NCBI RefSeq assembly: GCF_015864945.1
Contig: NZ_JADYWF010000002.1
Span: forward strand, 124,001 to 188,000
Direction: 5' to 3'
Length of the DNA stretch: 64,000 nucleotides
Source: Salinibacterium sp. NG253
GTDB taxonomy: Bacteria; Actinomycetota; Actinomycetes; Actinomycetales; Microbacteriaceae
Shown here: in pieces, positions 1 through 64,000 of the stretch
Layout: the number at the start of each line of letters is the position of its first letter
How positions within the stretch are numbered: the first letter of the stretch is position 1
Position numbers and translations under genes: made by a program
Notes under the pieces: generated by a model
Databases searched by the model: none
The model's input: the letters and a program-made list of their open reading frames with translations, nothing else
Told to the model about the DNA's origin: nothing

Positions 1-219
1 CGCTTCCACGATGCCGGCACCATCTTGGCCGGGAACAACCTCATCGAAGGCCAAGGCTAGACCGGATGCCGCACCGCGCCGCGACTTCCAATCGGTCGGG
101 TTCACCCCGCTGACGACGATCCGCACGCGCACTTCGTCGGGCCCGGGTTCGAGTACTGGCCGCTCGACGAGCTGAAGTACGGAAGGGGCACCGGTCTCGC
201 TGTAGACAATTGCTTTCAT
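1..219 (-). CDS. Quinone oxidoreductase-type MDR dehydrogenase, N-terminal part (cut by window edge)
   Basis: Only the first 73 codons lie in the window; the gene runs off the left edge. The protein opens MKAIVYSETGAPSVLQL, followed by a GroES-like fold with VSGVNPTDWKSR and a VPGQDGAGIVEA segment. This is typical of zinc-independent NADPH:quinone reductases of the medium-chain dehydrogenase family, where the N-V-N/P-x-D-W motif replaces the zinc ligands. It would reduce a quinone or enone with NADPH in the cytosol. It sits 68 bases downstream of the GntR regulator on the same strand, so it may be the last gene of the threonine-degradation transcript. The family is clear; the substrate is not. 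Confidence 0.8.
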   Translation of the reverse strand, partial: MKAIVYSETGAPSVLQLVERPVLEPGPDEVRVRIVVSGVNPTDWKSRRGAASGLALAFDEVVPGQDGAGIVEA

Positions 220-287
220 ACCAACTCCAACGTTGTCGTGAGGGGGAACAATTCCCGACTGCCGCTACCCGCGGCACACGAGAAAAT

Positions 288-1064
288 CTAGTGCCCGGGG
301 ATCGCGCTCCACGGTGCGCGCATCGTGCGCACGAAGGAGTACATCACGAGGGTGGGGTGGTGATGTTCGAGAGCGTAGAAGATGCGTTCGCCGCTGAGGG
401 TGACGCCGATGGTCTCCCACATTTTGGCTTCGGTGCCCTTCTCACGTTGCAGCAGATCGGCATACTTGTCGTCGAGCAGCGCAACACCGGCGGTCACGAT
501 TTCCCACGCGATGCCTTCGCCCCACAGTTTCTTGGCCGACTCGTAAACCGGGTCGGTGGGGTTGATCGGGTCGTGCTCGCCAGCGGGCAGCGGGATCGTG
601 TATTCGGCGACCATGGCGGCCTGATCGTCGGCGTACCAGCGCAGCACGATCTTCACGGCGCGGGTGGTGCTGAGGGGAGAAAGCAGGGGCGCTAGATCGG
701 CGGGCAACTCGATCGTTTCGGCTGTCAAGATCTCGACCGAGGGCGTGTAGCCCATGCGCGCGAGCACTTCGCCGTAGGACACACTCGCCTCGAAGCGTGC
801 GCTCAGACGCAGAGCAACCGGGTCAACAACAGTGGCCGCGCCCTGGCTGCGAATCACAATCCCTTGACGCTCCAACTGCGCAAGCGCCACCCGAACCTGC
901 GGGCGGCTGCAGTTTAACCACTCGGCAAGCTTGAGCTCGCCGGGCAGCAGAAAGTTGGAGTCATGGGCCGCTTCACGCACATGACGAAGCACGCCACTGA
1001 GAATTCGCTCGTCTTCTGTGAGCGAACCGGTGACGATGCGGCCTTCGGGGACCGTTATTTCCAT
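288..1064 (-). CDS. GntR-family transcriptional regulator (HutC/UTRA-like)
   Basis: This 258-residue protein has a winged helix-turn-helix at about residues 18-80 ([32 protein letters not shown]), the GntR signature of a poorly sequence-specific reader. A C-terminal ligand domain of the UTRA/chorismate-lyase type follows (residues 95-250). It starts at ATG with a GAGGAG ribosome binding site five bases upstream. The start lies inside the 3' end of kbl, overlapping it by 10 bases, so the two genes are translationally coupled. By position it is the likely regulator of tdh-kbl, and perhaps of the divergent peptide operon, possibly through the palindrome at 3,425-3,440. The ligand is unknown; threonine or a peptide is a guess. 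Confidence 0.85.
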
Positions 1065-2254
1065 GTGTGCTCCTCTGCGGCGATCGACTTTCGTGCGGCC
1101 ACAAAAGCCTCAACGCAACGGTTGATGTCCTCGCTTGAGTGTCCAGCCGACAACTGTACGCGAATACGAGCTTTGCCCAGCGGCACGACAGGGAACGAGA
1201 AGGCGATTACGTAGACGCCGAGCGCGAGCAGAGCATCCGCCATCGCGACTGCTTCGTGCTCGTCGGCAAACATGACCGGAATGATCGGATGCTCGCCCGG
1301 CAGCAGAGTGAACCCGGCCTCGGCCATTCCGGCGCGAAACTGCTCGGCGTTCGCCTTGAGCTTGGCGCGGCTCTCGGCCCCTTCGGCCACGAGGTTGAGC
1401 GCTTCGATTGAGCCGGCAACCACCGAGGGCGCGACAGCGTTCGAGAAGAGATACGGGCGAGCGCGCTGGCGCAGCAGTTCCACGATTTCGGCGTGAGCGC
1501 TGATGTAGCCACCGGATGCTCCGCCCAGCGCCTTGCCGAGCGTGCCCGAGATGATGTCGACGCGGTCGGAGACGCCGCAGTGCTCGGGCGTTCCCGCTCC
1601 GGTCTCGCCGACGAAGCCGACAGCGTGCGAGTCATCGACCATGACCATCGCGTCGTACTGTTCGGCGAGGTCGCAGATCGCTTCGAGCGGGGCAAGGTAG
1701 CCGTCCATCGAGAAGACACCGTCGGTGACGATGAGGCGGCGGCGGGCATCCTTCGCGGCAATCAATTGCGCTTCGAGGTCGGCCATGTCGCGGTTCTTGT
1801 AACGGTAGCGGGCGGCCTTCGAGAGACGGATGCCGTCGATGATCGACGCGTGGTTGAGCTCATCAGAAATCACGGCATCCTCAGCGCCGAGGAGCACCTC
1901 AAAGATGCCACCATTCGCGTCGAAGCACGAGGGGAACAGGATGGTCGCCTCCATGCTCAACAGCGCCGAGAGCCGGTTCTCGAGCTCAACATGCTGGGTC
2001 TGGGTGCCGCAGATGAAGCGCACGCTCGCCATCCCGAAGCCCCACTCGTCGAGGGCATCCTTCGCGGCAGCGACGAGGCGCGGGTGGTTGGCCAGACCGA
2101 GGTAGTTGTTGGCGCAGAAGTTGAGTACCGGCTTGCCACCCGACTCAACGTGGGCAGCTTGCGCAGTGTCGAGCTGGCGCTCGGTCTTATAGAGGCCAGC
2201 GGAGCGGATCTCGCTCAGGGTCTCGGTGAGTTGTTCGCGAACTTTTCCGTACAT
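1055..2254 (-). CDS. kbl: Glycine C-acetyltransferase (2-amino-3-ketobutyrate CoA ligase)
   Basis: The enzyme cleaves 2-amino-3-ketobutyrate with CoA to glycine and acetyl-CoA, the second step of threonine degradation. It is 399 residues, the normal length for Kbl. It is a PLP fold-type I alpha-oxoamine synthase: [13 protein letters not shown] near residue 46, the cofactor-binding [11 protein letters not shown] near 206, and the Schiff-base lysine K241 in [17 protein letters not shown] ribosome binding site precedes the ATG. It lies 50 bases after tdh, so the two enzymes of the pathway are co-transcribed. Confidence is high because both family residues and operon partner agree. Confidence 0.96.
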
Positions 2255-2304
2255 GGTGTTCTCCTAAAAATGTGGGGTGGGGCCGGCAGCCAGAGCGACG
2301 CGCG

Positions 2305-3333
2305 CTACGACCAGTCGATGATGACCTTGCCGCCATTTCCGCGGCGAGCGGTCGCGAAGGCTTCTTCCCACTGTTCGGCGGGGAAGCGGTCGGTGACGAC
2401 GGCGGAGACATCCAAACCGGTGTGCACCATGGCGTTCATGGCGTACCAGGTCTCGAACATTTCACGACCGTAGATGCCCTTGATGGTGATCATGTGGGTC
2501 ACGACGGTGGCCCAGTCGATGCCGATCGGTTCGGCGGGCAGGCCGAGCATGGCGATGCGGCCGCCCTGGTTCATGTTGCTGATCATCTCGGGCAGGGCGG
2601 TGGGGTGTCCGCTCATTTCGAGTCCGATATCGAAGCCCTCTTTCATGCCGAGCAGCTCTTGGGCTTCAGCGATGCGCGTTGTCGATACGTTGATCGCGAG
2701 GCTGACGCCCATCTCGCGCGCGAGTTGCAATCGTTGTTCGTTGACGTCAGTCATCACAATGTTGCGGGCGCCGATGTGGCGCGCGACCTTGGCGGCCATG
2801 AGTCCGATGGGGCCAGCGCCGGTGATGAGTACGTCTTCGCCAACCATCGGGAACGACAGGGCGGTGTGCACGGCGTTGCCCAGGGGGTCAAAGATGGCAG
2901 CAAGCTCGGGGTCGATATCGGTGGGATGCGCCCAGACGTTCTGTTCGGGAATAACGACGAATTCGGCAAAAGCACCGTCGCGGTTTACACCAATGCTTGA
3001 AGTGAATTTGCAGAGGTGTCGACGGCCTGCTCGACAGTTGCGACAGTGGCCGCAAACGACGTGGCCTTCGCCCGAGACGAGAGCGCCGATCTCGACCGAA
3101 GTGACTCCTTCGCCGAGTTCCACGACATGGCCAGAGAACTCGTGGCCAGGAATCAGGGGAGCGTTGATGGCGCCGGCGGCCCAGGCATCCCACGACTCAA
3201 TATGCAGGTCAGTGCCGCAAATGCCGGTGCGGGCGACCCTGATTTTTACCTCCCCGCGACCGGGGGTCGGCTCGGGGCGTTCGGCCAATATGAGGCCGGG
3301 TCCGGCCTTGTCCTTATAGAGGGCCTTCATCAT
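2305..3333 (-). CDS. tdh: L-threonine 3-dehydrogenase, zinc- and NAD-dependent
   Basis: The enzyme oxidises L-threonine to 2-amino-3-ketobutyrate, which the next gene product uses. The 342-residue protein shows the catalytic zinc cysteine C39 in [13 protein letters not shown], the GHEFSGHV motif, and four structural-zinc cysteines (C94, C97, C100, C108 in [15 protein letters not shown]). A Rossmann [10 protein letters not shown] loop follows near residue 170. Two consecutive ATG codons are possible starts (3333 and 3330). The AGAGGA ribosome binding site is spaced better for the second, which would shorten the protein by one residue. It is the first gene of the minus-strand operon tdh-kbl-GntR. 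Confidence 0.96.
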
Positions 3334-3424
3334 TGATTCCTCTCAGGCGGCGCGACACCGGCGCATGGTCACGCTTGTGGCGCGCCTCATGTGACGTGTC
3401 CGCTGCTGTGTTTCAGAGTACTGT

Positions 3425-3440
3425 CACTTGTTTACAAGTG
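3425..3440. promoter_or_regulatory. Operator-like palindrome in the tdh / amidohydrolase divergent region
   Basis: CACTTGT and ACAAGTG form a perfect 7-base inverted repeat separated by TT. It lies 92 bases before tdh and 49 bases before the amidohydrolase start, inside the only regulatory region shared by both operons. The core resembles GntR-family half-sites. It is probably the binding site of the GntR protein encoded at 288-1064, but that is inference from position. Confidence 0.5.
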
Positions 3441-3488
3441 CCACTCTTCTGCTAGCGTCGTACAAATCATAAGTTGAAGGAGCCATTC

Positions 3489-4721
3489 GTGACCGAAATA
3501 TCCCAGCGCATCGAGGGAATATCGCTATGGGATGGAACGGCCGCACATGGCATTGGCTCCCTCAGCTGGACAGGTGACCGGATCGACGCGGTAGAAACCG
3601 TCGCCGACAGCACCGCCACCGATTCGGATGCCGCAACCACGACATCCGAATACAGCGTGATTCCCGGGCTCATCGACACTCACGTTCACCTCGGCGGCTA
3701 CGCCGGACCGAACACTGTCGACTGGGTTTCGTGGCCGCTGATCACGCCGTGGGAAGAGCAGGTCTTCCACATCGCGGCGAACGCCCACCAGGCAGCCCGC
3801 AACGGCGTGACCACGCTGCGCGATCTCGCCGGCGACGGCCGTCAACTGGCCGTCAAGCGCGCCTTTGATCAGGGCATCCAGCAGGGGCCGCGCATTCTGG
3901 TGCACGGCCCCGTAGGCATGACCGCGGGCCACGGCGATCTCTTCATCCCGCCGCACTACCCGCACCGCACGCCCACCGCCGACAGCCCAGACGAGTGCCG
4001 CAAGCTCGTGCGCGAATACGCTCGCGCCGGTGTTGACGGCATCAAGATCTTCACGAGTGGCGGCGTTCTTTCGACCGGCGACAAGGTCGACTGGCGTAAC
4101 CAGACCACCGCCGAAATCGAGACGACTCTCGACGAGGCCCACGCTCTCGGCCTCAAGGTTGCCGCACACAGTCACTCCACCGAGGGCAACCAGATTGCTC
4201 TGGATGCCGGAGTCGACTCCCTCGAACACGGCACCGGCATTACCGAAGAGCAGTGGCCGACGCTGCTCGAGCGCAACATCTCGGTGGCTCCCACGCTCAT
4301 GATCAACGACGTGATCGCGGAAGCTCGCATTCCCGTCTCGGCCGAAGCGCAAGAAAAAGCGCAAGCCGTTGTGCTCGAGCGCAACACCAACTTTGCTGCA
4401 GCAGGGCGCGCCGGAGTGCGCTTCGTGCTCGGCACCGATGCCAATGGCATTTTCGTGAAATTCGGCGATCAGATGGAAGAAGTGCGTCTGATGGCCGAGA
4501 TGTTTGGATGGAGCGCCGAACGCGCGCTGCAGTCTGCGACCTCGGATGCCGCCGATGCACTCGGCCTGGCAGACAAGGTCGGAACCCTCGCGACCGGATG
4601 GGGCGCTGACTTCGTCGTGCTCAAGGGCCGTCCGTGGGAAGACATCACTCAGCTTCGAACCGAAAACATCGTCGCGGTTGTCTCGCGCGGTGTTGTGGTG
4701 TTCGGAGAGCTACCGCAGTAA
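3489..4721 (+). CDS. Metal-dependent amidohydrolase (imidazolonepropionase-like / Xaa-Pro dipeptidase-like)
   Basis: The product (410 residues from the GTG start) belongs to the amidohydrolase TIM-barrel superfamily. Metal ligands appear in order: HVHLGG after a GLIDT strand, KIFTSGGV (candidate lysine bridge), AHSHS, EHGTG and a final GTDANG. Such enzymes hydrolyse C-N bonds of cyclic amides or dipeptides in the cytosol. The GTG at 3489 is preferred over an upstream TTG because GAAGGAG lies six bases before it. The oligopeptide ABC importer follows directly, which suggests that the imported compound is this enzyme's substrate. The exact substrate cannot be read from the sequence. Confidence 0.85.
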   Translation: MTEISQRIEGISLWDGTAAHGIGSLSWTGDRIDAVETVADSTATDSDAATTTSEYSVIPGLIDTHVHLGGYAGPNTVDWVSWPLITPWEEQVFHIAANAHQAARNGVTTLRDLAGDGRQLAVKRAFDQGIQQGPRILVHGPVGMTAGHGDLFIPPHYPHRTPTADSPDECRKLVREYARAGVDGIKIFTSGGVLSTGDKVDWRNQTTAEIETTLDEAHALGLKVAAHSHSTEGNQIALDAGVDSLEHGTGITEEQWPTLLERNISVAPTLMINDVIAEARIPVSAEAQEKAQAVVLERNTNFAAAGRAGVRFVLGTDANGIFVKFGDQMEEVRLMAEMFGWSAERALQSATSDAADALGLADKVGTLATGWGADFVVLKGRPWEDITQLRTENIVAVVSRGVVVFGELPQ

Positions 4722-4865
4722 TCGCATCACCCGCATCACCCGCGTTACCAGTACGACTACCTCCAGTAGTAAGTGCAGCACCAGCACCACCAGCATCCGC
4801 ATCACATTCCGCAGTACCACCGCAACGCTCACCACGTTGCGTAGACAGCACTGAAAGGACCGAGT
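4722..4865 (+). repeat. Low-complexity CATCACC/CACCAGC-rich intergenic spacer
   Basis: Between the amidohydrolase and the lipoprotein gene lie 144 bases made largely of short degenerate repeats such as CGCATCACC and ACCAGCACC. No convincing reading frame is present. A GAAAGGA ribosome binding site ends the spacer just before the next ATG. C-rich, G-poor transcribed RNA of this kind could serve as a Rho loading site, but this is inference. Confidence 0.5.
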
Positions 4866-6452
4866 ATGAACTCCCCGAAAAACCGAGTACTTCGCTGGGG
4901 CATTGCCCCCATCGGAGCGCTTGCCGCACTGGGCCTGTTGGCCTCTTGCACGGCAGGGCCAGCCGCTTCGCCCAAAACGGATATCACGATGGCAGTCACG
5001 GGCGACCCCGTCTGCCTCGACCCGCAGCAAGTCACCCTCACGACCGCGCTCAACATTGGCCGCCAGGTTGTTGACTCGCTCATTGATCAGGATGCCGAAA
5101 CCGGCGAACTGGTTCCATGGCTCGCAGAGAGCTGGGAAACCAACGATGACCTCACCGAGTTCACCTTCGAGCTGCGTGATGACGTCACCTTCAGCGATGA
5201 GACTGCGCTGACGGCAGACACCGTGGTCAAGAACCTCGATGCTCTCTTCGAGATGGGTTCCACCGCATCCCTCGCGTCACAATACCTCGCCGGTTACGAA
5301 GGCAGCACCGCTGTTGACGAGAACACGGTGACCGTGAACTTCGAGTCGTCGAACGCCCAGTTCTTGCAGGGCGCCAGCACCATCACGCTTGGCCTCGTCT
5401 CTGACGCCACCACCGAACTCAGTGCTGAAGACCGTTGCCAGACTGTTGTCGGCTCCGGCCCGTTCACGATCGACTCTTACGTGGCTAACGACTCCGTCGT
5501 GATCGCCAAGCGTGTCGGTTACGACTGGGCATCCGAACTTCGCGGCCACAGCGGTGAAGCACTCGTTGACACCGTCACGTTCCCGATCACGCCTGAGGCT
5601 GGCGTGCGCACCGGTGGACTCCAGACCGGCGAATTCGACATCATCCAGGACCTTCCTGCTGTAGACGAGACCCGCTTCGACACCGCGGACTACAACATCT
5701 ACGCTCGCGGAAACCCGGGAATGCCGACGAGCCTCGTGCCCAACACCACACGCCCCGTCGTCAGCGACGAGATCGTGCGTAAGGCAATGCTGCTCGCTAC
5801 CGATCGTGCGGAAATCACCGCACTCACCGGTTCGTCGCAGTCGCAGCCCGCGTCGAGCGCGCTGAGCTCCGCTACTCCTGGCTACAGCAGCCAGGCAGAT
5901 GCCATGGCCTACGACCTCGATGCAGCCACCGTGTTGCTCGACGATAACGGTTGGGTAGTCGGCTCTGACGGCATCCGCGAGAAGGACGGCCAGCGTCTCA
6001 CCATGAGCGTTACCGCGTTCTACGGCCAGGATGTTCTTGAGGCAACTCAGATTCAGCTCGCTAAGGCTGGCATCGACCTGCAGCTCAACATCGTGACCGC
6101 CGGAGACTTCTTCGGAGCTATCGCGACTGGTGACTACGACTTCTTGAGCGCCAGCCTCACGCGCACCGACCCCGACGTTTTGCGGGTCACGTTCTCGAAG
6201 GATGCCGTCTCGAAGTGGGCCATCATCGACGACGCTGAACTGGAATCGCTGCTCACCGAGCAGGCCAGCACAGCAGACACCACTGAGCGCACGGAACTCA
6301 TCGCCGAAATTCAGGAGATGATTATTGACCGTGCCTACCTGATCCCGCTTCTCGAAGTTGCTCAGGTGCACGCTTCAACCGCCAACGTTTCTGGTCTGAC
6401 CTTCGATTCGTCGTCGCGACTGATCATGTACGACGTCAGCGTCTCGGAATAA
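4866..6452 (+). CDS. ABC transporter solute-binding lipoprotein (oligopeptide/nickel type, SBP family 5)
   Basis: This 528-residue protein starts with a lipoprotein signal peptide; the lipobox LASC puts the lipidated cysteine at residue 28. The mature part has the family-5 solute-binding layout: VCLDPQQVT near the start, LAESWETNDDLTEFTFELRD with TFSDETALTADTVV around residues 85-125, and EVAQVH near the end. It would sit on the outer face of the membrane and deliver a peptide-like solute to the two permeases that follow. Length and order match the Dpp/Opp family. The ligand is unknown; the amidohydrolase gene upstream hints at a cyclic or proline-containing peptide. Confidence 0.92.
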   Translation: MNSPKNRVLRWGIAPIGALAALGLLASCTAGPAASPKTDITMAVTGDPVCLDPQQVTLTTALNIGRQVVDSLIDQDAETGELVPWLAESWETNDDLTEFTFELRDDVTFSDETALTADTVVKNLDALFEMGSTASLASQYLAGYEGSTAVDENTVTVNFESSNAQFLQGASTITLGLVSDATTELSAEDRCQTVVGSGPFTIDSYVANDSVVIAKRVGYDWASELRGHSGEALVDTVTFPITPEAGVRTGGLQTGEFDIIQDLPAVDETRFDTADYNIYARGNPGMPTSLVPNTTRPVVSDEIVRKAMLLATDRAEITALTGSSQSQPASSALSSATPGYSSQADAMAYDLDAATVLLDDNGWVVGSDGIREKDGQRLTMSVTAFYGQDVLEATQIQLAKAGIDLQLNIVTAGDFFGAIATGDYDFLSASLTRTDPDVLRVTFSKDAVSKWAIIDDAELESLLTEQASTADTTERTELIAEIQEMIIDRAYLIPLLEVAQVHASTANVSGLTFDSSSRLIMYDVSVSE

Positions 6453-6493
6453 CTCTCCCTAGGTGATGTGACCAGCATGAACGAGCGTCAGTC

Positions 6494-7489
6494 GTGACAC
6501 AGGTGAAAGCCTGGGCAGGCTACTTGCTGCCCAAACTCGGACAGTTCCTGTTCGTTGTGGTGGCTACCTACACGCTCGTTTTCGTGCTGGTCCATTTCCT
6601 GCCCGGTGACCCGTTGATCGCCGCCCTTGCAGCAAAGGGCGGCGCATCAACGGTCATCGATCCGGCCGAACTCGATGCCCTGCGGGTGCAGTACGGCCTC
6701 GACGGGTCGCTCTGGCAGCAGTACTTCGGCCACCTCATCGCGGCGGCTCAGGGAGACCTTGGGGTCTCGATCTCTACCGGTGTTCCCGTGACCGAGATGA
6801 TTGCCCGAGCGTTCCCGTTCAGCGTGCAGATCGCCTCGCTCGCTCTGCTCTTCGGCGTGACATCCGCCGTTCTCATCACCTTCTTGGCCTACGCCGCGCC
6901 GTGGCCGTGGCTGCGCCAACTGCTGCTACAGATTCCGCCATTCGGGATCGCGGTGCCCGCCTTCTTGAGCGGCCTGCTGCTGATCAGCGTCTTCGCCTTC
7001 AGCCTCGGCTGGTTGCCCTCGGCCGGCGCTCGCAGCTTCGACGCCGCAATCCTGCCGGCGATCACGCTCGCCCTGCCCGTCGGCGCCCTCTTTTTCCAGG
7101 TCTTCTCTTCTGCCGTGCTTGAAGCCCAGAACAGTCCCTATGTCTTTACGGCCGTAGCCAAGGGTGTACCTCCGCGCCGCATCTTCACGAAGCACTTGCT
7201 GCGCAACGCGATGCTGCCCTCCATCACCATTCTCGGGTTGCTCATTGGGTACTTGGCGGGAGGAACCGCCGTCGTCGAGACCGTCTTCTCGCGCGACGGA
7301 ATCGGCCGCATGACCGTCAATGCCGTGCTCGCCCGCGACATCAATGTCATCCAGGGCGTTGTGCTGCTGGTGGGCGCGATCTATGCGCTCGTCAATCTGC
7401 TCGTGGATGTCGCCTACGGCTTCATCGACCCACGCACCAGAATCGGTGGCGGCATTCCTTCGCGCGCACGGCTGGGGGCAAAGAAATGA
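6494..7489 (+). CDS. ABC transporter permease, DppB/OppB family
   Basis: The 331-residue membrane protein carries the DppB N-terminal segment (TYTLVFVLVHFLPGDPL, with the conserved PGDP) and about six transmembrane segments. Near the C-terminal end is the EAA cytoplasmic loop (TAVAKGVPPRRIFTKHLLRNAMLPSI) that docks to the ATPase. It starts at GTG and ends in an ATGA overlap with the second permease, which points to strict co-expression. It forms the channel together with the next gene product. Confidence 0.93.
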   Translation: MTQVKAWAGYLLPKLGQFLFVVVATYTLVFVLVHFLPGDPLIAALAAKGGASTVIDPAELDALRVQYGLDGSLWQQYFGHLIAAAQGDLGVSISTGVPVTEMIARAFPFSVQIASLALLFGVTSAVLITFLAYAAPWPWLRQLLLQIPPFGIAVPAFLSGLLLISVFAFSLGWLPSAGARSFDAAILPAITLALPVGALFFQVFSSAVLEAQNSPYVFTAVAKGVPPRRIFTKHLLRNAMLPSITILGLLIGYLAGGTAVVETVFSRDGIGRMTVNAVLARDINVIQGVVLLVGAIYALVNLLVDVAYGFIDPRTRIGGGIPSRARLGAKK

Positions 7490-8283
7490 CCAATCTGCGC
7501 AAGCCCGGCTTCGTTCTCGGGCTCATCATTATCGCGTTGGCGATCGTGGCCTCTCTGGCACCTCAGTTGCTCGCGACCCACGATCCCTTCGAATCAGTAG
7601 CCACCGACCGTCTGCTGCCACCGAGCGCTCAGTACCTGTTCGGCACCGATAACTTGGGCCGCGACCTCTACTCGCGCGTCATCTATGGAGCCGCCCTCTC
7701 GCTGCTCTCGGCATCCCTCGCCGTCGTCGTCGGCGTTGTTGTGGGTGCCGTTGTCGGCCTCATTTCCGGCTTTGTCGGAGGCCGCACTGACTTCATCATC
7801 ATGCGCTTCGTGGATGTGCTGATCGCCGTTCCCGGAGTTCTGCTCGCCCTGATCGTCGTCGCCAGTCTCGGCTTCGGCCCCGTCTCGCTCGCCCTTGGCG
7901 TTGGACTCGGAGCCGCCGGCAGCTTCGCGCGCGTCATGCGATCGCAAGTGCTGCGCATCCGCAGCGAAGAGTATGTGGAAGCGGCTCGCACGCTCGGGGT
8001 TCGTTCGCCAGCCATTCTCGTGCAGCACGTTCTTCCCAACGCCGCCCGCCCCGTGATCGCGATGGCGGCGCTCGAACTCGGTACCGCAATTCTTTCGGTC
8101 TCGGCCCTGACCTTCCTCGGCTTTGGGGCTCCGCCGCCCGCTCCCGAGTGGGGCGCACTCGTCTCGGCGGGCCGCGACTACGTGGCGACCAACCCCGGCC
8201 TCAGCATCATTCCGGGTGCCGTAATTCTTGTGGTCGTGCTTGCCGTAAACCGGGTCGCGCGATCGATCGGAGGCGACGAATGA
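7486..8283 (+). CDS. ABC transporter permease, DppC/OppC family
   Basis: The 265-residue protein has the DppC hallmarks: an N-terminal transmembrane segment followed by HDPF and LFGTDNLGRDLYSRVIYGA, then four to five further membrane helices. The EAA loop is EAARTLGVRSPAILVQHVLPNAARPV, and the C-terminal SALTFLGFGAPPPAPEWGALV is diagnostic. It overlaps both neighbours by four bases (ATGA), so the importer genes form a tight operon. Confidence 0.94.
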   Translation: MTNLRKPGFVLGLIIIALAIVASLAPQLLATHDPFESVATDRLLPPSAQYLFGTDNLGRDLYSRVIYGAALSLLSASLAVVVGVVVGAVVGLISGFVGGRTDFIIMRFVDVLIAVPGVLLALIVVASLGFGPVSLALGVGLGAAGSFARVMRSQVLRIRSEEYVEAARTLGVRSPAILVQHVLPNAARPVIAMAALELGTAILSVSALTFLGFGAPPPAPEWGALVSAGRDYVATNPGLSIIPGAVILVVVLAVNRVARSIGGDE

Positions 8284-10088
8284 TCGAGCACGGTTCTGGT
8301 GCAAAAGTAGGGTCTGGCGCGAACGCGGTGGACGAGCACACCACGGAAGTGGACGACAACATCCTCGTCGTGCGCGACCTGCACGTCTCCTACGCGACCC
8401 GCTCGGGTTCCGTGGCGGCGGTGCGCGGCATCAGCTTCGTCGTTCCGCGCGGCAAGATCGTCGCGATTGTCGGCGAATCGGGCTCAGGTAAAAGCACGAC
8501 CTCGCAAGCGCTGATTCGGCGGTTGGCATCCGGCGGCCGTATCGACAGCGGCTCCATCGAGTTCGAAGGGCGCGATCTCGGCCCGATGTCGGAGCGCGAG
8601 CTGCGCTCCATTCGCGGCGGTCGCATCGGCTTCGTGCCGCAAGACCCCAGCAAGTCACTCAACCCGCTCATGCGCGTCGGCGACCAGATCGCCGAGGCGC
8701 TGCGCCTGCACCTCAAGCTGAGCAAAGCCGAGGCGGCGACCGAAGCGGTGCGCATTCTGGCTGAGGTCGGTCTGCCGGATCCGGATGCTCGCGCCACCCA
8801 GTTTCCGCACGAACTATCGGGCGGCATGCGCCAGCGAGTGCTCATCGGAATCGCGTGGGCGTGCAACCCCCAACTCGTCATTGCGGACGAGCCGACGAGT
8901 GCCCTCGACGTGACCGTGCAACGCCACGTTCTCGACAACATCGACGAACTCGTGCGTCGCCACAACACCTCCGTCGTTCTCGTCACCCACGACCTTGCCG
9001 TCGCCGCCGACCGCGCTGATTACGTCGCTGTCATGAGCAATGGCGAGATCGTCGAGCAAGGTACGACCGAACAGGTGCTGTCGGCGCCCACCCACGAGTA
9101 CACGAAGAAACTCGTGGAATCCGCTCCGGGGTTGGCGAGCAAACGCCTCACCCCGTCATTGACTGTTCTCGGCGAACAACAGCAATCGAGCGCGGGAAAG
9201 CTATTCACCCACACCCGCCCGGCGCAGCCTGCGGGCTCATCCACGGCATCCGGAGCCGTCGCTGCTTCCGCCGCCAGCAGCGGGGCGGATGCCGCTGAAG
9301 CCACCAACATTCTTGAGGTCTCGAACCTAGTGAAGACTTTCGCTCTGCGCCGCCAGGGCGGTGGCTCGCAAGTGTTGCGCGCCGTCGACGATGTCTCGTT
9401 CGTGGTTCCGCGCGGCTCGACCTTCTCGATCGTGGGGGAGTCGGGTTCGGGCAAGACGACGACGGCGCGCATTGCGGCTCGTATCGCGTCGGCCGATTCG
9501 GGCACCGTCAGCTTCGACGGCACCGATGTCACCTCGCTCTCGGGCGAAGCTTTGCGTCAACTGCGCCGCCGCGTGCAGGTCGTCTACCAAAACCCCTTCG
9601 GTTCGCTCGACCCCAAGATGTCGATCGAGAAGATCATCGCTGAGCCGCTGCGTGCCTTCCGCGTGGGCGATCGCACGCACCGCGCCGAAGTTGCTCGCGA
9701 ACTGCTCGAGCACGTGAGCCTCAGCCCCACGCTCGCGCAGCGCCGACCGACCGAACTTTCGGGTGGTCAGCGCCAGCGCGTCGCCATCGCGCGTTCGCTC
9801 GCGATCGGCCCCGAGTTGATCGTGCTCGATGAGCCCGTGTCTGCTCTGGATGTCTCGGTGCAGGAGCAAATCCTGCAACTGTTGGTCGACCTTCAGGTGC
9901 AGTTCGGGCTCAGCTACCTCTTCATCTCCCACGACCTCGGGGTGATTCGCCAAATCTCTGACCACATCGCCGTGATGCGTTCCGGCAAGGTGCTCGAAGC
10001 GGGCACCGCCCACGATGTGATGTCGAATCCGCAGCATGAGTACACGCGGGAACTGCTCGAGGCGATTCCGGGCCAGCGCGCGAAATAG
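8280..10088 (+). CDS. Fused dual ABC ATPase of a peptide importer (DppD-DppF type)
   Basis: One 602-residue chain holds two complete nucleotide-binding domains. The first has Walker A GESGSGKST (about residues 65-73), signature LSGGMRQRV and Walker B VIADEP. The second, after a Ser/Ala-rich linker near residues 300-340, has GESGSGKTT, LSGGQRQRV and LIVLDEP. Each is followed by the YTKKL or YTRELL tail of the oligopeptide family. The ATG at 8280 overlaps the permease stop (ATGA); an in-frame extension upstream runs inside the permease and is rejected. The fusion fixes a heterodimeric ATPase in one polypeptide and completes the importer. Confidence 0.95.
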   Translation: MIEHGSGAKVGSGANAVDEHTTEVDDNILVVRDLHVSYATRSGSVAAVRGISFVVPRGKIVAIVGESGSGKSTTSQALIRRLASGGRIDSGSIEFEGRDLGPMSERELRSIRGGRIGFVPQDPSKSLNPLMRVGDQIAEALRLHLKLSKAEAATEAVRILAEVGLPDPDARATQFPHELSGGMRQRVLIGIAWACNPQLVIADEPTSALDVTVQRHVLDNIDELVRRHNTSVVLVTHDLAVAADRADYVAVMSNGEIVEQGTTEQVLSAPTHEYTKKLVESAPGLASKRLTPSLTVLGEQQQSSAGKLFTHTRPAQPAGSSTASGAVAASAASSGADAAEATNILEVSNLVKTFALRRQGGGSQVLRAVDDVSFVVPRGSTFSIVGESGSGKTTTARIAARIASADSGTVSFDGTDVTSLSGEALRQLRRRVQVVYQNPFGSLDPKMSIEKIIAEPLRAFRVGDRTHRAEVARELLEHVSLSPTLAQRRPTELSGGQRQRVAIARSLAIGPELIVLDEPVSALDVSVQEQILQLLVDLQVQFGLSYLFISHDLGVIRQISDHIAVMRSGKVLEAGTAHDVMSNPQHEYTRELLEAIPGQRAK

Positions 10089-10107
10089 TCGGTGGTGTGG
10101 CAACCGC

Positions 10108-11022
10108 CTAGTGGTGGTGCACGTGCTCTTCGTCGATGTTGCTTTCTGGCTCGATCTGGAATGTCGAGTGTTCGATGCTGAGCTCGAAGTGTTCGGCGAC
10201 GCATTTTTGCAGGGCTGGCAGCATCTCGGCGGCGTGACCGTCGCGGAAGCAGGCGTCACCGACTATGACGTGCGCGGTGAGCACGGGCAGGTCTGAGGAG
10301 ATGCGCGTGATGTGCAGATCGTGCACCGCGGTGACGTGCTCCATAGCCATGATGTGGGCGCGCACCGCTTCGGGGTCTATGCCCTTCGGGGTGGACTCCA
10401 GCAGCACGCCGAGGCTGGCTTTCAGCAGGATGATGGTGCGGGGCACAATCAGCAGGGCGATCAGGATGCCGACCACGGCATCCGCCTGATACCAGCCGAA
10501 GAGGGCGATCACGATTGCGCTGATGATGACGCCGACGGAGCCAAGCGCATCGTTCACGACTTCGAGGAACGCTGCCTTCATATTGAGGTTGGAGTTGCGG
10601 CCGCCGGTCAGCACTAGCATGGCCGCAAGGTTGGCTACGAGCCCGATGATTCCGAAGATCAACAAGCCGGTTGGCTGAATCTCGGGTGGGTCGAAGAGGC
10701 GACGCACGCCTTCGACGAGGGCGTAGATTCCGACGGCGAAGAGCAGGCTCGATTGAGCCATGGCGCTCAATACTTCGGTGCGCTTGAGGCCCCAGGAGTG
10801 TTTGCTGGTAGCTGGGCGCTGCATGAGGCCAGCGGCGAGCAGCGCCATGAGCAGGCCGGCAGAGTCGGTGAGCATGTGGGCGGTATCGACCAGCAGTGCG
10901 AGGCTGCCGGTGACGATCGCGCCGATGGCCTGGGCAATGACTACGCCCACGGTGATAATGAACGCGATGAGTAGCCGGTTGCGGTTGTCGGTACTCGTAG
11001 CGTGATCGTGCCCGGCGCCCAC
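10108..11022 (-). CDS. Cation diffusion facilitator (CDF) metal exporter
   Basis: This 304-residue protein starts at GTG with a short His-containing tail (MGAGHDHAT). Six transmembrane segments follow with the CDF signatures SLALLVDTAHMLTDSAGLLMALLA (HD pair in helix 2) and EVVNDALGSVGVIISA (ND pair in helix 5). A cytoplasmic ferredoxin-like domain closes the protein, ending in DEEHVHHH. It exports a divalent metal, probably zinc, out of the cytoplasm in exchange for protons. It converges with the peptide importer operon with only 19 bases between them. Metal choice is inferred from the His-rich ends. Confidence 0.92.
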   Translation of the reverse strand: MGAGHDHATSTDNRNRLLIAFIITVGVVIAQAIGAIVTGSLALLVDTAHMLTDSAGLLMALLAAGLMQRPATSKHSWGLKRTEVLSAMAQSSLLFAVGIYALVEGVRRLFDPPEIQPTGLLIFGIIGLVANLAAMLVLTGGRNSNLNMKAAFLEVVNDALGSVGVIISAIVIALFGWYQADAVVGILIALLIVPRTIILLKASLGVLLESTPKGIDPEAVRAHIMAMEHVTAVHDLHITRISSDLPVLTAHVIVGDACFRDGHAAEMLPALQKCVAEHFELSIEHSTFQIEPESNIDEEHVHHH

Positions 11023-11138
11023 TAGTGCACTCCCGTGGCGCGCGCAGAAGCCAATCGATCCATGGGGCTGATTCTAGTTGCCCGCGTTGCGTATTAGTCC
11101 CGGAAAGTTAGACGATCAACGACCAGTGCGCTCGGGGG

Positions 11139-11393
11139 TCAACGGTCGGCTTTCGCTAGCTGGAACTGCCGGGCGTGGCGGGCTTGAGCCTCATCGAGCG
11201 TTGCGCAGGTGCCTAGTGGCTTGGCGCGGTGGTCGGTGATGAAGAATTCACCGGAGGAACTTCGCTCGATCATTCCGGCGAATTCGCCGGCGGCATTGCC
11301 TACCCACAAGCCTGCTTGGATGGTCGTCCAAGCGACGGCGGGGCGTGCTCGGTCTGCTGAACTTTCGGTCGGCCGGGGCGCGGCAATCGTCAT
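11139..11393 (-). CDS. Small conserved-looking protein of unknown function
   Basis: This 84-residue reading frame has codon use like its neighbours, a GGAG element before the ATG and a folded-domain look: WTTIQAGLWVGNAAGEFAGMIE, then FFITDHRAKPLGTCATLDEAQARHA. The pattern of a beta-rich core followed by a helix recalls small cytosolic proteins that read as X-G-x-F-x-G-x-I plus a DEA-A helix. I do not recognise the family. It has no signal peptide or membrane segment and stands alone between the CDF exporter and a small membrane protein. Confidence 0.6.
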   Translation of the reverse strand: MTIAAPRPTESSADRARPAVAWTTIQAGLWVGNAAGEFAGMIERSSSGEFFITDHRAKPLGTCATLDEAQARHARQFQLAKADR

Positions 11394-11551
11394 AGTTTTC
11401 TACTCCTTCGAGTTCACACTATTGAAGACCTCAGACACTGCAGGGTTGCATCCCGCTGCTGTGCGGGTGGTGCTCACTACGATTCAACTCCTTAGGAGCG
11501 AGTCTGTCGAGGCCTCATTTGAGCAATTTAGTTGTTCCTTACATTCGTTGC

Positions 11552-11863
11552 TCAGGCGGGGGTTGGCTGCTCGTGTGCGCGCTCATCATCGAGCATCTTG
11601 CGGCGGCCGATAAAGAACCAGCAGAGCGGGCCGGCAATGGTGACGACCAAGGAAATCCCTACCCACACGGCAAGTTCGATTGCCCGAAGCTTGTCACGAT
11701 TGCGATAGAGGGAAACGAGAGCAAGCACCGAGACTGCGAGCGAGACGAGCCCGATGAGCACGAAGAATCCGATGTAGGCGAACCAAAAGATCATCATGAA
11801 GACGACCGCGATCGCTGCCGACCCGTCGGGTCCACCGTTGCTCACTGCTGCAAAAATACTCAT
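11552..11863 (-). CDS. Small membrane protein, PLDc_N-like
   Basis: The 103-residue protein has two or three hydrophobic segments (FMMIFWFAYIGFFVLIGLVSLAVSVLALVSL and LAVWVGISLVVTIAGPLCWFFIGRR) with a short charged loop LYRNRDKLRAIE between them. The last segment, a helix ending G-P-x-x-W-F-x-x-G-R-R, looks like the phospholipase-D N-terminal membrane domain found alone in many actinobacteria. No function can be assigned. It is transcribed alone. Confidence 0.6.
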   Translation of the reverse strand: MSIFAAVSNGGPDGSAAIAVVFMMIFWFAYIGFFVLIGLVSLAVSVLALVSLYRNRDKLRAIELAVWVGISLVVTIAGPLCWFFIGRRKMLDDERAHEQPTPA

Positions 11864-12153
11864 GTTTCAAGGGTACCGGGCTGGGGCGGCGCACCATAGC
11901 CCTCAAAGGGGCGTCGTGTCATTGCGTTAGGCGCAATAAAGCTGCACGATATCGACCCGGAGACGGGGCGGCTATCCGGCACTACCCGCCGCGAGATATC
12001 ATCGACTAAGAGTGGCTCGGAGCAGTGCTGATCGTTGCCGAACACTCGACTGATTCGCTTTCTGCGGTGGTGATTCGGTCTAGTAGCGCTCGAGGCCCAG
12101 GGCCCGAGGCGCATCCGATTGGCATTCCCTATTTCTCGTTTCAGAAAGCTGCC

Positions 12154-13203
12154 ATGACCCCGAACGATTCCATCCTGCGTGGCTACCTGAGTGACAACGC
12201 TGCCGGTGCTTCACCGCAGATTCTGGATGCCGTCGTTGCGGCATCCGCTGGCCCCGCTGCGCCCTATGGAAACGATGCGCTCACGGCTCAGATGCGCGCG
12301 AAGATGGCGGCAGCGTTCGAGTGCGACCTTGAGGTATTTGCGGTCGGCACCGGATCAGCGGCCAACGGAATCGGCCTTGCTTCGCTCACGCGGCCGTGGG
12401 GCAGCATCCTCGCCCACGCCGACAGCCACATTCAGAACGACGAGGCCGGTGCTCCCGAGTTCTTCACCGATGGCTCAAAGATTGTGTTGCTCGGAGGCGA
12501 GCACTCCAAGATCGACCCCGACGAGTTGCGGGTCGCAGTGAAGGCTGGTCGTGGCGACGTGCACAGTGTTCAGGCATCCGTGCTCAGCATCACGCAGGTC
12601 ACGGAGACGGGCAGCGTGTACACGATCGACGAATTGCGCGTCTTGACGGATATTGCGCGCGAGGCTGGCCTGCGCATCCACATGGATGGCGCTCGCTTTG
12701 CCAACGCTCTCGTCGCCCTCGATGTGAGCCCCGCCGAGATGACGTGGAAGCTCGGCGTCGACATGCTCTCGTTTGGGGCGACCAAGAATGGCGCGCTGAC
12801 GGCGGATGCCATTGTCTGCTTCGACCCGACGCTCGCGACCGAGCTGTCGTTCCGCCACAAGCGCGGCGGCCAGCTCACCTCCAAGATGCGGTTCCAGGCC
12901 GCCCAGCTCGACGCGTATCTGACCGATGACCTCTGGCTCGACAACGCCCGCCAAGCCAATGCGATGGCGGCGCGCCTTCGCGCGGGAATCGCGGATGTCG
13001 CGGGCGTCACTGTCACGAGTAAGCCCGGCAGCAACATCCTCTTCGCTGTCTTCTCTGACGAACTTACTGAAGCCCTCCACGATCGCGGTTTCGGCTTCTA
13101 CGCCAACCGTTGGGAGCCTGGCGTCGTGCGCATCGTGGTGTCCTTCGCGCACCAGGCGGCAGACATCGACGCGTTCGTCGCTGCCATCCGCGAGCTCGCG
13201 TAG
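12154..13203 (+). CDS. Threonine aldolase family protein (beta-eliminating lyase fold)
   Basis: The 349-residue PLP enzyme cleaves L-threonine or allo-threonine to glycine and acetaldehyde. The N-terminus SDNAAGASPQILDAV and the mid-region LRIHMDGARFANALVAL are typical; the Schiff-base lysine is K211 in SFGATKNG. The ATG at 12154 is chosen because it begins the conserved domain; an in-frame extension of 43 codons upstream has no family character. Together with tdh-kbl this gives the window two different threonine-to-glycine routes. It could also act on other beta-hydroxy amino acids. Confidence 0.9.
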   Translation: MTPNDSILRGYLSDNAAGASPQILDAVVAASAGPAAPYGNDALTAQMRAKMAAAFECDLEVFAVGTGSAANGIGLASLTRPWGSILAHADSHIQNDEAGAPEFFTDGSKIVLLGGEHSKIDPDELRVAVKAGRGDVHSVQASVLSITQVTETGSVYTIDELRVLTDIAREAGLRIHMDGARFANALVALDVSPAEMTWKLGVDMLSFGATKNGALTADAIVCFDPTLATELSFRHKRGGQLTSKMRFQAAQLDAYLTDDLWLDNARQANAMAARLRAGIADVAGVTVTSKPGSNILFAVFSDELTEALHDRGFGFYANRWEPGVVRIVVSFAHQAADIDAFVAAIRELA

Positions 13204-13267
13204 CGCGCACGGCTAGCCCGCACCCGCAACGCGCACACCTAGCGCGCCAACACTTTAAACGGAACTA

Positions 13268-13309
13268 GCCCGACGCACACTCGCCGTGATGGCGAAGTGT
13301 TCGTCGGGC
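13268..13309. terminator. Bidirectional terminator hairpin between threonine aldolase and MFS exporter
   Basis: GCCCGACG and CGTCGGGC are perfectly complementary arms, extended inward by a second pairing of CGCC with GGCG around a GTGAT loop. It lies between two convergent genes and can serve both. No long T-run follows, as is common for actinobacterial terminators. Confidence 0.7.
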
Positions 13310-13335
13310 CACTCCCTTAAGAGGGCCAGCGCCAA

Positions 13336-15039
13336 TTAGTCCGTGCTGGGGCGATCCGTTTGTTCATTCGAACCTGCGGCTGTCTCACCGGATGCATCAC
13401 CGGCTGGGTCGCTGTCCGTCGCTGCGTCGGCAGCGGGGGTCTCGCCGCCGGCCTCAGTAACCGTCACTCCGGCAGGCGGAGCCATGCCGATCGTGGTGCG
13501 CAGCACCGAGCCGCGGGCCACGGCAATCGCGATCACGGCGGTAGCGCTGACGAGGGCGGCGATCATGAAGATGGAACCAAACGCGTCCGCGTAGGCATGG
13601 TGGAATGCCGTCTGAATGACCTCGGGGAGGTCGGTAATGTTGAGGCTGGTTTCTCCCGAGCTGTTCGAAAGCGCGCTGGGGTCGACGCCGATTTCGGCGA
13701 GGTCGTCCACGATGTTGGTGCTCACGTGGTTGGTGAGCACCGCACCCAAGACGGTGACGCCAACGGCGCCGCCGAGCGAGCGGAAGAACGCGATTGCAGC
13801 CGAAGCAGATCCGACATCCTTCACGTCGACAGTGTTCTGAACGGCGAGCACGACGTTCTGCACGAGAGCGCCGATACCGACGCCCATGAGCACCATGTAG
13901 ATCACGACTGTCCAGTAGGCGGTGTCGTGGGTGATCGTGCCGAGGCCTGTGAGGCCAGCGAAGAGCAGGATGCTGCCCACCAGCATGACGGGCTTCCAGC
14001 GACCGATGCGGCTGACGATGAGACCACCGATGGTTGCTGAGAGCAGTTGCGAAATGATCATTGGGATCGTCATCAGGCCGGCCTGCGTGGGAGTGGCTCC
14101 CGTGCCGAGCTGGAAGTACTGAGTCAAGAAGATGCCCGAGCCGAACATTCCGACACCGATGCCGACGCTGGCGACGATCATCCAGATGGTGGTCGAGTTG
14201 CCGAGTAGGCGCAACGGAATCATCGGGGTGGGCGCGCGCAGTTCAACGACAACGGCGAAGAAGCCGACGACGAGGAAGGCGGCGAGGAAGACGCCCGACT
14301 GCCACGAGATCCAGTCGTAGTCGTTGCCCGCGAAGGTGACCCAGAGCATCGGGAGAGCTGCGGTGATGGAGACCAGAACGGCTCCGAGGTAGTCAAGCTG
14401 GGTCTTGGCGTGCGGGTTAGTGGGCAGGTGAAGCTTCATCTGCAGCACAATGAGGGCGATGATGGCCAGCGGAAGGCTCACGAAGAAGCACCAGCGCCAT
14501 CCGAGCGAGTCGGTAATGATGCCGCCCAGGAGTGGTCCGGAGACCGTGGCGACGGCCATGACGGCACCCATGTAGCCGGCGTAGCGGCCGCGCTCGCGGG
14601 GCGCGATGATCGAGCCCATGATCGACTGCACGAGCGCGGTGAGGCCACCCATCGCGATGCCTTGGAGTGCGCGAGCGATCATCAGCACGCCGATAGAGCC
14701 AGCGAAGCCGGCGGCAATCGATCCGACGAGGAAGAAGACGATGGAGAGCTGGGTCAGCATCTTCTTGTTGTAAAGGTCAGACAGCTTTCCCCAGATCGGG
14801 GTCGTAATCGTCATCGCAAGCAGGCTGGAGGTGATGACCCAGGTGTACTGACGCTGGGTTCCGTCGAGCTCGGCGATGATGGTCGGCAGTGCAGTAGAGA
14901 CGATCGTGGTGGAGATCATGGCAGTGAAGAGGGCGGCGAGAAGGCCGGTCATCACCTGCAGGATTTCGCGGTGGGTGTAGGTCACGGGAGCGCCCGGCTG
15001 ATCGGGGGATGGCGCTGCGGGGCGTGCGGGTGCTGTCAT
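13336..15039 (-). CDS. MFS multidrug exporter, DHA2 (EmrB/QacA) family
   Basis: The 567-residue protein has 14 predicted membrane helices, the DHA2 layout. Family motifs are TIVSTALPTIIAELDG in helix 1, WGKLSDLYNKKMLTQLSI after helix 2 (motif A) and GPLLGGIITDSLGWRWCFF (motif C region). The C-terminal 50 residues are acidic and Thr/Ala-rich. It would expel hydrophobic drugs or quaternary amines using the proton gradient. It follows a MarR regulator with a four-base overlap, and the operator upstream of that gene points to drug-inducible repression. Confidence 0.93.
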   Translation of the reverse strand: MTAPARPAAPSPDQPGAPVTYTHREILQVMTGLLAALFTAMISTTIVSTALPTIIAELDGTQRQYTWVITSSLLAMTITTPIWGKLSDLYNKKMLTQLSIVFFLVGSIAAGFAGSIGVLMIARALQGIAMGGLTALVQSIMGSIIAPRERGRYAGYMGAVMAVATVSGPLLGGIITDSLGWRWCFFVSLPLAIIALIVLQMKLHLPTNPHAKTQLDYLGAVLVSITAALPMLWVTFAGNDYDWISWQSGVFLAAFLVVGFFAVVVELRAPTPMIPLRLLGNSTTIWMIVASVGIGVGMFGSGIFLTQYFQLGTGATPTQAGLMTIPMIISQLLSATIGGLIVSRIGRWKPVMLVGSILLFAGLTGLGTITHDTAYWTVVIYMVLMGVGIGALVQNVVLAVQNTVDVKDVGSASAAIAFFRSLGGAVGVTVLGAVLTNHVSTNIVDDLAEIGVDPSALSNSSGETSLNITDLPEVIQTAFHHAYADAFGSIFMIAALVSATAVIAIAVARGSVLRTTIGMAPPAGVTVTEAGGETPAADAATDSDPAGDASGETAAGSNEQTDRPSTD

Positions 15040-15569
15040 TCGTTGTTCTCGTCTTCATCGTGAGCGGTGAGTGTGTCGGTCGGTCTAGCGGAGTCGGGCG
15101 TGGCGCTGGTTTCAGCGTCAGCCGGAGTTTCGGAGGGCTCAAGCACGTCAGCCAAACGCTCATTGAGCGCGCTGAGCAGGCTGATGGCCCGCTCGGCTTC
15201 TTGGGGAGTCCAGTCGTCGAGAGCAGTAGCAAAATTGCGGATGATGTGGCTGTTGCCTTCGGCCACCGCGGTGCGCCCCTGCTCGGTGATGGAGATGAGG
15301 ATCGCGCGTGCATCGCTCGGGTCAGGGCGGCGTTCGACGAGCTCTTCTGCTTCGAGCGCCTCGACAGCGCGGGAAGCGACGGGGGCTGAGACAACGAGCT
15401 GGGTGGCGAGTTCACCGAGTCGAGCATCAGAGTCGATCAGGCACCGCAAGAATCCGTACTTCGTGCCAGCGAGACTGCGTTCGCGACTGCGTTGGCCGGC
15501 CTTGCGAAAGGTGCGGCTGATCGTGACCATGCCGGTAAGTAGCCGTGCGGCATCCGTCTCGTCAATCAT
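15036..15569 (-). CDS. MarR-family transcriptional repressor
   Basis: This 177-residue protein has a winged helix at about residues 45-110: LIDSDARLGELATQLVVSAPVASRAVEALEAEELVERRPDPSDARA, with the MarR wing D-x-R-A. A Pro/Thr/Asp-rich tail of about 35 residues follows. AAGGAG lies seven bases before the ATG. It overlaps the MFS exporter gene by four bases, so repressor and pump are made from one message. The inverted repeat upstream is the probable autoregulatory operator. The inducing ligand is unknown. Confidence 0.92.
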   Translation of the reverse strand: MIDETDAARLLTGMVTISRTFRKAGQRSRERSLAGTKYGFLRCLIDSDARLGELATQLVVSAPVASRAVEALEAEELVERRPDPSDARAILISITEQGRTAVAEGNSHIIRNFATALDDWTPQEAERAISLLSALNERLADVLEPSETPADAETSATPDSARPTDTLTAHDEDENNE

Positions 15570-15578
15570 GTCTCATCT

Positions 15579-15623
15579 CCTTAAGCACTTAGCGAGACTA
15601 ATCATATTGCTTACCTTAAGCAA
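15579..15623 (-). promoter_or_regulatory. MarR operator and promoter
   Basis: TTGCTTA and TAAGCAA form a perfect 7-base inverted repeat with three bases between (15607-15623). Read on the minus strand, a TATGAT -10 element follows immediately, so the repeat fills the 17-base promoter spacer. A second CCTTAAGCA copy (15579-15587) lies just after the -10 element. This arrangement fits repression by the MarR protein at its own promoter. Confidence 0.7.
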
Positions 15624-15709
15624 CTAAATCTTTGATGGAGTTTTCTGGCGTGGATCTGACCGTGCTCTGTGCTCGCGCACGGCAGGCGCAGGGGGAGTAG
15701 CGTCGGGGC

Positions 15710-16381
15710 ATGAAAACCATTGCAGCCGCTGAGGTCATGGCTGAATTGGCGGCGCTCGAGGATCCCCAAGCTCGCGCCATTAACGAGCGCCACGGCGACG
15801 ACCATGGAGTCAATCTCGGCAAGCTTCGGGCGATCGCCAAGCGGCTCACAACGCAGCATCCGCTCGCCGTTGAATTATGGGAAACGGATGACACCCCCGC
15901 GCAACTGGTGGCGCTGCTGATCTGCAAGCCCAAAGAATTCACCCGCGACGAACTGGATGCCATGGTGCGCCAGGCGAGGGCATCGAAGGTGCGCGACTGG
16001 TTGATCAACTATGTCGTCAAGAAGAGCCCCCACTTCGAAGAGTTGCGGGTGGCGTGGACGGATGACCCGGATGCCGGAGTGCGCAGCGCTGGCTGGGCGC
16101 TCACCGCCGAGCGAGTGCGCAAGAAGGCTGACGGACTCGATCTCCCCAGCCTGCTCGACGTTGTTGATGCCGAGATGAAGGATGCGCCGGATCGACTGCA
16201 GTGGGAGATGAACAACACCCTTGCCTACATCGGAATCGAGCATGCCGACCTGCGCGAGCGAGCGCTCGAGATTGGCGAACGGCTCGAGGTGCTGAAGGGC
16301 TACCCCACCCCGCGGGGGTGCACTTCTCCCTATGCGCCGTTGTGGATTGCGGAGATGGTGCGCCGCCAAGAGAAGCGGTAG
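15710..16381 (+). CDS. DNA alkylation repair protein, AlkD/HEAT-like
   Basis: The 223-residue protein is all-alpha and shows the AlkD-family order. An N-terminal segment contains GVNLGKLRAIAKRL, then ELWETDDTPAQLVALLICKPKEFT, DAMVRQARASKVRDWLINYVVKKSPHFEEL, and HEAT-like helices to the end. AlkD proteins are DNA glycosylases that remove positively charged alkylated bases by trapping DNA in a concave HEAT surface. I cannot confirm all catalytic residues, so it may be a non-catalytic relative. It is followed by a DUF1801 gene nine bases downstream, so the two are likely co-transcribed. Confidence 0.8.
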   Translation: MKTIAAAEVMAELAALEDPQARAINERHGDDHGVNLGKLRAIAKRLTTQHPLAVELWETDDTPAQLVALLICKPKEFTRDELDAMVRQARASKVRDWLINYVVKKSPHFEELRVAWTDDPDAGVRSAGWALTAERVRKKADGLDLPSLLDVVDAEMKDAPDRLQWEMNNTLAYIGIEHADLRERALEIGERLEVLKGYPTPRGCTSPYAPLWIAEMVRRQEKR

Positions 16382-16390
16382 CGTCGAAGC

Positions 16391-16897
16391 ATGAGTGAGT
16401 CGGCGAAGACGAACACGAGTACGGATGCGAGTGCCGGTGCTGGGGTGGCGCGCAGCAGCATGGCCTCCAGCAACACGGCCTCCAGCAGCACGGCCATGCC
16501 GGCGGAGGTGGCGGCAACCTTCGAAGACTATCCGGAACCGATACGCGCCGAACTGCTCACGCTTCGTGAGCTGATCTTGGCCACGGCATCCGAGGCTGAC
16601 GGTGTTGGCTCGATCACCGAAACCCTGAAGTGGGGCGAGCCGGCGTACCTCACGAAGGAGACGCGCAGCGGCAGCACGATTCGCATCGCTCCGACGAACG
16701 CGAAGTCGGCACACGACTACGCGATGTTCTTCATTTGCAGCACGAACTTAGTCAGCGACTTTCGGGCCCAGTTCGGCGATACCTTCACGTATGAGGGCGA
16801 CCGTGCGGTGCAGTTCAACGTCGGCGACAAGATCCCGGTCGAGGAGTTGCGCGAGTGCGTGCGGCAGGCGCTGACCTATCACTTACGACGCGATTAG
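16391..16897 (+). CDS. DUF1801 domain protein with Ser/Thr/Ala repeat leader
   Basis: The DUF1801 (YdhG-like) domain fills residues 36-168: PAEVAATFEDYPEPIRAELL, ITETLKWGEPAYLT, then FQ-type C-terminal helices. The function of this family is unknown; a cytosolic binding role is usual. The first 35 residues are low complexity and contain three copies of a 5-residue Ser-Ser/Asn-x-Ala-Ser unit from a DNA tandem repeat. Later ATGs at 16460 and 16496 could be the true start; the one at 16496 begins exactly at the domain, so the repeat may be untranslated. Confidence 0.8.
   Translation: MSESAKTNTSTDASAGAGVARSSMASSNTASSSTAMPAEVAATFEDYPEPIRAELLTLRELILATASEADGVGSITETLKWGEPAYLTKETRSGSTIRIAPTNAKSAHDYAMFFICSTNLVSDFRAQFGDTFTYEGDRAVQFNVGDKIPVEELRECVRQALTYHLRRD
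16453..16497 (+). repeat. 15-base tandem repeat, three copies
   Basis: Three consecutive 15-base units of the form CAGCAGCACGGCCTC (with one to three changes per unit) run through the N-terminal coding part of the DUF1801 gene. The period is a multiple of three, so gain or loss of a unit would keep the frame. Confidence 0.75.
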
Positions 16898-16950
16898 CGG
16901 CTGACTCGAACGAGTGCGGCAGGCGACTCGCGCACGGCTCCCGCGGGCGT

Positions 16951-16993
16951 TTGGCTATTGACACTAGCCAATTAGCTAACTACATTAGCCACA
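16951..16993 (+). promoter_or_regulatory. Leaderless promoter with inverted-repeat operator
   Basis: A consensus -35 TTGACA (16958-16963) is separated by exactly 17 bases from a -10 TACATT (16981-16986). The expected start of transcription is at or next to the A of the ATG at 16993, so the message would be leaderless; no ribosome binding site is present. TTGGCTA (16951-16957) and TAGCCAA (16965-16971) are perfect 7-base arms around the -35 element. TTAGCTAA inside the spacer is a further palindrome. The TetR-type protein encoded by the second gene is the obvious candidate to bind here. Confidence 0.75.
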
Positions 16994-17856
16994 TGACGAA
17001 TCGCGACTCAATCCACCCGGCTACGCAGCACCTTGCCGTTTCGGGTGGCACAATTGCCTTCGACGAGCGCGGCAGAGGCCCGCTCCTTCTGCTTGTGCCA
17101 GGCATGGGCGATTTGCGATCGACGTACCGCTTTCTCGCTCCAGCGCTCGCATCAGCGGGCTATCGAGTGGTCACCACCGACCTCCGTGGCCACGGCGACA
17201 GCAGTGTGGGCTTCGACTCCTACGGTGATGAAGCAACCGCATCCGACATCGCTGCGCTGTTGAGGCAGCTGGATGCCCCGGCCGTCGTCATTGGCAACTC
17301 CATGGGTGCTGGCGCTGCGGCTATTGCCGCGGCAGAAACGCCCGAACTCGTCGCCGGTCTCGTGCTGGTTGGCCCCTTCGTGCGGGAGCCAGCATCCGCG
17401 AACCCGCTCATGAAGCTCGCGATGCGCATCCTTATGGCGCGTCCCTGGGCTGCCGCGGTGTGGAAGAGCTACCTGCCGAAGCTTTATGCGGGGGCAAAGC
17501 CTGACGACTTCGCCGAGTATCTGGATGCGGTAATTGCCGCGATCAAGCGCCCCGGTTATGCGCGTGCTTTCAGTCTCACGACGCGCACCGATCACGTAAA
17601 AGCGGAGGAGAGTCTGGCTGCCATCACGACCCCTACGCTGGTGGTTATGGGCGACAACGATCCCGACTTTCCCGATCCGCAAGCGGAGGCGGACTGGATC
17701 AGCTCCGCGCTCAGCGGCACTACCGTGATGATCGACGACGCCGGCCACTACCCGCAGTCGCAACAGCCTGAGCAGACGGCCGCTGCCATTCTCGACTTCC
17801 TCCGCGCTTCGGGACACCGCGGTTCGGGACGCGACGCCGAAGGCCACCGTGCCTAG
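16993..17856 (+). CDS. Alpha/beta hydrolase
   Basis: The 287-residue protein has the alpha/beta-hydrolase fold: LLLLVPGMGDLRSTYRFLAPAL (oxyanion hole region), TTDLRGHGDSS, and the nucleophile elbow GNSMGAG with the catalytic serine. The late acid lies in VMGDNDPDFPDP and the histidine in DDAGHYPQSQQPE. It resembles esterases and peroxidase-like hydrolases of unknown substrate. The ATG at 16993 follows a strong promoter directly. Its 3' end overlaps the TetR-GNAT gene by eight bases, so enzyme and regulator are coupled. Confidence 0.9.
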   Translation: MTNRDSIHPATQHLAVSGGTIAFDERGRGPLLLLVPGMGDLRSTYRFLAPALASAGYRVVTTDLRGHGDSSVGFDSYGDEATASDIAALLRQLDAPAVVIGNSMGAGAAAIAAAETPELVAGLVLVGPFVREPASANPLMKLAMRILMARPWAAAVWKSYLPKLYAGAKPDDFAEYLDAVIAAIKRPGYARAFSLTTRTDHVKAEESLAAITTPTLVVMGDNDPDFPDPQAEADWISSALSGTTVMIDDAGHYPQSQQPEQTAAAILDFLRASGHRGSGRDAEGHRA

Positions 17857-18889
17857 GGCGGGGCTCAGCATCGCCGCCGTCATCGAGCGGGCCGCTCAGC
17901 TCCTCGACGAGCACGGCTCCGAGAGCCTGAATCTGGCAGCCGTGGCGACCAGCTTTGGCGTGAAGATTCCGTCCCTCTACAAGCACGTCGATGGCGTGCA
18001 AGGGCTGCGGCGCGGCATCATGCTCGCCGCCAAGGCAGAGCTCACCGCGGCAATGGAGCAGGCCGCGGTGGGGCGCTCGCGCGACGATGCCATCCGCGGA
18101 ATCGCGGTGGCGTACCGCGAGTGGGCGCTGCGGCATCCGGGGCAGTATCCGCTGACGGTGCGTGCACCAGCGCCCGATGACCCGGATGATGAAGCGGTGT
18201 CAGCCGCGAGCGTTGCGGTGATCTTCGCGGTGCTTGCGGGCTACAGCCTGCGGGACGATGACGCAGTGGATGCCACTCGTTTTCTCCGCTCAACACTCCA
18301 CGGTTTTGTCTCGCTCGAAACGGGCGGAGCCTTCGAACTTCCCGTCGACCGCGAACGCAGCTTCGGCAAGCTTGTCGAGAGCGTGGTGACGGCGCTCGCC
18401 GCGTGGGGCAGTGGTCCTGAATCGGTCACGACGGCCGCGCCGTGGTTGCCTGCGGGCTGGCAGCATCCGACCCGCGTCTCCCTGCCGACTGGCCACCACC
18501 TCCGCCCGATCCGTGCCTCCGATACCGAGCTCGATATGGCTGCCGTGATGGGGTCGCGGGAACGGCTGTGGTCGATCTATGGCGAGGCCTGGGGCTGGCC
18601 GCCAGTTACGATGACCGCCGAGCAGGATCGCGCCGATCTCCAGCGCCATGCCGACGAGATGCAGACCCACGAGTCGTTCAACTTCGCGCTCTTCGATGCG
18701 GACGAGACGGAACTCATCGGCTGTGTCTATATTGACCCTGCCGAAACGCCCGCAGCGGATGCCGACGTTTCCTGGTGGGTGCGGGACGAGTACGTCGGCA
18801 CCGAGCTCGAAGCCGCACTCGATACGTTCGTGCCGGCATGGATCGAACGCGATTGGCCGCTCACGAACCCACGCTTCGACCAGTTTTAG
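17849..18889 (+). CDS. TetR-type regulator fused to a GNAT-like acetyltransferase domain
   Basis: The 346-residue protein joins two modules. Residues 1-190 are a TetR regulator: helix-turn-helix with LNLAAVATSFGVKIPSLYKHVDG, then a WHG-type ligand domain (AYREWALRHPGQYPLTV, LRSTLHGFVSLETGGAF). Residues 205-346 look like a GNAT acetyltransferase domain: LRPIRASDTELDMAAVM, ESFNFALFDADETELIGCVYIDP, then DVSWWVRDEY. TetR proteins are usually about 190-220 residues, so the second domain is an addition. The usual acetyl-CoA loop R/Q-x-x-G-x-G/A is not obvious, so the domain may be inactive or only bind ligand. It starts at GTG inside the hydrolase gene. Confidence 0.82.
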   Translation: MPRAGLSIAAVIERAAQLLDEHGSESLNLAAVATSFGVKIPSLYKHVDGVQGLRRGIMLAAKAELTAAMEQAAVGRSRDDAIRGIAVAYREWALRHPGQYPLTVRAPAPDDPDDEAVSAASVAVIFAVLAGYSLRDDDAVDATRFLRSTLHGFVSLETGGAFELPVDRERSFGKLVESVVTALAAWGSGPESVTTAAPWLPAGWQHPTRVSLPTGHHLRPIRASDTELDMAAVMGSRERLWSIYGEAWGWPPVTMTAEQDRADLQRHADEMQTHESFNFALFDADETELIGCVYIDPAETPAADADVSWWVRDEYVGTELEAALDTFVPAWIERDWPLTNPRFDQF

Positions 18890-18950
18890 GGGGAAAGCCG
18901 CAGATGCAGATTGTGGTGCGCCCACAGTGCTTCGCGCGCGCCGTTCCGCG

Positions 18951-19310
18951 CTAAAAAATTGCCGCGACGACGGCAAACACCACAGTTGACACAAGTACAT
19001 CGGTGAGCATGACTGCTGCGATACCGATGCCAATCCCGGCAGCCAGCTGTGGTTTGCTGCGCTGCACTGCGCCAGCGATTCCGAAACCGAGGCCGGCAAG
19101 GCTGATGAGTACGATAACGGCGTTGCTGACCAGTCCCCATGAGTTCATTAGTTCGTAGCCGACTGTGAAGGTGAGATTCGTTTGCACCACGAAGAACACA
19201 GTGCCGAGGACGGTGGCGGCAATGCCGATGATCAGCGAGACGCGACCGGCAGTGTTGTTCGCGGACCGAACCGCACCTGTGTGATTGTTCGTGTCAGGAA
19301 TCGTGGTCAC
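18951..19310 (-). CDS. Small three-to-four-helix membrane protein
   Basis: The 119-residue protein has a polar Asn/Thr-rich N-terminus, then four hydrophobic segments (VSLIIGIAATVLGTVFFV, WGLVSNAVIVLISLAGLGFGIAGAV, LAAGIGIGIAAVML, VLVSTVVFAVVAAIF). The GTG at 19310 is preferred because GGAG precedes it; an upstream ATG would add an unlikely basic extension. It resembles the small DUF4190-like or integral membrane proteins common in Microbacteriaceae. No function is assigned. Confidence 0.6.
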   Translation of the reverse strand: MTTIPDTNNHTGAVRSANNTAGRVSLIIGIAATVLGTVFFVVQTNLTFTVGYELMNSWGLVSNAVIVLISLAGLGFGIAGAVQRSKPQLAAGIGIGIAAVMLTDVLVSTVVFAVVAAIF

Positions 19311-19404
19311 GGTGCTGCTCCAAAGGGGTGTGGAGGGATATGTTTTCCGCCTTCGCTCAGACTGCCAGCACGAGGCATCAATTTCAAGAAGTCGCCGGTT
19401 AGGG

Positions 19405-19875
19405 TTACGAGAAATCCGTAGCAACCGCATTGCGGTGGTACTCGAAGATCATGCTCGTGTTGGTCGAGGCAACGCTGTGGCGGGCCGACAAGTGATCAAC
19501 GACAAAGAGCCGAACCTTTGACGAGTTTTCGACCGCGATGTGCACGAGAAAGTCATCGCCGCCACCCACGAAGAACAGCTGAATCACTTCGGGCAGTCGA
19601 CGGATTTCTTCGGTGAAGGCTTGGATGCTCTCTTGACGCGCGCCCGGGCGCAGGGAGACTCCGATGATGGCTTGAAGGCCGCGGCCGAGCTTCTCGTGGT
19701 TGAGCGCAGCGTGAAATCCCGTGATGAGGCCGCGGTCGAAGAGCGACTTGATGCGAGTGTGGGCAGTGGATGCTGCGATACCCACGGTGCTGGCGACAGC
19801 CGCGTTGCTGATCCGGGCATCCCGCGAGAGAAGCGCGAGGATCTTCGTGTCGATCGGATCAAGCTCGTCGGCCAT
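19405..19875 (-). CDS. Lrp/AsnC-family transcriptional regulator
   Basis: The 156-residue protein has the AsnC helix-turn-helix at residues 1-60 ([47 protein letters not shown]) and a C-terminal RAM ligand domain with the [13 protein letters not shown] strand. AAGGAT lies before the ATG at 19875, which opens the conserved domain. It is divergent from alanine dehydrogenase, the usual arrangement for the AldR-type activator or repressor of ald. Alanine or another amino acid is the likely effector. Confidence 0.92.
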
Positions 19876-19954
19876 GCGAAGATCCTTCGGTTGAAATGTC
19901 GCTGAGGTGCCATTTTCGCACGAATTCACATGACTTTCGAAAAAACGCCGATCA

Positions 19955-19986
19955 AAATTCTGACTTTTCCACTAAAGGCAGAATTT
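19955..19986. promoter_or_regulatory. Operator-like inverted repeat between the AsnC regulator and ald
   Basis: AAATTCTG and CAGAATTT are perfect 8-base arms separated by 16 bases. They lie 45 bases upstream of the ald start and 79 bases upstream of the regulator start, in an AT-rich patch that contrasts with the surrounding DNA. The layout suits an Lrp/AsnC octamer site. Binding by the adjacent regulator is inferred. Confidence 0.6.
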
Positions 19987-20030
19987 CTGACAGGGTTGAG
20001 CAACTCCACCCCGCTGCGAAAGGTAAGTCG

Positions 20031-21119
20031 ATGCGCATTTCCGTGCCTGCTGAAATCAAGAACAACGAGAATCGTGTCGCCATCACGCCGGCGGGCGTTG
20101 ATACCTTGGCGGCTGGCGGGCACACCGTCATCATTCAAGCCGGCGCTGGCCTCGGTAGTGGCTTCACCGACGAGCTGTACGCGGCAGCGGGCGCACAGAT
20201 TGTTGCTGACGCAGCCGAGGTATGGGCATCCGCCGACCTCGTCGTGAAGGTCAAAGAGCCGATCGCTTCGGAGTACGGCTACTTTCGTAAAGACCTCGTT
20301 CTCTTCACCTACCTGCACCTCGCGGCGGACCGCGCGCTGACCGAAGCCCTCGTTGCTTCGGGCACCACTGCGATTGCCTACGAGACTGTGCAGGGCGACG
20401 ACCGTTCGCTTCCGCTTCTTGCCCCGATGAGTGAGGTCGCTGGTCGACTCTCGATCGTCGCTGGTGCGCACGCTCTGCTCAAGGCTGAGGGCGGCAGTGG
20501 TCAGCTTCTCGGTGGAGTCGCCGGAACCCCCAAGGCCAAGGTTGTTGTTATCGGTGGTGGTGTTGCTGGTGAGCACGCTGCGGCTAACGCTCTCGGACTG
20601 GGCGCGGCCGTCACGATCATCGACATTTCGCTTCCGCGCCTTCGGGTTCTCGAAGAGCGCTTCAACGGCCAGATTCAGACCCGTGTTTCGACGCGCTACG
20701 AAATCGCCGAACAGCTTCTCGAGGCCGACCTCGTTATCGGTTCGGTGCTGATCCCCGGCGCCGCAGCTCCCAAGCTCGTCACCGACGAAATGGTTGCCTC
20801 CATGAAGCCCGGTTCTGTGCTCGTTGACATTGCGATCGACCAGGGCGGATGCTTCGAAGGCTCCCACGCCACGACCTACGACGACCCCACTTTCACCGTC
20901 CACAACTCGCTGTACTACTGCGTTGCCAACATGCCCGGCGCTGTTCCTCGTACCTCGACCCGCGCGCTCAGCAACGCCACGCTGCCGTTCGTTGTCGCCA
21001 TCGCGAACCACGGCTGGGATGCTGCCGCTGCCGCATCGCCCGCGCTTGCTCGCGGACTCAACGTCGCCAATGGCGAAATCGTCAACGAAGGCGTTCGCGC
21101 CGCAATGGCGGTTCGCTAG
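20031..21119 (+). CDS. ald: Alanine dehydrogenase
   Basis: The 362-residue enzyme converts L-alanine to pyruvate and ammonia with NAD, or the reverse under low oxygen. Catalytic K75 (VVKVKEP) and H96 ([12 protein letters not shown]) are at the classic positions; the NAD loop [14 protein letters not shown] is near residue 175. [18 protein letters not shown] near residue 300 is a strong family signature. GAAAGG lies before the ATG at 20031; the in-frame upstream stretch is not part of the fold. It is divergent from its probable AsnC-type regulator. Confidence 0.96.
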
Positions 21120-21571
21120 TCCCTGATCGCTAGCTGCGGACTCACGCGCGACCATCCGGCTTCGAGAGGTTTGTCGAAGCCGGGTGGGAGTAAGTGAGCT
21201 CCGCCACTGCGGCCGCCGCCCCTGTACGAGACCATCGCGCCGTTCTCTGCGAAGATTGCGGCGGGACCGCAGCCGGCAGACAAGAGCCAGTCGTCGCCAT
21301 CTCCGCCTCCCGTGGGAGGGACTGCTACGACGATGCACACGTTGTCTTCACTGTCGTGGCCGGAGTAGATGAGGTTCTCGCCGACTTCGTCGATGCCTTC
21401 GCTGACAAGCGTGAGGTCGGAGTACTCTTCCGCGGCGACACCAACGACCCATTCCGGCAGTTGGGCCGGTGCGGCGTTGGTCGGAGCAAACTCAGGGTTA
21501 GCGGAGGCGGTGCAGCCCGCCAGAATTAGTGCGGTGCTGGCAGCAAGAAGGGCGAGTGCTAGTTTCCGCAT
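21116..21571 (-). CDS. Predicted secreted lipoprotein of unknown function
   Basis: The 151-residue protein has a clear lipoprotein signal: basic N-terminus, hydrophobic stretch and LAGC with the lipidated cysteine at residue 20. The mature domain includes [13 protein letters not shown] and [27 protein letters not shown], a beta-rich pattern with two cysteines that could pair. The family is not recognised. Its stop overlaps the stop of ald on the opposite strand by four bases. Confidence 0.75.
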
Positions 21572-21678
21572 GCTCCTACCGTCGCACTGCGAGCATCCAT
21601 TCGCAAGGATGCTTCAGCTTTGGAGCGCGCACGGCGAACGCGCCCTTAGCTTTCCGTCATAGACACCGTGCCGAGTGC

Positions 21679-22704
21679 CTACCAGCGATTGTGGACTGCT
21701 TCAGCCCAGCCGAGAAGGCCGTCGACGGAAACCCGTTCCCCACCTTCTACCGCGACCCAGCCGGAGTAGTGTCCGAAACATTGGTGGGTGTTGGATGCCA
21801 CCACCAGCATGTTCATCGTCGAGACCCGGTCGTAGAACGGGGTGAAGGTGAGGTCGGCAAGCTCACCGCGGATGTGCCAGGGCGCGAGCCAGTCGTTTTC
21901 GTCGTAATCCCAGGTGAGCTCTTCGCTGATTTTGTGCAGGCGCCCGTCGACAAGGATTGAGTTCTCCGTTGAGCCGGTACCGTTTGTCCATTGGCCGCCA
22001 ATCTGTAGCCCCACCGTGCGACCGTCACAGACTCCGGATGCGGCACCCCAGTTCCAGCTCATGGAGTACGGCCAGCGACCGCGGCCATGATCCAGCACCG
22101 CCCAGGACTCGCCAGCGGGCACGGTGAACTGTTGGCCGTCGATGGTGACTGTTCCTTGGGCGGGGCGTGCCACATCCTTCACCGTGTATTGAAATAGTCG
22201 GGAATTCCACGGCACGACAACGCCGAGAGCTTCGTGCCCGGCTGGCCGTTCCGCGATTACGTCGAAGCTGACGGGGGCGCTACCGGCGGTGCTGCTGGCG
22301 CGCAGTCGTGTACCTGTGGGGACCTCGTCGATTTCGATGGTGATCTCTGCGGTGTGAGCTCGCGAGGGTCCTGCCGAGATGCTGCCGGGGAGGGTGACGC
22401 TGCTGCCGAGGATCCCTACGGCACTAGACCCGAAGGATTCGTGGGTTGCCCGATCGAGCACCCACACTTCGTGAACCGCCGCGTAATCGAGCGAGGAGAC
22501 TGTTAACGCGAGGATGTGGGCCGGCGTCGTGATGCCCCAGTACTCCCAACGCTTGTTTCGGCCCCACCCATAGCTTCCGTGGCCGATGCGGTCAGTGTTG
22601 TGAAGGGGGAGGCGTGTCCAGCCCACCGCTTTTGGATTGAGTTTGCCGTTGGGTAGGCATAGCGATACTTCGGAGGTGATCTCGTGTTCGTTAACTCTCA
22701 TCAT
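21679..22704 (-). CDS. DUF2804 domain protein
   Basis: The 341-residue protein matches the DUF2804 pattern: an N-terminal CLPNGKLNPKAVGWTR, repeated beta-strands with GHGSYGWGRNKRWEYWGI, and later WAVLDHGRGRWPYSMSWNWGAASG with GLQIGGQWTNGTGSTEN. The all-beta fold resembles lipocalin-like AttH/carotenoid-binding relatives; no catalytic function is established. Two ATG codons are possible starts, one codon apart. It stands apart from both neighbours, with 107 bases to the lipoprotein gene on one side and 36 to the GATase on the other. Confidence 0.8.
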   Translation of the reverse strand: MMRVNEHEITSEVSLCLPNGKLNPKAVGWTRLPLHNTDRIGHGSYGWGRNKRWEYWGITTPAHILALTVSSLDYAAVHEVWVLDRATHESFGSSAVGILGSSVTLPGSISAGPSRAHTAEITIEIDEVPTGTRLRASSTAGSAPVSFDVIAERPAGHEALGVVVPWNSRLFQYTVKDVARPAQGTVTIDGQQFTVPAGESWAVLDHGRGRWPYSMSWNWGAASGVCDGRTVGLQIGGQWTNGTGSTENSILVDGRLHKISEELTWDYDENDWLAPWHIRGELADLTFTPFYDRVSTMNMLVVASNTHQCFGHYSGWVAVEGGERVSVDGLLGWAEAVHNRW

Positions 22705-22740
22705 TGAGCCTTTCGGTGCTGCGCCTACCTGTATTGCGAA

Positions 22741-23511
22741 CTAGACAGCGGCGCTCGCTCGCACTGTGTGGAACTCGCGCGCCTGCGCGGTGAGCCAGCC
22801 GAAGAGCAGCTCGCGGTCGCGTTCGCTTGCCTTGTCGTCTTCGGGATGCCACTGCACGGCAATCAGTGGAGAGGTCGGGTCGGTGCTTTCCACCGCTTCG
22901 ACCACGCCGTCCGCCGCGCGACCCGTGGCGGTGAGTCCGGCGCCCACAACATCGACCGCTTGGTGATGACCGGAACGAATCGTCATCGTGCCGTCGCCAT
23001 ACAGCTCGGAGAGTTGCGAGGCGGGCTCGAGTGTCACGTCGTGGTCGACCATCGCGTCGACTCCGCCGCCGCTGTGAACGACAGCGCTCGGCTCGAGGTG
23101 CTGAATCAGCGTGCCCCCGCGCGCGACGTTCACGATGTGCATCCCGCGGCAGATGGCAAGCAGCGGCAGGCGACGCTCGGTGGCCTGGTTCACGAGCTCG
23201 ATATCGACCCGGTCGGTGGTGCGGTCGATGTTGTAGAGCTTCGGATGCCGCTCGGTCGCCCCGTACTCGTCGGGGTCAACATCGCCACCGCCGAGCAGCA
23301 CGACGCCGTCTGCCTGGCTGAGCGCAGCATCCACGTCTGCGTCGGTGAAACCATCGACGCTAATCACGCGAGCACCGGTCGCTTCGATGGCCGATTTCAT
23401 GGATGCTTCGAGCCCATGAATCAGCGCCGTGAGCTCGGGCTTCTCGTGAGCACCACCGGCCGAAGCCTTCGACAAAACGATGGTGGGAACGTACTCAGGG
23501 GTGGTGGTCAT
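22741..23511 (-). CDS. Gamma-glutamyl-gamma-aminobutyrate hydrolase family, class I glutamine amidotransferase-like
   Basis: The 256-residue protein is a peptidase C26-type enzyme. The nucleophile cysteine is C121 in LLAICRGMHIVNVARGGTLIQHL, preceded by VVLLGGGDVDPDEYG, and the catalytic histidine and glutamate are in AVQWHPEDD near residue 225. Members hydrolyse gamma-glutamyl amides such as gamma-glutamyl-GABA during polyamine catabolism. No other polyamine gene is close by, so the substrate is uncertain. Confidence 0.9.
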   Translation of the reverse strand: MTTTPEYVPTIVLSKASAGGAHEKPELTALIHGLEASMKSAIEATGARVISVDGFTDADVDAALSQADGVVLLGGGDVDPDEYGATERHPKLYNIDRTTDRVDIELVNQATERRLPLLAICRGMHIVNVARGGTLIQHLEPSAVVHSGGGVDAMVDHDVTLEPASQLSELYGDGTMTIRSGHHQAVDVVGAGLTATGRAADGVVEAVESTDPTSPLIAVQWHPEDDKASERDRELLFGWLTAQAREFHTVRASAAV

Positions 23512-23611
23512 GCGCGGAATCCTCTTGCCAGCATCCGGTCGCTCAGACCGCTTGCGTTCAGCCTAAGTTATTCCTAGCCAGCTGCGAGCCACGCTCGTTC
23601 AACCTAGCGAG

Positions 23612-24028
23612 TCAGCTCAACGCACCGAGAATTGTGCCGGTGATGATGCAGGCGACCAAGTGGTATCCACCGGTGATCGTGGCAAAGGTGAACGGTCGCG
23701 GGGTGTGCGGGGTGAGGGCATTGGTGAACGATGCGGCAGCAATCGCAAGCCCGATTCCCGCACCGACAACGGCACCCGCCCCGAACGCGCCTGTCGCGGA
23801 GCTGTTTTGTATCAACAGCGACATAACGATGGTGGTGACGACAGCAGTGATGAAGGGCGTGACGTAGTACGAAGTGGGAAATCGACCGTTATCTTGTGAT
23901 CGGTCATGACCGATCGATCTATCCCAAGCGCGACCGAACAGCGGTGTGAACCACAGCGCGCCAAGCGCGAAGTACGCGAACGCGGCGGGCAGCGCCCACC
24001 AGGTTGCTGCGGCAATGACAAGGTTCAT
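23612..24028 (-). CDS. DUF1761 membrane protein
   Basis: The 138-residue protein has four hydrophobic helices. The N-terminal AYFALGALWFTPLFGRAWDRSIG and the loop FPTSYYVTPFITAVVTTIVMSLL match the DUF1761 pattern. Function is unknown. It overlaps the DUF6157 gene by four bases, so they form a two-gene operon divergent from the AraC-type regulator. Confidence 0.8.
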   Translation of the reverse strand: MNLVIAAATWWALPAAFAYFALGALWFTPLFGRAWDRSIGHDRSQDNGRFPTSYYVTPFITAVVTTIVMSLLIQNSSATGAFGAGAVVGAGIGLAIAAASFTNALTPHTPRPFTFATITGGYHLVACIITGTILGALS

Positions 24029-24429
24029 GCGCGTGACGATCGCATCGCGGCCTTATGCACGAGGTCGTCGCGGCGACTGAGCGCGTCGTACTCGGGGGTG
24101 CCGAGCCCAATCAGTGCCACACGCTCGTTCTGGTTCTGGTGCACGCCCCAGCCGTAACGTTTACCGAGCGGGGATGCCCGAAGGCAGGCCTGGTCTTTCG
24201 CAAAGAATCGTTCGCGTTCGCTATCGCGGTCGGCATCCGCGATCCCGGCGCGGGTGGCATGCACCTCGAAGAGCACATCGTCAGAGGTTAGTTCGTAGGG
24301 TCGCGCCGAGATCAGCGCGAACTGCAACGCGGCGACCGTCGGCTTCGCGGTGGTGGGCGGAATTTCAGCGGCAGCGGCCGGGCAATCGGGTGCGACAGCG
24401 ATGAAAGTGTTGCGGTAGTTCGTGGACAT
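24025..24429 (-). CDS. DUF6157 family protein
   Basis: The 134-residue cytosolic protein begins NYRNTFIAVAPDCPA and contains TVAALQFALISARPYELTSDDVLFEVHA and SPLGKRYGWGVHQNQNERVALI, which fits the small DUF6157 family. No catalytic residue is known. It is translationally coupled to the DUF1761 membrane gene and divergent from the AraC-type regulator 50 bases away, which may control both. Confidence 0.78.
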   Translation of the reverse strand: MSTNYRNTFIAVAPDCPAAAAEIPPTTAKPTVAALQFALISARPYELTSDDVLFEVHATRAGIADADRDSERERFFAKDQACLRASPLGKRYGWGVHQNQNERVALIGLGTPEYDALSRRDDLVHKAAMRSSRA

Positions 24430-24479
24430 GGCTCAAGCATGCTGGCCCAAACGCCGCCCGTCTTGCAGAATTGCGTCAG

Positions 24480-25340
24480 ATGACAAATTCGCGCGGAAGG
24501 AAGATTGGGGCCGACGAGCGCTCCGGCGTTCTGCGACCCCAGAATCTGACGCGGTTCTCGGCTCAGTGGCTCGAACCGGCCACCGATCTGCGCGACGTGG
24601 TCGACACCTATTGGGCGGTGCAGTGGAAGTTGGATCCGGGTGAGACCGTGACCCAACGAATCATCGATCACCCGGCACTCACAATGAGCATCGAAGAGGG
24701 CGATGTGCCTGCACCATTCATGATGACCGCAATTCGCACTAAGGCGTGGTCCCGGGAGATCAGCGGTGCAGGTTCTGTCTTCGCGATCAGGTTGCGCCCC
24801 GCCGGTATCGCCGTAATCACTGACTTCCAGCCTTCGCTTCTCGCCCCCGAAACGGAGATCACTCTAGAGGTCGATACTCGCGCCCATCGGGTCCTTCGAG
24901 AGATCGGTGCCCGCAGCAGTGTGGACGATCGTGTGCTCCAAGCCGACAATCTCATCCGGGAGTTTCTTGCAGAACGCCCGCTCACACGCAGCCAGCGCTT
25001 GGCTAACTCCGCCGTCGATGCCCTCGTCGCGAGCCCGCGCGTGAGGACGGGCCGCGAGGTCGCTGCGGAGTTGGCAGTGAGCGAGCGAACCCTGCAACGC
25101 GCGCTACGCGAGACTGTCGGCCACGGTCCTAACGAGATCGCCCGTCGAATCCGCCTTCAGGAAGTTGTTCGCAGACTCTCGCAGCCGGACACCACGATCG
25201 CCGGCGTTGCCTTCGACCTCAACTATGTCGATCAAGCGCACCTCACCAACGAGTTCCGTTCCGTTTCTGGAGTCACGCCCGGGCAATATCTTGCGGAGCT
25301 CAGCAGGGCCCGCACCGAGCTGGTCCGTCCGCTTGGCTGA
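24480..25340 (+). CDS. AraC-family transcriptional regulator
   Basis: The product has an N-terminal AraC-type sensor domain (residues 15-150; WLEPATDLRDVVDTYWAVQW, FAIRLRPAGIAVI) and a C-terminal double helix-turn-helix (residues 175-280; RTGREVAAELAVSERTLQRALRETVGHGPNEI and AGVAFDLNYVDQAHLTNEFRSVSGVTPGQYL). The ATG at 24480 is chosen; a TTG three codons upstream is also possible, and neither has a clear ribosome binding site. It is divergent from DUF6157-DUF1761 and likely controls that pair. The effector is unknown. Confidence 0.88.
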   Translation: MTNSRGRKIGADERSGVLRPQNLTRFSAQWLEPATDLRDVVDTYWAVQWKLDPGETVTQRIIDHPALTMSIEEGDVPAPFMMTAIRTKAWSREISGAGSVFAIRLRPAGIAVITDFQPSLLAPETEITLEVDTRAHRVLREIGARSSVDDRVLQADNLIREFLAERPLTRSQRLANSAVDALVASPRVRTGREVAAELAVSERTLQRALRETVGHGPNEIARRIRLQEVVRRLSQPDTTIAGVAFDLNYVDQAHLTNEFRSVSGVTPGQYLAELSRARTELVRPLG

Positions 25341-25414
25341 CCTGCGGGTGCTGAAGGTCCTATTGCCGTCGAGCACCGTGACGGCAATAAGACCGTCGGC
25401 TACGCTGCGTGAAG

Positions 25415-26455
25415 CTACGGGCGCAACACAATCTTGCCGACGTGCGCCCGGCGAGCGAGTACCTCTTGCGCCTGAGCCGCCTGCTCAAGTGGGAACGTCG
25501 CGGCGACGACAGGCACGATTTCTGAGCGCCGCGCCATTCCCATGAGCAACTCGAAGTGCTCGGGCGTGTGCATCGTGGAGCCGATGAGTTGCCGGTTGTG
25601 TAGGTAGAGGTCGCGCACGTCGAAGTCGATTGTGTGGCCTCCGAGAGCTCCAGCAACGACCCAGCGGCCGGCTTTGCGCAACAGGGGTAGTCCGTCGTGC
25701 ACGAGATCTCCGGCGACAACATCGAGGGCAACATCGATGCCATTGGGGGCGGCTGCGCGGACCTGCTCGATGATGTCGGTCGCGCGGTCGACAACAACGT
25801 GAGCACCGGCATCCAGAACCGCCTGAATCTTGGAGCCACTGCTAATGGCGATCACGCGGGCGCCACGAGCGCGCGCAAGCTGCACGAGAGCGATGCCGAC
25901 GCCGCCGGATGCCCCAGAAACGAGCACGGTTTCGCCCGCTTGGAGGCGGCCGCGTTCGATCATGCCGAGGGCAGTACCGTAGGAAATGGGGAGGGCGGCA
26001 AGCTGATCGTCGCTGAGCTTCGACTCCCTCACATCGTGGATGCGGTTCAGCGGTGTCGTCACATATTCGGCGTAACCGCCGTCACGTTCGCTGCCCATGA
26101 GCCCCGTGATGTTGGCATCCGGCTCGTCGGCATCGTAGACAGCGGGGTCGATCACGACCCGCGAGCCGAGCACGCTCTCGTTGACGCCTTCGCCGACTGC
26201 GGCGACATAGCCAGCAACGTCAGCGCCCTGGATGAGCGGAAAGTCGAGCGGCCCACGCCATCCGGCGCGAGGGCCGGGCTTGCCGTATTCGCCTTCGCGA
26301 GTCCACAGATCCGTGTTGTTCAGGGCGGCGGCGCTCACCTTCACGAGAACTTCTCCGGCTCCGGGCGTTGGTGTCGCTACCTCGGTCAGCTTCAGAACCT
26401 CGGGCCCTCCGTGCTGGGTGAGCTGTACGGCACGCATGGTGGTGGGAACGTCCAT
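25415..26455 (-). CDS. Quinone oxidoreductase / zinc-independent MDR dehydrogenase
   Basis: The 346-residue enzyme has the GroES-like domain MRAVQLTQHGGPEVLKL with NNTDLW at the position of the missing zinc ligand, then the NADPH-binding ETVLVSGASGGVGIALVQLARARGA and a C-terminal KIVLRP. It probably reduces a quinone, enone or aldehyde with NADPH. It is divergent from a TetR regulator whose operator-like repeats overlap both promoters, so it is probably the target gene of that repressor, perhaps in electrophile stress. Confidence 0.88.
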   Translation of the reverse strand: MDVPTTMRAVQLTQHGGPEVLKLTEVATPTPGAGEVLVKVSAAALNNTDLWTREGEYGKPGPRAGWRGPLDFPLIQGADVAGYVAAVGEGVNESVLGSRVVIDPAVYDADEPDANITGLMGSERDGGYAEYVTTPLNRIHDVRESKLSDDQLAALPISYGTALGMIERGRLQAGETVLVSGASGGVGIALVQLARARGARVIAISSGSKIQAVLDAGAHVVVDRATDIIEQVRAAAPNGIDVALDVVAGDLVHDGLPLLRKAGRWVVAGALGGHTIDFDVRDLYLHNRQLIGSTMHTPEHFELLMGMARRSEIVPVVAATFPLEQAAQAQEVLARRAHVGKIVLRP

Positions 26456-26472
26456 GGAAGTCTCCTCGTGGG

Positions 26473-26520
26473 TATACTGATCGGTGAACTAGACCCACAG
26501 TACGCCGATCGGTGAAGGAG
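26473..26520. promoter_or_regulatory. Divergent promoter with repeated GATCGGTGAA operator elements
   Basis: The 10-base sequence GATCGGTGAA occurs twice (26479-26488 and 26507-26516), 28 bases apart. The second copy overlaps the 8-base palindrome CCGATCGG. A TATACT -10 element (26473-26478) sits next to the first copy. The AAGGAG ribosome binding site of the TetR gene closes the region at 26515-26520. The layout suggests autorepression by the TetR protein. Confidence 0.55.
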
Positions 26521-26526
26521 TGTCGA

Positions 26527-27093
26527 GTGTCGGAGACGAAACCGATGTCAGCCGCAGGCCAGCGCATTCTGGTGGCCGCCGGCGACCTCTTCTATGGCCG
26601 CGGCATCACCGCGGTCGGTGTCGATCTCATCGCTGAGCACTCGGGCGTGACCAAGCGCACCCTCTACAACCAGTTCGGCTCCAAAGATCAGCTCGTGGTC
26701 GCCTACATTGAGGAGCGCGAACAGCGCTGGCGGCTGCTGGTTCGCGAAACCATCGCCGCCGCGTCACCGATGGATGCCGTGCTCGCCCCGCTCGAAGCCC
26801 TCCGCACCTGGAACCAGAGCAACCCCCGCGGATGCGCCTTCATCAACGCCCTCGCCGAACTGCCCGACCCCGCGCATCCCGCGCACCTCATCGCCACGCA
26901 GCAAAAGCAGTGGCTGCTGACCCTGTTTACCGACCTAGCGACGGCCGCCGGATGCTCGGCTCCCGACACGCTTGCCACCCAACTTCTGGTGCTGCACGAG
27001 GGCGCCCTCGTCACGCAGCAACTCCCGCTCGACACCCTCTCGGCGAGCATCGAGTTGGCGCACGAGCTCGTGCGCGCGAGCATTCTTCACTGA
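26527..27093 (+). CDS. TetR-family transcriptional regulator
   Basis: From the GTG at 26527 the protein is 188 residues. The TetR helix-turn-helix is at residues 8-55 (AGDLFYGRGITAVGVDLIAEHSGVTKRTLYNQFGSKDQLVVAY), followed by an all-alpha ligand domain with CAFINALAELPDPAHPAH. AAGGAG lies six bases before the chosen start; an upstream in-frame GTG is less well placed. It is divergent from the quinone oxidoreductase, its likely target. The inducer is unknown. Confidence 0.92.
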   Translation: MSETKPMSAAGQRILVAAGDLFYGRGITAVGVDLIAEHSGVTKRTLYNQFGSKDQLVVAYIEEREQRWRLLVRETIAAASPMDAVLAPLEALRTWNQSNPRGCAFINALAELPDPAHPAHLIATQQKQWLLTLFTDLATAAGCSAPDTLATQLLVLHEGALVTQQLPLDTLSASIELAHELVRASILH

Positions 27094-27464
27094 CTTTCTG
27101 GATGCAATTCGCGGACGTTTATTGCCGCAAGTTCTCGGCGAACACGGATCAAGCGGACCCAGGCTATCGCTAGGCCTATGCCTTTGCCGAGGAGCGCTGC
27201 TCCGAACGCATAAGCGACAATCCACCACCAGGCGAAGGCACCGCTCAGGCCGGTCGCAATAGCGCCGATAGTCGAAACCATGAGCGCCGCAAAGACGGCC
27301 GTCGCACCCTCTTGGCAGCCGCACGCGAAAAAGCTCGAATTGAGCCGTTTTTCGATTTCTTGGTCGGCGAACGGGCCACCGAGTTCCAACTTGGTGGTGC
27401 CGGCTGGGAGCGATCGTCGGCGCAACATTGCCAAGCTGGTGTCGTCATCAATGGTGAAGATCAC
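27087..27464 (-). CDS. Small membrane protein of unknown function
   Basis: The 125-residue protein has a hydrophilic N-terminal half with FFACGCQEGA and two transmembrane helices (AVFAALMVSTIGAIATGLSGAFAWWWIVAYAFGAALLGKGIGLAIAWV). A basic tail with IRVRRELAAINVREL follows. It lies 32 bases downstream of the unusual metzincin gene on the same strand, so they are probably co-transcribed; a partner role (anchoring or immunity) is possible but unproved. Its stop overlaps the TetR gene end on the other strand. Confidence 0.65.
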   Translation of the reverse strand: MIFTIDDDTSLAMLRRRSLPAGTTKLELGGPFADQEIEKRLNSSFFACGCQEGATAVFAALMVSTIGAIATGLSGAFAWWWIVAYAFGAALLGKGIGLAIAWVRLIRVRRELAAINVRELHPESQ

Positions 27465-27496
27465 GGGTTTCCCTTTCTTGACGGTCGGGGTAGCGG

Positions 27497-29227
27497 CTAC
27501 GGAAGGATGTCATCTCGAGCACTCTCAATTTCTGTAATCCATGTCCACACCGGTTCTGTGTCTTCGGTCGTAAAGATGGGCTCGCCATGGGTTGCGAAGT
27601 AGTTGACGAGGGTGTCAACCCACTCGATTCCTTCCTCGGGCACCCACATGATCTGGCCGGGATCGGTGTGACCCGAGTGGTTTAGTCCCAAGTAGTGCCC
27701 AATCTCATGAGCGGCCACATACTGGAAGACGACTCGTGGAAAGCGATCCCTGAAGGTGACTCCCGAAGGACCCGTCTGGTTGATTTCTGGTCTGAACCAC
27801 GACGCGAGCCCGTGCAAACCTGAATTGACGTAGCCGAAAATTCCAACGACGGGCACCTCTGCAAGGTTGTCGTCACCGGTTCGTCCTAGCTGTCGGAGCA
27901 TTGCGTGTTGAGCTCCTGGCCGGCCCTCATCGCTATCCAGCGGAACAAACTGCCGATCATCGATCACTAGTTCGTCGATCGAGTCCCAAGAGAAATGCAC
28001 TCCTACAGCACGAAGCTTTCGCACTGCCAACTCGAGCCGCCGTGTGAAGGTCCGCGTCAGGATTGGATAGACCGTGAAAGACGGCGCAGCATCCGGTCCG
28101 AGTCGAACGAAGTAATCGATATCAGTTTTTGTGACGGTGGTGCGGGTTCCGGTGTAGACGACCTCACCCTCGAATTGGGTGCCAGCCCACTTCCCTTGGC
28201 AATCGCTGTAGCGCCCGGCTAACGCGTACAAATTAACGATTCCATCGTTGTGAAGTTCTCGCAGGAAATCGGAGGAACGAATCGCTTGGCGATAAGGCTT
28301 CAGGGTCATCGGAACGCCGAGCGCGCCCCCTGAACCTATACGTGCACGCGAGCGAGCCAGGCGTTCTGGGTCATCGCCGAAAGCATCCTCGAGCTTCTGG
28401 TCGATCAACGATTCGAGGTCTCTGAGTACGGCGGTTTCCCGAGGACCGACATACAAAGCCATGCCGATTCCGCGGAATGCGCTGCTGATGACGCGGAGGA
28501 CATTGAAGACGCCGAGCCCCTTTTGGATTCGGCAGAGGTCGAGACTTAAAACTCCGATAACTAAGTCGATTACGCCCTGCGCAGTGTCTTGGGTCCATTC
28601 GATGATTTCGACGGCTGAGTCGATGATCCCTTTCACGAACCCAAAGATGGCTCCGAAGAAGGTGCACGCTGCTTTCCCAAAAATGCAGAATGAGCGACCT
28701 ATACCGCCCACCAGCTTGCCGAGATCAGTCACTATGTCGCCGACATCGCCGACGAGGTCCACTACGAGATCGAGGACGTCCTCTACTGCGTCGACTACGT
28801 CATTGACGATGTCCCAGATTGCGCTCAGCGCGCGAACCGGGTCGGTGAACAAGCACACAAGGAAGGTGATGACTCTCGTGATTAGTTTGAGCACCAAGTT
28901 GATGATCGCAGCAAGGAGAACCGTCAAGACTTTGCACACGAGATACGTGACCCATTTGATGATCGTCGTGATCACCCAACTGACGATCCGCACGACGATC
29001 GTGACTAGCCAACAGAACCACTTATTGCAGCACGCGCACCACCACTTGCACCGTTGCGACCTGCAGCGTTGTTCTTGCGAGCTGATCCAGTCCTCGACTG
29101 GTTCTTCGATCTTCTCTTCGATCTTTCGTTTCGCTTCATCGCACGCGTCGGCTGCCCGCGTTCCGAAGCCTGCAACAGGACCGAGGATGTTCTCGGTGAT
29201 CCACTGTGGAACCGTGCGACAAGCCAT
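27497..29227 (-). CDS. Metzincin metallopeptidase with an extended hydrophobic Cys/Trp-rich N-terminal region
   Basis: The 576-residue protein ends in a zinc protease domain. HEIGHYLGLNH at residues 507-517 supplies three zinc histidines and the catalytic glutamate, and IMW about 12 residues later is a Met-turn candidate. The N-terminal 250 residues are very unusual. A charged helix (about 28-50) leads to a Cys/Trp cluster (CRSQRCKWWCACCNKWFCW, 55-73), a continuous hydrophobic, lysine-punctuated run to residue 127, an acidic amphipathic stretch of Val-Val-Asp repeats (138-170) and a second hydrophobic block (177-230). There is no cleavable signal peptide. GGAGGGAG precedes the ATG at 29227. 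It could be a membrane-inserting toxin or effector; I do not know a characterised homologue. Confidence 0.85.
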   Translation of the reverse strand: MACRTVPQWITENILGPVAGFGTRAADACDEAKRKIEEKIEEPVEDWISSQEQRCRSQRCKWWCACCNKWFCWLVTIVVRIVSWVITTIIKWVTYLVCKVLTVLLAAIINLVLKLITRVITFLVCLFTDPVRALSAIWDIVNDVVDAVEDVLDLVVDLVGDVGDIVTDLGKLVGGIGRSFCIFGKAACTFFGAIFGFVKGIIDSAVEIIEWTQDTAQGVIDLVIGVLSLDLCRIQKGLGVFNVLRVISSAFRGIGMALYVGPRETAVLRDLESLIDQKLEDAFGDDPERLARSRARIGSGGALGVPMTLKPYRQAIRSSDFLRELHNDGIVNLYALAGRYSDCQGKWAGTQFEGEVVYTGTRTTVTKTDIDYFVRLGPDAAPSFTVYPILTRTFTRRLELAVRKLRAVGVHFSWDSIDELVIDDRQFVPLDSDEGRPGAQHAMLRQLGRTGDDNLAEVPVVGIFGYVNSGLHGLASWFRPEINQTGPSGVTFRDRFPRVVFQYVAAHEIGHYLGLNHSGHTDPGQIMWVPEEGIEWVDTLVNYFATHGEPIFTTEDTEPVWTWITEIESARDDILP

Positions 29228-29515
29228 GATTGCTCCCTCCCCAAAGGAATTCGGAGGGCAACGACCACGCCAACGTCGGGTCCACCCCACCGCGTATGCG
29301 GCGGCCGACGCAGAGGCGCGCGGCCGCAGGGCAGCAGCGTAGCGCAGCTCTGCCGGTAACCGATAGGCAAAAGTGAATTAATTTCTCTTATTCGATGTGG
29401 TCGCGACGTGGCGGTCTCCACCCGCCCTGCGGCTTTCTGTGGCTTGGAAGCCGAAGAGTTGCAGAGGGCTCTTTCGGTAGACTGAGTGAGAATATTTCAG
29501 ACTCATGGGGGCGTC

Positions 29516-30544
29516 ATGGCAGCGGAACAAACGGCGGCAGCAGCGGCGGCGGAACCAAGCGCGGCACAGCCGATTGCCGTAATCGCCGGGGCCAGCGGAT
29601 TCGTCGGGCCAGCTATCGCCGACGCCTTCCGCGACGTCGGCTACGACGTGCGGTTCATCGGCCGCAGCGCCGCCGTCACGTGGAATGACCCCGCCGCGAT
29701 CGCCCAGCTCGTCGATGGCTCGGCGATTGTCGTGAATCTCGCTGGCAAATCCGTGAACTGCCGCTACACCGTCGAGAACCGCAACGAGATTCTGCACTCG
29801 CGGGTGGACACAACGCGGGCACTTCGCGAGGCGATCGCCGCGGCATCCGCCCCGCCCGCCATCTGGATGAACGCGTCAACGGCGACGATCTACCGCCACT
29901 CAACCGACCGCCCCAATAGCGACGACAACGGCGAACTCGGCAAGGGCTTCTCGGTGGATGTTGCCCGCAACTGGGAGAACGAATTCTTCGAAGGCGACCT
30001 GCCGCACACGCGCCGCGTTGCCCTCCGTATGGCGATCGTACTGGGTGATGGCCCCGCCACCAACCTGCTGCTGCGGCTTGCGCGCATCGGACTCGGCGGT
30101 CCCCAAATCGATGGCTGGTGGTTCGGCCACAACCGATACCGCGGCATCGGCCCGACGCCAACGGGCAGTGGTCGCGCCGAAGGTCACAAGACCGGCGGGC
30201 GCCAGAAGTTCAGCTGGATTCACCTCGACGATGTCGTCAACGCGATCCGCTTTCTGCGCGACAACGACACGATCGACGGCCCCGTCAACCTCGCGAGCCC
30301 CAACCCCTCCGACAACCGCACGCTCATGGGCATCCTGCGCGCAGCGGTCGGCGCACCGTTTGGCTTGCCTGCCTGGCGATGGATGCTCGAGCCCGCCATG
30401 TGGGCTCTCAGAACCGAGCCCGAACTCATCCTCAAGAGCCGCTGGGTTGTGCCCGGCACGCTCACCGAGGCGGGCTTCACGTTCGAGCATCCCGACGTCG
30501 CAGATGCCATTGCCGATGTCGCGGGTAGTGACTCGCGCGCCTAG
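29516..30544 (+). CDS. TIGR01777 family NAD-dependent epimerase/oxidoreductase (YfcH-like)
   Basis: The 342-residue protein opens with an Ala-rich segment, then the Rossmann motif AVIAGASGFVGPAIADAF. Family marks include NLAGKSVNCRYTVENRNEILHSRVDTTRALREAI, NASTATIYRHSTDRP (atypical active-site Y) and FSWIHLDDVVNAIRFL with LASPNPSDNRTLM. A DUF1731 C-terminal part with LPAWRWMLEPAMWALRTEPELILKSRWVVPGTLTEAGF closes it. The family is an extended SDR of unknown substrate. It starts at ATG after a G-rich element. Confidence 0.92.
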   Translation: MAAEQTAAAAAAEPSAAQPIAVIAGASGFVGPAIADAFRDVGYDVRFIGRSAAVTWNDPAAIAQLVDGSAIVVNLAGKSVNCRYTVENRNEILHSRVDTTRALREAIAAASAPPAIWMNASTATIYRHSTDRPNSDDNGELGKGFSVDVARNWENEFFEGDLPHTRRVALRMAIVLGDGPATNLLLRLARIGLGGPQIDGWWFGHNRYRGIGPTPTGSGRAEGHKTGGRQKFSWIHLDDVVNAIRFLRDNDTIDGPVNLASPNPSDNRTLMGILRAAVGAPFGLPAWRWMLEPAMWALRTEPELILKSRWVVPGTLTEAGFTFEHPDVADAIADVAGSDSRA

Positions 30545-30557
30545 AGCTAAGCGCGAA

Positions 30558-31424
30558 CTACAGTCGCACGCCTTCGATCGAGCTCAATTCCACCCACCGC
30601 GCTTCGTGACGGCCGGCGGCCGCCGCCGGAACGGGCTCGAGCACATCTGCCGCGCTAAGTGCGCCCATGGTCAACCCGGTGAGCTCAGCAATATCGACGA
30701 TAGGCACTTGGAAGGTGCAAAACGGCCCCAGCGGCGGGGGAGCGCCGTCGGCGATGGCGCGGGCACGAGCCTCATCGAGATCAACCTCGTCTAGCTGCGG
30801 GCGCTGGTCAAGCAGAAATCCCGCGGCGCGAACTACGACGGCACCGGCATCGCCAGCGTTCGCCCACGCGGCGATCTTCCAGAACAGTTGCGGGATGCCC
30901 ACACCCCGGTACACCGGATCGTCGTCGCCGAGCACGGGCGCCGTAAACACGCTGATGCGGTTTCGGTTGGTGCGCGCGTATTCCAACACATGATCTTCAA
31001 GGCCCAGCCAGAGCTCTTTCGACTGGTTGAACCCCGCAGCTTGAGGCGCAGCGTTCGTGAACGCAAAGGTGTCGTAGTTGGCTTGGCTTGCGGTCGCCCC
31101 GTCGCCCCAGACCGGGTCGCGCCTGCGCACAAGATGCCCCCGGTCGAGGTCATTGCGGGCGTACACGGCCTCGCCGGTCTGCTCCTGCTCGGGGACGCGC
31201 GAATCCAGATGCCAGTCATTACCGCGACCCACATCAACGAGTTGATCGCCATCGATGTTCACGCCGGTCGCGCTGGCGAGCCCCCGCAGCGGATCCAGAT
31301 TTACCGAGAAATGCGTATACGGCAACTCACGAATCGGAGCTCCTGAGGCCGGGGAGGGCAACGGCACGGCAACACCCAAGAAATCAGCGTCGTACCCGTC
31401 GGAACTGAGCGATGCGGCATCCAT
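30558..31424 (-). CDS. DNA/RNA non-specific endonuclease (His-Me finger, NucA-like)
   Basis: From the ATG at 31424 the protein is 288 residues. The catalytic motif is NDLDRGHLVRR with the general-base histidine H97, and the later FTNAAPQAAGFNQ supplies the metal-binding asparagine; SVFTAPVLGDDDPVYRGVGIPQLFWKI is the next conserved strand. Such enzymes cut DNA and RNA without sequence specificity. No signal peptide is visible from this start, and the upstream in-frame region does not add a good one, so its location is unclear. The start is uncertain because no ribosome binding site precedes it. Its neighbours do not indicate a toxin-immunity pair. Confidence 0.82.
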   Translation of the reverse strand: MDAASLSSDGYDADFLGVAVPLPSPASGAPIRELPYTHFSVNLDPLRGLASATGVNIDGDQLVDVGRGNDWHLDSRVPEQEQTGEAVYARNDLDRGHLVRRRDPVWGDGATASQANYDTFAFTNAAPQAAGFNQSKELWLGLEDHVLEYARTNRNRISVFTAPVLGDDDPVYRGVGIPQLFWKIAAWANAGDAGAVVVRAAGFLLDQRPQLDEVDLDEARARAIADGAPPPLGPFCTFQVPIVDIAELTGLTMGALSAADVLEPVPAAAAGRHEARWVELSSIEGVRL

Positions 31425-31586
31425 GGAGGTAGTGAAGCAGTCGCTCCTGACATTGAGCCGGACAATTCCAGATGCACGCCCCAGCCAGCGCAAACCAACA
31501 CACCACAGCTCCGAGCGCGGCCGCGCCACTGCGAGAGTGGGAGACAATGGGGCAGTGCCACTCGTGCACAGAAGAAGTGAGGACCT

Positions 31587-32594
31587 ATGCCGACCGTTGC
31601 GCAGCCCCGAATCGGATTTGTCGGCGCAGGCCTCCACTCCTCACTCAACTTGTATCCCGCGTTTGCCGCGACGGGTGTCCCTCTGGTTGGCGTTGCGGAG
31701 CGCAATCCTGCTCGCGTCGCTGAGGCTGAAGCCCGTGGCATCCATCCCATCTTCCCGAACCACCTCGCACTCATCGAAGCCTCGAACCTCGATGGCATCG
31801 TGGTGTCGCTCGCGCCTCACCTGCAGGCTGACGTCGTTGCCGACTGCGTTCGCGCGGGAGTCGCTGTGTTCGTCGAGAAACCACTCGGGTCGACCGAGGC
31901 CGAAGCTGACGAGATTGCCGAAATCGCCGCGGATGCTGGCGTGCCCGTGATGCTCGGATTCATGAAGCGATTCGCCCCGGCTTACACCCAGCTAAAAGCT
32001 CTCATCGGCGAAGACACCGAGCAGGGCCCCGTCTTGTCGTACGCCTGCGAGTTTGGTTTTGCCGCGTGGAAGCCCGACTTCACGCCGGTCGAGTTCATCA
32101 CCCAGGCGGTCATTCACCTCATCGACCTCGTGCGAGACATCTTTGGAGAAGTTGTTGACGTCTCAGCGATCAAGAACAGCGTGGGCGATGGGCTCGCAAT
32201 CATTGTGCAGGTGCGCCACGAAAGCGGAGTAGTCGGATCGTTGAACTTCGTGTCAGCGAGAGCGTGGTCGCGCGAGACCGAAGAACTCAGCGTGACGTGC
32301 ACCAACGGCGTCGTGCGGGTCTCCGACCTGAGTCGCATCCAAGTGCTCACGGGCGAAGTTGCCGGTACCACCGCCGGGCCAGGCGAAACCCTTGCCGAGC
32401 GGTCCGTCACCTTCGACGTGTCGAACTCTCCCGGCTCCGGGAGCCTCAAAGATCTCTATCTGCGTGGCTACGTCGGCGAGATGAAACACTTCGTCGGAGT
32501 GCTGCAGGGCACCGAACAACTCAGTCCGTCGGCAGCGGATAACGTGCGCACAATGGCACTCTGCGACACAATCCTTGCTGCCATCTCCGACTGA
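31587..32594 (+). CDS. Gfo/Idh/MocA family oxidoreductase
   Basis: The 335-residue protein has an N-terminal Rossmann domain (IGFVGAGLHSSLNLYPAF, where a longer loop replaces the usual G-x-G-x-x-G) and the family signature VFVEKPLGSTEAEADEIAEIA near residue 95, which carries the catalytic lysine of the E-K-P motif. The C-terminal domain begins MLGFMKRFAPAYTQLKAL. It probably oxidises a sugar or inositol derivative with NAD(P). No sugar transporter is adjacent, so the substrate is unknown. Confidence 0.88.
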   Translation: MPTVAQPRIGFVGAGLHSSLNLYPAFAATGVPLVGVAERNPARVAEAEARGIHPIFPNHLALIEASNLDGIVVSLAPHLQADVVADCVRAGVAVFVEKPLGSTEAEADEIAEIAADAGVPVMLGFMKRFAPAYTQLKALIGEDTEQGPVLSYACEFGFAAWKPDFTPVEFITQAVIHLIDLVRDIFGEVVDVSAIKNSVGDGLAIIVQVRHESGVVGSLNFVSARAWSRETEELSVTCTNGVVRVSDLSRIQVLTGEVAGTTAGPGETLAERSVTFDVSNSPGSGSLKDLYLRGYVGEMKHFVGVLQGTEQLSPSAADNVRTMALCDTILAAISD

Positions 32595-32611
32595 GAGACG
32601 ACCACTGCAGG

Positions 32612-33322
32612 TCAGTCGTTCAGCGGCACGACATCCCACTGCCCAAAGAGGGTGAAGCCTGCGGCGAGGGCAACAGCGACAGAGCCTGCGTTGTCGGGCT
32701 GGCAGCGGTATTGCGGTTCGTAGCCGTCGGCAAGAGCGCGTGCACTGATGGCGCGAACGGTGCGGGTGGCGAGCCCGCGACCTCGGTGCTCCGGCAGGGT
32801 GATGATGCCGAGATCGGCAAGCTGCGAGCCGCGCCACGGGTACATGCTGGACGCGGCGACGAGCTGGTCATCGGTAAAGGTTCCGTAGACGAGCCAGTGA
32901 TCGAGTTCCACGAATGCTTCGTCGAGTTCTCGTTCGGGAATGGCTGCGGTGAACTTCTCGAACGCGGCAGCATCCGCTTCAGTTAGTTGGCGCGTTGTCT
33001 CAGGAATCACTTCGGCGCGAAGGGTGTCTTGGGCGTGCCGCGGGAGGTAGAAAAGTTGATCGGCGCCGTTGAGGGCAACCCCGGCGGCATCGAGTTCGGA
33101 GCGCAATTGCTCGGCGCTAATGCGTTGCCCCTTGGTGAAATCGAGTCGCTCGGCGAATGACGGCACGAGGCTGACGATGCTGGGTCCGGCGGCGACATCC
33201 AGCAGCGTGACGGCGGTGTTCGTCGGGAGCGTTTCTGCAACTCGCACCACATACAGCGCGTCGAAGGCGGGCTCTCGCTCGTACGTCGGCAGCCAGTAGT
33301 CAAAGACGATCGGTGAATACAT
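32612..33322 (-). CDS. GNAT family N-acetyltransferase
   Basis: The 236-residue protein has an N-terminal lead domain with TLLDVAAGPSIVSLVPSFAERL and a C-terminal GNAT fold. The acetyl-CoA loop is LPEHRGRGLATRTVRAISA, preceded by the strand LADLGIITL, and it ends AVALAAGFTLFGQWDVVPL, typical of the family. The substrate is unknown. It converges with the Gfo/Idh/MocA gene 17 bases away. Confidence 0.88.
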   Translation of the reverse strand: MYSPIVFDYWLPTYEREPAFDALYVVRVAETLPTNTAVTLLDVAAGPSIVSLVPSFAERLDFTKGQRISAEQLRSELDAAGVALNGADQLFYLPRHAQDTLRAEVIPETTRQLTEADAAAFEKFTAAIPERELDEAFVELDHWLVYGTFTDDQLVAASSMYPWRGSQLADLGIITLPEHRGRGLATRTVRAISARALADGYEPQYRCQPDNAGSVAVALAAGFTLFGQWDVVPLND

Positions 33323-33588
33323 TCGAACCCTCTCGGATGCCGCGGCGGTGCTATCGCGCTGTCGGGCGCTGGCACAGTGGCAGGTTCGCAGACTAGCAAA
33401 CAGCCCTATGGATGCCGCAGCCGAGCTGTGGAAAACCAGTCAAGAGATACGCCCCAATGGTGCATCGCGACAAGCCCCAAGTACTCCCACACGAAGCACT
33501 GCACAGGAGTAGCGTGAGATATATAGCGGTGCATTGATGGACTGTGAATGGCACAGCCCAGAGGTCGCCGCAGAAGGCATGGCATCCC

Positions 33589-36111
33589 ATGAAGTTGGTC
33601 GTTGTTGGAGGAGTTGCTGGAGGCGCGTCGGTTGCAGCCCGCGCGCGCAGGCTAGACGAAAGTGCAGAAATTGTCGTGCTGGAGCGCGGCCATCACGTGT
33701 CATTCGCGAACTGTGGATTGCCCTACCACATTGGTGAAGTCATCACCGAGAGAGACCGACTGCTTCTGCAGACGCCCGAGAGCCTGCGCGAGTCTCTCAA
33801 CATCGAAGTGCGTATCGCGCACGAGGTCACTGCGATTGACCGCCAGGCCAAAACCGTTTCGGTACGCGAGGTCGACACTGGGCGCGAGTATGTCGAAAGC
33901 TACGACAACCTCGCCTTGTGCACGGGGGCGGAAGCCATCCGCCCACCGCTGCCGGGTATCGACCTTTCCGAGGTGCATGTCCTGCGTCGCATCGGCGACA
34001 TGGATGCTATCAAAGCCGAACTCGATGCTGACCTGGAGAAGGCGGCCAGTGGCGCTCGCGGGCCCGTGCGTTGCGTCGTGATCGGCGCCGGCTACATCGG
34101 CCTTGAGATGGCCGAAAACTTGAAGCACCGTGGTGCGCTCGTGGATGTCGTGGAATTGAGCGACCAGATTCTTCCGCCTCTCGACCACGAGATGTCGGTT
34201 CCCGTTGAACACCACCTCCGCAGCCGGGGAATCACTCTTCACCTCTCGACGGGTGCTGCCGCCTTCGCGCCGCGCACCGGCGGAGGAGTAACGGTGGAGC
34301 TCACGAACTCGACCACTCTTGAGGCGGATGTCGTCATCCTGTCGGTCGGAGTCCGCCCGAGCGTTGGTCTTGCGAAGGATGCCGGCCTCGACCTGGGCGA
34401 GCACGGTGGGCTGGCTGTTGACACCCACATGCGCACCTCTGACCCAAACATCTGGGCTGCCGGCGACTCGGTCGAAACCCCGAACACGGTGCTGCCGGGC
34501 TCCTGGCTTGCACCGCTTGCGGGGCCCGCTAACCGCGAAGCGCGCGTTGCTGCCGAAAACATCTGCGGGCGTGACACCGAGTACAAGTCCACTCAGGGCA
34601 CCTCGATTGTGAAGATCTTCGAGATGGTCGCGGGTGGCACCGGCGCGACGGAACGCCAGTTGCTGGCAGCGGGCGTCACCTATCGGGCCGTGCACGTGCA
34701 TCCATCCGGCCACGCTGGTTACTACCCGGGCACCGCGATGATGCACATCAAGCTGCTCTTCACGCCGGACTCGGGAAAGGTGCTCGGCGCTCAAGTCACC
34801 GGTTTTGATGGCGTCGATAAGCGCCTCGATGTTTTCGCCACCGCGCTTCGTGCAGGCCTCACCGTCTGGGATCTCGAAGAACTCGAGCTCGCCTACGCCC
34901 CGCCGTTTGGTTCGGCTAAGGACCCGGTGAACATGGCCGGCTTCGTCGCCAGCAACGTACTGCTCGGCGACCTGAACCTCTGGTACGCGCAGGACTACCC
35001 GCAGGCCACCGAGGGCGCACGCATCATTGACGTGCGCACGCCAGAAGAGTTCTCCATCTTCCACCTGCCCGGCGCCGAGAACGTGCCGCTTGCGACCCTC
35101 CGCACCGACACCGGCGACTGGGATCGGTCAGTAGGCCTGCGTCTCTACTGTTCCGTCGGTTTCCGCAGTTACCTTGCCTACCGCATCCTTGTGCAGCTGG
35201 GATTTACGGATGTCGCCACACTGTCGGGCGGATCCGAAACGTTCCGAGCGTGGCATGAGGTCGAGCCCGACACCGACGGACCGATCGAGCCAGAAACCTC
35301 GTACGCCGAAGCAGCCGAAGCGCTCAACTCGGCTCGTGTCGCGGCGCACGTTGCCAACGGCACCGGTGTTTCGGTGAACCTGGACTGTACGGGCCTCGCC
35401 TGTCCTGGCCCGATCATGAAGCTTGCGACCGAAATGAAGGGGCTCAACCTCGGCGACGAGATTGTCGTGCACGTTTCCGACCCCGGCTTCGCGAGCGATG
35501 CACCCGCGTGGGTGCGCCGCAACGGTCACGAACTCTTGGCCATCGAACCGGAGGGGCCCGGCTATGTGGCCACCATCCGCAAGGCTGGTCCCGAGGCGCT
35601 CTTGCTCGCCGGTGGGGGAGGAGTCGTTGCCGCCCCTGCGAAACCCAAGGTGTCATTTGTGGTGTTCTCGGGCGACCTCGACAAGGTGATCGCCGCGTTC
35701 ATCATCGCCAACGGTGCTGTCTCGATGGGCGAAGAGGTGTCGATGTTCTTCACCTTCTGGGGCCTCAACGCGCTTCGCCAGCAAAAGCCACCGAAGCGTC
35801 AGCGTAAGGCGATGGACAAACTCTTCGCCGGCATGATGCCCGCTGGTGCCGACAAGCTCACGCTCTCGCAGATGCACATGATGGGCGCGGGCACCGCGAT
35901 GATCAAGAAGACCATGAAGAAGAACGGCGTGCACTCGCTACCCGAACTCATGGAATCGGCAATGGCGGGCGGCGCTCGCATCATCGGTTGCACCATGACG
36001 ATGGATCTGCTCGGCATCGCCGAATCTGATCTCATCGAGGGTGTTGAGCTCGGCGGGGTCGCTACGTTCTTGGGCGAGGCCGCTGAATCTACGACGACGC
36101 TGTTCATCTAA
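33589..36111 (+). CDS. CoA-disulfide reductase-like flavoprotein fused to rhodanese, TusA and DsrE domains
   Basis: This 840-residue protein has four sulfur-handling modules in order. Residues 1-445 are an FAD/NAD disulfide reductase of the CoADR family with a single active cysteine C42 (SFANCGLPYHIG) and two G-x-G loops. Residues 465-560 are a rhodanese with C521 in LYCSVGFRS. Residues 590-665 are a TusA-type sulfur carrier (C605 in GLACPGPIMKLA). Residues 685-840 are DsrE/F-like (FVVFSGDLDKVIAAFIIANGAVSMG). It should reduce persulfides or polysulfides and relay the sulfur internally. The chosen ATG opens the flavin fold. A methyltransferase gene follows after 44 bases. Confidence 0.93.
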   Translation: MKLVVVGGVAGGASVAARARRLDESAEIVVLERGHHVSFANCGLPYHIGEVITERDRLLLQTPESLRESLNIEVRIAHEVTAIDRQAKTVSVREVDTGREYVESYDNLALCTGAEAIRPPLPGIDLSEVHVLRRIGDMDAIKAELDADLEKAASGARGPVRCVVIGAGYIGLEMAENLKHRGALVDVVELSDQILPPLDHEMSVPVEHHLRSRGITLHLSTGAAAFAPRTGGGVTVELTNSTTLEADVVILSVGVRPSVGLAKDAGLDLGEHGGLAVDTHMRTSDPNIWAAGDSVETPNTVLPGSWLAPLAGPANREARVAAENICGRDTEYKSTQGTSIVKIFEMVAGGTGATERQLLAAGVTYRAVHVHPSGHAGYYPGTAMMHIKLLFTPDSGKVLGAQVTGFDGVDKRLDVFATALRAGLTVWDLEELELAYAPPFGSAKDPVNMAGFVASNVLLGDLNLWYAQDYPQATEGARIIDVRTPEEFSIFHLPGAENVPLATLRTDTGDWDRSVGLRLYCSVGFRSYLAYRILVQLGFTDVATLSGGSETFRAWHEVEPDTDGPIEPETSYAEAAEALNSARVAAHVANGTGVSVNLDCTGLACPGPIMKLATEMKGLNLGDEIVVHVSDPGFASDAPAWVRRNGHELLAIEPEGPGYVATIRKAGPEALLLAGGGGVVAAPAKPKVSFVVFSGDLDKVIAAFIIANGAVSMGEEVSMFFTFWGLNALRQQKPPKRQRKAMDKLFAGMMPAGADKLTLSQMHMMGAGTAMIKKTMKKNGVHSLPELMESAMAGGARIIGCTMTMDLLGIAESDLIEGVELGGVATFLGEAAESTTTLFI

Positions 36112-36155
36112 CACCGTGCTGATTCTCCACACGCTCTCACTCGCGGGTCGTCCCC

Positions 36156-36788
36156 GTGGGTGAGGGCGGCTGGCGCGAAAAGTTCTTTCGTCAGGGATTC
36201 ATCAAACTGTCTCCGACGATGGATGCCCGGGGTGGCAACACCCACCGTGCTGAACTTTTTCGCGCTATCTCCGGCACCGTGGTCGAGGTCGGCGCGGGAA
36301 CCGGCACCACTTTTCAGCACTACGGTTCGGCGGTGGATTCCGTTCACGCCGTCGAGCCGGATGCCGAACTGCGGTCGATCGCCGAGGCTGCGGCACTGAA
36401 GGCAAGTGTCCCCATCACTGTCAGCGACGGCACCGCAGAAGCGCTGCCCCTCGCCTCTAACAGCTGCGATTGGGTCGTGTGCAGCCTGGTTCTCTGCACG
36501 GTCCCTGATCAACGGGCCGCGCTCGCGGAGTTCACGCGCGTGCTCAAACCGGGCGGGCACCTCGCGTTTTACGAGCACGTGCGTTCGAGCAATCGTGTGG
36601 TCGCGGTGATCGAGGATGCTCTTACTCCTGCCTGGGCTGCAATAGCAGGCGGATGCCGCCCCAACCGCGACACCCTTGCCGCGATTGAAGCCGCCGGTTT
36701 CGAAGTCGATGCCGTCGACCGGTTCGGGTTCTCCCCGCATCCGGTGTCGCCTCCCGTTGCCCATATCTCGGGCACAGCGCACCTGTAG
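36156..36788 (+). CDS. Class I SAM-dependent methyltransferase
   Basis: The 210-residue protein begins at GTG and has the SAM motif VVEVGAGTGTTFQHY (motif I), an acidic end of strand 2 (VHAVEPDAEL), DGTAEALPLASNSCDWVV (motif II) and LKPGGHLAFYEHVRS (motif III). It resembles UbiE/thiol-methyltransferase-like enzymes. The position directly after the sulfur-transfer flavoprotein suggests methylation of a thiol or sulfide as a detoxification step, but this is inference. Confidence 0.9.
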   Translation: MGEGGWREKFFRQGFIKLSPTMDARGGNTHRAELFRAISGTVVEVGAGTGTTFQHYGSAVDSVHAVEPDAELRSIAEAAALKASVPITVSDGTAEALPLASNSCDWVVCSLVLCTVPDQRAALAEFTRVLKPGGHLAFYEHVRSSNRVVAVIEDALTPAWAAIAGGCRPNRDTLAAIEAAGFEVDAVDRFGFSPHPVSPPVAHISGTAHL

Positions 36789-36893
36789 CGGGAGTGCAGC
36801 TTCGCGTCCTGAGGGAGGGCGTTTGCGGTGAAATGTCAGTGGCTGAGGGTAGATTTAAAGAAAATTGGCCGACACGCCGAGACACTACATCTG

Positions 36894-36928
36894 GGGTAAT
36901 GACATGGGTGTCATTACCCATATATAGT
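36894..36928 (+). promoter_or_regulatory. Promoter with a perfect 11-base inverted repeat (micropeptide gene)
   Basis: GGGTAATGACA (36894-36904) and TGTCATTACCC (36909-36919) are perfect 11-base arms around TGGG. The left arm supplies an ATGACA -35 element (36899-36904), and TATAGT (36923-36928) is a -10 element 18 bases downstream. A repressor or activator bound to the repeat would control the small gene that follows. A second nested repeat ATGGGT/ACCCAT lies inside it. Confidence 0.7.
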
Positions 36929-36982
36929 GAAATCTCCGACAAACCGCCGGAAAACTTCTAGAAGACTTTTAAGGAGGATCGA

Positions 36983-37066
36983 ATGGATAACGAAAACGAC
37001 ACCGTTGGCGGATATGCAATTCCCGTCGACCCAATGGATCTTCTGCAGTGCGACAGCTGCCAGTAA
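36983..37066 (+). CDS. 27-residue micropeptide ending in Cys-Asp-Ser-Cys-Gln
   Basis: A perfect ribosome binding site AAGGAGG (36971-36977) lies five bases before an ATG that opens 27 codons and a TAA. The peptide starts MDNENDTVGGYAIPVDPM, is acidic (no Lys or Arg), has no membrane segment, and ends LLQCDSCQ with a C-x-x-C pair at residues 23 and 26. The 10-base palindrome CTTCTAGAAG sits in the 5' leader. It has its own promoter and terminator and no modification enzyme beside it except the upstream methyltransferase. It could be a RiPP-like precursor, a metal- or redox-responsive peptide, a signalling peptide or a leader. I do not recognise it. Confidence 0.75.
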   Translation: MDNENDTVGGYAIPVDPMDLLQCDSCQ

Positions 37067-37098
37067 AAACTTACTGAGCTAACGCCTCACAGAATTTC

Positions 37099-37135
37099 TG
37101 AAGCCCCGGCAGACCTCACGGTCACCGGGGCTTCA
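37099..37135 (+). terminator. Strong terminator hairpin of the micropeptide unit
   Basis: TGAAGCCCCGG and CCGGGGCTTCA are perfect 11-base arms with a 15-base loop, 32 bases after the micropeptide stop codon. No T-run follows. It isolates the small gene from the MaoC-murB operon downstream. Confidence 0.85.
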
Positions 37136-37146
37136 CCCATTTAACA

Positions 37147-37178
37147 GCCGCAACACAATCCGGCCGCAACACATTCCG
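37147..37178. repeat. 16-base tandem direct repeat
   Basis: GCCGCAACACAATCCG is followed at once by GCCGCAACACATTCCG, one base different. It lies between the micropeptide terminator and the first MaoC gene. No function is evident; a binding site for a regulator of the MaoC-murB operon is possible. Confidence 0.6.
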
Positions 37179-37256
37179 GGCCCAATAAACCGGCCCACAA
37201 ACACAACCCCAATTTCACCCACACACGTATCGCCAACATTGCCTAAGCTGGACACC

Positions 37257-37703
37257 GTGCCAGTGAATAAAGAACTAGAAGGCCGGGTCTTCCCGCCCAC
37301 GACCCCCTACCTCGTCGGGCGAGAAAAAGTACGCGAATTTGCGCGCGCCGTCTTCGCTCAAAGTCCGCTCAACCACGACCCCGAAGCCGCCAGAGCAGCA
37401 GGCTTCGCCGATGTCGTAGCACCGCCCACTTTCGCCGTCGTCATCCAAGAAGCAGGCCTCGCCCTTCTCTTGGCCGCCCCCGACACTGGCATCGATTTTT
37501 CTCGCATCGTGCACGGCGAACAAAAGTTCACCTCCACGCGACCTATCGTCGCTGGCGACGAACTCACCGCCATCCTGACCGTCACGAGCATTAAGTCCCT
37601 TGGCGGCAACGACATGATCACCGCCGAAACCGCCATCAGTGATGCCGCAGGCGACCACGTCGTCACCGCGACCTCCGTACTTGTCATGAGAGGCACAGAA
37701 TGA
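37257..37703 (+). CDS. MaoC/FAS1-type dehydratase subunit (HadA-like)
   Basis: The 148-residue protein is a hot-dog fold dehydratase N-terminal domain: YLVGREKVREFARAVFAQSPLNHDPEAARAAGFADVVAPPTFAVV, then IVHGEQKFTSTRPIVAGDEL. It resembles the HadA subunit that pairs with the next gene product to form a beta-hydroxyacyl-thioester dehydratase. The GTG at 37257 is chosen because TAAGCT, a -10 element, ends eight bases before it, giving a nearly leaderless message; a TTG 18 bases upstream is the alternative. It overlaps the next gene by four bases. Confidence 0.85.
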   Translation: MPVNKELEGRVFPPTTPYLVGREKVREFARAVFAQSPLNHDPEAARAAGFADVVAPPTFAVVIQEAGLALLLAAPDTGIDFSRIVHGEQKFTSTRPIVAGDELTAILTVTSIKSLGGNDMITAETAISDAAGDHVVTATSVLVMRGTE

Positions 37704-38107
37704 GCGACCTCGTCGTCGGCCAAGAACTCATCACCGGCAAAGTCACCCTCACCCGCTTCTCGCTCGTGCGCTACGCGGGAGCATCCGGAGACTTCAACCC
37801 CATCCATTACCGGGATGACGTTGCCGCCTCCGTGGGCCTCCCCGGTGTGCTCGCCCACGGCATGCTCACCATGGGCCTCGCCGTGCAACCCGTCATTGAC
37901 TGGATGGGCGACCGCGGCGAACTCGTCGAGTACGGTGTGCGCTTCACTCGCCCTGTCGTCGTCGACGGCAACGGCGGCGTCGTTGTTACTGTCACCGCCA
38001 AGGTTGGCGCGATCGAAGACGACGTGACGCGCATCGACCTCACTGTCAGCGCCAACAACCAAACCGTGCTTGGCAAAGCACAAGTGAGGGTCAAACTTCA
38101 CCAATGA
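37700..38107 (+). CDS. MaoC-family dehydratase subunit (HadB-like)
   Basis: The 135-residue hot-dog protein carries the hydratase-2 motif: YAGASGDFNPIHYRDDVAASVGLPGVLAHGMLTMGLAV, with the catalytic Asp and His in D-F-N-P-I-H. It should supply the active site to the HadA-like partner. It overlaps both neighbours by four bases (ATGA), making a HadA-HadB-murB operon. The same pairing lies upstream of tRNA-Trp-secE-nusG in mycobacteria. Its role could be in fatty-acid or related acyl chain dehydration. Confidence 0.92.
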   Translation: MSDLVVGQELITGKVTLTRFSLVRYAGASGDFNPIHYRDDVAASVGLPGVLAHGMLTMGLAVQPVIDWMGDRGELVEYGVRFTRPVVVDGNGGVVVTVTAKVGAIEDDVTRIDLTVSANNQTVLGKAQVRVKLHQ

Positions 38108-39237
38108 CCGACACCGTTTCCCCCGACAGCACAGCACCTGCTGAGAGCACCGTGCTCGCCGACCTCACCACCATCCGAGTCGGCGGGCCCGCACGCACGC
38201 TAGTGAGCCCCACGACTGAAGTTGAGCTCCTCGAGAGTGTGCGTGCCGTCTGGGAACGCGGCGACGACTGGCTGCTCATCGGCGGCGGCTCCAATATGGT
38301 GATCAGTGACGAAGGATATGACGGCACCGTCATCCACATCGCCACTCGCGGCATCCAAGTCACCAATCAAACGGACACGACCCTCAGCCTCCGCGTGCAG
38401 GCGGGCGAATCATGGGACGCCCTCGTTGCGCGCCTCGTCGCCCGCGGCTGGGGCGGGATCGAAGCCCTCAGCGGCATCCCCGGGTCCGTCGGCGCAGCCC
38501 CCATTCAAAACATCGGAGCCTACGGCCAAGAAGTCGCCAGCGCCCTCACCGGCATTGACTTTCTCGACTACGACAGCGGCGAACTCGTGCACCTCACGAC
38601 GGTCGAACTCGAACTCGGCTACCGCAGCTCCGTCATCAAAAGTGGCCTCGCCGGAGTCGTCGTTGCCGTGTACCTCACCGTCACCGCCTCACCCGCCAGC
38701 ACAGTGCAGTATCCACAACTCGCTACCGCCCTCGGGGTAAACGTCGGCGACGCTGTGCCCCTGCAGCAGGTGCGCGACACGGTGCTCGCCCTGCGTGCCT
38801 CCAAGGCGATGGTGCTCGACCCCAACGAACCAGACTCTGCCAGCTGCGGGTCATTCTTTACGAACCCGATCGTGCCAGAACACATCGCTCGCGGGCTTCC
38901 CGCGGATGCCCCACGCTGGGTTATCGACGACGATCCCGTCACCGACGTTGCGGTTCCGCTCGGCGAAGTACCCGCCCCGCCACCCGCGCCGAAGCCGCGC
39001 CTGGTGAAGCTCAGCGCCGCCTGGCTCATCGAACATTCGGGCGTGAACAAGGGCTTCAGGCTGCCGGGCTCGCGAGCCGCAGTGTCGACGAAGCACAGCC
39101 TCGCGATCGTCAACCGCACTGGCGCGGACGCCACCGAGATTGCAGAACTTTCGCGCTACATCGGTGCGTGTGTGCTCAGCCGATACGGCATCCACTTGCA
39201 GCCAGAACCCGTCGCCGTTGGCGTCGAACTCGCCTAG
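38104..39237 (+). CDS. murB: UDP-N-acetylenolpyruvoylglucosamine reductase
   Basis: MurB reduces UDP-GlcNAc-enolpyruvate to UDP-MurNAc with FAD and NADPH, an early step of peptidoglycan synthesis. The 377-residue protein has the FAD-binding segment TTIRVGGPARTLV, LLIGGGSNMVISD and GWGGIEALSGIPGSVGAAPIQNIGAYGQE. The catalytic serine is in SASCGSFFTNPIV, and the C-terminal part carries LSAAWLIEHSGVNKGFRL and STKHSLAIVN. A Pro-rich insertion (EVPAPPPAPKPR) precedes that last motif, as in other actinobacterial MurB. Its stop codon lies in the first unit of a 9-base tandem repeat. Confidence 0.96.
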   Translation: MTDTVSPDSTAPAESTVLADLTTIRVGGPARTLVSPTTEVELLESVRAVWERGDDWLLIGGGSNMVISDEGYDGTVIHIATRGIQVTNQTDTTLSLRVQAGESWDALVARLVARGWGGIEALSGIPGSVGAAPIQNIGAYGQEVASALTGIDFLDYDSGELVHLTTVELELGYRSSVIKSGLAGVVVAVYLTVTASPASTVQYPQLATALGVNVGDAVPLQQVRDTVLALRASKAMVLDPNEPDSASCGSFFTNPIVPEHIARGLPADAPRWVIDDDPVTDVAVPLGEVPAPPPAPKPRLVKLSAAWLIEHSGVNKGFRLPGSRAAVSTKHSLAIVNRTGADATEIAELSRYIGACVLSRYGIHLQPEPVAVGVELA

Positions 39238-39291
39238 TTCGCCGAACTCGCCTAACTCGCCTAGTTCGCCTAACTCGCCTAACCCGTCTAA
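39229..39291 (+). repeat. 9-base tandem repeat starting at the murB stop codon
   Basis: Seven consecutive 9-base units of the type CTCGCCTAA (variants TTCGCCGAA, CTCGCCTAG, CCCGTCTAA) begin in the last codons of murB. The first unit contains the murB TAG stop. In the coding frame six of the seven units carry a stop codon, so slippage would keep the protein end nearly the same. Confidence 0.85.
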
Positions 39292-39333
39292 CAACGCGCG
39301 CTCACCCGCGAGCCTCGCCTAGCTCAGGCGGCG

Positions 39334-39963
39334 CTACCGAGAGCGGGGCAGCAACCCCAGCTCCATCGCTTTCGTGACGGCCCGCGTGCGGTCCTTCACG
39401 TCAAGCTTTTCGAAGACGTGGATGAGGTGCGTCTTCACGGTAGCCTCGCTCACGAACAGGGCGGCCGCAATCTTTCGGTTGCTGTTGCCCTCGGCCACGA
39501 GCCCCAATACTTGAGTCTCACGATCGCTCAGCGACACCTTCGCGGGCTCGCGCATGCGATTCACGAGCAGCGCCGCAATCGACGGTGCTAACGCGACCTC
39601 GCCCCGCGCGACCGAACGAAGACCGGCCAGAATCTCTTCTTGCGGTGCCGCCTTCAACAGGTAGCCGCTCGCTCCAGCCTCGATGGCGGTCAGAATGTTC
39701 TCGTCGGATTCATACGTGGTGAGGATGAGCACGCGAACGTCGGGGCGAGCGGCCACGAGTTGCGCGGTCGCTTCTGCGCCTCCGAGGCCGGGCATGCGCA
39801 AATCCATGAGCACAACGTCGGGGGAGAGCTGCGTGGCTAGCGCGACCGCCTCGACACCGTCGCTGGCTTCGCCGACAACTTCGATGTCATCCGCCGAGCT
39901 CAGCAGGCCGACGATTCCACTGCGGACAATCGGATGATCGTCAGCAACAACGACACGGATCAT
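39334..39963 (-). CDS. NarL/FixJ-type response regulator
   Basis: The 209-residue protein has a receiver domain (MIRVVVADDHPIVRSGIVGLL, phosphorylated aspartate D54 in VVLMDLRMPG) and a LuxR-type helix-turn-helix at the C-terminus (LSDRETQVLGLVAEGNSNRKIAAALFVSEATVKTHLIHVFEKLDVKDRT). It overlaps the sensor kinase gene by four bases. With the ABC-2 exporter upstream it forms a four-gene sense-and-export operon, probably responding to a membrane-active compound. The 18-base palindrome at 42,913 is a possible binding site. Confidence 0.94.
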   Translation of the reverse strand: MIRVVVADDHPIVRSGIVGLLSSADDIEVVGEASDGVEAVALATQLSPDVVLMDLRMPGLGGAEATAQLVAARPDVRVLILTTYESDENILTAIEAGASGYLLKAAPQEEILAGLRSVARGEVALAPSIAALLVNRMREPAKVSLSDRETQVLGLVAEGNSNRKIAAALFVSEATVKTHLIHVFEKLDVKDRTRAVTKAMELGLLPRSR

Positions 39964-41114
39964 GCAAGAACTTCCTTCGGGATGGTGGCGCGCACGGTGG
40001 TGCCGGCGCCCGAACTGTCGACGTCGAGGCGGCCGTTGACGAGCGCCAAGCGTTCGCTCATGCCCTCAAGCCCAAACCCGGTGCGGGCTGTTGTGGGGTC
40101 GAAGCCGACACCGTCATCGGCGACCGAGACGGTGAGTCCAGTGTCATCGACCGACACCGAGATCGTCGCGCGCGTGGCCGACGCGTGCTTGCGCACATTC
40201 GCGAGGGCCTCCTGAGCGCAGCGCAACACCACCACCTCTGTCTCGCGTTCAATCGCGGGCAGCTGTTCGGCATCCACTGTCACGGTCAGTTGGGTTTCGC
40301 GCGTGTAGCGTTCGGCCAGTCGGTGCAGCGCGCTCGAAATACCGTCACCCGTGAGCCCAACCGGGGCGGATGCCGTCACCAGTGCACGCGCTTCCGCGAG
40401 CGCTGCGCGGGCACTGTCTTCGATCAGCTCGAGTTGTTCGGCTGCGGCAGCAGGGTGGTTGTTGTCGAGTTCGCGCCTGGCTCTTTGGGCAACGAGCACT
40501 AGCCCGGTGAGGTCTTGCGCGATGGTGTCGTGGATTTCGCGGGCAAGCCGCTCTCGTTCGCTGGAGACTCCGGCATCCCGGCTGATGGCGGCGAGCTCGT
40601 CTCGGGTCGATTGCAGTTCGAGCACCAGATCGTGGCGTTGGTCGCTGAGCGTGGAGATCTGCGTGATCCAGAGTCCGAGGGCGAGGCTGAAAAGGAGGGA
40701 GAGGGTAACGATCGTGGTGGTGTAGAGCAGTGCATTTGCGCTGAGACCCATGGTGATGAGAAACCCGATGCCGACAGAGAGGGCGAGGGCGACGTTGCCG
40801 ATGATGGCGTTGCGGGTGCGTTCGGCCAGCACCCAGACGAGCGGGTAGGCAAGCGATTGCAGGGTGGCCATCACGGGCATGAACGCGACGGCGGCCCCGA
40901 CGGTGACCACGAGCACTCCGACATACACGGCGGCGATAGTGGAATTGTCTCTGGCGCGGACGCCGAGGGTGAACCAGGCGAGCGCGAAGGCGGCGAGGGC
41001 CACCGCGGCACCGAGCCGACTACCGGAGCCGTAGCCGCCGGAGCCGACGATGAGCACTGCCATGACCGCCGAAGTGGCGATCACAGCAATGCTCATCCAC
41101 CGAACGAAACCCAT
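39960..41114 (-). CDS. Sensor histidine kinase, DesK/NarX-like (HisKA_3)
   Basis: The 384-residue protein has about five membrane helices in residues 5-155, with short loops and no large external domain, so it may sense the membrane itself. The HisKA_3 motif REIHDTIAQDLTGLVLVAQRARREL contains the phosphorylated H195. An HATPase domain with N-box-like ANVRKHA, VADDGVGFDP and GFGLEGMSERL follows. It is coupled to its regulator (ATGA overlap) and immediately follows the ABC permease with no gap. Confidence 0.93.
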   Translation of the reverse strand: MGFVRWMSIAVIATSAVMAVLIVGSGGYGSGSRLGAAVALAAFALAWFTLGVRARDNSTIAAVYVGVLVVTVGAAVAFMPVMATLQSLAYPLVWVLAERTRNAIIGNVALALSVGIGFLITMGLSANALLYTTTIVTLSLLFSLALGLWITQISTLSDQRHDLVLELQSTRDELAAISRDAGVSSERERLAREIHDTIAQDLTGLVLVAQRARRELDNNHPAAAAEQLELIEDSARAALAEARALVTASAPVGLTGDGISSALHRLAERYTRETQLTVTVDAEQLPAIERETEVVVLRCAQEALANVRKHASATRATISVSVDDTGLTVSVADDGVGFDPTTARTGFGLEGMSERLALVNGRLDVDSSGAGTTVRATIPKEVLA

Positions 41115-41984
41115 TTAGCTATCCTTGCGGATCCAGCGGAAGGTGATGCGCGTCATGATCAGACCGATCACGAGCCAGAGGCCGGTGGCGATGGCAACGC
41201 CGGGAAGGTTCCAGCTTTCGGATTGCTCCATCACTTCGAAGCTTGCGGGCAGGAACACTTCGCGCATTCCCTGCGCCATCCACTTCAGGGGGAAGATGCT
41301 GGCGAAGTTCTGCAACCACTCGGGCAGCATCGAGAATCCGAGGTACACGCCGGAGATGAACTGCAGCACGAGAGCCACCGGGATCACGACGGCGGTCGCA
41401 CTCTTACCGCTGCGAGGGAGCCCGCTCAGGGCAATACCGAGCACGGCGGATGTCGTGACTCCGAGCACAAAGACCCAGGCGAAGGTCACCCATTTGCTGG
41501 GTTCGCTCGGCAGTTCGACGTCGAATGCGACACTCGCGACCAGAATCACGAGGGCAGCTTGCAGCACGCCGGTCACGAAGACTTGCCCGATCTTGCCGAT
41601 GAAGTAGCTCATCACCGGCAGGGGTGTGCCGGCGAGGCGTTTGAGGGTGCCGTCGCTTCGTTCCATAGCAATGTCGATCGCCATGTTCTGCAGGCCACTG
41701 AGGAGCAGGCCGGCGGCGATCATCCCTGGCAGGTAGAAAGCAGCTGCCGTGAGTGGTTCTTCTTCGGTCCCGAAGTTCTGTTCGCTGAAGGCAACCGCAA
41801 AGATCGTGAGCATGACGACGGGGAACAAGAAGGTGAAGAACACCGAATCGCCCTGGCGAAAGTAGCTCCGCACTTCGAGCGTGATGCGGCTGAATCCGAG
41901 CTTGAGGCTGCGGCCGATTCCGAGGCCAAAGCTTGGCGTGCTGGCAGCCGTCGCCGCCGAGCTGGTCGTGGTTGGGGTGCTCAT
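41115..41984 (-). CDS. ABC-2 type exporter permease
   Basis: The 289-residue protein starts with a Thr/Ala/Ser-rich stretch and a cytoplasmic helix (GFSRITLEVRSYFRQGDSVFFTFLFPVVMLTIFAVAF), followed by five further membrane segments, the ABC-2 layout of DrrB/daunorubicin-type exporters. The ATG at 41984 overlaps the ATPase stop by four bases; a longer frame extends into the ATPase gene and is rejected. It would export a lipophilic compound. Confidence 0.9.
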   Translation of the reverse strand: MSTPTTTSSAATAASTPSFGLGIGRSLKLGFSRITLEVRSYFRQGDSVFFTFLFPVVMLTIFAVAFSEQNFGTEEEPLTAAAFYLPGMIAAGLLLSGLQNMAIDIAMERSDGTLKRLAGTPLPVMSYFIGKIGQVFVTGVLQAALVILVASVAFDVELPSEPSKWVTFAWVFVLGVTTSAVLGIALSGLPRSGKSATAVVIPVALVLQFISGVYLGFSMLPEWLQNFASIFPLKWMAQGMREVFLPASFEVMEQSESWNLPGVAIATGLWLVIGLIMTRITFRWIRKDS

Positions 41985-42856
41985 CGTGCGTTCTCCACTT
42001 CGCGTGCGTGTGCGTGGTCGGAGACCAACTGCAGGTAGATGTCTTCCAAACTGGGGCGAACAATCTCGAGCCCGGTCGGTTCTGCGCCGGCGGCCATGAG
42101 GGATGCCACGACAGCGCCAGGAGCGTGGGTGCGTTCTTCGTGCTTGCCGTTGGCATCGCGCCAACGCACGCGTGGGGTGCGCGCTTCTTGCCCGCCAATC
42201 TCGTCGATCGCACCAATGTCGATCATCTTTCCGCCCGCAATCACTCCGGCACGATCGCCGAGCTGGGCCGCTTCGTCGAGGTAGTGGGTGGTGAGGAGGA
42301 TGGTCGTTCCGTCCGCTTTGAGCGAGCGAATGAGCTGCCAAAACTGCTGACGCGCCTCGGGGTCAAAGCCCGTGGTGGGTTCGTCGAGAAAGAGCAGCTC
42401 GGGGCTGCCGATGATGCCGAGCGCGACATCCACTCGCCGACGTTGCCCGCCAGAAAGTTTGCGGATCAGCGTTCCGGCCTTCTCCTCAAGCCCGACCGAT
42501 GCAACAACTTCGTCGACATCGCGGGGATGGGGGTAGTAACCAGCAAAGTGGGTGAGCTGTTCGCGCACCGACACATTGCCGCTCTCGCCACTGGACTGCA
42601 GAACGATGCCGAGGCGAGCCTTCCAAGCGAGGCCACCCTTGCCGGGGTCAACGCCGAGCACACTCACGGAGCCACCGGTGCGATCCCGGTAGCCTTCCAA
42701 AATCTCGATCGTGGTCGACTTGCCTGCGCCGTTAGGGCCAAGCAGCGCGAAGGTTTCGCCGCGCTGAATCTCAAAACTAACCGAGTCAACAGCGGCAAAA
42801 GAACCGTAGGTTTTGCGCAGATTTTCGACCTGCACGACAGGAGCGGTGGTGTTCAT
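41981..42856 (-). CDS. ABC exporter ATPase (DrrA/CcmA family)
   Basis: The 291-residue protein has Walker A GPNGAGKST, Q-loop VLQSSGESGNVSVREQL, signature LSGGQRRRVDVALGI, Walker B LLFLDEP and the switch histidine in LLTTHYLDEAAQLGDRAGVI. The C-terminal 80 residues form the extra domain of drug exporters. It energises the ABC-2 permease encoded next. It is the first gene of the exporter-kinase-regulator operon. Confidence 0.94.
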   Translation of the reverse strand: MNTTAPVVQVENLRKTYGSFAAVDSVSFEIQRGETFALLGPNGAGKSTTIEILEGYRDRTGGSVSVLGVDPGKGGLAWKARLGIVLQSSGESGNVSVREQLTHFAGYYPHPRDVDEVVASVGLEEKAGTLIRKLSGGQRRRVDVALGIIGSPELLFLDEPTTGFDPEARQQFWQLIRSLKADGTTILLTTHYLDEAAQLGDRAGVIAGGKMIDIGAIDEIGGQEARTPRVRWRDANGKHEERTHAPGAVVASLMAAGAEPTGLEIVRPSLEDIYLQLVSDHAHAREVENAR

Positions 42857-42912
42857 GCTTCTATCGTCGCTTGTCTGGGCGCGCTGCGACAGGTGCAGAC
42901 GGTTAGAGGTCT

Positions 42913-42930
42913 ATCAACCGATCGGTTGAT
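42913..42930. promoter_or_regulatory. 18-base perfect palindrome upstream of the ABC exporter operon
   Basis: ATCAACCGATCGGTTGAT reads the same on both strands with no spacer. It lies 57 bases before the ATPase start and 47 bases before the divergent lipoprotein gene. This is a strong operator candidate for either direction. The central CCGATCGG is also present in the TetR promoter region at 26,505. Confidence 0.7.
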
Positions 42931-42976
42931 GCGAGGTATGGCGGGGATTGTCAGCCAGCCCCATTACCGTCGAATC

Positions 42977-43444
42977 ATGATCACGCCGGCCCGCTCTCGA
43001 ACATCTGCTCTCACCGCGCTCGCGCTCGCCGTTACTTTCACCGTGACGGGATGCTCGACTGCGAGCACCTCGAACAACAACACCTCTGAACTCAGCACAA
43101 CGCCGCCAGCCAGCTCAAGCCCTGACGCGGCCACATTCTTCCCCGATATCGAGGATGTAAGCGTCTCGCCGACGGGAACGAACCTGTTCGATTTCGCCGT
43201 CACTGTGAGCTCGCCGTACGACACTCCGGAGCAGTATGCCGACGGATGGCGCGTGCTCGCCCCCGATGGCACGGTGCTGGGTGAGCACACGCTTTCGCAC
43301 GATCACGCCAGCGAGCAGCCTTTCACCCGAACTCAAGCGGGCGTGGAAATTCCTGAAGGCATCACCGAGGTCACCATCGAGGGTCGCGACCAAGCAAACG
43401 GCTACGGCGGCACAACGGTGACGGTCGAACTGCCGGGGCGCTAG
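42977..43444 (+). CDS. Predicted secreted lipoprotein of unknown function
   Basis: The 155-residue protein has a lipoprotein signal with VTGC (lipidated cysteine at residue 26) followed by a Ser/Thr/Asn-rich linker. The rest is a single beta-rich domain: VSVSPTGTNLFDFAVTVSSPYDTPEQYADGWRV, then EHTLSHDHASEQPF and VTIEGRDQANGYGGTTVTVEL. The Ser-Pro-Tyr and Asp-x-His-x-x-x-Glu-x-Pro-Phe pattern resembles small Ig-like secreted proteins. It is divergent from the exporter operon, sharing the palindrome. Confidence 0.75.
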   Translation: MITPARSRTSALTALALAVTFTVTGCSTASTSNNNTSELSTTPPASSSPDAATFFPDIEDVSVSPTGTNLFDFAVTVSSPYDTPEQYADGWRVLAPDGTVLGEHTLSHDHASEQPFTRTQAGVEIPEGITEVTIEGRDQANGYGGTTVTVELPGR

Positions 43445-44130
43445 TCGCTGTCGCCCTCGGGCTCCTCTGCCGCAGCGGCATCTGCTAGCAGCACGCGCAG
43501 CTCCGCATCAAACAGCGCTGCCTCGTAGCCGTCGTCGGGAGATTCCCGCAACAGCAGCGTGGTCAGAGCGTGAAGCCGTACATCCCCAGCGCCGTTTTCG
43601 ACAATCTCGTCGAGCAGCGGTGTCGCGTACATCCCCAGCGCCGCAAGTGATCGACTGAGACTCATGTGAGCTTCGCGCTCGCCGCGCCCAAGGTGTGCGA
43701 CCAACTGGGAAGCGAGTTCAGCTTCGTCGCCGTCGGGCACCAAAACGGTAGCAACCCGCCACGCTGTGCGGGCGACGGTCTCATCCGAGTCGTTGAGAAG
43801 AGCGGGAGTTATTGCGTCCCACCCGGCGGGGTCACCAATTTTCGAGAGAGTGTGCAGCGCTTGGCTGCGCGCTTGGGCGGTCGCCGATAGTGTTTCGGCA
43901 ATTAGCAGCGGCACCGTAACCGCTGCTGGATGCCGCATGAGCGCCCACGTGAGTGTCTCGCGAACGTTGAGGTCGGGTTCGAGTGCGCAGTGCTCGAGCA
44001 GCACGCTCACGAACTCGTCCCGCGGATGCGTTCCGGCGGAGAGGGCAGCCTGAAGCCGTTGGGAGGGTAGCGCGCCGGTGAGGGCCGCGCTCAACCGGCC
44101 GGCGGCATCGAGCGGTGGTGTCGCATCCAT
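43441..44130 (-). CDS. HEAT-repeat protein
   Basis: The 229-residue all-alpha protein has repeated helical pairs of about 35 residues (LNVRETLTWALMRHPAAVTVPLLIAETL, AQARSQALHTLSKIGDPAGWDAITPALL, ETVARTAWRVATVLVPDGDEAELASQLV, REAHMSLSRSLAALGMYATPLLDEIV). Such scaffolds bind proteins or nucleic acids; no enzyme residues are seen. It ends in an acidic tail. It lies 29 bases downstream of the aminotransferase gene on the same strand and is probably co-transcribed with it. Confidence 0.8.
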   Translation of the reverse strand: MDATPPLDAAGRLSAALTGALPSQRLQAALSAGTHPRDEFVSVLLEHCALEPDLNVRETLTWALMRHPAAVTVPLLIAETLSATAQARSQALHTLSKIGDPAGWDAITPALLNDSDETVARTAWRVATVLVPDGDEAELASQLVAHLGRGEREAHMSLSRSLAALGMYATPLLDEIVENGAGDVRLHALTTLLLRESPDDGYEAALFDAELRVLLADAAAAEEPEGDSD

Positions 44131-44159
44131 AAATCCTCCACCGCGTCGGGGCGGTTGGG

Positions 44160-45356
44160 TTAGTTAAAAAGTTTCTGCAAGCGCTGCACGCCTTCAAGGA
44201 GTGCGTCGTCGCCGAGGGCATAGGAAAGGCGGAGGTAGCCGCTTGGCCCAAACGCTTCTCCGGGGATCACGGCGACTTCGGCCTTCTCAAGGATGAGGTC
44301 GGCGAGTTCGAGGCTTGTGGTTGGCGTAACGCCGTCCCATTCGCGGTTCAGCAAGCCGGCGACATCCGGGTACACGTAGAACGCGCCCTGAGGTGTCGGA
44401 CAGTTGATGCCGTCGATCTTGTTGAGTTCGGAGACCATGAGCTTGCGGCGGCGGTCGAAGGCCACCCGCATCTCTTCCACGGCATCCTGCGGGCCGGTGA
44501 GGGCTTCGATGGCGGCACGCTGCGAGATGTTGGACACGTTGCTGGTGAGGTGCGATTGCAGGTTTGCTGCACCCTTCATGGCGTCAACCGGGCCGACCAT
44601 CCAGCCAAGGCGCCAGCCGGTCATCGAGTAGCTCTTGGCTACACCGTTCACGAGGATGGTGGTGTCGGCAAGCGCCGGAACGACCTCAACGATGGAGACA
44701 GCACGCACTCCGTCGTAGACCAAGTTTTGGTAGATGTCATCGCTGATCACCCAGATGCCGTGCTCGAGAGCCCATTCGCCGATGGCCTTGGTTTGTTCTG
44801 GCGTGTAGACGGCGCCGGTGGGGTTCGATGGCGAAACGAAAAGCAGAACCTTGGTGTTCTCGGTGCGAGCGGCTTCGAGTTGTTCCACGGTCACGAGGTA
44901 GCCCTGGTCTGCGCCAGCAAAAACTTCGACCATGGTGCCACCGGCGAGCTTGATCGCTTCGGGGTAGGTGGTCCAGTACGGGGTAGGAACGATGACTTCG
45001 TCGCCCTGATCAACGAGGGTCGCGAAAGCTTGGTAGACGGCCTGCTTGCCACCATTGGTCACAACAACCTGGTTGATGCCGACTTCAAGGCCACTGTCGC
45101 GCAATGTCTTGGCAGCGATAGCTTCACGAAGTTCGGGAAGGCCAGCCGCTGGCGTGTAGCGGTGGTTCTTCGGGTCGAGCACTGCCTTGGATGCCGCAGC
45201 CACAATGTTCGCGGGTGTCGCGAAGTCGGGCTCGCCAGCCGCATAGCTGATGATGGGCCGCCCGGCCGCAAGAAGCGACTTGGCCTTGGCATCCACCTTG
45301 AGGGTGGCTGACTCGGCGATGGCGGAAATTCTGGCTGAGAGGCGAGGTGAGGTCAC
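44160..45356 (-). CDS. Class I/II aminotransferase (aspartate aminotransferase-like)
   Basis: The 398-residue PLP enzyme begins at GTG. Family marks are [11 protein letters not shown] near residue 38, [18 protein letters not shown], the cofactor-binding [23 protein letters not shown], and the Schiff-base lysine K241 in [17 protein letters not shown]. Aspartate, with prephenate as another option in this subfamily, is the likely substrate. In actinobacteria the same gene usually lies just before tRNA-Trp-secE-nusG, and here the surface-protein gene has come between. Confidence 0.93.
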
Positions 45357-45434
45357 CCCTCAAGTGTATGGCTTCGGGAGGGTGGATGCCCAGAGATTGC
45401 CTACCCAACCAGAGCAGCGCTGGCGCAGAAGATT

Positions 45435-45462
45435 GCCCCTACCGCGAGAACGCGATAGGGGC
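45435..45462 (-). terminator. Hairpin downstream of the surface-protein gene (second of two)
   Basis: GCCCCTACCGCG and CGCGATAGGGGC are 12-base arms with one C-A mismatch and an AGAA loop. It lies just beyond the larger hairpin at 45,470, on the exit side of the surface-protein gene. It is likely a back-up terminator. Confidence 0.6.
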
Positions 45463-45469
45463 AGGGAGA

Positions 45470-45515
45470 AGCGGCCGGAGCTTGAATCCTGGGGGGACGA
45501 TAAGCTCCGGCCGCT
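45470..45515 (-). terminator. Terminator hairpin of the surface-protein gene
   Basis: AGCGGCCGGAGCTT and AAGCTCCGGCCGCT are perfect 14-base arms with an 18-base loop, 20 bases past the stop codon of the surface-protein gene. No T-run follows. Such a stable stem also stabilises the message. Confidence 0.8.
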
Positions 45516-45534
45516 AGAGGTTACTTACGCAGTC

Positions 45535-47631
45535 CTAGAGCTCGGACTTGGGGTGTGTACGTAGGTAACCCTGACGCGCGAAGTAGGCACCCGCTGCCAA
45601 CAACGCGACGATGAGGGCGATGAGAGTCGCAACACCGGCACCGGTGTATGCGAGCTGCCCACCGAGGGCATAGGTCGGAAGATCGAGGAAGTCTGAACCG
45701 CCGACGAGGCAGACACCGACACAGGGGTCAGGGTCTCCGTCGGGGTCTCCGCCGGTTCCACAGTTTTCGGTGCAGTTGGGGTCGACCACGGTCTGAACGT
45801 TGGGGCCAACAACGGCACGCGCCACGCTGAGTGTTGCGACTCCGGTGGAAGCGAAGCTCGGAGCGGCCGTTACCTGACCAAGTGCACCGTTGAGGAGTCC
45901 GCCGGCGCTGGCGAGTCCCGCTGTACTGAGACCTGAACCGACAGTTACTCGCACGGCCGTCTCGCTGAACATGTCACCTGAGACAGCGCCGGTGGAGGTC
46001 CACTGTTCCTGCACGTTGACCTTGATCGAAACCAGGTCATGGAGCACTGTCGCCACACTCGAGTCGCCGAGGAGCCCGGTGACGGCGGGGTTGACGAGGC
46101 CGGTGTTGAGGCTGTTGACGAGTGAGGTGACAACTCCACCGTTGGAGAAGAGCGACGTGTTGAGGCTCTTGCCGAGGCTGCCGATCAACGTGTTGACCTT
46201 CAGGCCGGTCTTGACCGTTCCGCCGAGCAGTGAGATGTCCGCCTTGGCAGAGACTGCAGTGCCGTTGATGAGGTCATCGACATTTCCGATGATGCTCACA
46301 TCTACGGTGCTGCGGAGGTCGGGAAGAGTGGTGGTAACCAAGTCACACACGGTGTCCGTCGTGTAGCCGATGATGCCCTGGGTGACTCCGTCAGTCAGGC
46401 CACCGGTGAGGCCGCCCAGAAGACCTCCGACAAGGCCGCCGCCGCTGGAGTCTCCGTTGAGGATGTCCCCAATGATTGGAACCTGGATGTCACGGCACAC
46501 CGTGTTCTGTACTGCGTCTTGTGTGGTGAGGAGGTTCAGCTTCGCTGACACCTCAACGTTGGCATCGCGCAGCGCCAGCTCGACGCGGTCGACGATGTCG
46601 TCAGCGAGAGTAGCGACGGTTTCGGTGATGCCGTTGAGAATCTTGTTGACAACAGCATCCGTCAGCAACTCTGTGTTCGGCGGAAGATCGTTAAGATCGC
46701 TGCCGAGAAGAGTCTCAAGGTCAACCATGACTGCGCCGGTTTCGAGATTGAAGCTCACTCCGCTGTCGCCATAGCTGCCCTTGAGCAGTGAACTCACGGC
46801 TTTGTCGAGGTCAACATCGACAACAACTGTGACGTCGGCCGAGGAACCAACCACTCCCAGTACGGGGTCGAGGATGCCGTCGATTGAGTTGCCGAGAGCG
46901 CCGTTATCGCTGCCCAGGCTCACGAGCTTGCTGTCAACGCCGCTGAGTGCGGAGGTGACCTTGCTGGTCAGCTTGCTGATAGCGGGGCTCGAGAAGCTCA
47001 GCGTCGCGTCGGCGAGGGTGTAGTCGCCGGATGCCGAGGTCATGTTTCCGTCAGCGCGAGCGGAGACCGCATCGAGGTCGAGCTTCAGGTCGGTAAGCAC
47101 GGAGGCGAACTCGGAGTCAAGAAGGCTGTCGAGGTCGAGGGTGAGGTCACCAGCGGGGCCAGCTGCAACGTTGCCGATGCCGATGCCGCCGTCATCCTGA
47201 ATGGCGCCGGTGGAGGCGAAGGACTCGCCATCTTTGTCGGCTTGGGCGTACTGGTTGATGACTCCGGCATCCACTACGTCAAGGAGCGGAAGCTGTAGGC
47301 CGCCAGGCTGGTTGATGACGGTCGCGCCGAGTGCATCAACGCTGAGGGGGTCGCGGTTGACAACGAGCGACTGGGTTCCGTCATTGGAAGCAACAACTTG
47401 GCCGAGGCCGGCAACGTTGTTCAGGTCAGTGCCGAGTACGTCCCCTGAAAGGAACTCGGCGTAAGCGTAGGAGGCGCCGGTAGTCTCTTCTGCGCTTGCT
47501 GCGGCTGGTGCGATGAGAGTGAAGCCCGATACGAGGGCTACGGTTCCCAGAGCCGCTCCGAAACGGACTGCTGGGGTGTGCTTGGTGTTCCCGACTGGCT
47601 TCCCAGTGCGCGGGATGTGTTGTGTAAACAC
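45535..47631 (-). CDS. Choice-of-anchor G family surface protein with LAYTG sortase signal
   Basis: From the GTG at 47631 the protein is 698 residues. A signal peptide with a long basic start and hydrophobic core ends near ASA-EE (about residue 47). The mature part begins ASYAYAEFLSGDVLGTDLNN and is rich in Asp, Ser, Val and Gly, with repeating Val-Asp-Leu strands and few cysteines, the choice-of-anchor G pattern. Near the C-terminus a Pro/Asp/Gly linker precedes LAYTG (residues 660-664), a hydrophobic helix and a basic tail, which marks covalent anchoring to the wall by an actinobacterial class E-like sortase. AGGAAGG precedes the start. It is the only gene of its transcript; function may be adhesion or surface layer formation. 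Confidence 0.87.
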   Translation of the reverse strand: MFTQHIPRTGKPVGNTKHTPAVRFGAALGTVALVSGFTLIAPAAASAEETTGASYAYAEFLSGDVLGTDLNNVAGLGQVVASNDGTQSLVVNRDPLSVDALGATVINQPGGLQLPLLDVVDAGVINQYAQADKDGESFASTGAIQDDGGIGIGNVAAGPAGDLTLDLDSLLDSEFASVLTDLKLDLDAVSARADGNMTSASGDYTLADATLSFSSPAISKLTSKVTSALSGVDSKLVSLGSDNGALGNSIDGILDPVLGVVGSSADVTVVVDVDLDKAVSSLLKGSYGDSGVSFNLETGAVMVDLETLLGSDLNDLPPNTELLTDAVVNKILNGITETVATLADDIVDRVELALRDANVEVSAKLNLLTTQDAVQNTVCRDIQVPIIGDILNGDSSGGGLVGGLLGGLTGGLTDGVTQGIIGYTTDTVCDLVTTTLPDLRSTVDVSIIGNVDDLINGTAVSAKADISLLGGTVKTGLKVNTLIGSLGKSLNTSLFSNGGVVTSLVNSLNTGLVNPAVTGLLGDSSVATVLHDLVSIKVNVQEQWTSTGAVSGDMFSETAVRVTVGSGLSTAGLASAGGLLNGALGQVTAAPSFASTGVATLSVARAVVGPNVQTVVDPNCTENCGTGGDPDGDPDPCVGVCLVGGSDFLDLPTYALGGQLAYTGAGVATLIALIVALLAAGAYFARQGYLRTHPKSEL

Positions 47632-48172
47632 GACTGGTACCTTCCTGATCCTGTGCGGACAAGGAAGCTGATTCGACAATGAGGCCAACGTGAGGGTTGT
47701 GCCACGAACTACTGCCTGATCTCAGCTTCGCTTGCCCATATGGTGGTGCTGGTTTTTTGAGTTATGCGGCGAGATGGTGAGGTCTCGCGTGGTGTTTCCC
47801 GAATGGTGTTGCTGGTTGTGCCCGAATGGTGGTGCTGGTCTTGCTGGTGTTGCCCGAATAAGAAGGGTTGGTTTGCCCTGCTTGCATAGAGAGACTGAGA
47901 CCCCCCTCGGTTATGACGCGGGTTTTCAAACTTTTTCGAAAACTTTTTTTGAGACGCCGAAATGACAGTCGAAGTGGCACCCATTTCTGCCCGTTCACCG
48001 CATTGCTCTCCCTAGAGGGGGAGTAGGCACTGCAGGACTGCTCAGGATGACGTACACTTGTTCAGGTTGTTGATAACTGCCATACTTTCGCGCGCCTGCT
48101 CCTCACTTCTCAATGTGGATGTGTCGTAGTGTTTGTGCGAAAGTGTGGGTAAGAGATTTACCTCTCTTGCAA
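47632..48172. other. 541-base intergenic region between surface protein and tRNA-Trp
   Basis: This region holds the promoters of the surface-protein gene (minus) and of tRNA-Trp-secE (plus). It contains a dispersed GT-rich repeat (listed separately). It also has a weak stem GTTTTC/GAAAAC followed by seven T residues at 47,922-47,950, which could end a minor transcript entering from the left, and a CTCCC/GGGAG stem near 48,007. Short reading frames in the repeat area encode only repeated Trp/Cys or Asn/Gly and are not credible genes. Confidence 0.55.
47734..47859. repeat. Dispersed 20-base repeat GCCCGAATGGTGGTGCTGGT
   Basis: Three near-identical copies (47734-47753, 47797-47816 and 47820-47839, with up to two changes) plus a truncated fourth (GCCCGAAT at 47852-47859) lie upstream of the surface-protein gene. 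Spacing is uneven, so this is not a CRISPR array. They could be repeated regulator sites or slippage products. Confidence 0.7.
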
Positions 48173-48245
48173 AGGGTGGTGGCTCAATTGGTAGAGCAGC
48201 GGTCTCCAAAACCGCAGGTTGCAGGTTCGAGTCCTGTCCGCCCTG
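48173..48245 (+). tRNA. tRNA-Trp (anticodon CCA)
   Basis: A 73-base cloverleaf can be drawn. The acceptor arm AGGGTGG pairs with CCGCCCT (one G-T pair), and the D arm is GCTC/GAGC around AATTGGTA. The anticodon arm is GCGGT-CTCCAAA-ACCGC with anticodon CCA, and the T arm CAGG-TTCGAGT-CCTG contains the invariant TTCGA. CA follows the discriminator G. It is placed just before secE, as in other actinobacteria. Confidence 0.96.
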
Positions 48246-48308
48246 CAAGTCCCTCTCTGTGAGAAACGGAGCGGGTCGAGTAAGCCGAAGTATCGGAAGG
48301 TAGTAAGA

Positions 48309-48590
48309 GTGGCCAAGAAAGACGTAGACGAGCCCAGCGAGGACGTCGTCGCCAAGGCGAAGAAGGAGAGCGCGCAACGTCGTGGACCCTTCGGCCGCAT
48401 GACACTCTTCATCCGCCAAGTTATTAACGAACTCAAGAAGGTAGTAACTCCGACTCGGCGCGAGCTGGTCAGCTTTACTCTCGTTGTTCTTGTATTCGTC
48501 ATCATCATGATGGGTATCGTTTCGGCCCTCGACTTTGGGTTTAGCGCGTTGGTGAACTTCTTGTTCGGCGACCCGAACCTGGTCGTCTAA
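48309..48590 (+). CDS. secE: Preprotein translocase subunit SecE
   Basis: The 93-residue protein has a hydrophilic N-terminal part with many Lys/Glu, the conserved amphipathic segment FIRQVINELKKVVTPTRRELVSFT, and one membrane helix (LVVLVFVIIMMGIVSALDFGF). SecE clamps SecY in the translocon. The GTG at 48309 is chosen because GGAAGG precedes it; the frame extends upstream into the tRNA, which is not coding. nusG follows after 57 bases. Confidence 0.95.
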   Translation: MAKKDVDEPSEDVVAKAKKESAQRRGPFGRMTLFIRQVINELKKVVTPTRRELVSFTLVVLVFVIIMMGIVSALDFGFSALVNFLFGDPNLVV

Positions 48591-48647
48591 GCCCTTCATA
48601 AACCGCAGCGGTTACGGCCGAACTGCAGAGTAACGAAAAGAGATTTA

Positions 48648-49628
48648 GTGTCCGAGAACCACCGCGAAGACTCCGAGCTCGCTACGGCAGCAGAGCAGTC
48701 CTCCGAGGAGGATGAGGCGCAGACGGGTAACACCTTGGCTGCGGCAGAGCGTTCAGAAGACTCCGCCGAGCACCAGGCAATGCACGTTGAAGGCGATTCG
48801 GCTGATGTCGATGCCGATCTTGCTGGTCTCCTTGAGGCTCTGGATGCCGCAGTCGATCCTGCAGCAGATGCTGAAGTAAACGACGCGCTCGACATCGACA
48901 ACGCTGCTGAGGCTGACGCCTCTGTTGCCGCAACCGATGACGAAGCAGCGGATGAAGCTGAAGCTGAAGGCACCGACGCTGCTGAAGCAGCCGAGGGCGA
49001 AGAGGCCGAGGTCGACCCGTACGCCGAGTTCCGCATGGACCTTCGCCTGCAGCCGGGCAAGTGGTACGTCATCCACTCCTACGCTGGCTTCGAAAAGCGC
49101 GTCAAGCACAACATCGAGAACCGCAAGGTTTCCATGGCGATGGAAGATTTCGTCTTCCAGGTCGAGGTTCCGATGGAAGATGTTGTCGAGATCAAGAACG
49201 GTCAGCGCAAGCTCGTTAACCGCGTTCGCATCCCCGGCTACGTTTTGGTTCGCATGGACCTCAACGAAGACAGCTGGTCGGTTGTTCGTCACACTCCTGG
49301 TGTTACTGGCTTCGTGGGCAACGCTCACAACCCCGTACCGCTGCGTTTCGAAGAAGCATTCAACATGCTGAAGAGCCTTGTTGAGATCGTTGAAGCTCCT
49401 GTCGCTAAGGGTGCATCGCAGAAGAGCAAGACCGCTGCACGCGCTATCCCCGCAGAGATCGACTTCGAAATCGGCGAGACCATCACCATCAAGGAAGGTT
49501 CGTTCGCGGGCCTTCCCGGTTCGATCAGCGAGATCAAGGCGGAGAGCGGAAAGCTCATCGTTCTGGTTTCCCTCTTCGAGCGCGAGACCCCGGTCGAGCT
49601 CAGCTTCGATCAGGTCACCAAGCTTTAA
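48648..49628 (+). CDS. nusG: Transcription termination/antitermination factor NusG
   Basis: The 326-residue protein has an acidic Ala/Glu/Asp-rich N-terminal extension of about 130 residues, common in actinobacteria and absent from the 181-residue Escherichia coli protein. It is followed by the NGN domain ([54 protein letters not shown]) and the KOW domain ([18 protein letters not shown]). It starts at GTG. NusG couples RNA polymerase to Rho and the ribosome. It precedes rplK, the usual order. Confidence 0.96.
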
Positions 49629-49714
49629 GGGCTCACGCCCCTAAAAAACCACCGCGCCCTTCGGGTGCGGGAGAGCTGACCACACGGGTCAGTTCGTACT
49701 GAAAAGGAAACACA

Positions 49715-50146
49715 ATGGCACCGAAAAAGAAGGTTACAGGTCTGATCAAGCTTCAGATCCAAGCCGGCGCCGCTAACCCCGCACCGCCCATCGGGCCTGC
49801 GCTGGGACAGCACGGCGTTAACATCATGGAGTTCTGCAAGGCGTACAACGCCGCTACCGAGGCTCAGCGTGGAAACGTTATCCCGGTAGAGATCACCGTG
49901 TACGAGGACCGTTCGTTCACGTTCATCCTCAAGACCCCGCCGGCAGCAGAACTCATCAAGAAGGCTGCTGGAGTTGCAAAGGGTTCGGGCACGCCGCACA
50001 CCGTCAAGGTTGCGAAGCTCACCAAAGACCAGGTACGTACGATCGCCGAGCAGAAGATGGCTGACCTCAACGCCAACGACATCGACGGCGCAATGAAGAT
50101 CATCGCGGGCACCGCTCGCTCGATGGGAATCACGGTGGAGGCATAA
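49715..50146 (+). CDS. rplK: 50S ribosomal protein L11
   Basis: This 143-residue protein is the normal L11 length. It begins [44 protein letters not shown], the strongly conserved N-terminal domain, with the PPIGPALGQ motif. The C-terminal rRNA-binding part includes [22 protein letters not shown]. It binds 23S rRNA at the GTPase-associated centre. It overlaps rplA by one base (TAATG). Confidence 0.98.
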
Positions 50147-50835
50147 TGTCCAAGAATTCCAAGGCATACAAGTCCGCCGCTGAGAAGCTCGAAGAGGGCA
50201 AGTTCTACACGCCTACCGAGGCTGTTTCTGTTGCTCGCGAAATGAGCTCGAAGAAGTTCGACTCCACCGTTGAGGTTGCTCTTCGCTTGGGTGTAGACCC
50301 TCGCAAGGCTGACCAGATGGTTCGTGGCACCGTTATCCTGCCTCACGGCACGGGTAAGACTGCTCGCGTTATCGTTTTCGCAACCGGTCCTGCAGCAGAA
50401 GCAGCAATCGCTGCTGGCGCTGACGAGGTTGGTGGCTCGGAGCTCATCGAGAAGGTAGCCGCTGGTTACACCAACTTCGATGCTGCAGTTTCGACCCCCG
50501 AGCTCATGGGCCAGGTTGGTCGTTTGGGTAAGGTTCTTGGTCCGCGTGGCCTCATGCCGAACCCGAAGACCGGAACGGTTACCCCTGACACCGCAAAGGC
50601 TGTCTCGGAGATCAAGGGCGGAAAGATCGAATTCCGCGTCGACAAGCACTCCAACGTTCACTTCATCGTGGGCAAGGCCGGCTTCACCGCTGAGCAGCTT
50701 GACGAGAACATCAAGGCAGCACTCGACGAGGTTCTGCGCGCAAAGCCCAGCTCTTCCAAGGGTCGCTACATCACGAAGGCAACGGTTTCGACCACCTTCG
50801 GTCCTGGCATTCCGGTCGACATCAACTCGATCTAA
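50146..50835 (+). CDS. rplA: 50S ribosomal protein L1
   Basis: This 229-residue L1 has the conserved [57 protein letters not shown] and [22 protein letters not shown] segments. It binds 23S rRNA at the stalk and is commonly a translational repressor of the rplKA operon. It is translationally coupled to rplK, and a strong terminator follows directly. Confidence 0.98.
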
Positions 50836-50850
50836 TACTGCTTAAATAAA

Positions 50851-50882
50851 CGGGGGTCGGCATCTGCCGGCCCCCGTTTTTT
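50851..50882 (+). terminator. Rho-independent terminator of the rplKA operon
   Basis: CGGGGGTCGGC and GCCGGCCCCCG pair over 11 bases (one U-G pair) around an ATCT loop, followed by six T residues. This is a textbook intrinsic terminator 15 bases after the rplA stop. Confidence 0.95.
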
Positions 50883-50945
50883 GCATTCCCGGGCATCCTG
50901 CTGGAGGGAATATGCTGGTCGGTATCCGCCGTAGGGAGCTTTGTT

Positions 50946-51497
50946 GTGACCACCACTGTTCGCCGCGCTATCGAGAGTGACGCCGAGTTGCTCCACGAGA
51001 TCGCTCGCCAGACTTTTCCGTTGGCGTGCCCTGCCAGCACAACACTCGATTCGATCGCGTCGTACATCGCAGAACACCTTTCGGTGTCAGCATTCCGTCA
51101 CTATCTCACTGACCCTGCCCGCGAGGTGCTTCTGGCCGAGGTAGATGGCCAGCCCGCCGGCTACGCGCTATTTTCTGCTGCCGAGCCCAGTGATCCGGAT
51201 GTCGCCCAGGTGCTTACTCTTCACCCCACGGTAGAGCTCAGCAAGTGCTACGTTCTCGGCCTCTTTCATGGCGCCGGTGTCGCGCCCGCGTTGATTGGTT
51301 CAGGAATCGCGTGGGCCCGCGATCAAGGTTTCGCTGGGATGTGGTTGGGCGTGAATCAGGAGAATGCCCGCGCCAATCGTTTCTACGAAAAGATGGGCTT
51401 CGAGCTCGCAGGAACCAAAAAGTTTCTTGTCGGAGACCGCTGGGAAGACGACTTTGTGCGTCAACTTTCGCTCAACGAACCCCTCGCCGCCCACTAA
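50946..51497 (+). CDS. GNAT family N-acetyltransferase
   Basis: The 183-residue protein starts at GTG and has the GNAT fold: TVRRAIESDAELLHEIARQTFPL, LSKCYVLGLFHGAGVAPALIGSGIAWARDQGF (the acetyl-CoA loop region) and LGVNQENARANRFYEKMGFELAGTKKFLVGDR, a typical C-terminal motif. The substrate is unknown. The next gene starts four bases after its stop, so they are co-expressed. Confidence 0.88.
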   Translation: MTTTVRRAIESDAELLHEIARQTFPLACPASTTLDSIASYIAEHLSVSAFRHYLTDPAREVLLAEVDGQPAGYALFSAAEPSDPDVAQVLTLHPTVELSKCYVLGLFHGAGVAPALIGSGIAWARDQGFAGMWLGVNQENARANRFYEKMGFELAGTKKFLVGDRWEDDFVRQLSLNEPLAAH

Positions 51498-51501
51498 CCC
51501 G

Positions 51502-52170
51502 ATGACGACTGTTGCGCCGCAGCGCGTTTCTTCTGCAGCTATTGAGGGATTTTCTGCCGTCGTAGGCAGCGTCGCTGTCGGTATTGCGCTTGTCGTAATT
51601 TGGGCCTCGCGGCTTATGGTTCCGCGTGAGCTGTATGTCAGCGAGTTGGGGGCGGAGGGCGAACCGACCGCGGCCGCTTTCGAAGTCGCACTGCTGCTCA
51701 TCGTGGTCGGTGGGTCGGCAGTTGCGTGGAGTGCCCGACGGGTGCGCGCGTGGCCGCCGCTACTGTCGTTCGGTTCGCCAGCGTTGTCTCTCTGGGTGGG
51801 GTGCGGATTCTTCCTGATCGCCTCCCAAGTGACGTGCACCTCAGGGTGCCCGTTGCCCTACGGACCTAGTTTCACTTGGCAAGATTTCACGCATACGCTG
51901 GCGGCAGTTATCGCCTTTGCCGCAGCATGCTGGGCGATGATCCAAACCTCGTTTGCGAGGGAACACCGCGTGCTGGCGCGCATGTCGCTCATCACCGCTG
52001 TGGCGGTTGCGGTAATTGCGGGAACCGGCGGGCTCTTTTCCTTGTTCCGTTTTCAGGTCGTGCTCGGCAGCAGGCTTGAGTTCGTAGCCACGACGATTGC
52101 GATTGCGTGGCTCATCATTCTCGGGACCGTGATCGCTGCACGCGCGCTGTCCCGGTCTATCCGGTCCTAG
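51502..52170 (+). CDS. DUF998-like membrane protein
   Basis: The 222-residue protein has about six membrane helices. LLIVVGGSAVAWSARRVRAWPP, GCGFFLIASQVTCTSGCPLPYGPSFTWQDFTHTLAAVIAFAAAC and FVATTIAIAWLIILGTVIAARA fit the DUF998 group. A periplasmic CTSGCPLP turn with two cysteines is typical. Its role is unknown. It begins four bases after the acetyltransferase gene; the in-frame upstream stretch overlaps that gene and is rejected. Confidence 0.75.
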   Translation: MTTVAPQRVSSAAIEGFSAVVGSVAVGIALVVIWASRLMVPRELYVSELGAEGEPTAAAFEVALLLIVVGGSAVAWSARRVRAWPPLLSFGSPALSLWVGCGFFLIASQVTCTSGCPLPYGPSFTWQDFTHTLAAVIAFAAACWAMIQTSFAREHRVLARMSLITAVAVAVIAGTGGLFSLFRFQVVLGSRLEFVATTIAIAWLIILGTVIAARALSRSIRS

Positions 52171-52191
52171 TTACGGCGTTGGACTCAGGGT

Positions 52192-52800
52192 CTACGGCGC
52201 GCGCATGAGATCGAGCAGTCGATCAGCCAAACCCACCAGAGTGTGGATCTGATCTTCGTCGCGCTCAACCCACTGGCACTTCGGCTCAGAATGCACAGGG
52301 ACAAAATCAGTATGTTGTTCCCACACAACGAGCGTGCGGTCAGCGCCCAGCACATACTGCTGCCACCACACCTGACGAAGATACGAGCGGGGAATGGTGC
52401 GCCACGCTTTAGCGGTCGTTTTGATCTCCGAAAGCACGAGGGACCCATCAAGCACCGAGACACCGTCGGGGGTTGCTAAATGCAGAGGCTGATCGTGCGC
52501 GTGATAAAGCGCCGAACTTGACTGGATGCCGTGCGCGCCGAGCACCCAGCGAGCGATTTCGGGTTCCCGAGCGCGACCGTGATCGGTAAACGCATTGCCG
52601 CTGAAACCGGAGCCGAGCAGCTTGCTCTCCACCACAGCGCGTAAGGATTGTTCTGTGGCCAGGCGGGCGGCATCCGTTGCTGTCACGCCGCGACTGCGGG
52701 CACGAAGCCACGCGACGCGATCCTCAGAGTGAGCAACGATGCGATGGCGATGATTGGGCGCAACCGGTTCCCAAAGATCGAGTTCCGGTTGCATAGTCAC
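52192..52800 (-). CDS. YqaJ-type (lambda exonuclease-like) nuclease domain protein
   Basis: The 202-residue protein has the PD-(D/E)XK fold of YqaJ viral recombinases: WLRARSRGVTATDAARLA, FTDHGRAREPEIARWV (acidic metal ligand), the catalytic GSLVLSEIKTTAKAW (E-x-K) and the helix QVWWQQYVLGADRT (Q-x-x-x-Y). Such enzymes chew 5'-3' in phage-type recombination. It is isolated here with no single-strand annealing or other phage gene nearby, so it is a domesticated or orphan nuclease. Confidence 0.82.
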   Translation of the reverse strand: MTMQPELDLWEPVAPNHRHRIVAHSEDRVAWLRARSRGVTATDAARLATEQSLRAVVESKLLGSGFSGNAFTDHGRAREPEIARWVLGAHGIQSSSALYHAHDQPLHLATPDGVSVLDGSLVLSEIKTTAKAWRTIPRSYLRQVWWQQYVLGADRTLVVWEQHTDFVPVHSEPKCQWVERDEDQIHTLVGLADRLLDLMRAP

Positions 52801-52930
52801 ACCCCATTGTCTCTCGTGCTGGTGGCATCGCGTGCGCGCCCTACAGAGAAACCGGGGATTCTCGCTGCTGTGTGATCACTTACTCCGCGTCTGGACCTGT
52901 AATGCCGGTACGAACTGGCAGACTAGGCCC

Positions 52931-54409
52931 ATGCGAGCCATGCACCCCGACACAGCGCCAACTTCGAGTTTTCGCAGTCGGTGGACTGGGGTAGCTGCGG
53001 CAGCAATCGTGGCAGTCATGACGTTGGTTCCGGTCGCGGGGGCCTCAGCGTCTGTTGGTTCGACGCCGCCTGACGTCACCTCGTTTGCCAACGACGATGA
53101 TGGACTCCTTCTGGAACTTGGAGAGTTCTTCGGCCAAGACCAGCGTGGCAGCGGCCTCGACTTCACGGATGGCATTGAGCTTGGTGCGATTGATCGCGTG
53201 TTCTTGTGGTCGAACGACTATCACTCGGGTCAACCGACAGAGACTCCGGTTCAGTATGTGAATCGGTGGATGGTTCCGGTGACGATCGGGGAAGAGCCGG
53301 TCGGCGTTGCCATGATCGGCATCGATCCGGCGACTGTCGAACCTGAAATGATCGATTTCATCCGTAATCCAGGCATTGCTCTCGCGCTTGACGACGTTGA
53401 CGACGACGCCACTCTCGTGCAGGAGCCCGAGACGGGTGCGTGGTTCAGTCTCATCGATGGCACCATCACGCCGCTCGTGCGTGGTTCTAGCGAAGTAGCA
53501 GGCGAGATGACGCTCGAGGCGTACCAGCCCATCGTGTCGACCCGCCTCATTGAAGTTGTCGAAGAAGATCCGCAGCCGGACCAAGGCTCAGTGCAGTCCG
53601 TAGTACTGATCGCCACCACGATTCTTGTGGTGCTGATGGTGCTGCTTGTTCCCACGGTGGTTGGCCAAGTACGCGAGCGCCGTGAGCGTCGCGCTGTTGA
53701 AGATGGTGCAGCGGAAGAGAACGACGACGCTGAGGGCGCAACTGCCTCGGCTGATAAAGCCGACACGGCAACCGAGGCTGACGACGAACTTGAGGTTGCC
53801 GCTGCAGCGAAAGCAGTGCCAGTGACAACCGCCCCAGCACAAATTGCCGCCCCCGCAAAGCCCGCCGCTAAGAGAGCTCCAGCCAAAAAAGCGGCAGCCA
53901 CAAAGTCCACCGGGAAAGCCACAACGCCCCGTCCGGCCGCTGCGAAGTCCGCGGCAAAGCCGGCCGCGACGAAAGCAACGACTACCGCGAAGTCCACCAC
54001 TGCTGCGGTGACGAAGACTCCCGCGAAGACAACAACGAACGCGTCCACGCCAGCGAAACCCACGGCGGCGCCGAAAACTGCCCCCAAGGCGACGCCCAAG
54101 GCGGCACCTAAGGCGGTACCTAAGGCGGCGGCGAAGGCTGCGCCGAAAACTACTGCGAAATCCGCCACGGCGACGGCGTCGAAATCCGCCGCTGCTCGAC
54201 CAGCCGCGAAGAAGCGCGCCTCCACAGCGTCGCCGAAGACAACGACGGCGACCACCCCTGCTCCGAAGACAGCCGCGACGAAAAAGCCCACACCGAAGAC
54301 ACCCGCTGCAAAAAAGCCCGCTGCGAAAAAGCCAGCGACGAAGAAACCAACACCCAAGAAGCCCGCGTCGTCTGCAGGTACACACACGAGCGATAGCTCA
54401 GCAGACTAG
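52931..54409 (+). CDS. Membrane-anchored protein with an Ala/Lys/Pro-rich histone-H1-like tail
   Basis: The 492-residue protein has an N-terminal signal segment (hydrophobic residues 19-41, ending ASAS), an external, mostly acidic domain of about 180 residues, one membrane helix (221-246: VQSVVLIATTILVVLMVLLVPTVVGQV), a basic stop-transfer (RERRERR), an acidic stretch (257-288) and a 180-residue tail of AAK, PAK, TAK and KPA repeats. The tail resembles the nucleoid-binding tails of actinobacterial histone-like proteins. If the signal is cleaved and the helix spans once, the tail faces the cytosol and could bind DNA or RNA near the membrane. The external domain is not recognised. The start is an ATG at 52931. 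The MATE gene follows after six bases. Confidence 0.8.
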   Translation: MRAMHPDTAPTSSFRSRWTGVAAAAIVAVMTLVPVAGASASVGSTPPDVTSFANDDDGLLLELGEFFGQDQRGSGLDFTDGIELGAIDRVFLWSNDYHSGQPTETPVQYVNRWMVPVTIGEEPVGVAMIGIDPATVEPEMIDFIRNPGIALALDDVDDDATLVQEPETGAWFSLIDGTITPLVRGSSEVAGEMTLEAYQPIVSTRLIEVVEEDPQPDQGSVQSVVLIATTILVVLMVLLVPTVVGQVRERRERRAVEDGAAEENDDAEGATASADKADTATEADDELEVAAAAKAVPVTTAPAQIAAPAKPAAKRAPAKKAAATKSTGKATTPRPAAAKSAAKPAATKATTTAKSTTAAVTKTPAKTTTNASTPAKPTAAPKTAPKATPKAAPKAVPKAAAKAAPKTTAKSATATASKSAAARPAAKKRASTASPKTTTATTPAPKTAATKKPTPKTPAAKKPAAKKPATKKPTPKKPASSAGTHTSDSSAD

Positions 54410-54415
54410 ACAATC

Positions 54416-55747
54416 GTGGGATTGCTGCACTCTCCGCTTGATCGCGACATCCGCCGCCTCGCCGTTCCGGCGCTGGGCGCACTAGTTGCCGAACCCATCT
54501 TCCTGCTTACCGATACCGCTCTCGTGGGGCACCTCGGCAGCGCGCAGCTCGGTGGGTTGAGTGTCGCAAGCGCTGTGCTGCAGACGGCAGTCGGACTATT
54601 GATATTTCTGGCCTATTCCACCACTCCCGCGGTTGCTCGTTGGTTGGGTGTCGGCAATAGGGCACGCGCGGTCGCGGCGGGCGTGGATGGCGTGTGGCTG
54701 GCGATCGCACTCGGGGTCGTGCTTGTGGCAGTCGGCATCCCCACCACTCCCTGGCTGATTAGCCTCTTCAACCCAGATGCCAGTGTCGTGGGTTACGCCA
54801 CCGAATACCTGTCAATCTCGATCCTGGGCTTGCCAGCGATGCTCATTACTTTTGCGGCATCTGGTTTGCTGCGGGGTCTGCAGGATACGCGCACCCCGCT
54901 TGTGGTTGCCGTTGCCGGGTTCGTTTCCAATGCCCTGTTGAATGCACTCTTCATTTACGGTTTCGGTTGGGGCGTTGCCGGCTCAGCCATCGGCACGGTC
55001 GTCGCAAGTTGGGGCATGGCTGCCGCCTACCTCGTGATGCTTGTCACGCTCGCTCGTCGGGAGAGCGCCCGGTTGCGACCGCACGTCACCGGGATGCTGT
55101 TGGCCGGTCACGCGGGAGCGTGGCTTCTGCTGCGCACCGCATCCTTGCGCGCAGCAATGCTCGCGACGATTGCGGTCGCCACGAGTTTCGGGGTGCCTGA
55201 GCTGGCGACCGTGCAAATTGCGCTCACGATCTTTGCGACGCTTGCCTTTGTGCTCGATGCGCTCGCTATTGCCGGTCAAGCGATGATCGGCAAAGAGCTG
55301 GGGGCCAGCGATCTTCCGCGTGCGCGTGCGATCACGCGGCGGCTCATCGAGCTGGGAATCGGCAGCGGCATCGTTCTTGGAGTATTAGTGCTTCTGTCGT
55401 CACCGTGGATCGGGTTCGCGTTTAGTTCCGACCCAGAAGTGCGCAGCGGCCTAGCGGCGCTTCTGCCGGTGCTTGCCCTCGGCATCCCGATTGCCGGATT
55501 CGTATTTGTGCTCGATGGTGTGCTGATCGGCGCTGGAGATGCGCGCTATCTGGCACTCAGTGGCCTTATCAACCTCGCCGTGTATGTGCCGTTGCTGTGG
55601 TGGGTTGATGTCGCCGACCTCACGTCGGTGTCCGCGATCGTGGCCCTGTGGTGTGCGTTCGGGCTCGGCTATATCGGTGCCCGTGCTGTCACTCTCGGCC
55701 TGCGGGCTCGTGGCGATCGCTGGCTCATTCCTGGGGCGACGCGCTAG
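54416..55747 (+). CDS. MATE family efflux transporter (DinF-like)
   Basis: The 443-residue protein has twelve membrane helices and MATE marks: RLAVPALGALVAEPIFLLTDTALVGHLGSAQLGGLSVAS at the N-terminus and GLLRGLQDTRTPLVVAVAGFVSNALLNALFIYG. It would export cationic drugs or DNA-damage-related compounds by proton or sodium antiport. It starts at GTG, six bases after the H1-like gene, so it is co-transcribed with it. Confidence 0.93.
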   Translation: MGLLHSPLDRDIRRLAVPALGALVAEPIFLLTDTALVGHLGSAQLGGLSVASAVLQTAVGLLIFLAYSTTPAVARWLGVGNRARAVAAGVDGVWLAIALGVVLVAVGIPTTPWLISLFNPDASVVGYATEYLSISILGLPAMLITFAASGLLRGLQDTRTPLVVAVAGFVSNALLNALFIYGFGWGVAGSAIGTVVASWGMAAAYLVMLVTLARRESARLRPHVTGMLLAGHAGAWLLLRTASLRAAMLATIAVATSFGVPELATVQIALTIFATLAFVLDALAIAGQAMIGKELGASDLPRARAITRRLIELGIGSGIVLGVLVLLSSPWIGFAFSSDPEVRSGLAALLPVLALGIPIAGFVFVLDGVLIGAGDARYLALSGLINLAVYVPLLWWVDVADLTSVSAIVALWCAFGLGYIGARAVTLGLRARGDRWLIPGATR

Positions 55748-55783
55748 CGAACACGCGCCGCCCGTCCGAGGGATGGGGTGCTG

Positions 55784-56455
55784 CTATTTCTTTTCGGTTA
55801 CCGCACCGTGCTTCAACGTCAGGCGACGCTCGGCACGTTTAGCGACCGCAGAGTCGTGGGTCACGATGATGAGAGTGAGGCCCTGATCCCGCCATAGCCC
55901 CTCGAGCAATTCCATGATTTCGTCACGGGTCTGCTCATCAAGGTTTCCGGTCGGCTCATCGGCCAGCAGCACGGTCGGCTCCTTCACGAGGGCACGAGCG
56001 ATCGCAACACGCTGCTGCTGACCGCCTGAAAGCTCAGAGGGGTGGTGGGTGAGGCGCTCGCCCAAGCCCACTTTCTCCAGCGCCGCCGTGGCCCGACTCT
56101 TGCGATCCGCGCTGGAAAGCCCGAGAGGGGCTAGCGCCGTCTCCACATTCTCTTGAGCAGTGAGGGTGGGGATGAGGTTGAAGCCCTGAAAGACGAACCC
56201 GATTGTGCGGGCGCGAATTTCAGCGAGCCGAGAATCTGGCATCTTCGAAAGTTCGTCATCGCCGAGCGTGACGGTGCCACTGGTTGGACGTTCGAGTGCG
56301 CCCAACATTTGCAACAGTGTCGACTTGCCACCACCGGTGGGGCCCTGAATGGCCACCATCTGTCCCGTTGGGATGGTCAAACTCACCTTGTTGAGAGCAG
56401 TGACAGTGCCCCGTTTGGTTTCGTAGGTTTTTGTGAGTTCGTTGAGTTCATACAT
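55784..56455 (-). CDS. ABC exporter ATPase, MacB/LolD type
   Basis: The 223-residue protein has Walker A GPTGGGKST (a Gly-rich variant), a Q-loop FVFQGFNLIPTLTAQENVETAL, signature LSGGQQQRVAIARAL, Walker B VLLADEP and the D-loop/His switch GNLDEQTRDE with IVTHDSAVAKRAERRLTLKHG. This is the size and pattern of ATPases that work with FtsX-type permeases by pulling rather than transporting. The permease gene lies 35 bases upstream in the same operon. It converges with the MATE gene. Confidence 0.93.
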   Translation of the reverse strand: MYELNELTKTYETKRGTVTALNKVSLTIPTGQMVAIQGPTGGGKSTLLQMLGALERPTSGTVTLGDDELSKMPDSRLAEIRARTIGFVFQGFNLIPTLTAQENVETALAPLGLSSADRKSRATAALEKVGLGERLTHHPSELSGGQQQRVAIARALVKEPTVLLADEPTGNLDEQTRDEIMELLEGLWRDQGLTLIIVTHDSAVAKRAERRLTLKHGAVTEKK

Positions 56456-56490
56456 AGAAAGTCTCCTTGAGGTCTAGAGGGTGCGGGGGA

Positions 56491-57993
56491 TCAGGCGACG
56501 CTACGGAGAGCTTCGGCCGGGCGCAGTCGCGCTGCACGCCATCCACCGAATGCTCCGGCGATGAGACCTCCCGCGATGGCGAGAGCAACAGCGATCCCGA
56601 TGATCCCGAAGGTCACGGGTATCTGGAGAGCGATATCGGTTGTTGCGGCTGCCGTCGTTGCGGCATCACCGAAGCGGTTGCCGCCTCCGCCCTGACCGGC
56701 TCCTGGGCCTGCAACCGTTGTGGCGACCGCGCTCGCACTGAGCACGGGAGCGATGAGATTGATCGAGAGGATGCCGAGCAAGCCGACGACGACCCCAATA
56801 ACTCCACCGATGGCACCCTGCACGAGCGATTCGCCGGCAACCTGACGCACTACGGCGCCGTTGCTCCAACCGATTGCTTTCAAGGTGCCGAACTCACGGG
56901 TGCGACGGGCGACGCCCGAGGTCGTGAGTAGTACGGAGATGAGGAAGGCCGCGGCGAGCACGATGATCGAAAGCCACGTTCCGAGCTTTCCGACGAGGTC
57001 GGAGGCGGTGGAAAGCGAACCAGAAACGCTCGATGCGAGATCTTCCTGGGTCTTGACCGATGCATCCGGGAGCGCCGTCTGCAGCGACGCCTGAACAGCG
57101 GCGATATCCGTTGAGCTTGCTGCCTGCACGTACACGGTGGAAATCTGACCCTCAAGGTCAGCTACTCGCTGAGCGGTGTCGAGCGGAATGTAGGTATTGG
57201 ATGCCGTAGTGGCGTCCGACGAGGTGGAGGTGACGGTTCCGATGATGGTGAATTCTTCGCCACCAATCTCGAGGGTGTCGTCGACGGCGAGTGAGCTCGT
57301 GGTGGCGTAGCTCGTGTCGAGGATGACGACGTTGGAGTCACTGTCGGTCGTCTCGAAAGCGCGGCCGTCGACGAGTTCAACGGAAGTGAGCGGGCCAACG
57401 CTTTCGCCGGCTACGTCGATTCCGGTAACCGTGAAGGTGTCAACTTCGAAGGCGCTTCCGCCTGCTCCGTCTGGGCCACCGCGGCCGCCCTGCGCTTCGC
57501 CCTCGCCGGGTGCTGCGCCTTGCTCGGTACCTTGGTCGGTGGTGACATCGGGTGCTGCTACTTCGCCGCTGAAGCTCACGTTAGTGAGGGCCAACGTGGC
57601 GGTGGCTGCAGCGACGGTGTCGAGGCCCTGTGCCGTGGTGAGGGCATCCGCATCGAAGGTGGTGCTGGCGATTCCGCTGGTGAGGCGGGATTGGCTGATT
57701 GCTGTGGTGCCGTCGGCGGTTTCGCCGTCATCGGCGCCGAATTCGAACCGAGGCTGTTGTTGCTGCGCGGTTCCCTCTTCGCCTTCGACTGGTGTTTCGG
57801 GGTCTTGCGTGATCGTGATGTCGGTTCCGACACCGTAAACGGAGGCCAGCACGGTGGCTTGGGCATCCTTGACGCCGGCTGCGACGCCGTTGACGATCAT
57901 GACGAGCGCGATGGCGAGTGCCATTCCGGCCGCAATGATGGCTGTTTGTTTGCGTCGATTGCTGAGCTCTCGATACAGGTATGTTCCGAACAT
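56491..57993 (-). CDS. ABC exporter permease, MacB/FtsX type
   Basis: From the ATG at 57993 the protein is 500 residues. One N-terminal membrane helix follows MFGTYLYRELSNRRKQTAIIAAGMALAIALVMIVNGVAAG. A large external MacB-PCD-like domain then has many Gly/Thr/Glu stretches (QQQQPRFEFG, GAAPGEGEAQGGRGGPDGAGG). The FtsX helices sit at the C-terminus (TLKAIGWSNGAVVRQVAGES, GFGGWRAARLRPAEALRSVA). It exports or senses an amphiphile or peptide. GAGGAG precedes the start. A divergent OmpR-type two-component system 178 bases away is probably its controller. Confidence 0.9.
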   Translation of the reverse strand: MFGTYLYRELSNRRKQTAIIAAGMALAIALVMIVNGVAAGVKDAQATVLASVYGVGTDITITQDPETPVEGEEGTAQQQQPRFEFGADDGETADGTTAISQSRLTSGIASTTFDADALTTAQGLDTVAAATATLALTNVSFSGEVAAPDVTTDQGTEQGAAPGEGEAQGGRGGPDGAGGSAFEVDTFTVTGIDVAGESVGPLTSVELVDGRAFETTDSDSNVVILDTSYATTSSLAVDDTLEIGGEEFTIIGTVTSTSSDATTASNTYIPLDTAQRVADLEGQISTVYVQAASSTDIAAVQASLQTALPDASVKTQEDLASSVSGSLSTASDLVGKLGTWLSIIVLAAAFLISVLLTTSGVARRTREFGTLKAIGWSNGAVVRQVAGESLVQGAIGGVIGVVVGLLGILSINLIAPVLSASAVATTVAGPGAGQGGGGNRFGDAATTAAATTDIALQIPVTFGIIGIAVALAIAGGLIAGAFGGWRAARLRPAEALRSVA

Positions 57994-58171
57994 GGGTCTC
58001 CTCGGGTGATGCGAACGGTGCGGTAGTGGAGCCAAACCTAGGAACGACGTCTATCAGCGATCTATGCCAAGGCTGAGAGTGCGCCGTGAAAGTCACTAAC
58101 GTGTGCCGCGCTCACCAGATTGATAAGCCGCGCACAGAAATTTCATAGGAAACTCCGAATAACTAGAGGAC

Positions 58172-58924
58172 ATGACCCAGTCACACCACCTCCCCGCCGT
58201 CCAGGCTCAACCGCGACTTAGCCGCGCCGATGGAACCGCCATTCGTGCGGTGGTGGTCGACGACGAAGATTCGCTCACCGACCTTCTCTCCATGGCATTG
58301 CGCTATGAGGGGTGGGATGTGCGGCTCGCGTCAGATGGTCCGCAAGCGCTGTCGACCATCCGCGAATTCAAACCTGACGTCGTCGTTCTCGACATCATGC
58401 TGCCTGGCCTCGATGGACTCTCGGTGCTTTCTCGCTTGCGAGCCGATGGCATCCAAACTCCGATTCTTTTCCTCACCGCCAAAGACTCGGTAGACGATCG
58501 CATTGCCGGTCTCACAGTGGGCGGCGACGACTACGTCACGAAGCCGTTCAGCCTCGAAGAGCTTGTTGCGCGATTGCGGGCGTTGCTGCGTCGTTCAGCG
58601 CTCACGATCTCGGGGGAGGCCAACCCCATCATCGAGGTTGGCGACTTGAGCCTCGATGAAAGCACCTACGAAGTGAGCCGCGCGGGCACCCCGATCGAGC
58701 TCACTGCGACCGAATTCGAACTCTTGCGCTACCTTATGCGTAACCCACGCCGTGTTTTGAGCCGAGCACAAATCCTCGACCGGGTGTGGAGTTACGACTT
58801 TGGGGGCAAAGCAAGCGTGGTTGAAATCTATATTTCTTACCTTCGCAAGAAGGTCGATGTTCTTGGCCCGCCCATGATCCAAACCGTACGCGGTGTTGGT
58901 TACATGTTGCGGGCTCCGGAATGA
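58172..58924 (+). CDS. OmpR/PhoB-type response regulator
   Basis: The 250-residue protein has a receiver domain (acid pocket VVVDDEDSL, phosphorylated D74 in VVLDIMLPGLDG, TAKD and the K of YVTKPFSLEEL) and a winged-helix DNA-binding domain (ELTATEFELLRYLMRNPRRVLSRAQILDRVW, VEIYISYLRKKVD). The N-terminal 24 residues are an extension. It overlaps the kinase gene by four bases and lies divergent from the ABC exporter, its likely target. Confidence 0.95.
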   Translation: MTQSHHLPAVQAQPRLSRADGTAIRAVVVDDEDSLTDLLSMALRYEGWDVRLASDGPQALSTIREFKPDVVVLDIMLPGLDGLSVLSRLRADGIQTPILFLTAKDSVDDRIAGLTVGGDDYVTKPFSLEELVARLRALLRRSALTISGEANPIIEVGDLSLDESTYEVSRAGTPIELTATEFELLRYLMRNPRRVLSRAQILDRVWSYDFGGKASVVEIYISYLRKKVDVLGPPMIQTVRGVGYMLRAPE

Positions 58925-60414
58925 CCAGGCCTCGAGAGGTCCGGGCTCCGGGCACGCGGCGTCCACCGCTGAGTCTCCGCAATCGTTTAGTGCTTGGCAG
59001 CGCCGCTCTTATCGCGCTCGCAGCGGTTCTTATCGGTGTTGTCAGTGTTCTTGCGCTTCAGGGTTTTCTCGTGAATCGGCTCGACGTCCAGCTTGAGTCG
59101 GCCGCGAACCGTTCTCAGGGTGCCCTCGATATCCGTGACACCAATGATCCGGCTCAGCCGCCACCCGCGCGGGATTACCTCGCGCTCCCCGGGCAGAGCG
59201 AGGGCACCATTGCGGGGCTCGTGAGCTCCAGCGGTCAGATCACCGCGGGTGTCCTTGGCAACAGGGGAGCCTCGGCGCCGCTCACAGACGAGCAACTCGA
59301 GATTCTGGCTGCCCTTGCAGAAATTGACGAACCCACGACTGTTTCTCTGGGAGGCGACCTCGGCGACTACCGAGCTATCGCATCGCACAATGCGGCAACC
59401 GGGGAGTCGCTCATTGTCGCCCTGCCACTGTCTGACGTGCGCGCGACAGTGCTCCAACTCACCACGCTCGTTGTCGGTATCGGCCTGCTCGCAATCGTCA
59501 TTGCCGCCATTGCTGGAGCAATCGCCGTGCGCTTCGCCCTTCGCCCGCTTGAGCGAGTCGCGAGCACCGCAACACGGGTGTCTGAGCTCCAACTTGATCG
59601 CGGTGCTGTCGCGCTCGCAGAACGAGTCCCGGCCGATGACGCCGACCCGCGCACCGAAGTGGGGCAGGTGGGATCCGCTCTTAACCGACTGCTGGAGCAT
59701 GTGGCATCCGCTCTCTCTGCTCGTGAAGCCAGTGAAAAAAAGGTGCGTTCCTTTGTGGCGGATGCCAGCCATGAGCTGCGTACGCCTCTGGCCTCGATTC
59801 GTGGCTATGCCGAGCTCACTCGCCGCGGCAGCCATGAGATTCCGGATGACGTTGCTCACGCGATCGGCCGCATCGAGTCAGAGTCTGTGCGCATGACCGG
59901 CCTCGTTGAAAGCTTGCTCCTGTTGGCCCGACTTGATGAAGCTGCGCCTGTGGAGCATGCCTCCGTCGATCTCTCGCGACTCCTCATTGACGCGGTGGGG
60001 GATGCCCACGTGGCTGGCCCCGACCATGTGTGGGAGCTGGAGCTTCCGGATGACGCAATAGTGGTCAGTGGCGATAGCGCCCGTTTGCATCAGGTCGTCG
60101 CCAACCTGCTCGCCAATGCGCGAGTGCATACTCCTGCGGGCACCACGGTTACCGCGTGCTTGATGTTGGAGGCAGGTCGCGCCGTCATCGAAATCCGAGA
60201 CACCGGTCCTGGCATTGCCAAGGAGTTGCAGGCGACAGTCTTCGAACGCTTCGTCCGCGGAGACAGTTCACGCTCGCGCGCTGCGGGAAGCACTGGGCTG
60301 GGCCTCGCTATCGTTGCTGCGGTGATCGAGGCGCATGGCGGTTCGAGCTCAGTTACCAGTGAGCCTGGCAATACGGTATTCCGCATTGAGCTGCCGGCGG
60401 GCGTTATTCTTTAG
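58921..60414 (+). CDS. Sensor histidine kinase (HisKA/HATPase)
   Basis: The 497-residue protein has a membrane helix at 22-48, a 120-residue external sensor region, a second helix (181-205), a HAMP segment, HisKA with the phosphorylated H284 in FVADASHELRTPLASIRG, and an HATPase domain (NLLANARVHTP, IRDTGPGIAKELQATVFERF, STGLGLAIVAAVIEAHGG). It is coupled to its response regulator by ATGA. The signal is unknown; the neighbouring MacB/FtsX exporter suggests cell-envelope stress or an antimicrobial. Confidence 0.95.
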   Translation: MTRPREVRAPGTRRPPLSLRNRLVLGSAALIALAAVLIGVVSVLALQGFLVNRLDVQLESAANRSQGALDIRDTNDPAQPPPARDYLALPGQSEGTIAGLVSSSGQITAGVLGNRGASAPLTDEQLEILAALAEIDEPTTVSLGGDLGDYRAIASHNAATGESLIVALPLSDVRATVLQLTTLVVGIGLLAIVIAAIAGAIAVRFALRPLERVASTATRVSELQLDRGAVALAERVPADDADPRTEVGQVGSALNRLLEHVASALSAREASEKKVRSFVADASHELRTPLASIRGYAELTRRGSHEIPDDVAHAIGRIESESVRMTGLVESLLLLARLDEAAPVEHASVDLSRLLIDAVGDAHVAGPDHVWELELPDDAIVVSGDSARLHQVVANLLANARVHTPAGTTVTACLMLEAGRAVIEIRDTGPGIAKELQATVFERFVRGDSSRSRAAGSTGLGLAIVAAVIEAHGGSSSVTSEPGNTVFRIELPAGVIL

Positions 60415-60539
60415 CCTTGGCTTCCGGCTGGTCTCCTGCTGGTTTGCGCAGATGCTCCCCATCACGTACTCTTATCGAAGCCAAAGACCGCCGGTCGTTT
60501 GCACGCACGAAAGTGTGTGTGATCGAAGTTCGTGAAAAC

Positions 60540-60641
60540 GAAGGCCAGCGCAGGTGTGTGAAGTAGTTTTCCGGCCAGTTCTGGCCGCAACTCAGCTCCG
60601 TGCCTCTGCGTTAGCGCAGCAGGGCCGGAGCTTTTTCTTTT
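60540..60641 (+). promoter_or_regulatory. rplJ leader with attenuator hairpin (L10 leader-like)
   Basis: The 5' leader holds a small stem CGGCCAG/CTGGCCG (60572-60587). It then has a long stem with AGCTCCG (60594-60600) pairing CGGAGCT (60626-60632) around an inner CTGCG-TTAG-CGCAG stem, followed by TTTTTCTTTT. This looks like an intrinsic terminator in front of rplJ. In many bacteria L10-(L12)4 binds such a leader to favour termination. The link to a known L10 leader structure is inference. Confidence 0.65.
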
Positions 60642-60707
60642 CTCCAGCCACTCTTTACACTTCCGTGCGGCTCTGAGGCAGACACACATCAACCAGTAGG
60701 GAGCACC

Positions 60708-61223
60708 ATGGCGAACAAGGAAGCATCGGTCGCCGAGCTTACGGATCTTTTCCGCAACTCGACCGCCGTTCTGCTAACCGAGTATCGCGGACTCACTGTT
60801 GCCCAGCTCAAGACGCTGCGCAAGTCAATCAGTGAGCACGCAACATACGCCGTGGTGAAGAACACGCTGACAAAGATTGCAGCTAACGCAGCAGGCATTT
60901 CGTCGTTCGACGAAGAGCTCGTTGGTCCGTCTGCAATCGCATTCGTACACGGAGACCCTGTCGCCGTTGCGAAGGCTATGCGTGACTTTGCCAAGGCAAA
61001 CCCTCTTCTCGTGGTGAAGGGTGGTTACTTTGACGGTAACGCGCTCACCGCTGAAGAGGTCACCAAGCTGGCCGCACTGGAAAGTCGGGAGGTGCTCCTT
61101 GCGAAGTTTGCTGGAGCAGCCAAGGCTTCACTGTTCGGCGCCGCGTATCTGTTCAACGCACCGCTCGCTCAGGCCGTTCGCACGGTCGACGCGCTGCGCG
61201 AGAAGCAGGATTCCGCGCAGTAA
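60708..61223 (+). CDS. rplJ: 50S ribosomal protein L10
   Basis: The 171-residue L10 begins [38 protein letters not shown] and has the conserved [15 protein letters not shown] and [21 protein letters not shown] parts. It carries the L7/L12 dimers on the ribosome stalk through its C-terminal helix. A leader with a hairpin precedes it, and rplL follows after 39 bases. Confidence 0.97.
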
Positions 61224-61262
61224 CGCGCGGGTTAATTAGCTTAAGAAATATAGGAGAAAATC

Positions 61263-61640
61263 ATGGCGAAAATGTCAAGCGACGACCTCATCGAGGCCTT
61301 CAAGGAACTGACCCTCATCGAGCTCAGCGACTTCGTTAAGAAGTTCGAAGAGGTCTTCGAAGTTACCGCTGCTGCTCCGGTTGCTGCTGCTGCTGCACCT
61401 GCTGCTGCTGCTGAAGAGGTTGAAGAGAAGGATTCCTTCGACGTCATCCTCGAAGCTGCTGGCGAGAAGAAGATCCAGGTTATCAAGGAGGTGCGCGCAC
61501 TCACGAGCCTCGGTCTCGGAGAGGCGAAGGCAGTCGTTGACGGCGCTCCCAAGGCTGTACTCGAGGGTGCAAACAAGGAGACCGCTGAGAAGGCAAAGGC
61601 TGCTCTTGAAGAAGCCGGCGCAACCGTAACCCTTAAGTAG
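61263..61640 (+). CDS. rplL: 50S ribosomal protein L7/L12
   Basis: The 125-residue protein has the N-terminal dimerisation domain ([27 protein letters not shown]), an Ala/Pro hinge ([15 protein letters not shown]), and the C-terminal factor-binding domain [50 protein letters not shown] lies before the ATG. It is the stalk protein that recruits translation factors. A UUCG-loop terminator follows. Confidence 0.98.
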
Positions 61641-61686
61641 TCGAATCCTTTAACTAGGTTCGAGTCTCGTTAGAGACTTACTTGCC

Positions 61687-61720
61687 AGAAAGGCGTCACC
61701 CTTCGGGGTGGCGCCTTTCT
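61687..61720 (+). terminator. Terminator after rplL with UUCG tetraloop
   Basis: AGAAAGGCGTCACCC and GGGTGGCGCCTTTCT pair over 15 bases (one U-G pair) around the very stable TTCG loop, 46 bases after the rplL stop. No long T-run follows, but the stem is exceptionally strong. Confidence 0.9.
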
Positions 61721-62142
61721 GCGTTAATCACCGTGCGCAGCTGGCGCGCGGATGCACATGGAGACTGCCTCACGCTTGCGTGCGGTGGTGGCGGTCGCAG
61801 GGAAAGTGCTCTGGGAGCGCTCACGGGCGGTTGAGACGCGATAAAAGCGTCTGGCGTACGCGTTTGCCGGGACGCTCAAACGCCCGCGTGCAGAGCACAC
61901 GCTGTGCAAACAGGGGAAGTGTCTCGGGGAAGAACCGCTGAGAGAGGGGGTGGGGCGCCTGGTAACCAGCCGAGCGCCCCACCAACGTGCCGAATCCGTT
62001 GACACCAGGGATCAGGTTCCGGAGGCGGATGTTTCGGCACGAGACCGCTAGGCGCGTAAAGAATACGGGGCTAGCGGAAGTGGTCTCACTAATGTATCGA
62101 GGTGAAACTGAGGCAGCAACAGCGGTGAGGGTGAATAGAGGG
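61721..62142. other. 422-base intergenic region after the rplJL terminator
   Basis: I find no convincing gene. A 93-codon minus-strand frame lacks a good ribosome binding site and domain-like composition. A hairpin with arms GGTGGGGCGC and GCGCCCCACC (61949-61983, loop 15) is the strongest structure and could terminate transcripts from the LuxR-type gene or belong to a small RNA. Confidence 0.5.
61949..61983. terminator. Strong GC hairpin in the rplL to LuxR gap
   Basis: Two perfect 10-base arms with a 15-base loop lie 160 bases beyond the stop of the LuxR-type gene. It may end that transcript after an untranslated tail, or be part of an unannotated small RNA. No T-run on either side. Confidence 0.5.
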
Positions 62143-63741
62143 TTAGTCGCGGGTGATATCCACTTGAAGACCGAGCTCGCGAGATTTGTGAATCGCTTCG
62201 ACCCGCGATGTCACCCCCAGCTTTCGGTAAATACTCTTGAGGTGCGATTTCACTGTATTCACCGAAATGAACAGTGTTTCCGCGATTTCTGATGAGCTAC
62301 TCCCGCGTACAAGCTCGCGGGCGATCGAGCGCTCTCGGTCGCTGAGGGCGAGCGAGTCGCGTGGTGCGAGAACGACGGTGAGGCCGTCGAGTCGTTTGAT
62401 GAGAGCGCCGACTTCAAGAGGTTGGCTTCGTGTCGACGCACGAGTGAGCATCGCTTGAACCACTTCGCTCGGAATCAGGCGGAATGGGCTGTGCATGCGG
62501 TTGCGGGCAGCCAAGCGCAGTGCGCGGTCGAAAGCGACATCCGATTGTTCTTCGCCGCCGAGCGAAAGGTTCGCCGCAGCCTTGACGAGGAACACATCCG
62601 CGAGAGTCCGACTTGAGTGATTATCTCCCATGGACTCGCATTCGCGAAGGGCGTCCAGCGCACCTCGAGCGTCGCCGGTAACGAAGCGAAGGTGAGCTAC
62701 AAGCCGGCTCGGGCACACAGTGTGGTGCTGGGTGGGGGAGAGCGTCGCAAGCACATCCCACGCAGCTCCGCTATCGCCGAGTTGCAGAAAAGCGGCAGCG
62801 CGGAGTCCGCGGATCTCGGCGTCCACGAAGCCGACGGGTTGCCACTCATCGAGGGCAAAGAGCGCTGAACGAAGTTTTTCGAGACCCTCGTGGGCATTCC
62901 CGACGAAGAGTTCCGTAAAAGCTTGCGCGTAGAGTCCGAGAGCTTCCCAATCACTCTCGCGAATGGCTTCCTGCACTCTGCTCACGAGCGGACCAACCGC
63001 GTCTGTGCCGCGTTGCATGACCCCGATCAGTAGCTCGGTTATCAGAGCGGGCGCGTTGAATCTGCTGTCGCGCAACGCAGGGCTTGCGCCCGTTGATTCG
63101 GCTCTAGCGACGTAGCTGAGGGCATGCTCAAAGTCGCCCATGAGGAACTGGATGAGGGCGAGACATCCGAAGACTTCAAGCTGGTTAGCGACACTCAAAT
63201 TTGTTTCGGCTAGCGACCCGGCCAACCGGAAGTCTGCCTTGGCGCGGTCAAAGTCGCCGCCATGAAGGGCTATCGCACCCCGTTGGAGCGCGATTTCTGC
63301 GGTGAGCGGAACACGCCGAGCGAGCGGGATGACATCGCGGCTATCTGCGATCGCGCTCGCGCTCGTGATCGCGGCCAGAGCGTCATTCAGACGGCCAAGA
63401 GATCGCAGGGCTGCCGCGTAGCGCACGTAAAGGGTGGCGCGCACGAAGGCGGGAGTCTCAGGGGTAAGCAGAGCGAAGGCGGCCTCGTAGTACGGGAGTG
63501 CCGTGGTGCGGCTCGCAGTGTCTGCGGAGCGGAAACTTGACGCGTAACACGTGATTAGCCAAGGATCACTGTGCCACAACTCGTCGGGGGTGAAATCGAG
63601 CATCGTGCGTAGCGATGCACCCGCAGTGCTGACCACCTGCGGCCAAGCTTCGCGCAATTCGTGCAGTGCGAGTGTGAAGTCACCGGTGGAGCGGGCAGCA
63701 TCAAAAGCGCGTTCGAGCGCGCTCACGTCTACTGTCGCCAT
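62143..63741 (-). CDS. LuxR-family transcriptional regulator with helical repeat domain
   Basis: The 532-residue protein is all-helical over the first 440 residues, with TPR-like repeats (for example YVRYAAALRSLGRLNDALAAITSASAIADS, and LQLGDSGAAWDVLATLSP later), and ends in a LuxR helix-turn-helix (about residues 465-525): LSDRERSIARELVRGSSSSEIAETLFISVNTVKSHLKSIYRKLGV. This resembles the C-terminal part of MalT-type LAL regulators but lacks the N-terminal ATPase with its Walker motif. Many Microbacteriaceae carry such proteins with unknown targets. It is alone in its transcript. Confidence 0.88.
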   Translation of the reverse strand: MATVDVSALERAFDAARSTGDFTLALHELREAWPQVVSTAGASLRTMLDFTPDELWHSDPWLITCYASSFRSADTASRTTALPYYEAAFALLTPETPAFVRATLYVRYAAALRSLGRLNDALAAITSASAIADSRDVIPLARRVPLTAEIALQRGAIALHGGDFDRAKADFRLAGSLAETNLSVANQLEVFGCLALIQFLMGDFEHALSYVARAESTGASPALRDSRFNAPALITELLIGVMQRGTDAVGPLVSRVQEAIRESDWEALGLYAQAFTELFVGNAHEGLEKLRSALFALDEWQPVGFVDAEIRGLRAAAFLQLGDSGAAWDVLATLSPTQHHTVCPSRLVAHLRFVTGDARGALDALRECESMGDNHSSRTLADVFLVKAAANLSLGGEEQSDVAFDRALRLAARNRMHSPFRLIPSEVVQAMLTRASTRSQPLEVGALIKRLDGLTVVLAPRDSLALSDRERSIARELVRGSSSSEIAETLFISVNTVKSHLKSIYRKLGVTSRVEAIHKSRELGLQVDITRD

Positions 63742-64000
63742 TGCTGTGTTCCCCCCTTCGAGACCACAGTCTCGATGAGTTCGAATGATCTCGCCTGGTC
63801 GGGTGGGTGACGCGAGAGTCTACAGACTACTCCTTCTGCGCGTCGCGCTTGCATTCATTCTCGATGACCCCCCATAATAGGCACGTCGCATTCTTGACCC
63901 CCGAACGTGTGACATATCCCGATAGAGCTACCCGGAATCCCCCGCCGGGCTAACGCGCCCCCCAGCGCATTGGTTCGAATAGTTCCAGGTCGCTCGTTAC
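63742..64000. other. Upstream region of the LuxR-type gene; no gene seen
   Basis: The last 259 bases contain no credible reading frame or RNA gene. C-runs (CCCCCC near 63,869) and short AT-rich patches are present; the promoter of the LuxR-type gene should lie here. Confidence 0.4.

Follow-up and report, generated by a model that had tools for sequence, protein, structure and literature searches.

The micropeptide gene and its promoter

The stretch of DNA analysed here, referred to below as the window, comprises 64,000 nucleotides of Salinibacterium sp. NG253 (C2:124001-188000 of a 2.97-Mb genome, 99.9% complete) and contains an open reading frame (ORF) of 27 codons plus stop, surrounded by the features collected in Table 1. 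The encoded peptide is acidic, carries two cysteines in a C-terminal C-x-x-C-Q that ends at the stop (CDSCQ) and, as an earlier sequence-only reading had stated and the translation bears out, holds neither Lys nor Arg. That reading had also described, packed around the frame, an 11+11-base inverted repeat overlapping a -35 element, a TATAGT -10 element, a leader palindrome, an AAGGAGG ribosome binding site and a terminator. All but the last were found again as described; as for the terminator, a GC-rich hairpin does exist, but the pattern scan finds no intrinsic terminator at that place because the hairpin lacks a T-run. The 82-nt stretch with this 3' hairpin folds at -30.5 kcal/mol (z -6.3), and in relatives GC-rich hairpins, judged by eye, likewise lie 3' of the ORF.

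Table 1. Coordinates of the micropeptide gene and its associated elements in the window
Feature	Position	Strand	Basis or remark
NrdR-like box 1 ACACTACATCTGGGGT	36882..36897	+	12/16 against the presumed consensus
Inverted repeat GGGTAATGACA-TGGG-TGTCATTACCC	36894..36919	.	between and overlapping the NrdR-like boxes
Sigma-70-like promoter ATGACA - 18 nt - TATAGT	36899..36928	+	pattern scan
-35-like element ATGACA	36899-36904		inside the left arm of the inverted repeat
NrdR-like box 2 TACCCATATATAGTGA	36915..36930	+	11/16 against the same consensus; overlaps the -10 element; 17-bp spacer to box 1
-10 element TATAGT	36923-36928		
Leader palindrome CTTCTAGAAG	36955-36964		
Ribosome binding site AAGGAGG	36971..36977	+	sequence reading
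Micropeptide gene, almost certainly a free-standing RNR C-terminal redox tail MDNENDTVGGYAIPVDPMDLLQCDSCQ	36983..37066	+	homology, genome survey, outgroup fusions
GC-rich terminator-like hairpin, no T-run	37099..37135	+	folding and pattern scan

Searched against NCBIfam, the micropeptide has no match, and against Pfam it returns a single sub-threshold zinc finger (E 0.33), a chance match. The gene is not linked to nrdA, and the neighbours that recur downstream of such unlinked copies are MaoC-MaoC-MurB, with the first MaoC at least present in 54 of 63 loci, a count in which many loci have just 1.5 kb of flank and some genomes appear twice under different names. A functional tie to the sulfur-relay flavoprotein and the methyltransferase upstream, which the sequence-only reading had proposed, was dropped, both of them flanking the gene in just two of the 63 loci (its own and that of G082).

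NrdR is described as a repressor that senses dATP/ATP and binds palindromic boxes in pairs, set roughly three helix turns from each other (PMC9110341), working best with 14-17 bp between them (PMC12051234). One gene for NrdR is present in the genome. Scored against a presumed two-box consensus, 38 of the 40 upstream regions of unlinked genes reach at least 21 of 32, with a spacer of 17 bp in 33 of the 40; the boxes are absent in two scored copies (L041 and L052), and a further region (L045), which did not match the pattern, stands outside the count. As a control, 1,992 of 2,000 random segments of the window score 20 or less and the other eight, which may coincide with the actual site, score 23, as that site itself does. 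A two-box pattern built from the genome's own two sites matches nowhere else in that genome: its two occurrences are at the unlinked tail gene and at nrdA (where 16 bp separate the boxes), and the reversed control has none. With a box pair, a spacer of 14-17 bp and an encoded NrdR, the gene has the marks of an NrdR regulon member, on a presumed consensus and with box 2 degenerate in many relatives. The inverted repeat is kept in many relatives too, and no second match to its 24-bp core exists in the genome when up to three mismatches are allowed; it may be a second operator, for another, putative regulator.

Tail-less NrdA and its linked and unlinked tail genes

The genome holds one ribonucleotide reductase (RNR) large subunit by PF02867 (class I/II). 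This NrdA has an ATP-cone and an NrdB partner and belongs to class I, not to the adenosylcobalamin-dependent class II, and its C-terminus (...GFGGFAKKAE; ...RRGFGGFAKKAE) contains no Cys and no cysteine pair. A second tail ORF, MNRENTVEDYFVPVDPMDDLQCDSCQ, starts 2 nt past the nrdA stop and is followed by nrdB. Junctions between nrdA and nrdB were readable in 54 genomes, a count that leaves out L408 and L409, which run off their contigs, and L410, which repeats G123; a separate tail ORF stands at 49 of these junctions and none at five (G053, G015, G177, G138 and G123). No Cys occurs in the last 60 residues of 48 of the 49 NrdAs, the exception being a disrupted frame (L089, from G009, 86% complete), and all 48 Cys-free NrdAs have RGFG or a similar motif within their last 40 residues.

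The cysteines that we take to be the counterparts of E. coli C225, C439 and C462 are invariant in 21 of 21 aligned NrdAs, nine of them tail-less, and these active-site positions also align with P. aeruginosa NrdA (PDB 5im3). A tail-less NrdA should still need a tail. The RNR is split in the sense that the catalytic chain lacks a Cys tail and a second chain bears one; covalent attachment of the tail to the large subunit is not what the junctions encode, since the tail is a separate ORF at 49 and lies off nrdAB at the other five.

The search with MDNENDTVGGYAIPVDPMDLLQCDSCQ across 299 genomes of the family (Microbacteriaceae) gave matches in 140 at E<=10 and in 135 at 5e-8 or better, and the five genomes in between (G033, G108, G134, G141 and G230, E 0.016 to 1.6) are treated here as lacking the peptide. 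NrdA of this type, called at E<=1e-250, is present in 125 of the 299, and every one of the 125 also has the peptide; ten genomes have the peptide without this NrdA (assemblies 77-94% complete) and 164 have neither. A single PF02867 RNR was found in 56 of the 60 genomes tested from the co-occurrence set. The unlinked copies are under purifying selection (pN/pS 0.14 over the last 22 codons; 33 unique of 36 sequences) and their mean identity is 0.91, as against 0.66 for the linked ones. The expectation of the sequence-only reading that spacer DNA would not keep such a set of elements is upheld by the matches in 135 family genomes, by this selection and by the promoter kept in 38 of the 40 scored regions. 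On these comparative grounds the micropeptide gene is confirmed as genuine and independently encoded, and its C-x-x-C does point, as had been suggested, to a thiol role.

Two or more peptide matches (E<=10) occur in 119 of the 135 genomes, which leaves room for a further function of the unlinked copy. Another reading would make the unlinked peptide an RNR regulator, for instance a decoy or redox sensor competing for thioredoxin or for the active site, with the linked copy alone being catalytic; the retention of both copies in most genomes, the stronger conservation of the unlinked one, its different promoter and its extra putative operator would all fit. We nevertheless regard such a division of labour as unlikely. 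In G053, G015 and G177 the sole peptide match is the unlinked gene, beside one PF02867 RNR each, so that the unlinked gene is expected to act in trans there, whereas in G104 and G162 the single match lies directly behind nrdA, which means that the unlinked gene is not needed everywhere; with some genomes having one copy only and others only the other, either may suffice. As to the two remaining junctions without a tail, G138 has a second RNR besides this nrdAB, and G123 has a further tail on its contig C2, at a location that corresponds to the one in a Gryllotalpicola protaetiae plasmid record.

Programmed frameshifting or stop-codon readthrough could also append the linked tail to NrdA, which would retain a tail in cis, and it is true that 40 of the 49 linked ORFs share one frame relative to nrdA and that 32 of the 49 overlap the nrdA stop. 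Stop-overlapping ORFs are, for their part, typical of coupled restarts, and the other nine ORFs lie in the two further frames (five and four of the 49), including four that follow a stop in frame 0, with spacers that vary. Since the tail ORF is thus found in all three frames, frameshifting is not the rule, and fusion was rejected as a general mechanism. The unlinked gene cannot be fused at all, five of the 54 junctions hold no tail and one virus carries its tail gene before nrdA, all of which makes a tail retained in cis very improbable.

Outgroup NrdAs carry the homologous tail in fused form. One of them, 69% identical and from a different order of the same class, ends in ...SACPIDPQERLQCESCQ, and in a 396-genome sample of the phylum all 11 readable NrdAs, out of 14 fetched (L106, L111 and L115 being left out), end in C-E-[SA]-C-Q; the sample also gave two partial weak matches (G564 and G574). 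In a 396-genome sample of the order, matches were obtained in 35 genomes that do not belong to the family; 33 of these matches lie in frames of 869-1108 aa and two in shorter ones (G758, 458 aa; G1033, 109 aa), and each of the nine long-frame loci compared aligns to NrdA. Named genomes scanned with a pattern yielded at least 119 stretches, and 80 loci were classified, some genomes being in twice under different names: among those listed, 43 lack any homologue of nrdA or nrdB within the stretch fetched, 26 are separate ORFs linked to nrdA, one lies beside nrdB with nrdA off the contig, and ten are fused, in forms such as ...PVDPMERLQCESCQ (Demequina, Demequinaceae, Actinotalea, Nocardioides, an Aeromicrobium MAG and one uncultured organism). 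In all the sets selected by pattern, that is, these named genomes, the viral stretches treated below and the tail profiles, part of the motif is fixed by construction.

The fused form of the class I tail reads PxDP...LQCESCQ, whereas here the tail is encoded in trans; an extra Cys (ACPxDP) that is found in the 11 nearest cis tails is absent from all the profiled peptides, 36 unlinked and 47 linked. In a tree of 43 NrdAs the 28 tail-less ones form one clade (100/99), with the fused forms outside, so the NrdA tail apparently split off in this lineage once. Although 27 residues carry a limited homology signal, the outgroup fusions and the gene order compensate, and from these sequences we consider it close to certain that MDNENDTVGGYAIPVDPMDLLQCDSCQ is a free copy of the C-terminal redox tail of class I RNR.

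As a side observation, the curated NrdA model NCBIfam NF005101 (PRK06539.1) appears to end without a Cys tail, and the NrdA of G109 matches its positions 1-822 of 822 yet ends in ...APRKGFGFGGVGGAR.

Tails on plasmids, phages and viral contigs

The peptide also matches 19 plasmid records, from Clavibacter (15), Leifsonia (3) and Gryllotalpicola (1), in five of which no annotated feature lies under the tail; on the three Clavibacter plasmids inspected it sits between ArdC and single-stranded-DNA-binding genes. On the plasmid of Leifsonia sp. ZF2019 (L241 4483-4584) the 33-aa tail WP_223361114.1 bears the annotation ribonucleotide-diphosphate reductase subunit beta, a name that seems to have been transferred wrongly. 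A degenerate tail copy in G141 (L097), a genome without this NrdA, and the plasmid copy on contig C2 of G123 (L102) share the ending MDELNCDSCQ, a hint that tails travel on mobile elements.

A search of 50,697 phage records gave six matches (E<=10), which belong to four phages (Clavibacter CMP1 and CN1A, Pontimonas phiPsal1 and Pseudanabaena Pan2), and three further queries of the phage records added no others. The E values are weak, from 0.005 to 2, and the matches are credited because every one is a short ORF ending CQ-stop and because Microbacteriaceae account for three of the four hosts. Viral metagenome contigs contain at least 120 stretches with the motif; all 120 of those listed translate to a tail ending at the stop, and a control with the same codons in reverse order gave no viral stretch. 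The RNR large subunit occurs in one and the small subunit in three of the 120 listed, counted within the fetched stretches rather than whole contigs, and the stretch with both has the order tail-nrdA-nrdB and an NrdA that ends without cysteines. The 99 ORFs upstream of viral tails gave clusters of 29, 25, 8 and 7, whose representatives match holin, terminase large subunit, holin and exonuclease families, respectively. In one viral stretch with the tail-nrdA-nrdB order (L322 9961-13317) nrdA carries an in-frame insertion right after its SNLC motif, intein-like in position.

It might be thought that the tails are relics, NrdA having lost its own and taking another reductant directly, and DTT-like reductants are reported to be able to act directly on RNR active sites (PMC4520616); yet the pN/pS of 0.14, the co-occurrence in 125 of 125 genomes and the upkeep of tails on mobile elements render this extremely unlikely. 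The RiPP precursor, signalling or metal-binding peptide that the sequence-only reading had entertained, which a short, acidic product with two Cys and its own promoter could call to mind, was dropped and deserves next to no credence in view of the homology to fused RNR tails, the co-occurrence with one RNR type and the recurrent neighbours MaoC, MaoC and MurB.

Proposed mechanism and known precedents

An essential enzyme thus seems to run on a detachable part, because NrdA has lost its tail and similar loose tails exist in phages and plasmids. The observations as a whole are very probably explained by a free-standing class I RNR tail that relays electrons to NrdA in trans, and the micropeptide is likely to act as the carrier from thioredoxin to NrdA (for the mechanism of the RNR tail, see PMC4390871). 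In this lineage the enzyme has shed its tail, apparently in a single event, and the tail is now encoded by a linked gene, usually in the nrdA-nrdB gap, and by an unlinked one that has an NrdR-like promoter to itself. After each turnover the active-site disulfide of NrdA would be reduced by the dithiol of a bound or diffusing peptide, whose CDSC disulfide would then itself be reduced by thioredoxin or a different redoxin. Joint control of nrdA and the unlinked tail would fall to NrdR, a separate putative regulator may act at the extra inverted repeat, and the lone tails of phages and plasmids would supply the same part to the RNR of the host.

NrdH-redoxin and glutaredoxin are small C-x-x-C electron carriers serving RNR, and are folded proteins of the thioredoxin-fold type; the micropeptide differs in being too short for that fold and has no match to such models. 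No free-standing class I tail came up in searches of the open-licence PMC literature. The closest precedent is the split class II enzyme NrdJa/NrdJb of Pseudomonas aeruginosa, in which a second polypeptide bears the Cys tail for a catalytic chain without one: as described in PMC4520616, the separate chain carries C-terminal cysteines and does dithiol exchange, NrdJa and NrdJb are both needed in vivo, NrdJb has 229 residues and the two are encoded in one operon, and NrdJ is there called the only split RNR found outside viruses. The present case differs in that the enzyme is of class I, the tail has about 20-40 residues, the gene with NrdR-like boxes is unlinked, and lone mobile copies exist. 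Phages likewise can have an RNR chain in pieces (Aeh1 nrdA-a/b, phiYS40 nrdJ-a/b), but the splits presented in PMC3653736 consist of introns, inteins or short gaps within the phage's own RNR gene, and not of lone tails in phages devoid of RNR.

RNR, an essential enzyme, has been studied intensively, and most descriptions treat its redox tail as a flexible arm of the large subunit; in the bacterial lineage described here, class I RNR appears to operate with a detached peptide of about 25 residues, which annotation frequently overlooks. On balance we lean towards a wider view, in which the tails, about 20-40 residues long, have turned into mobile and interchangeable electron-carrier subunits, kept by bacteria under dNTP-sensing control and carried alone by phages and plasmids without their own RNR, in order to drive or capture that of the host. 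If this is true, the lone mobile tails would rank among the smallest auxiliary metabolic genes. With its tail naturally in trans, the lineage would also lend itself to studies of tail movement between thioredoxin and the active site, and the detached tail, a tiny gene present in many viruses and plasmids, may be a control point for the supply of dNTPs.
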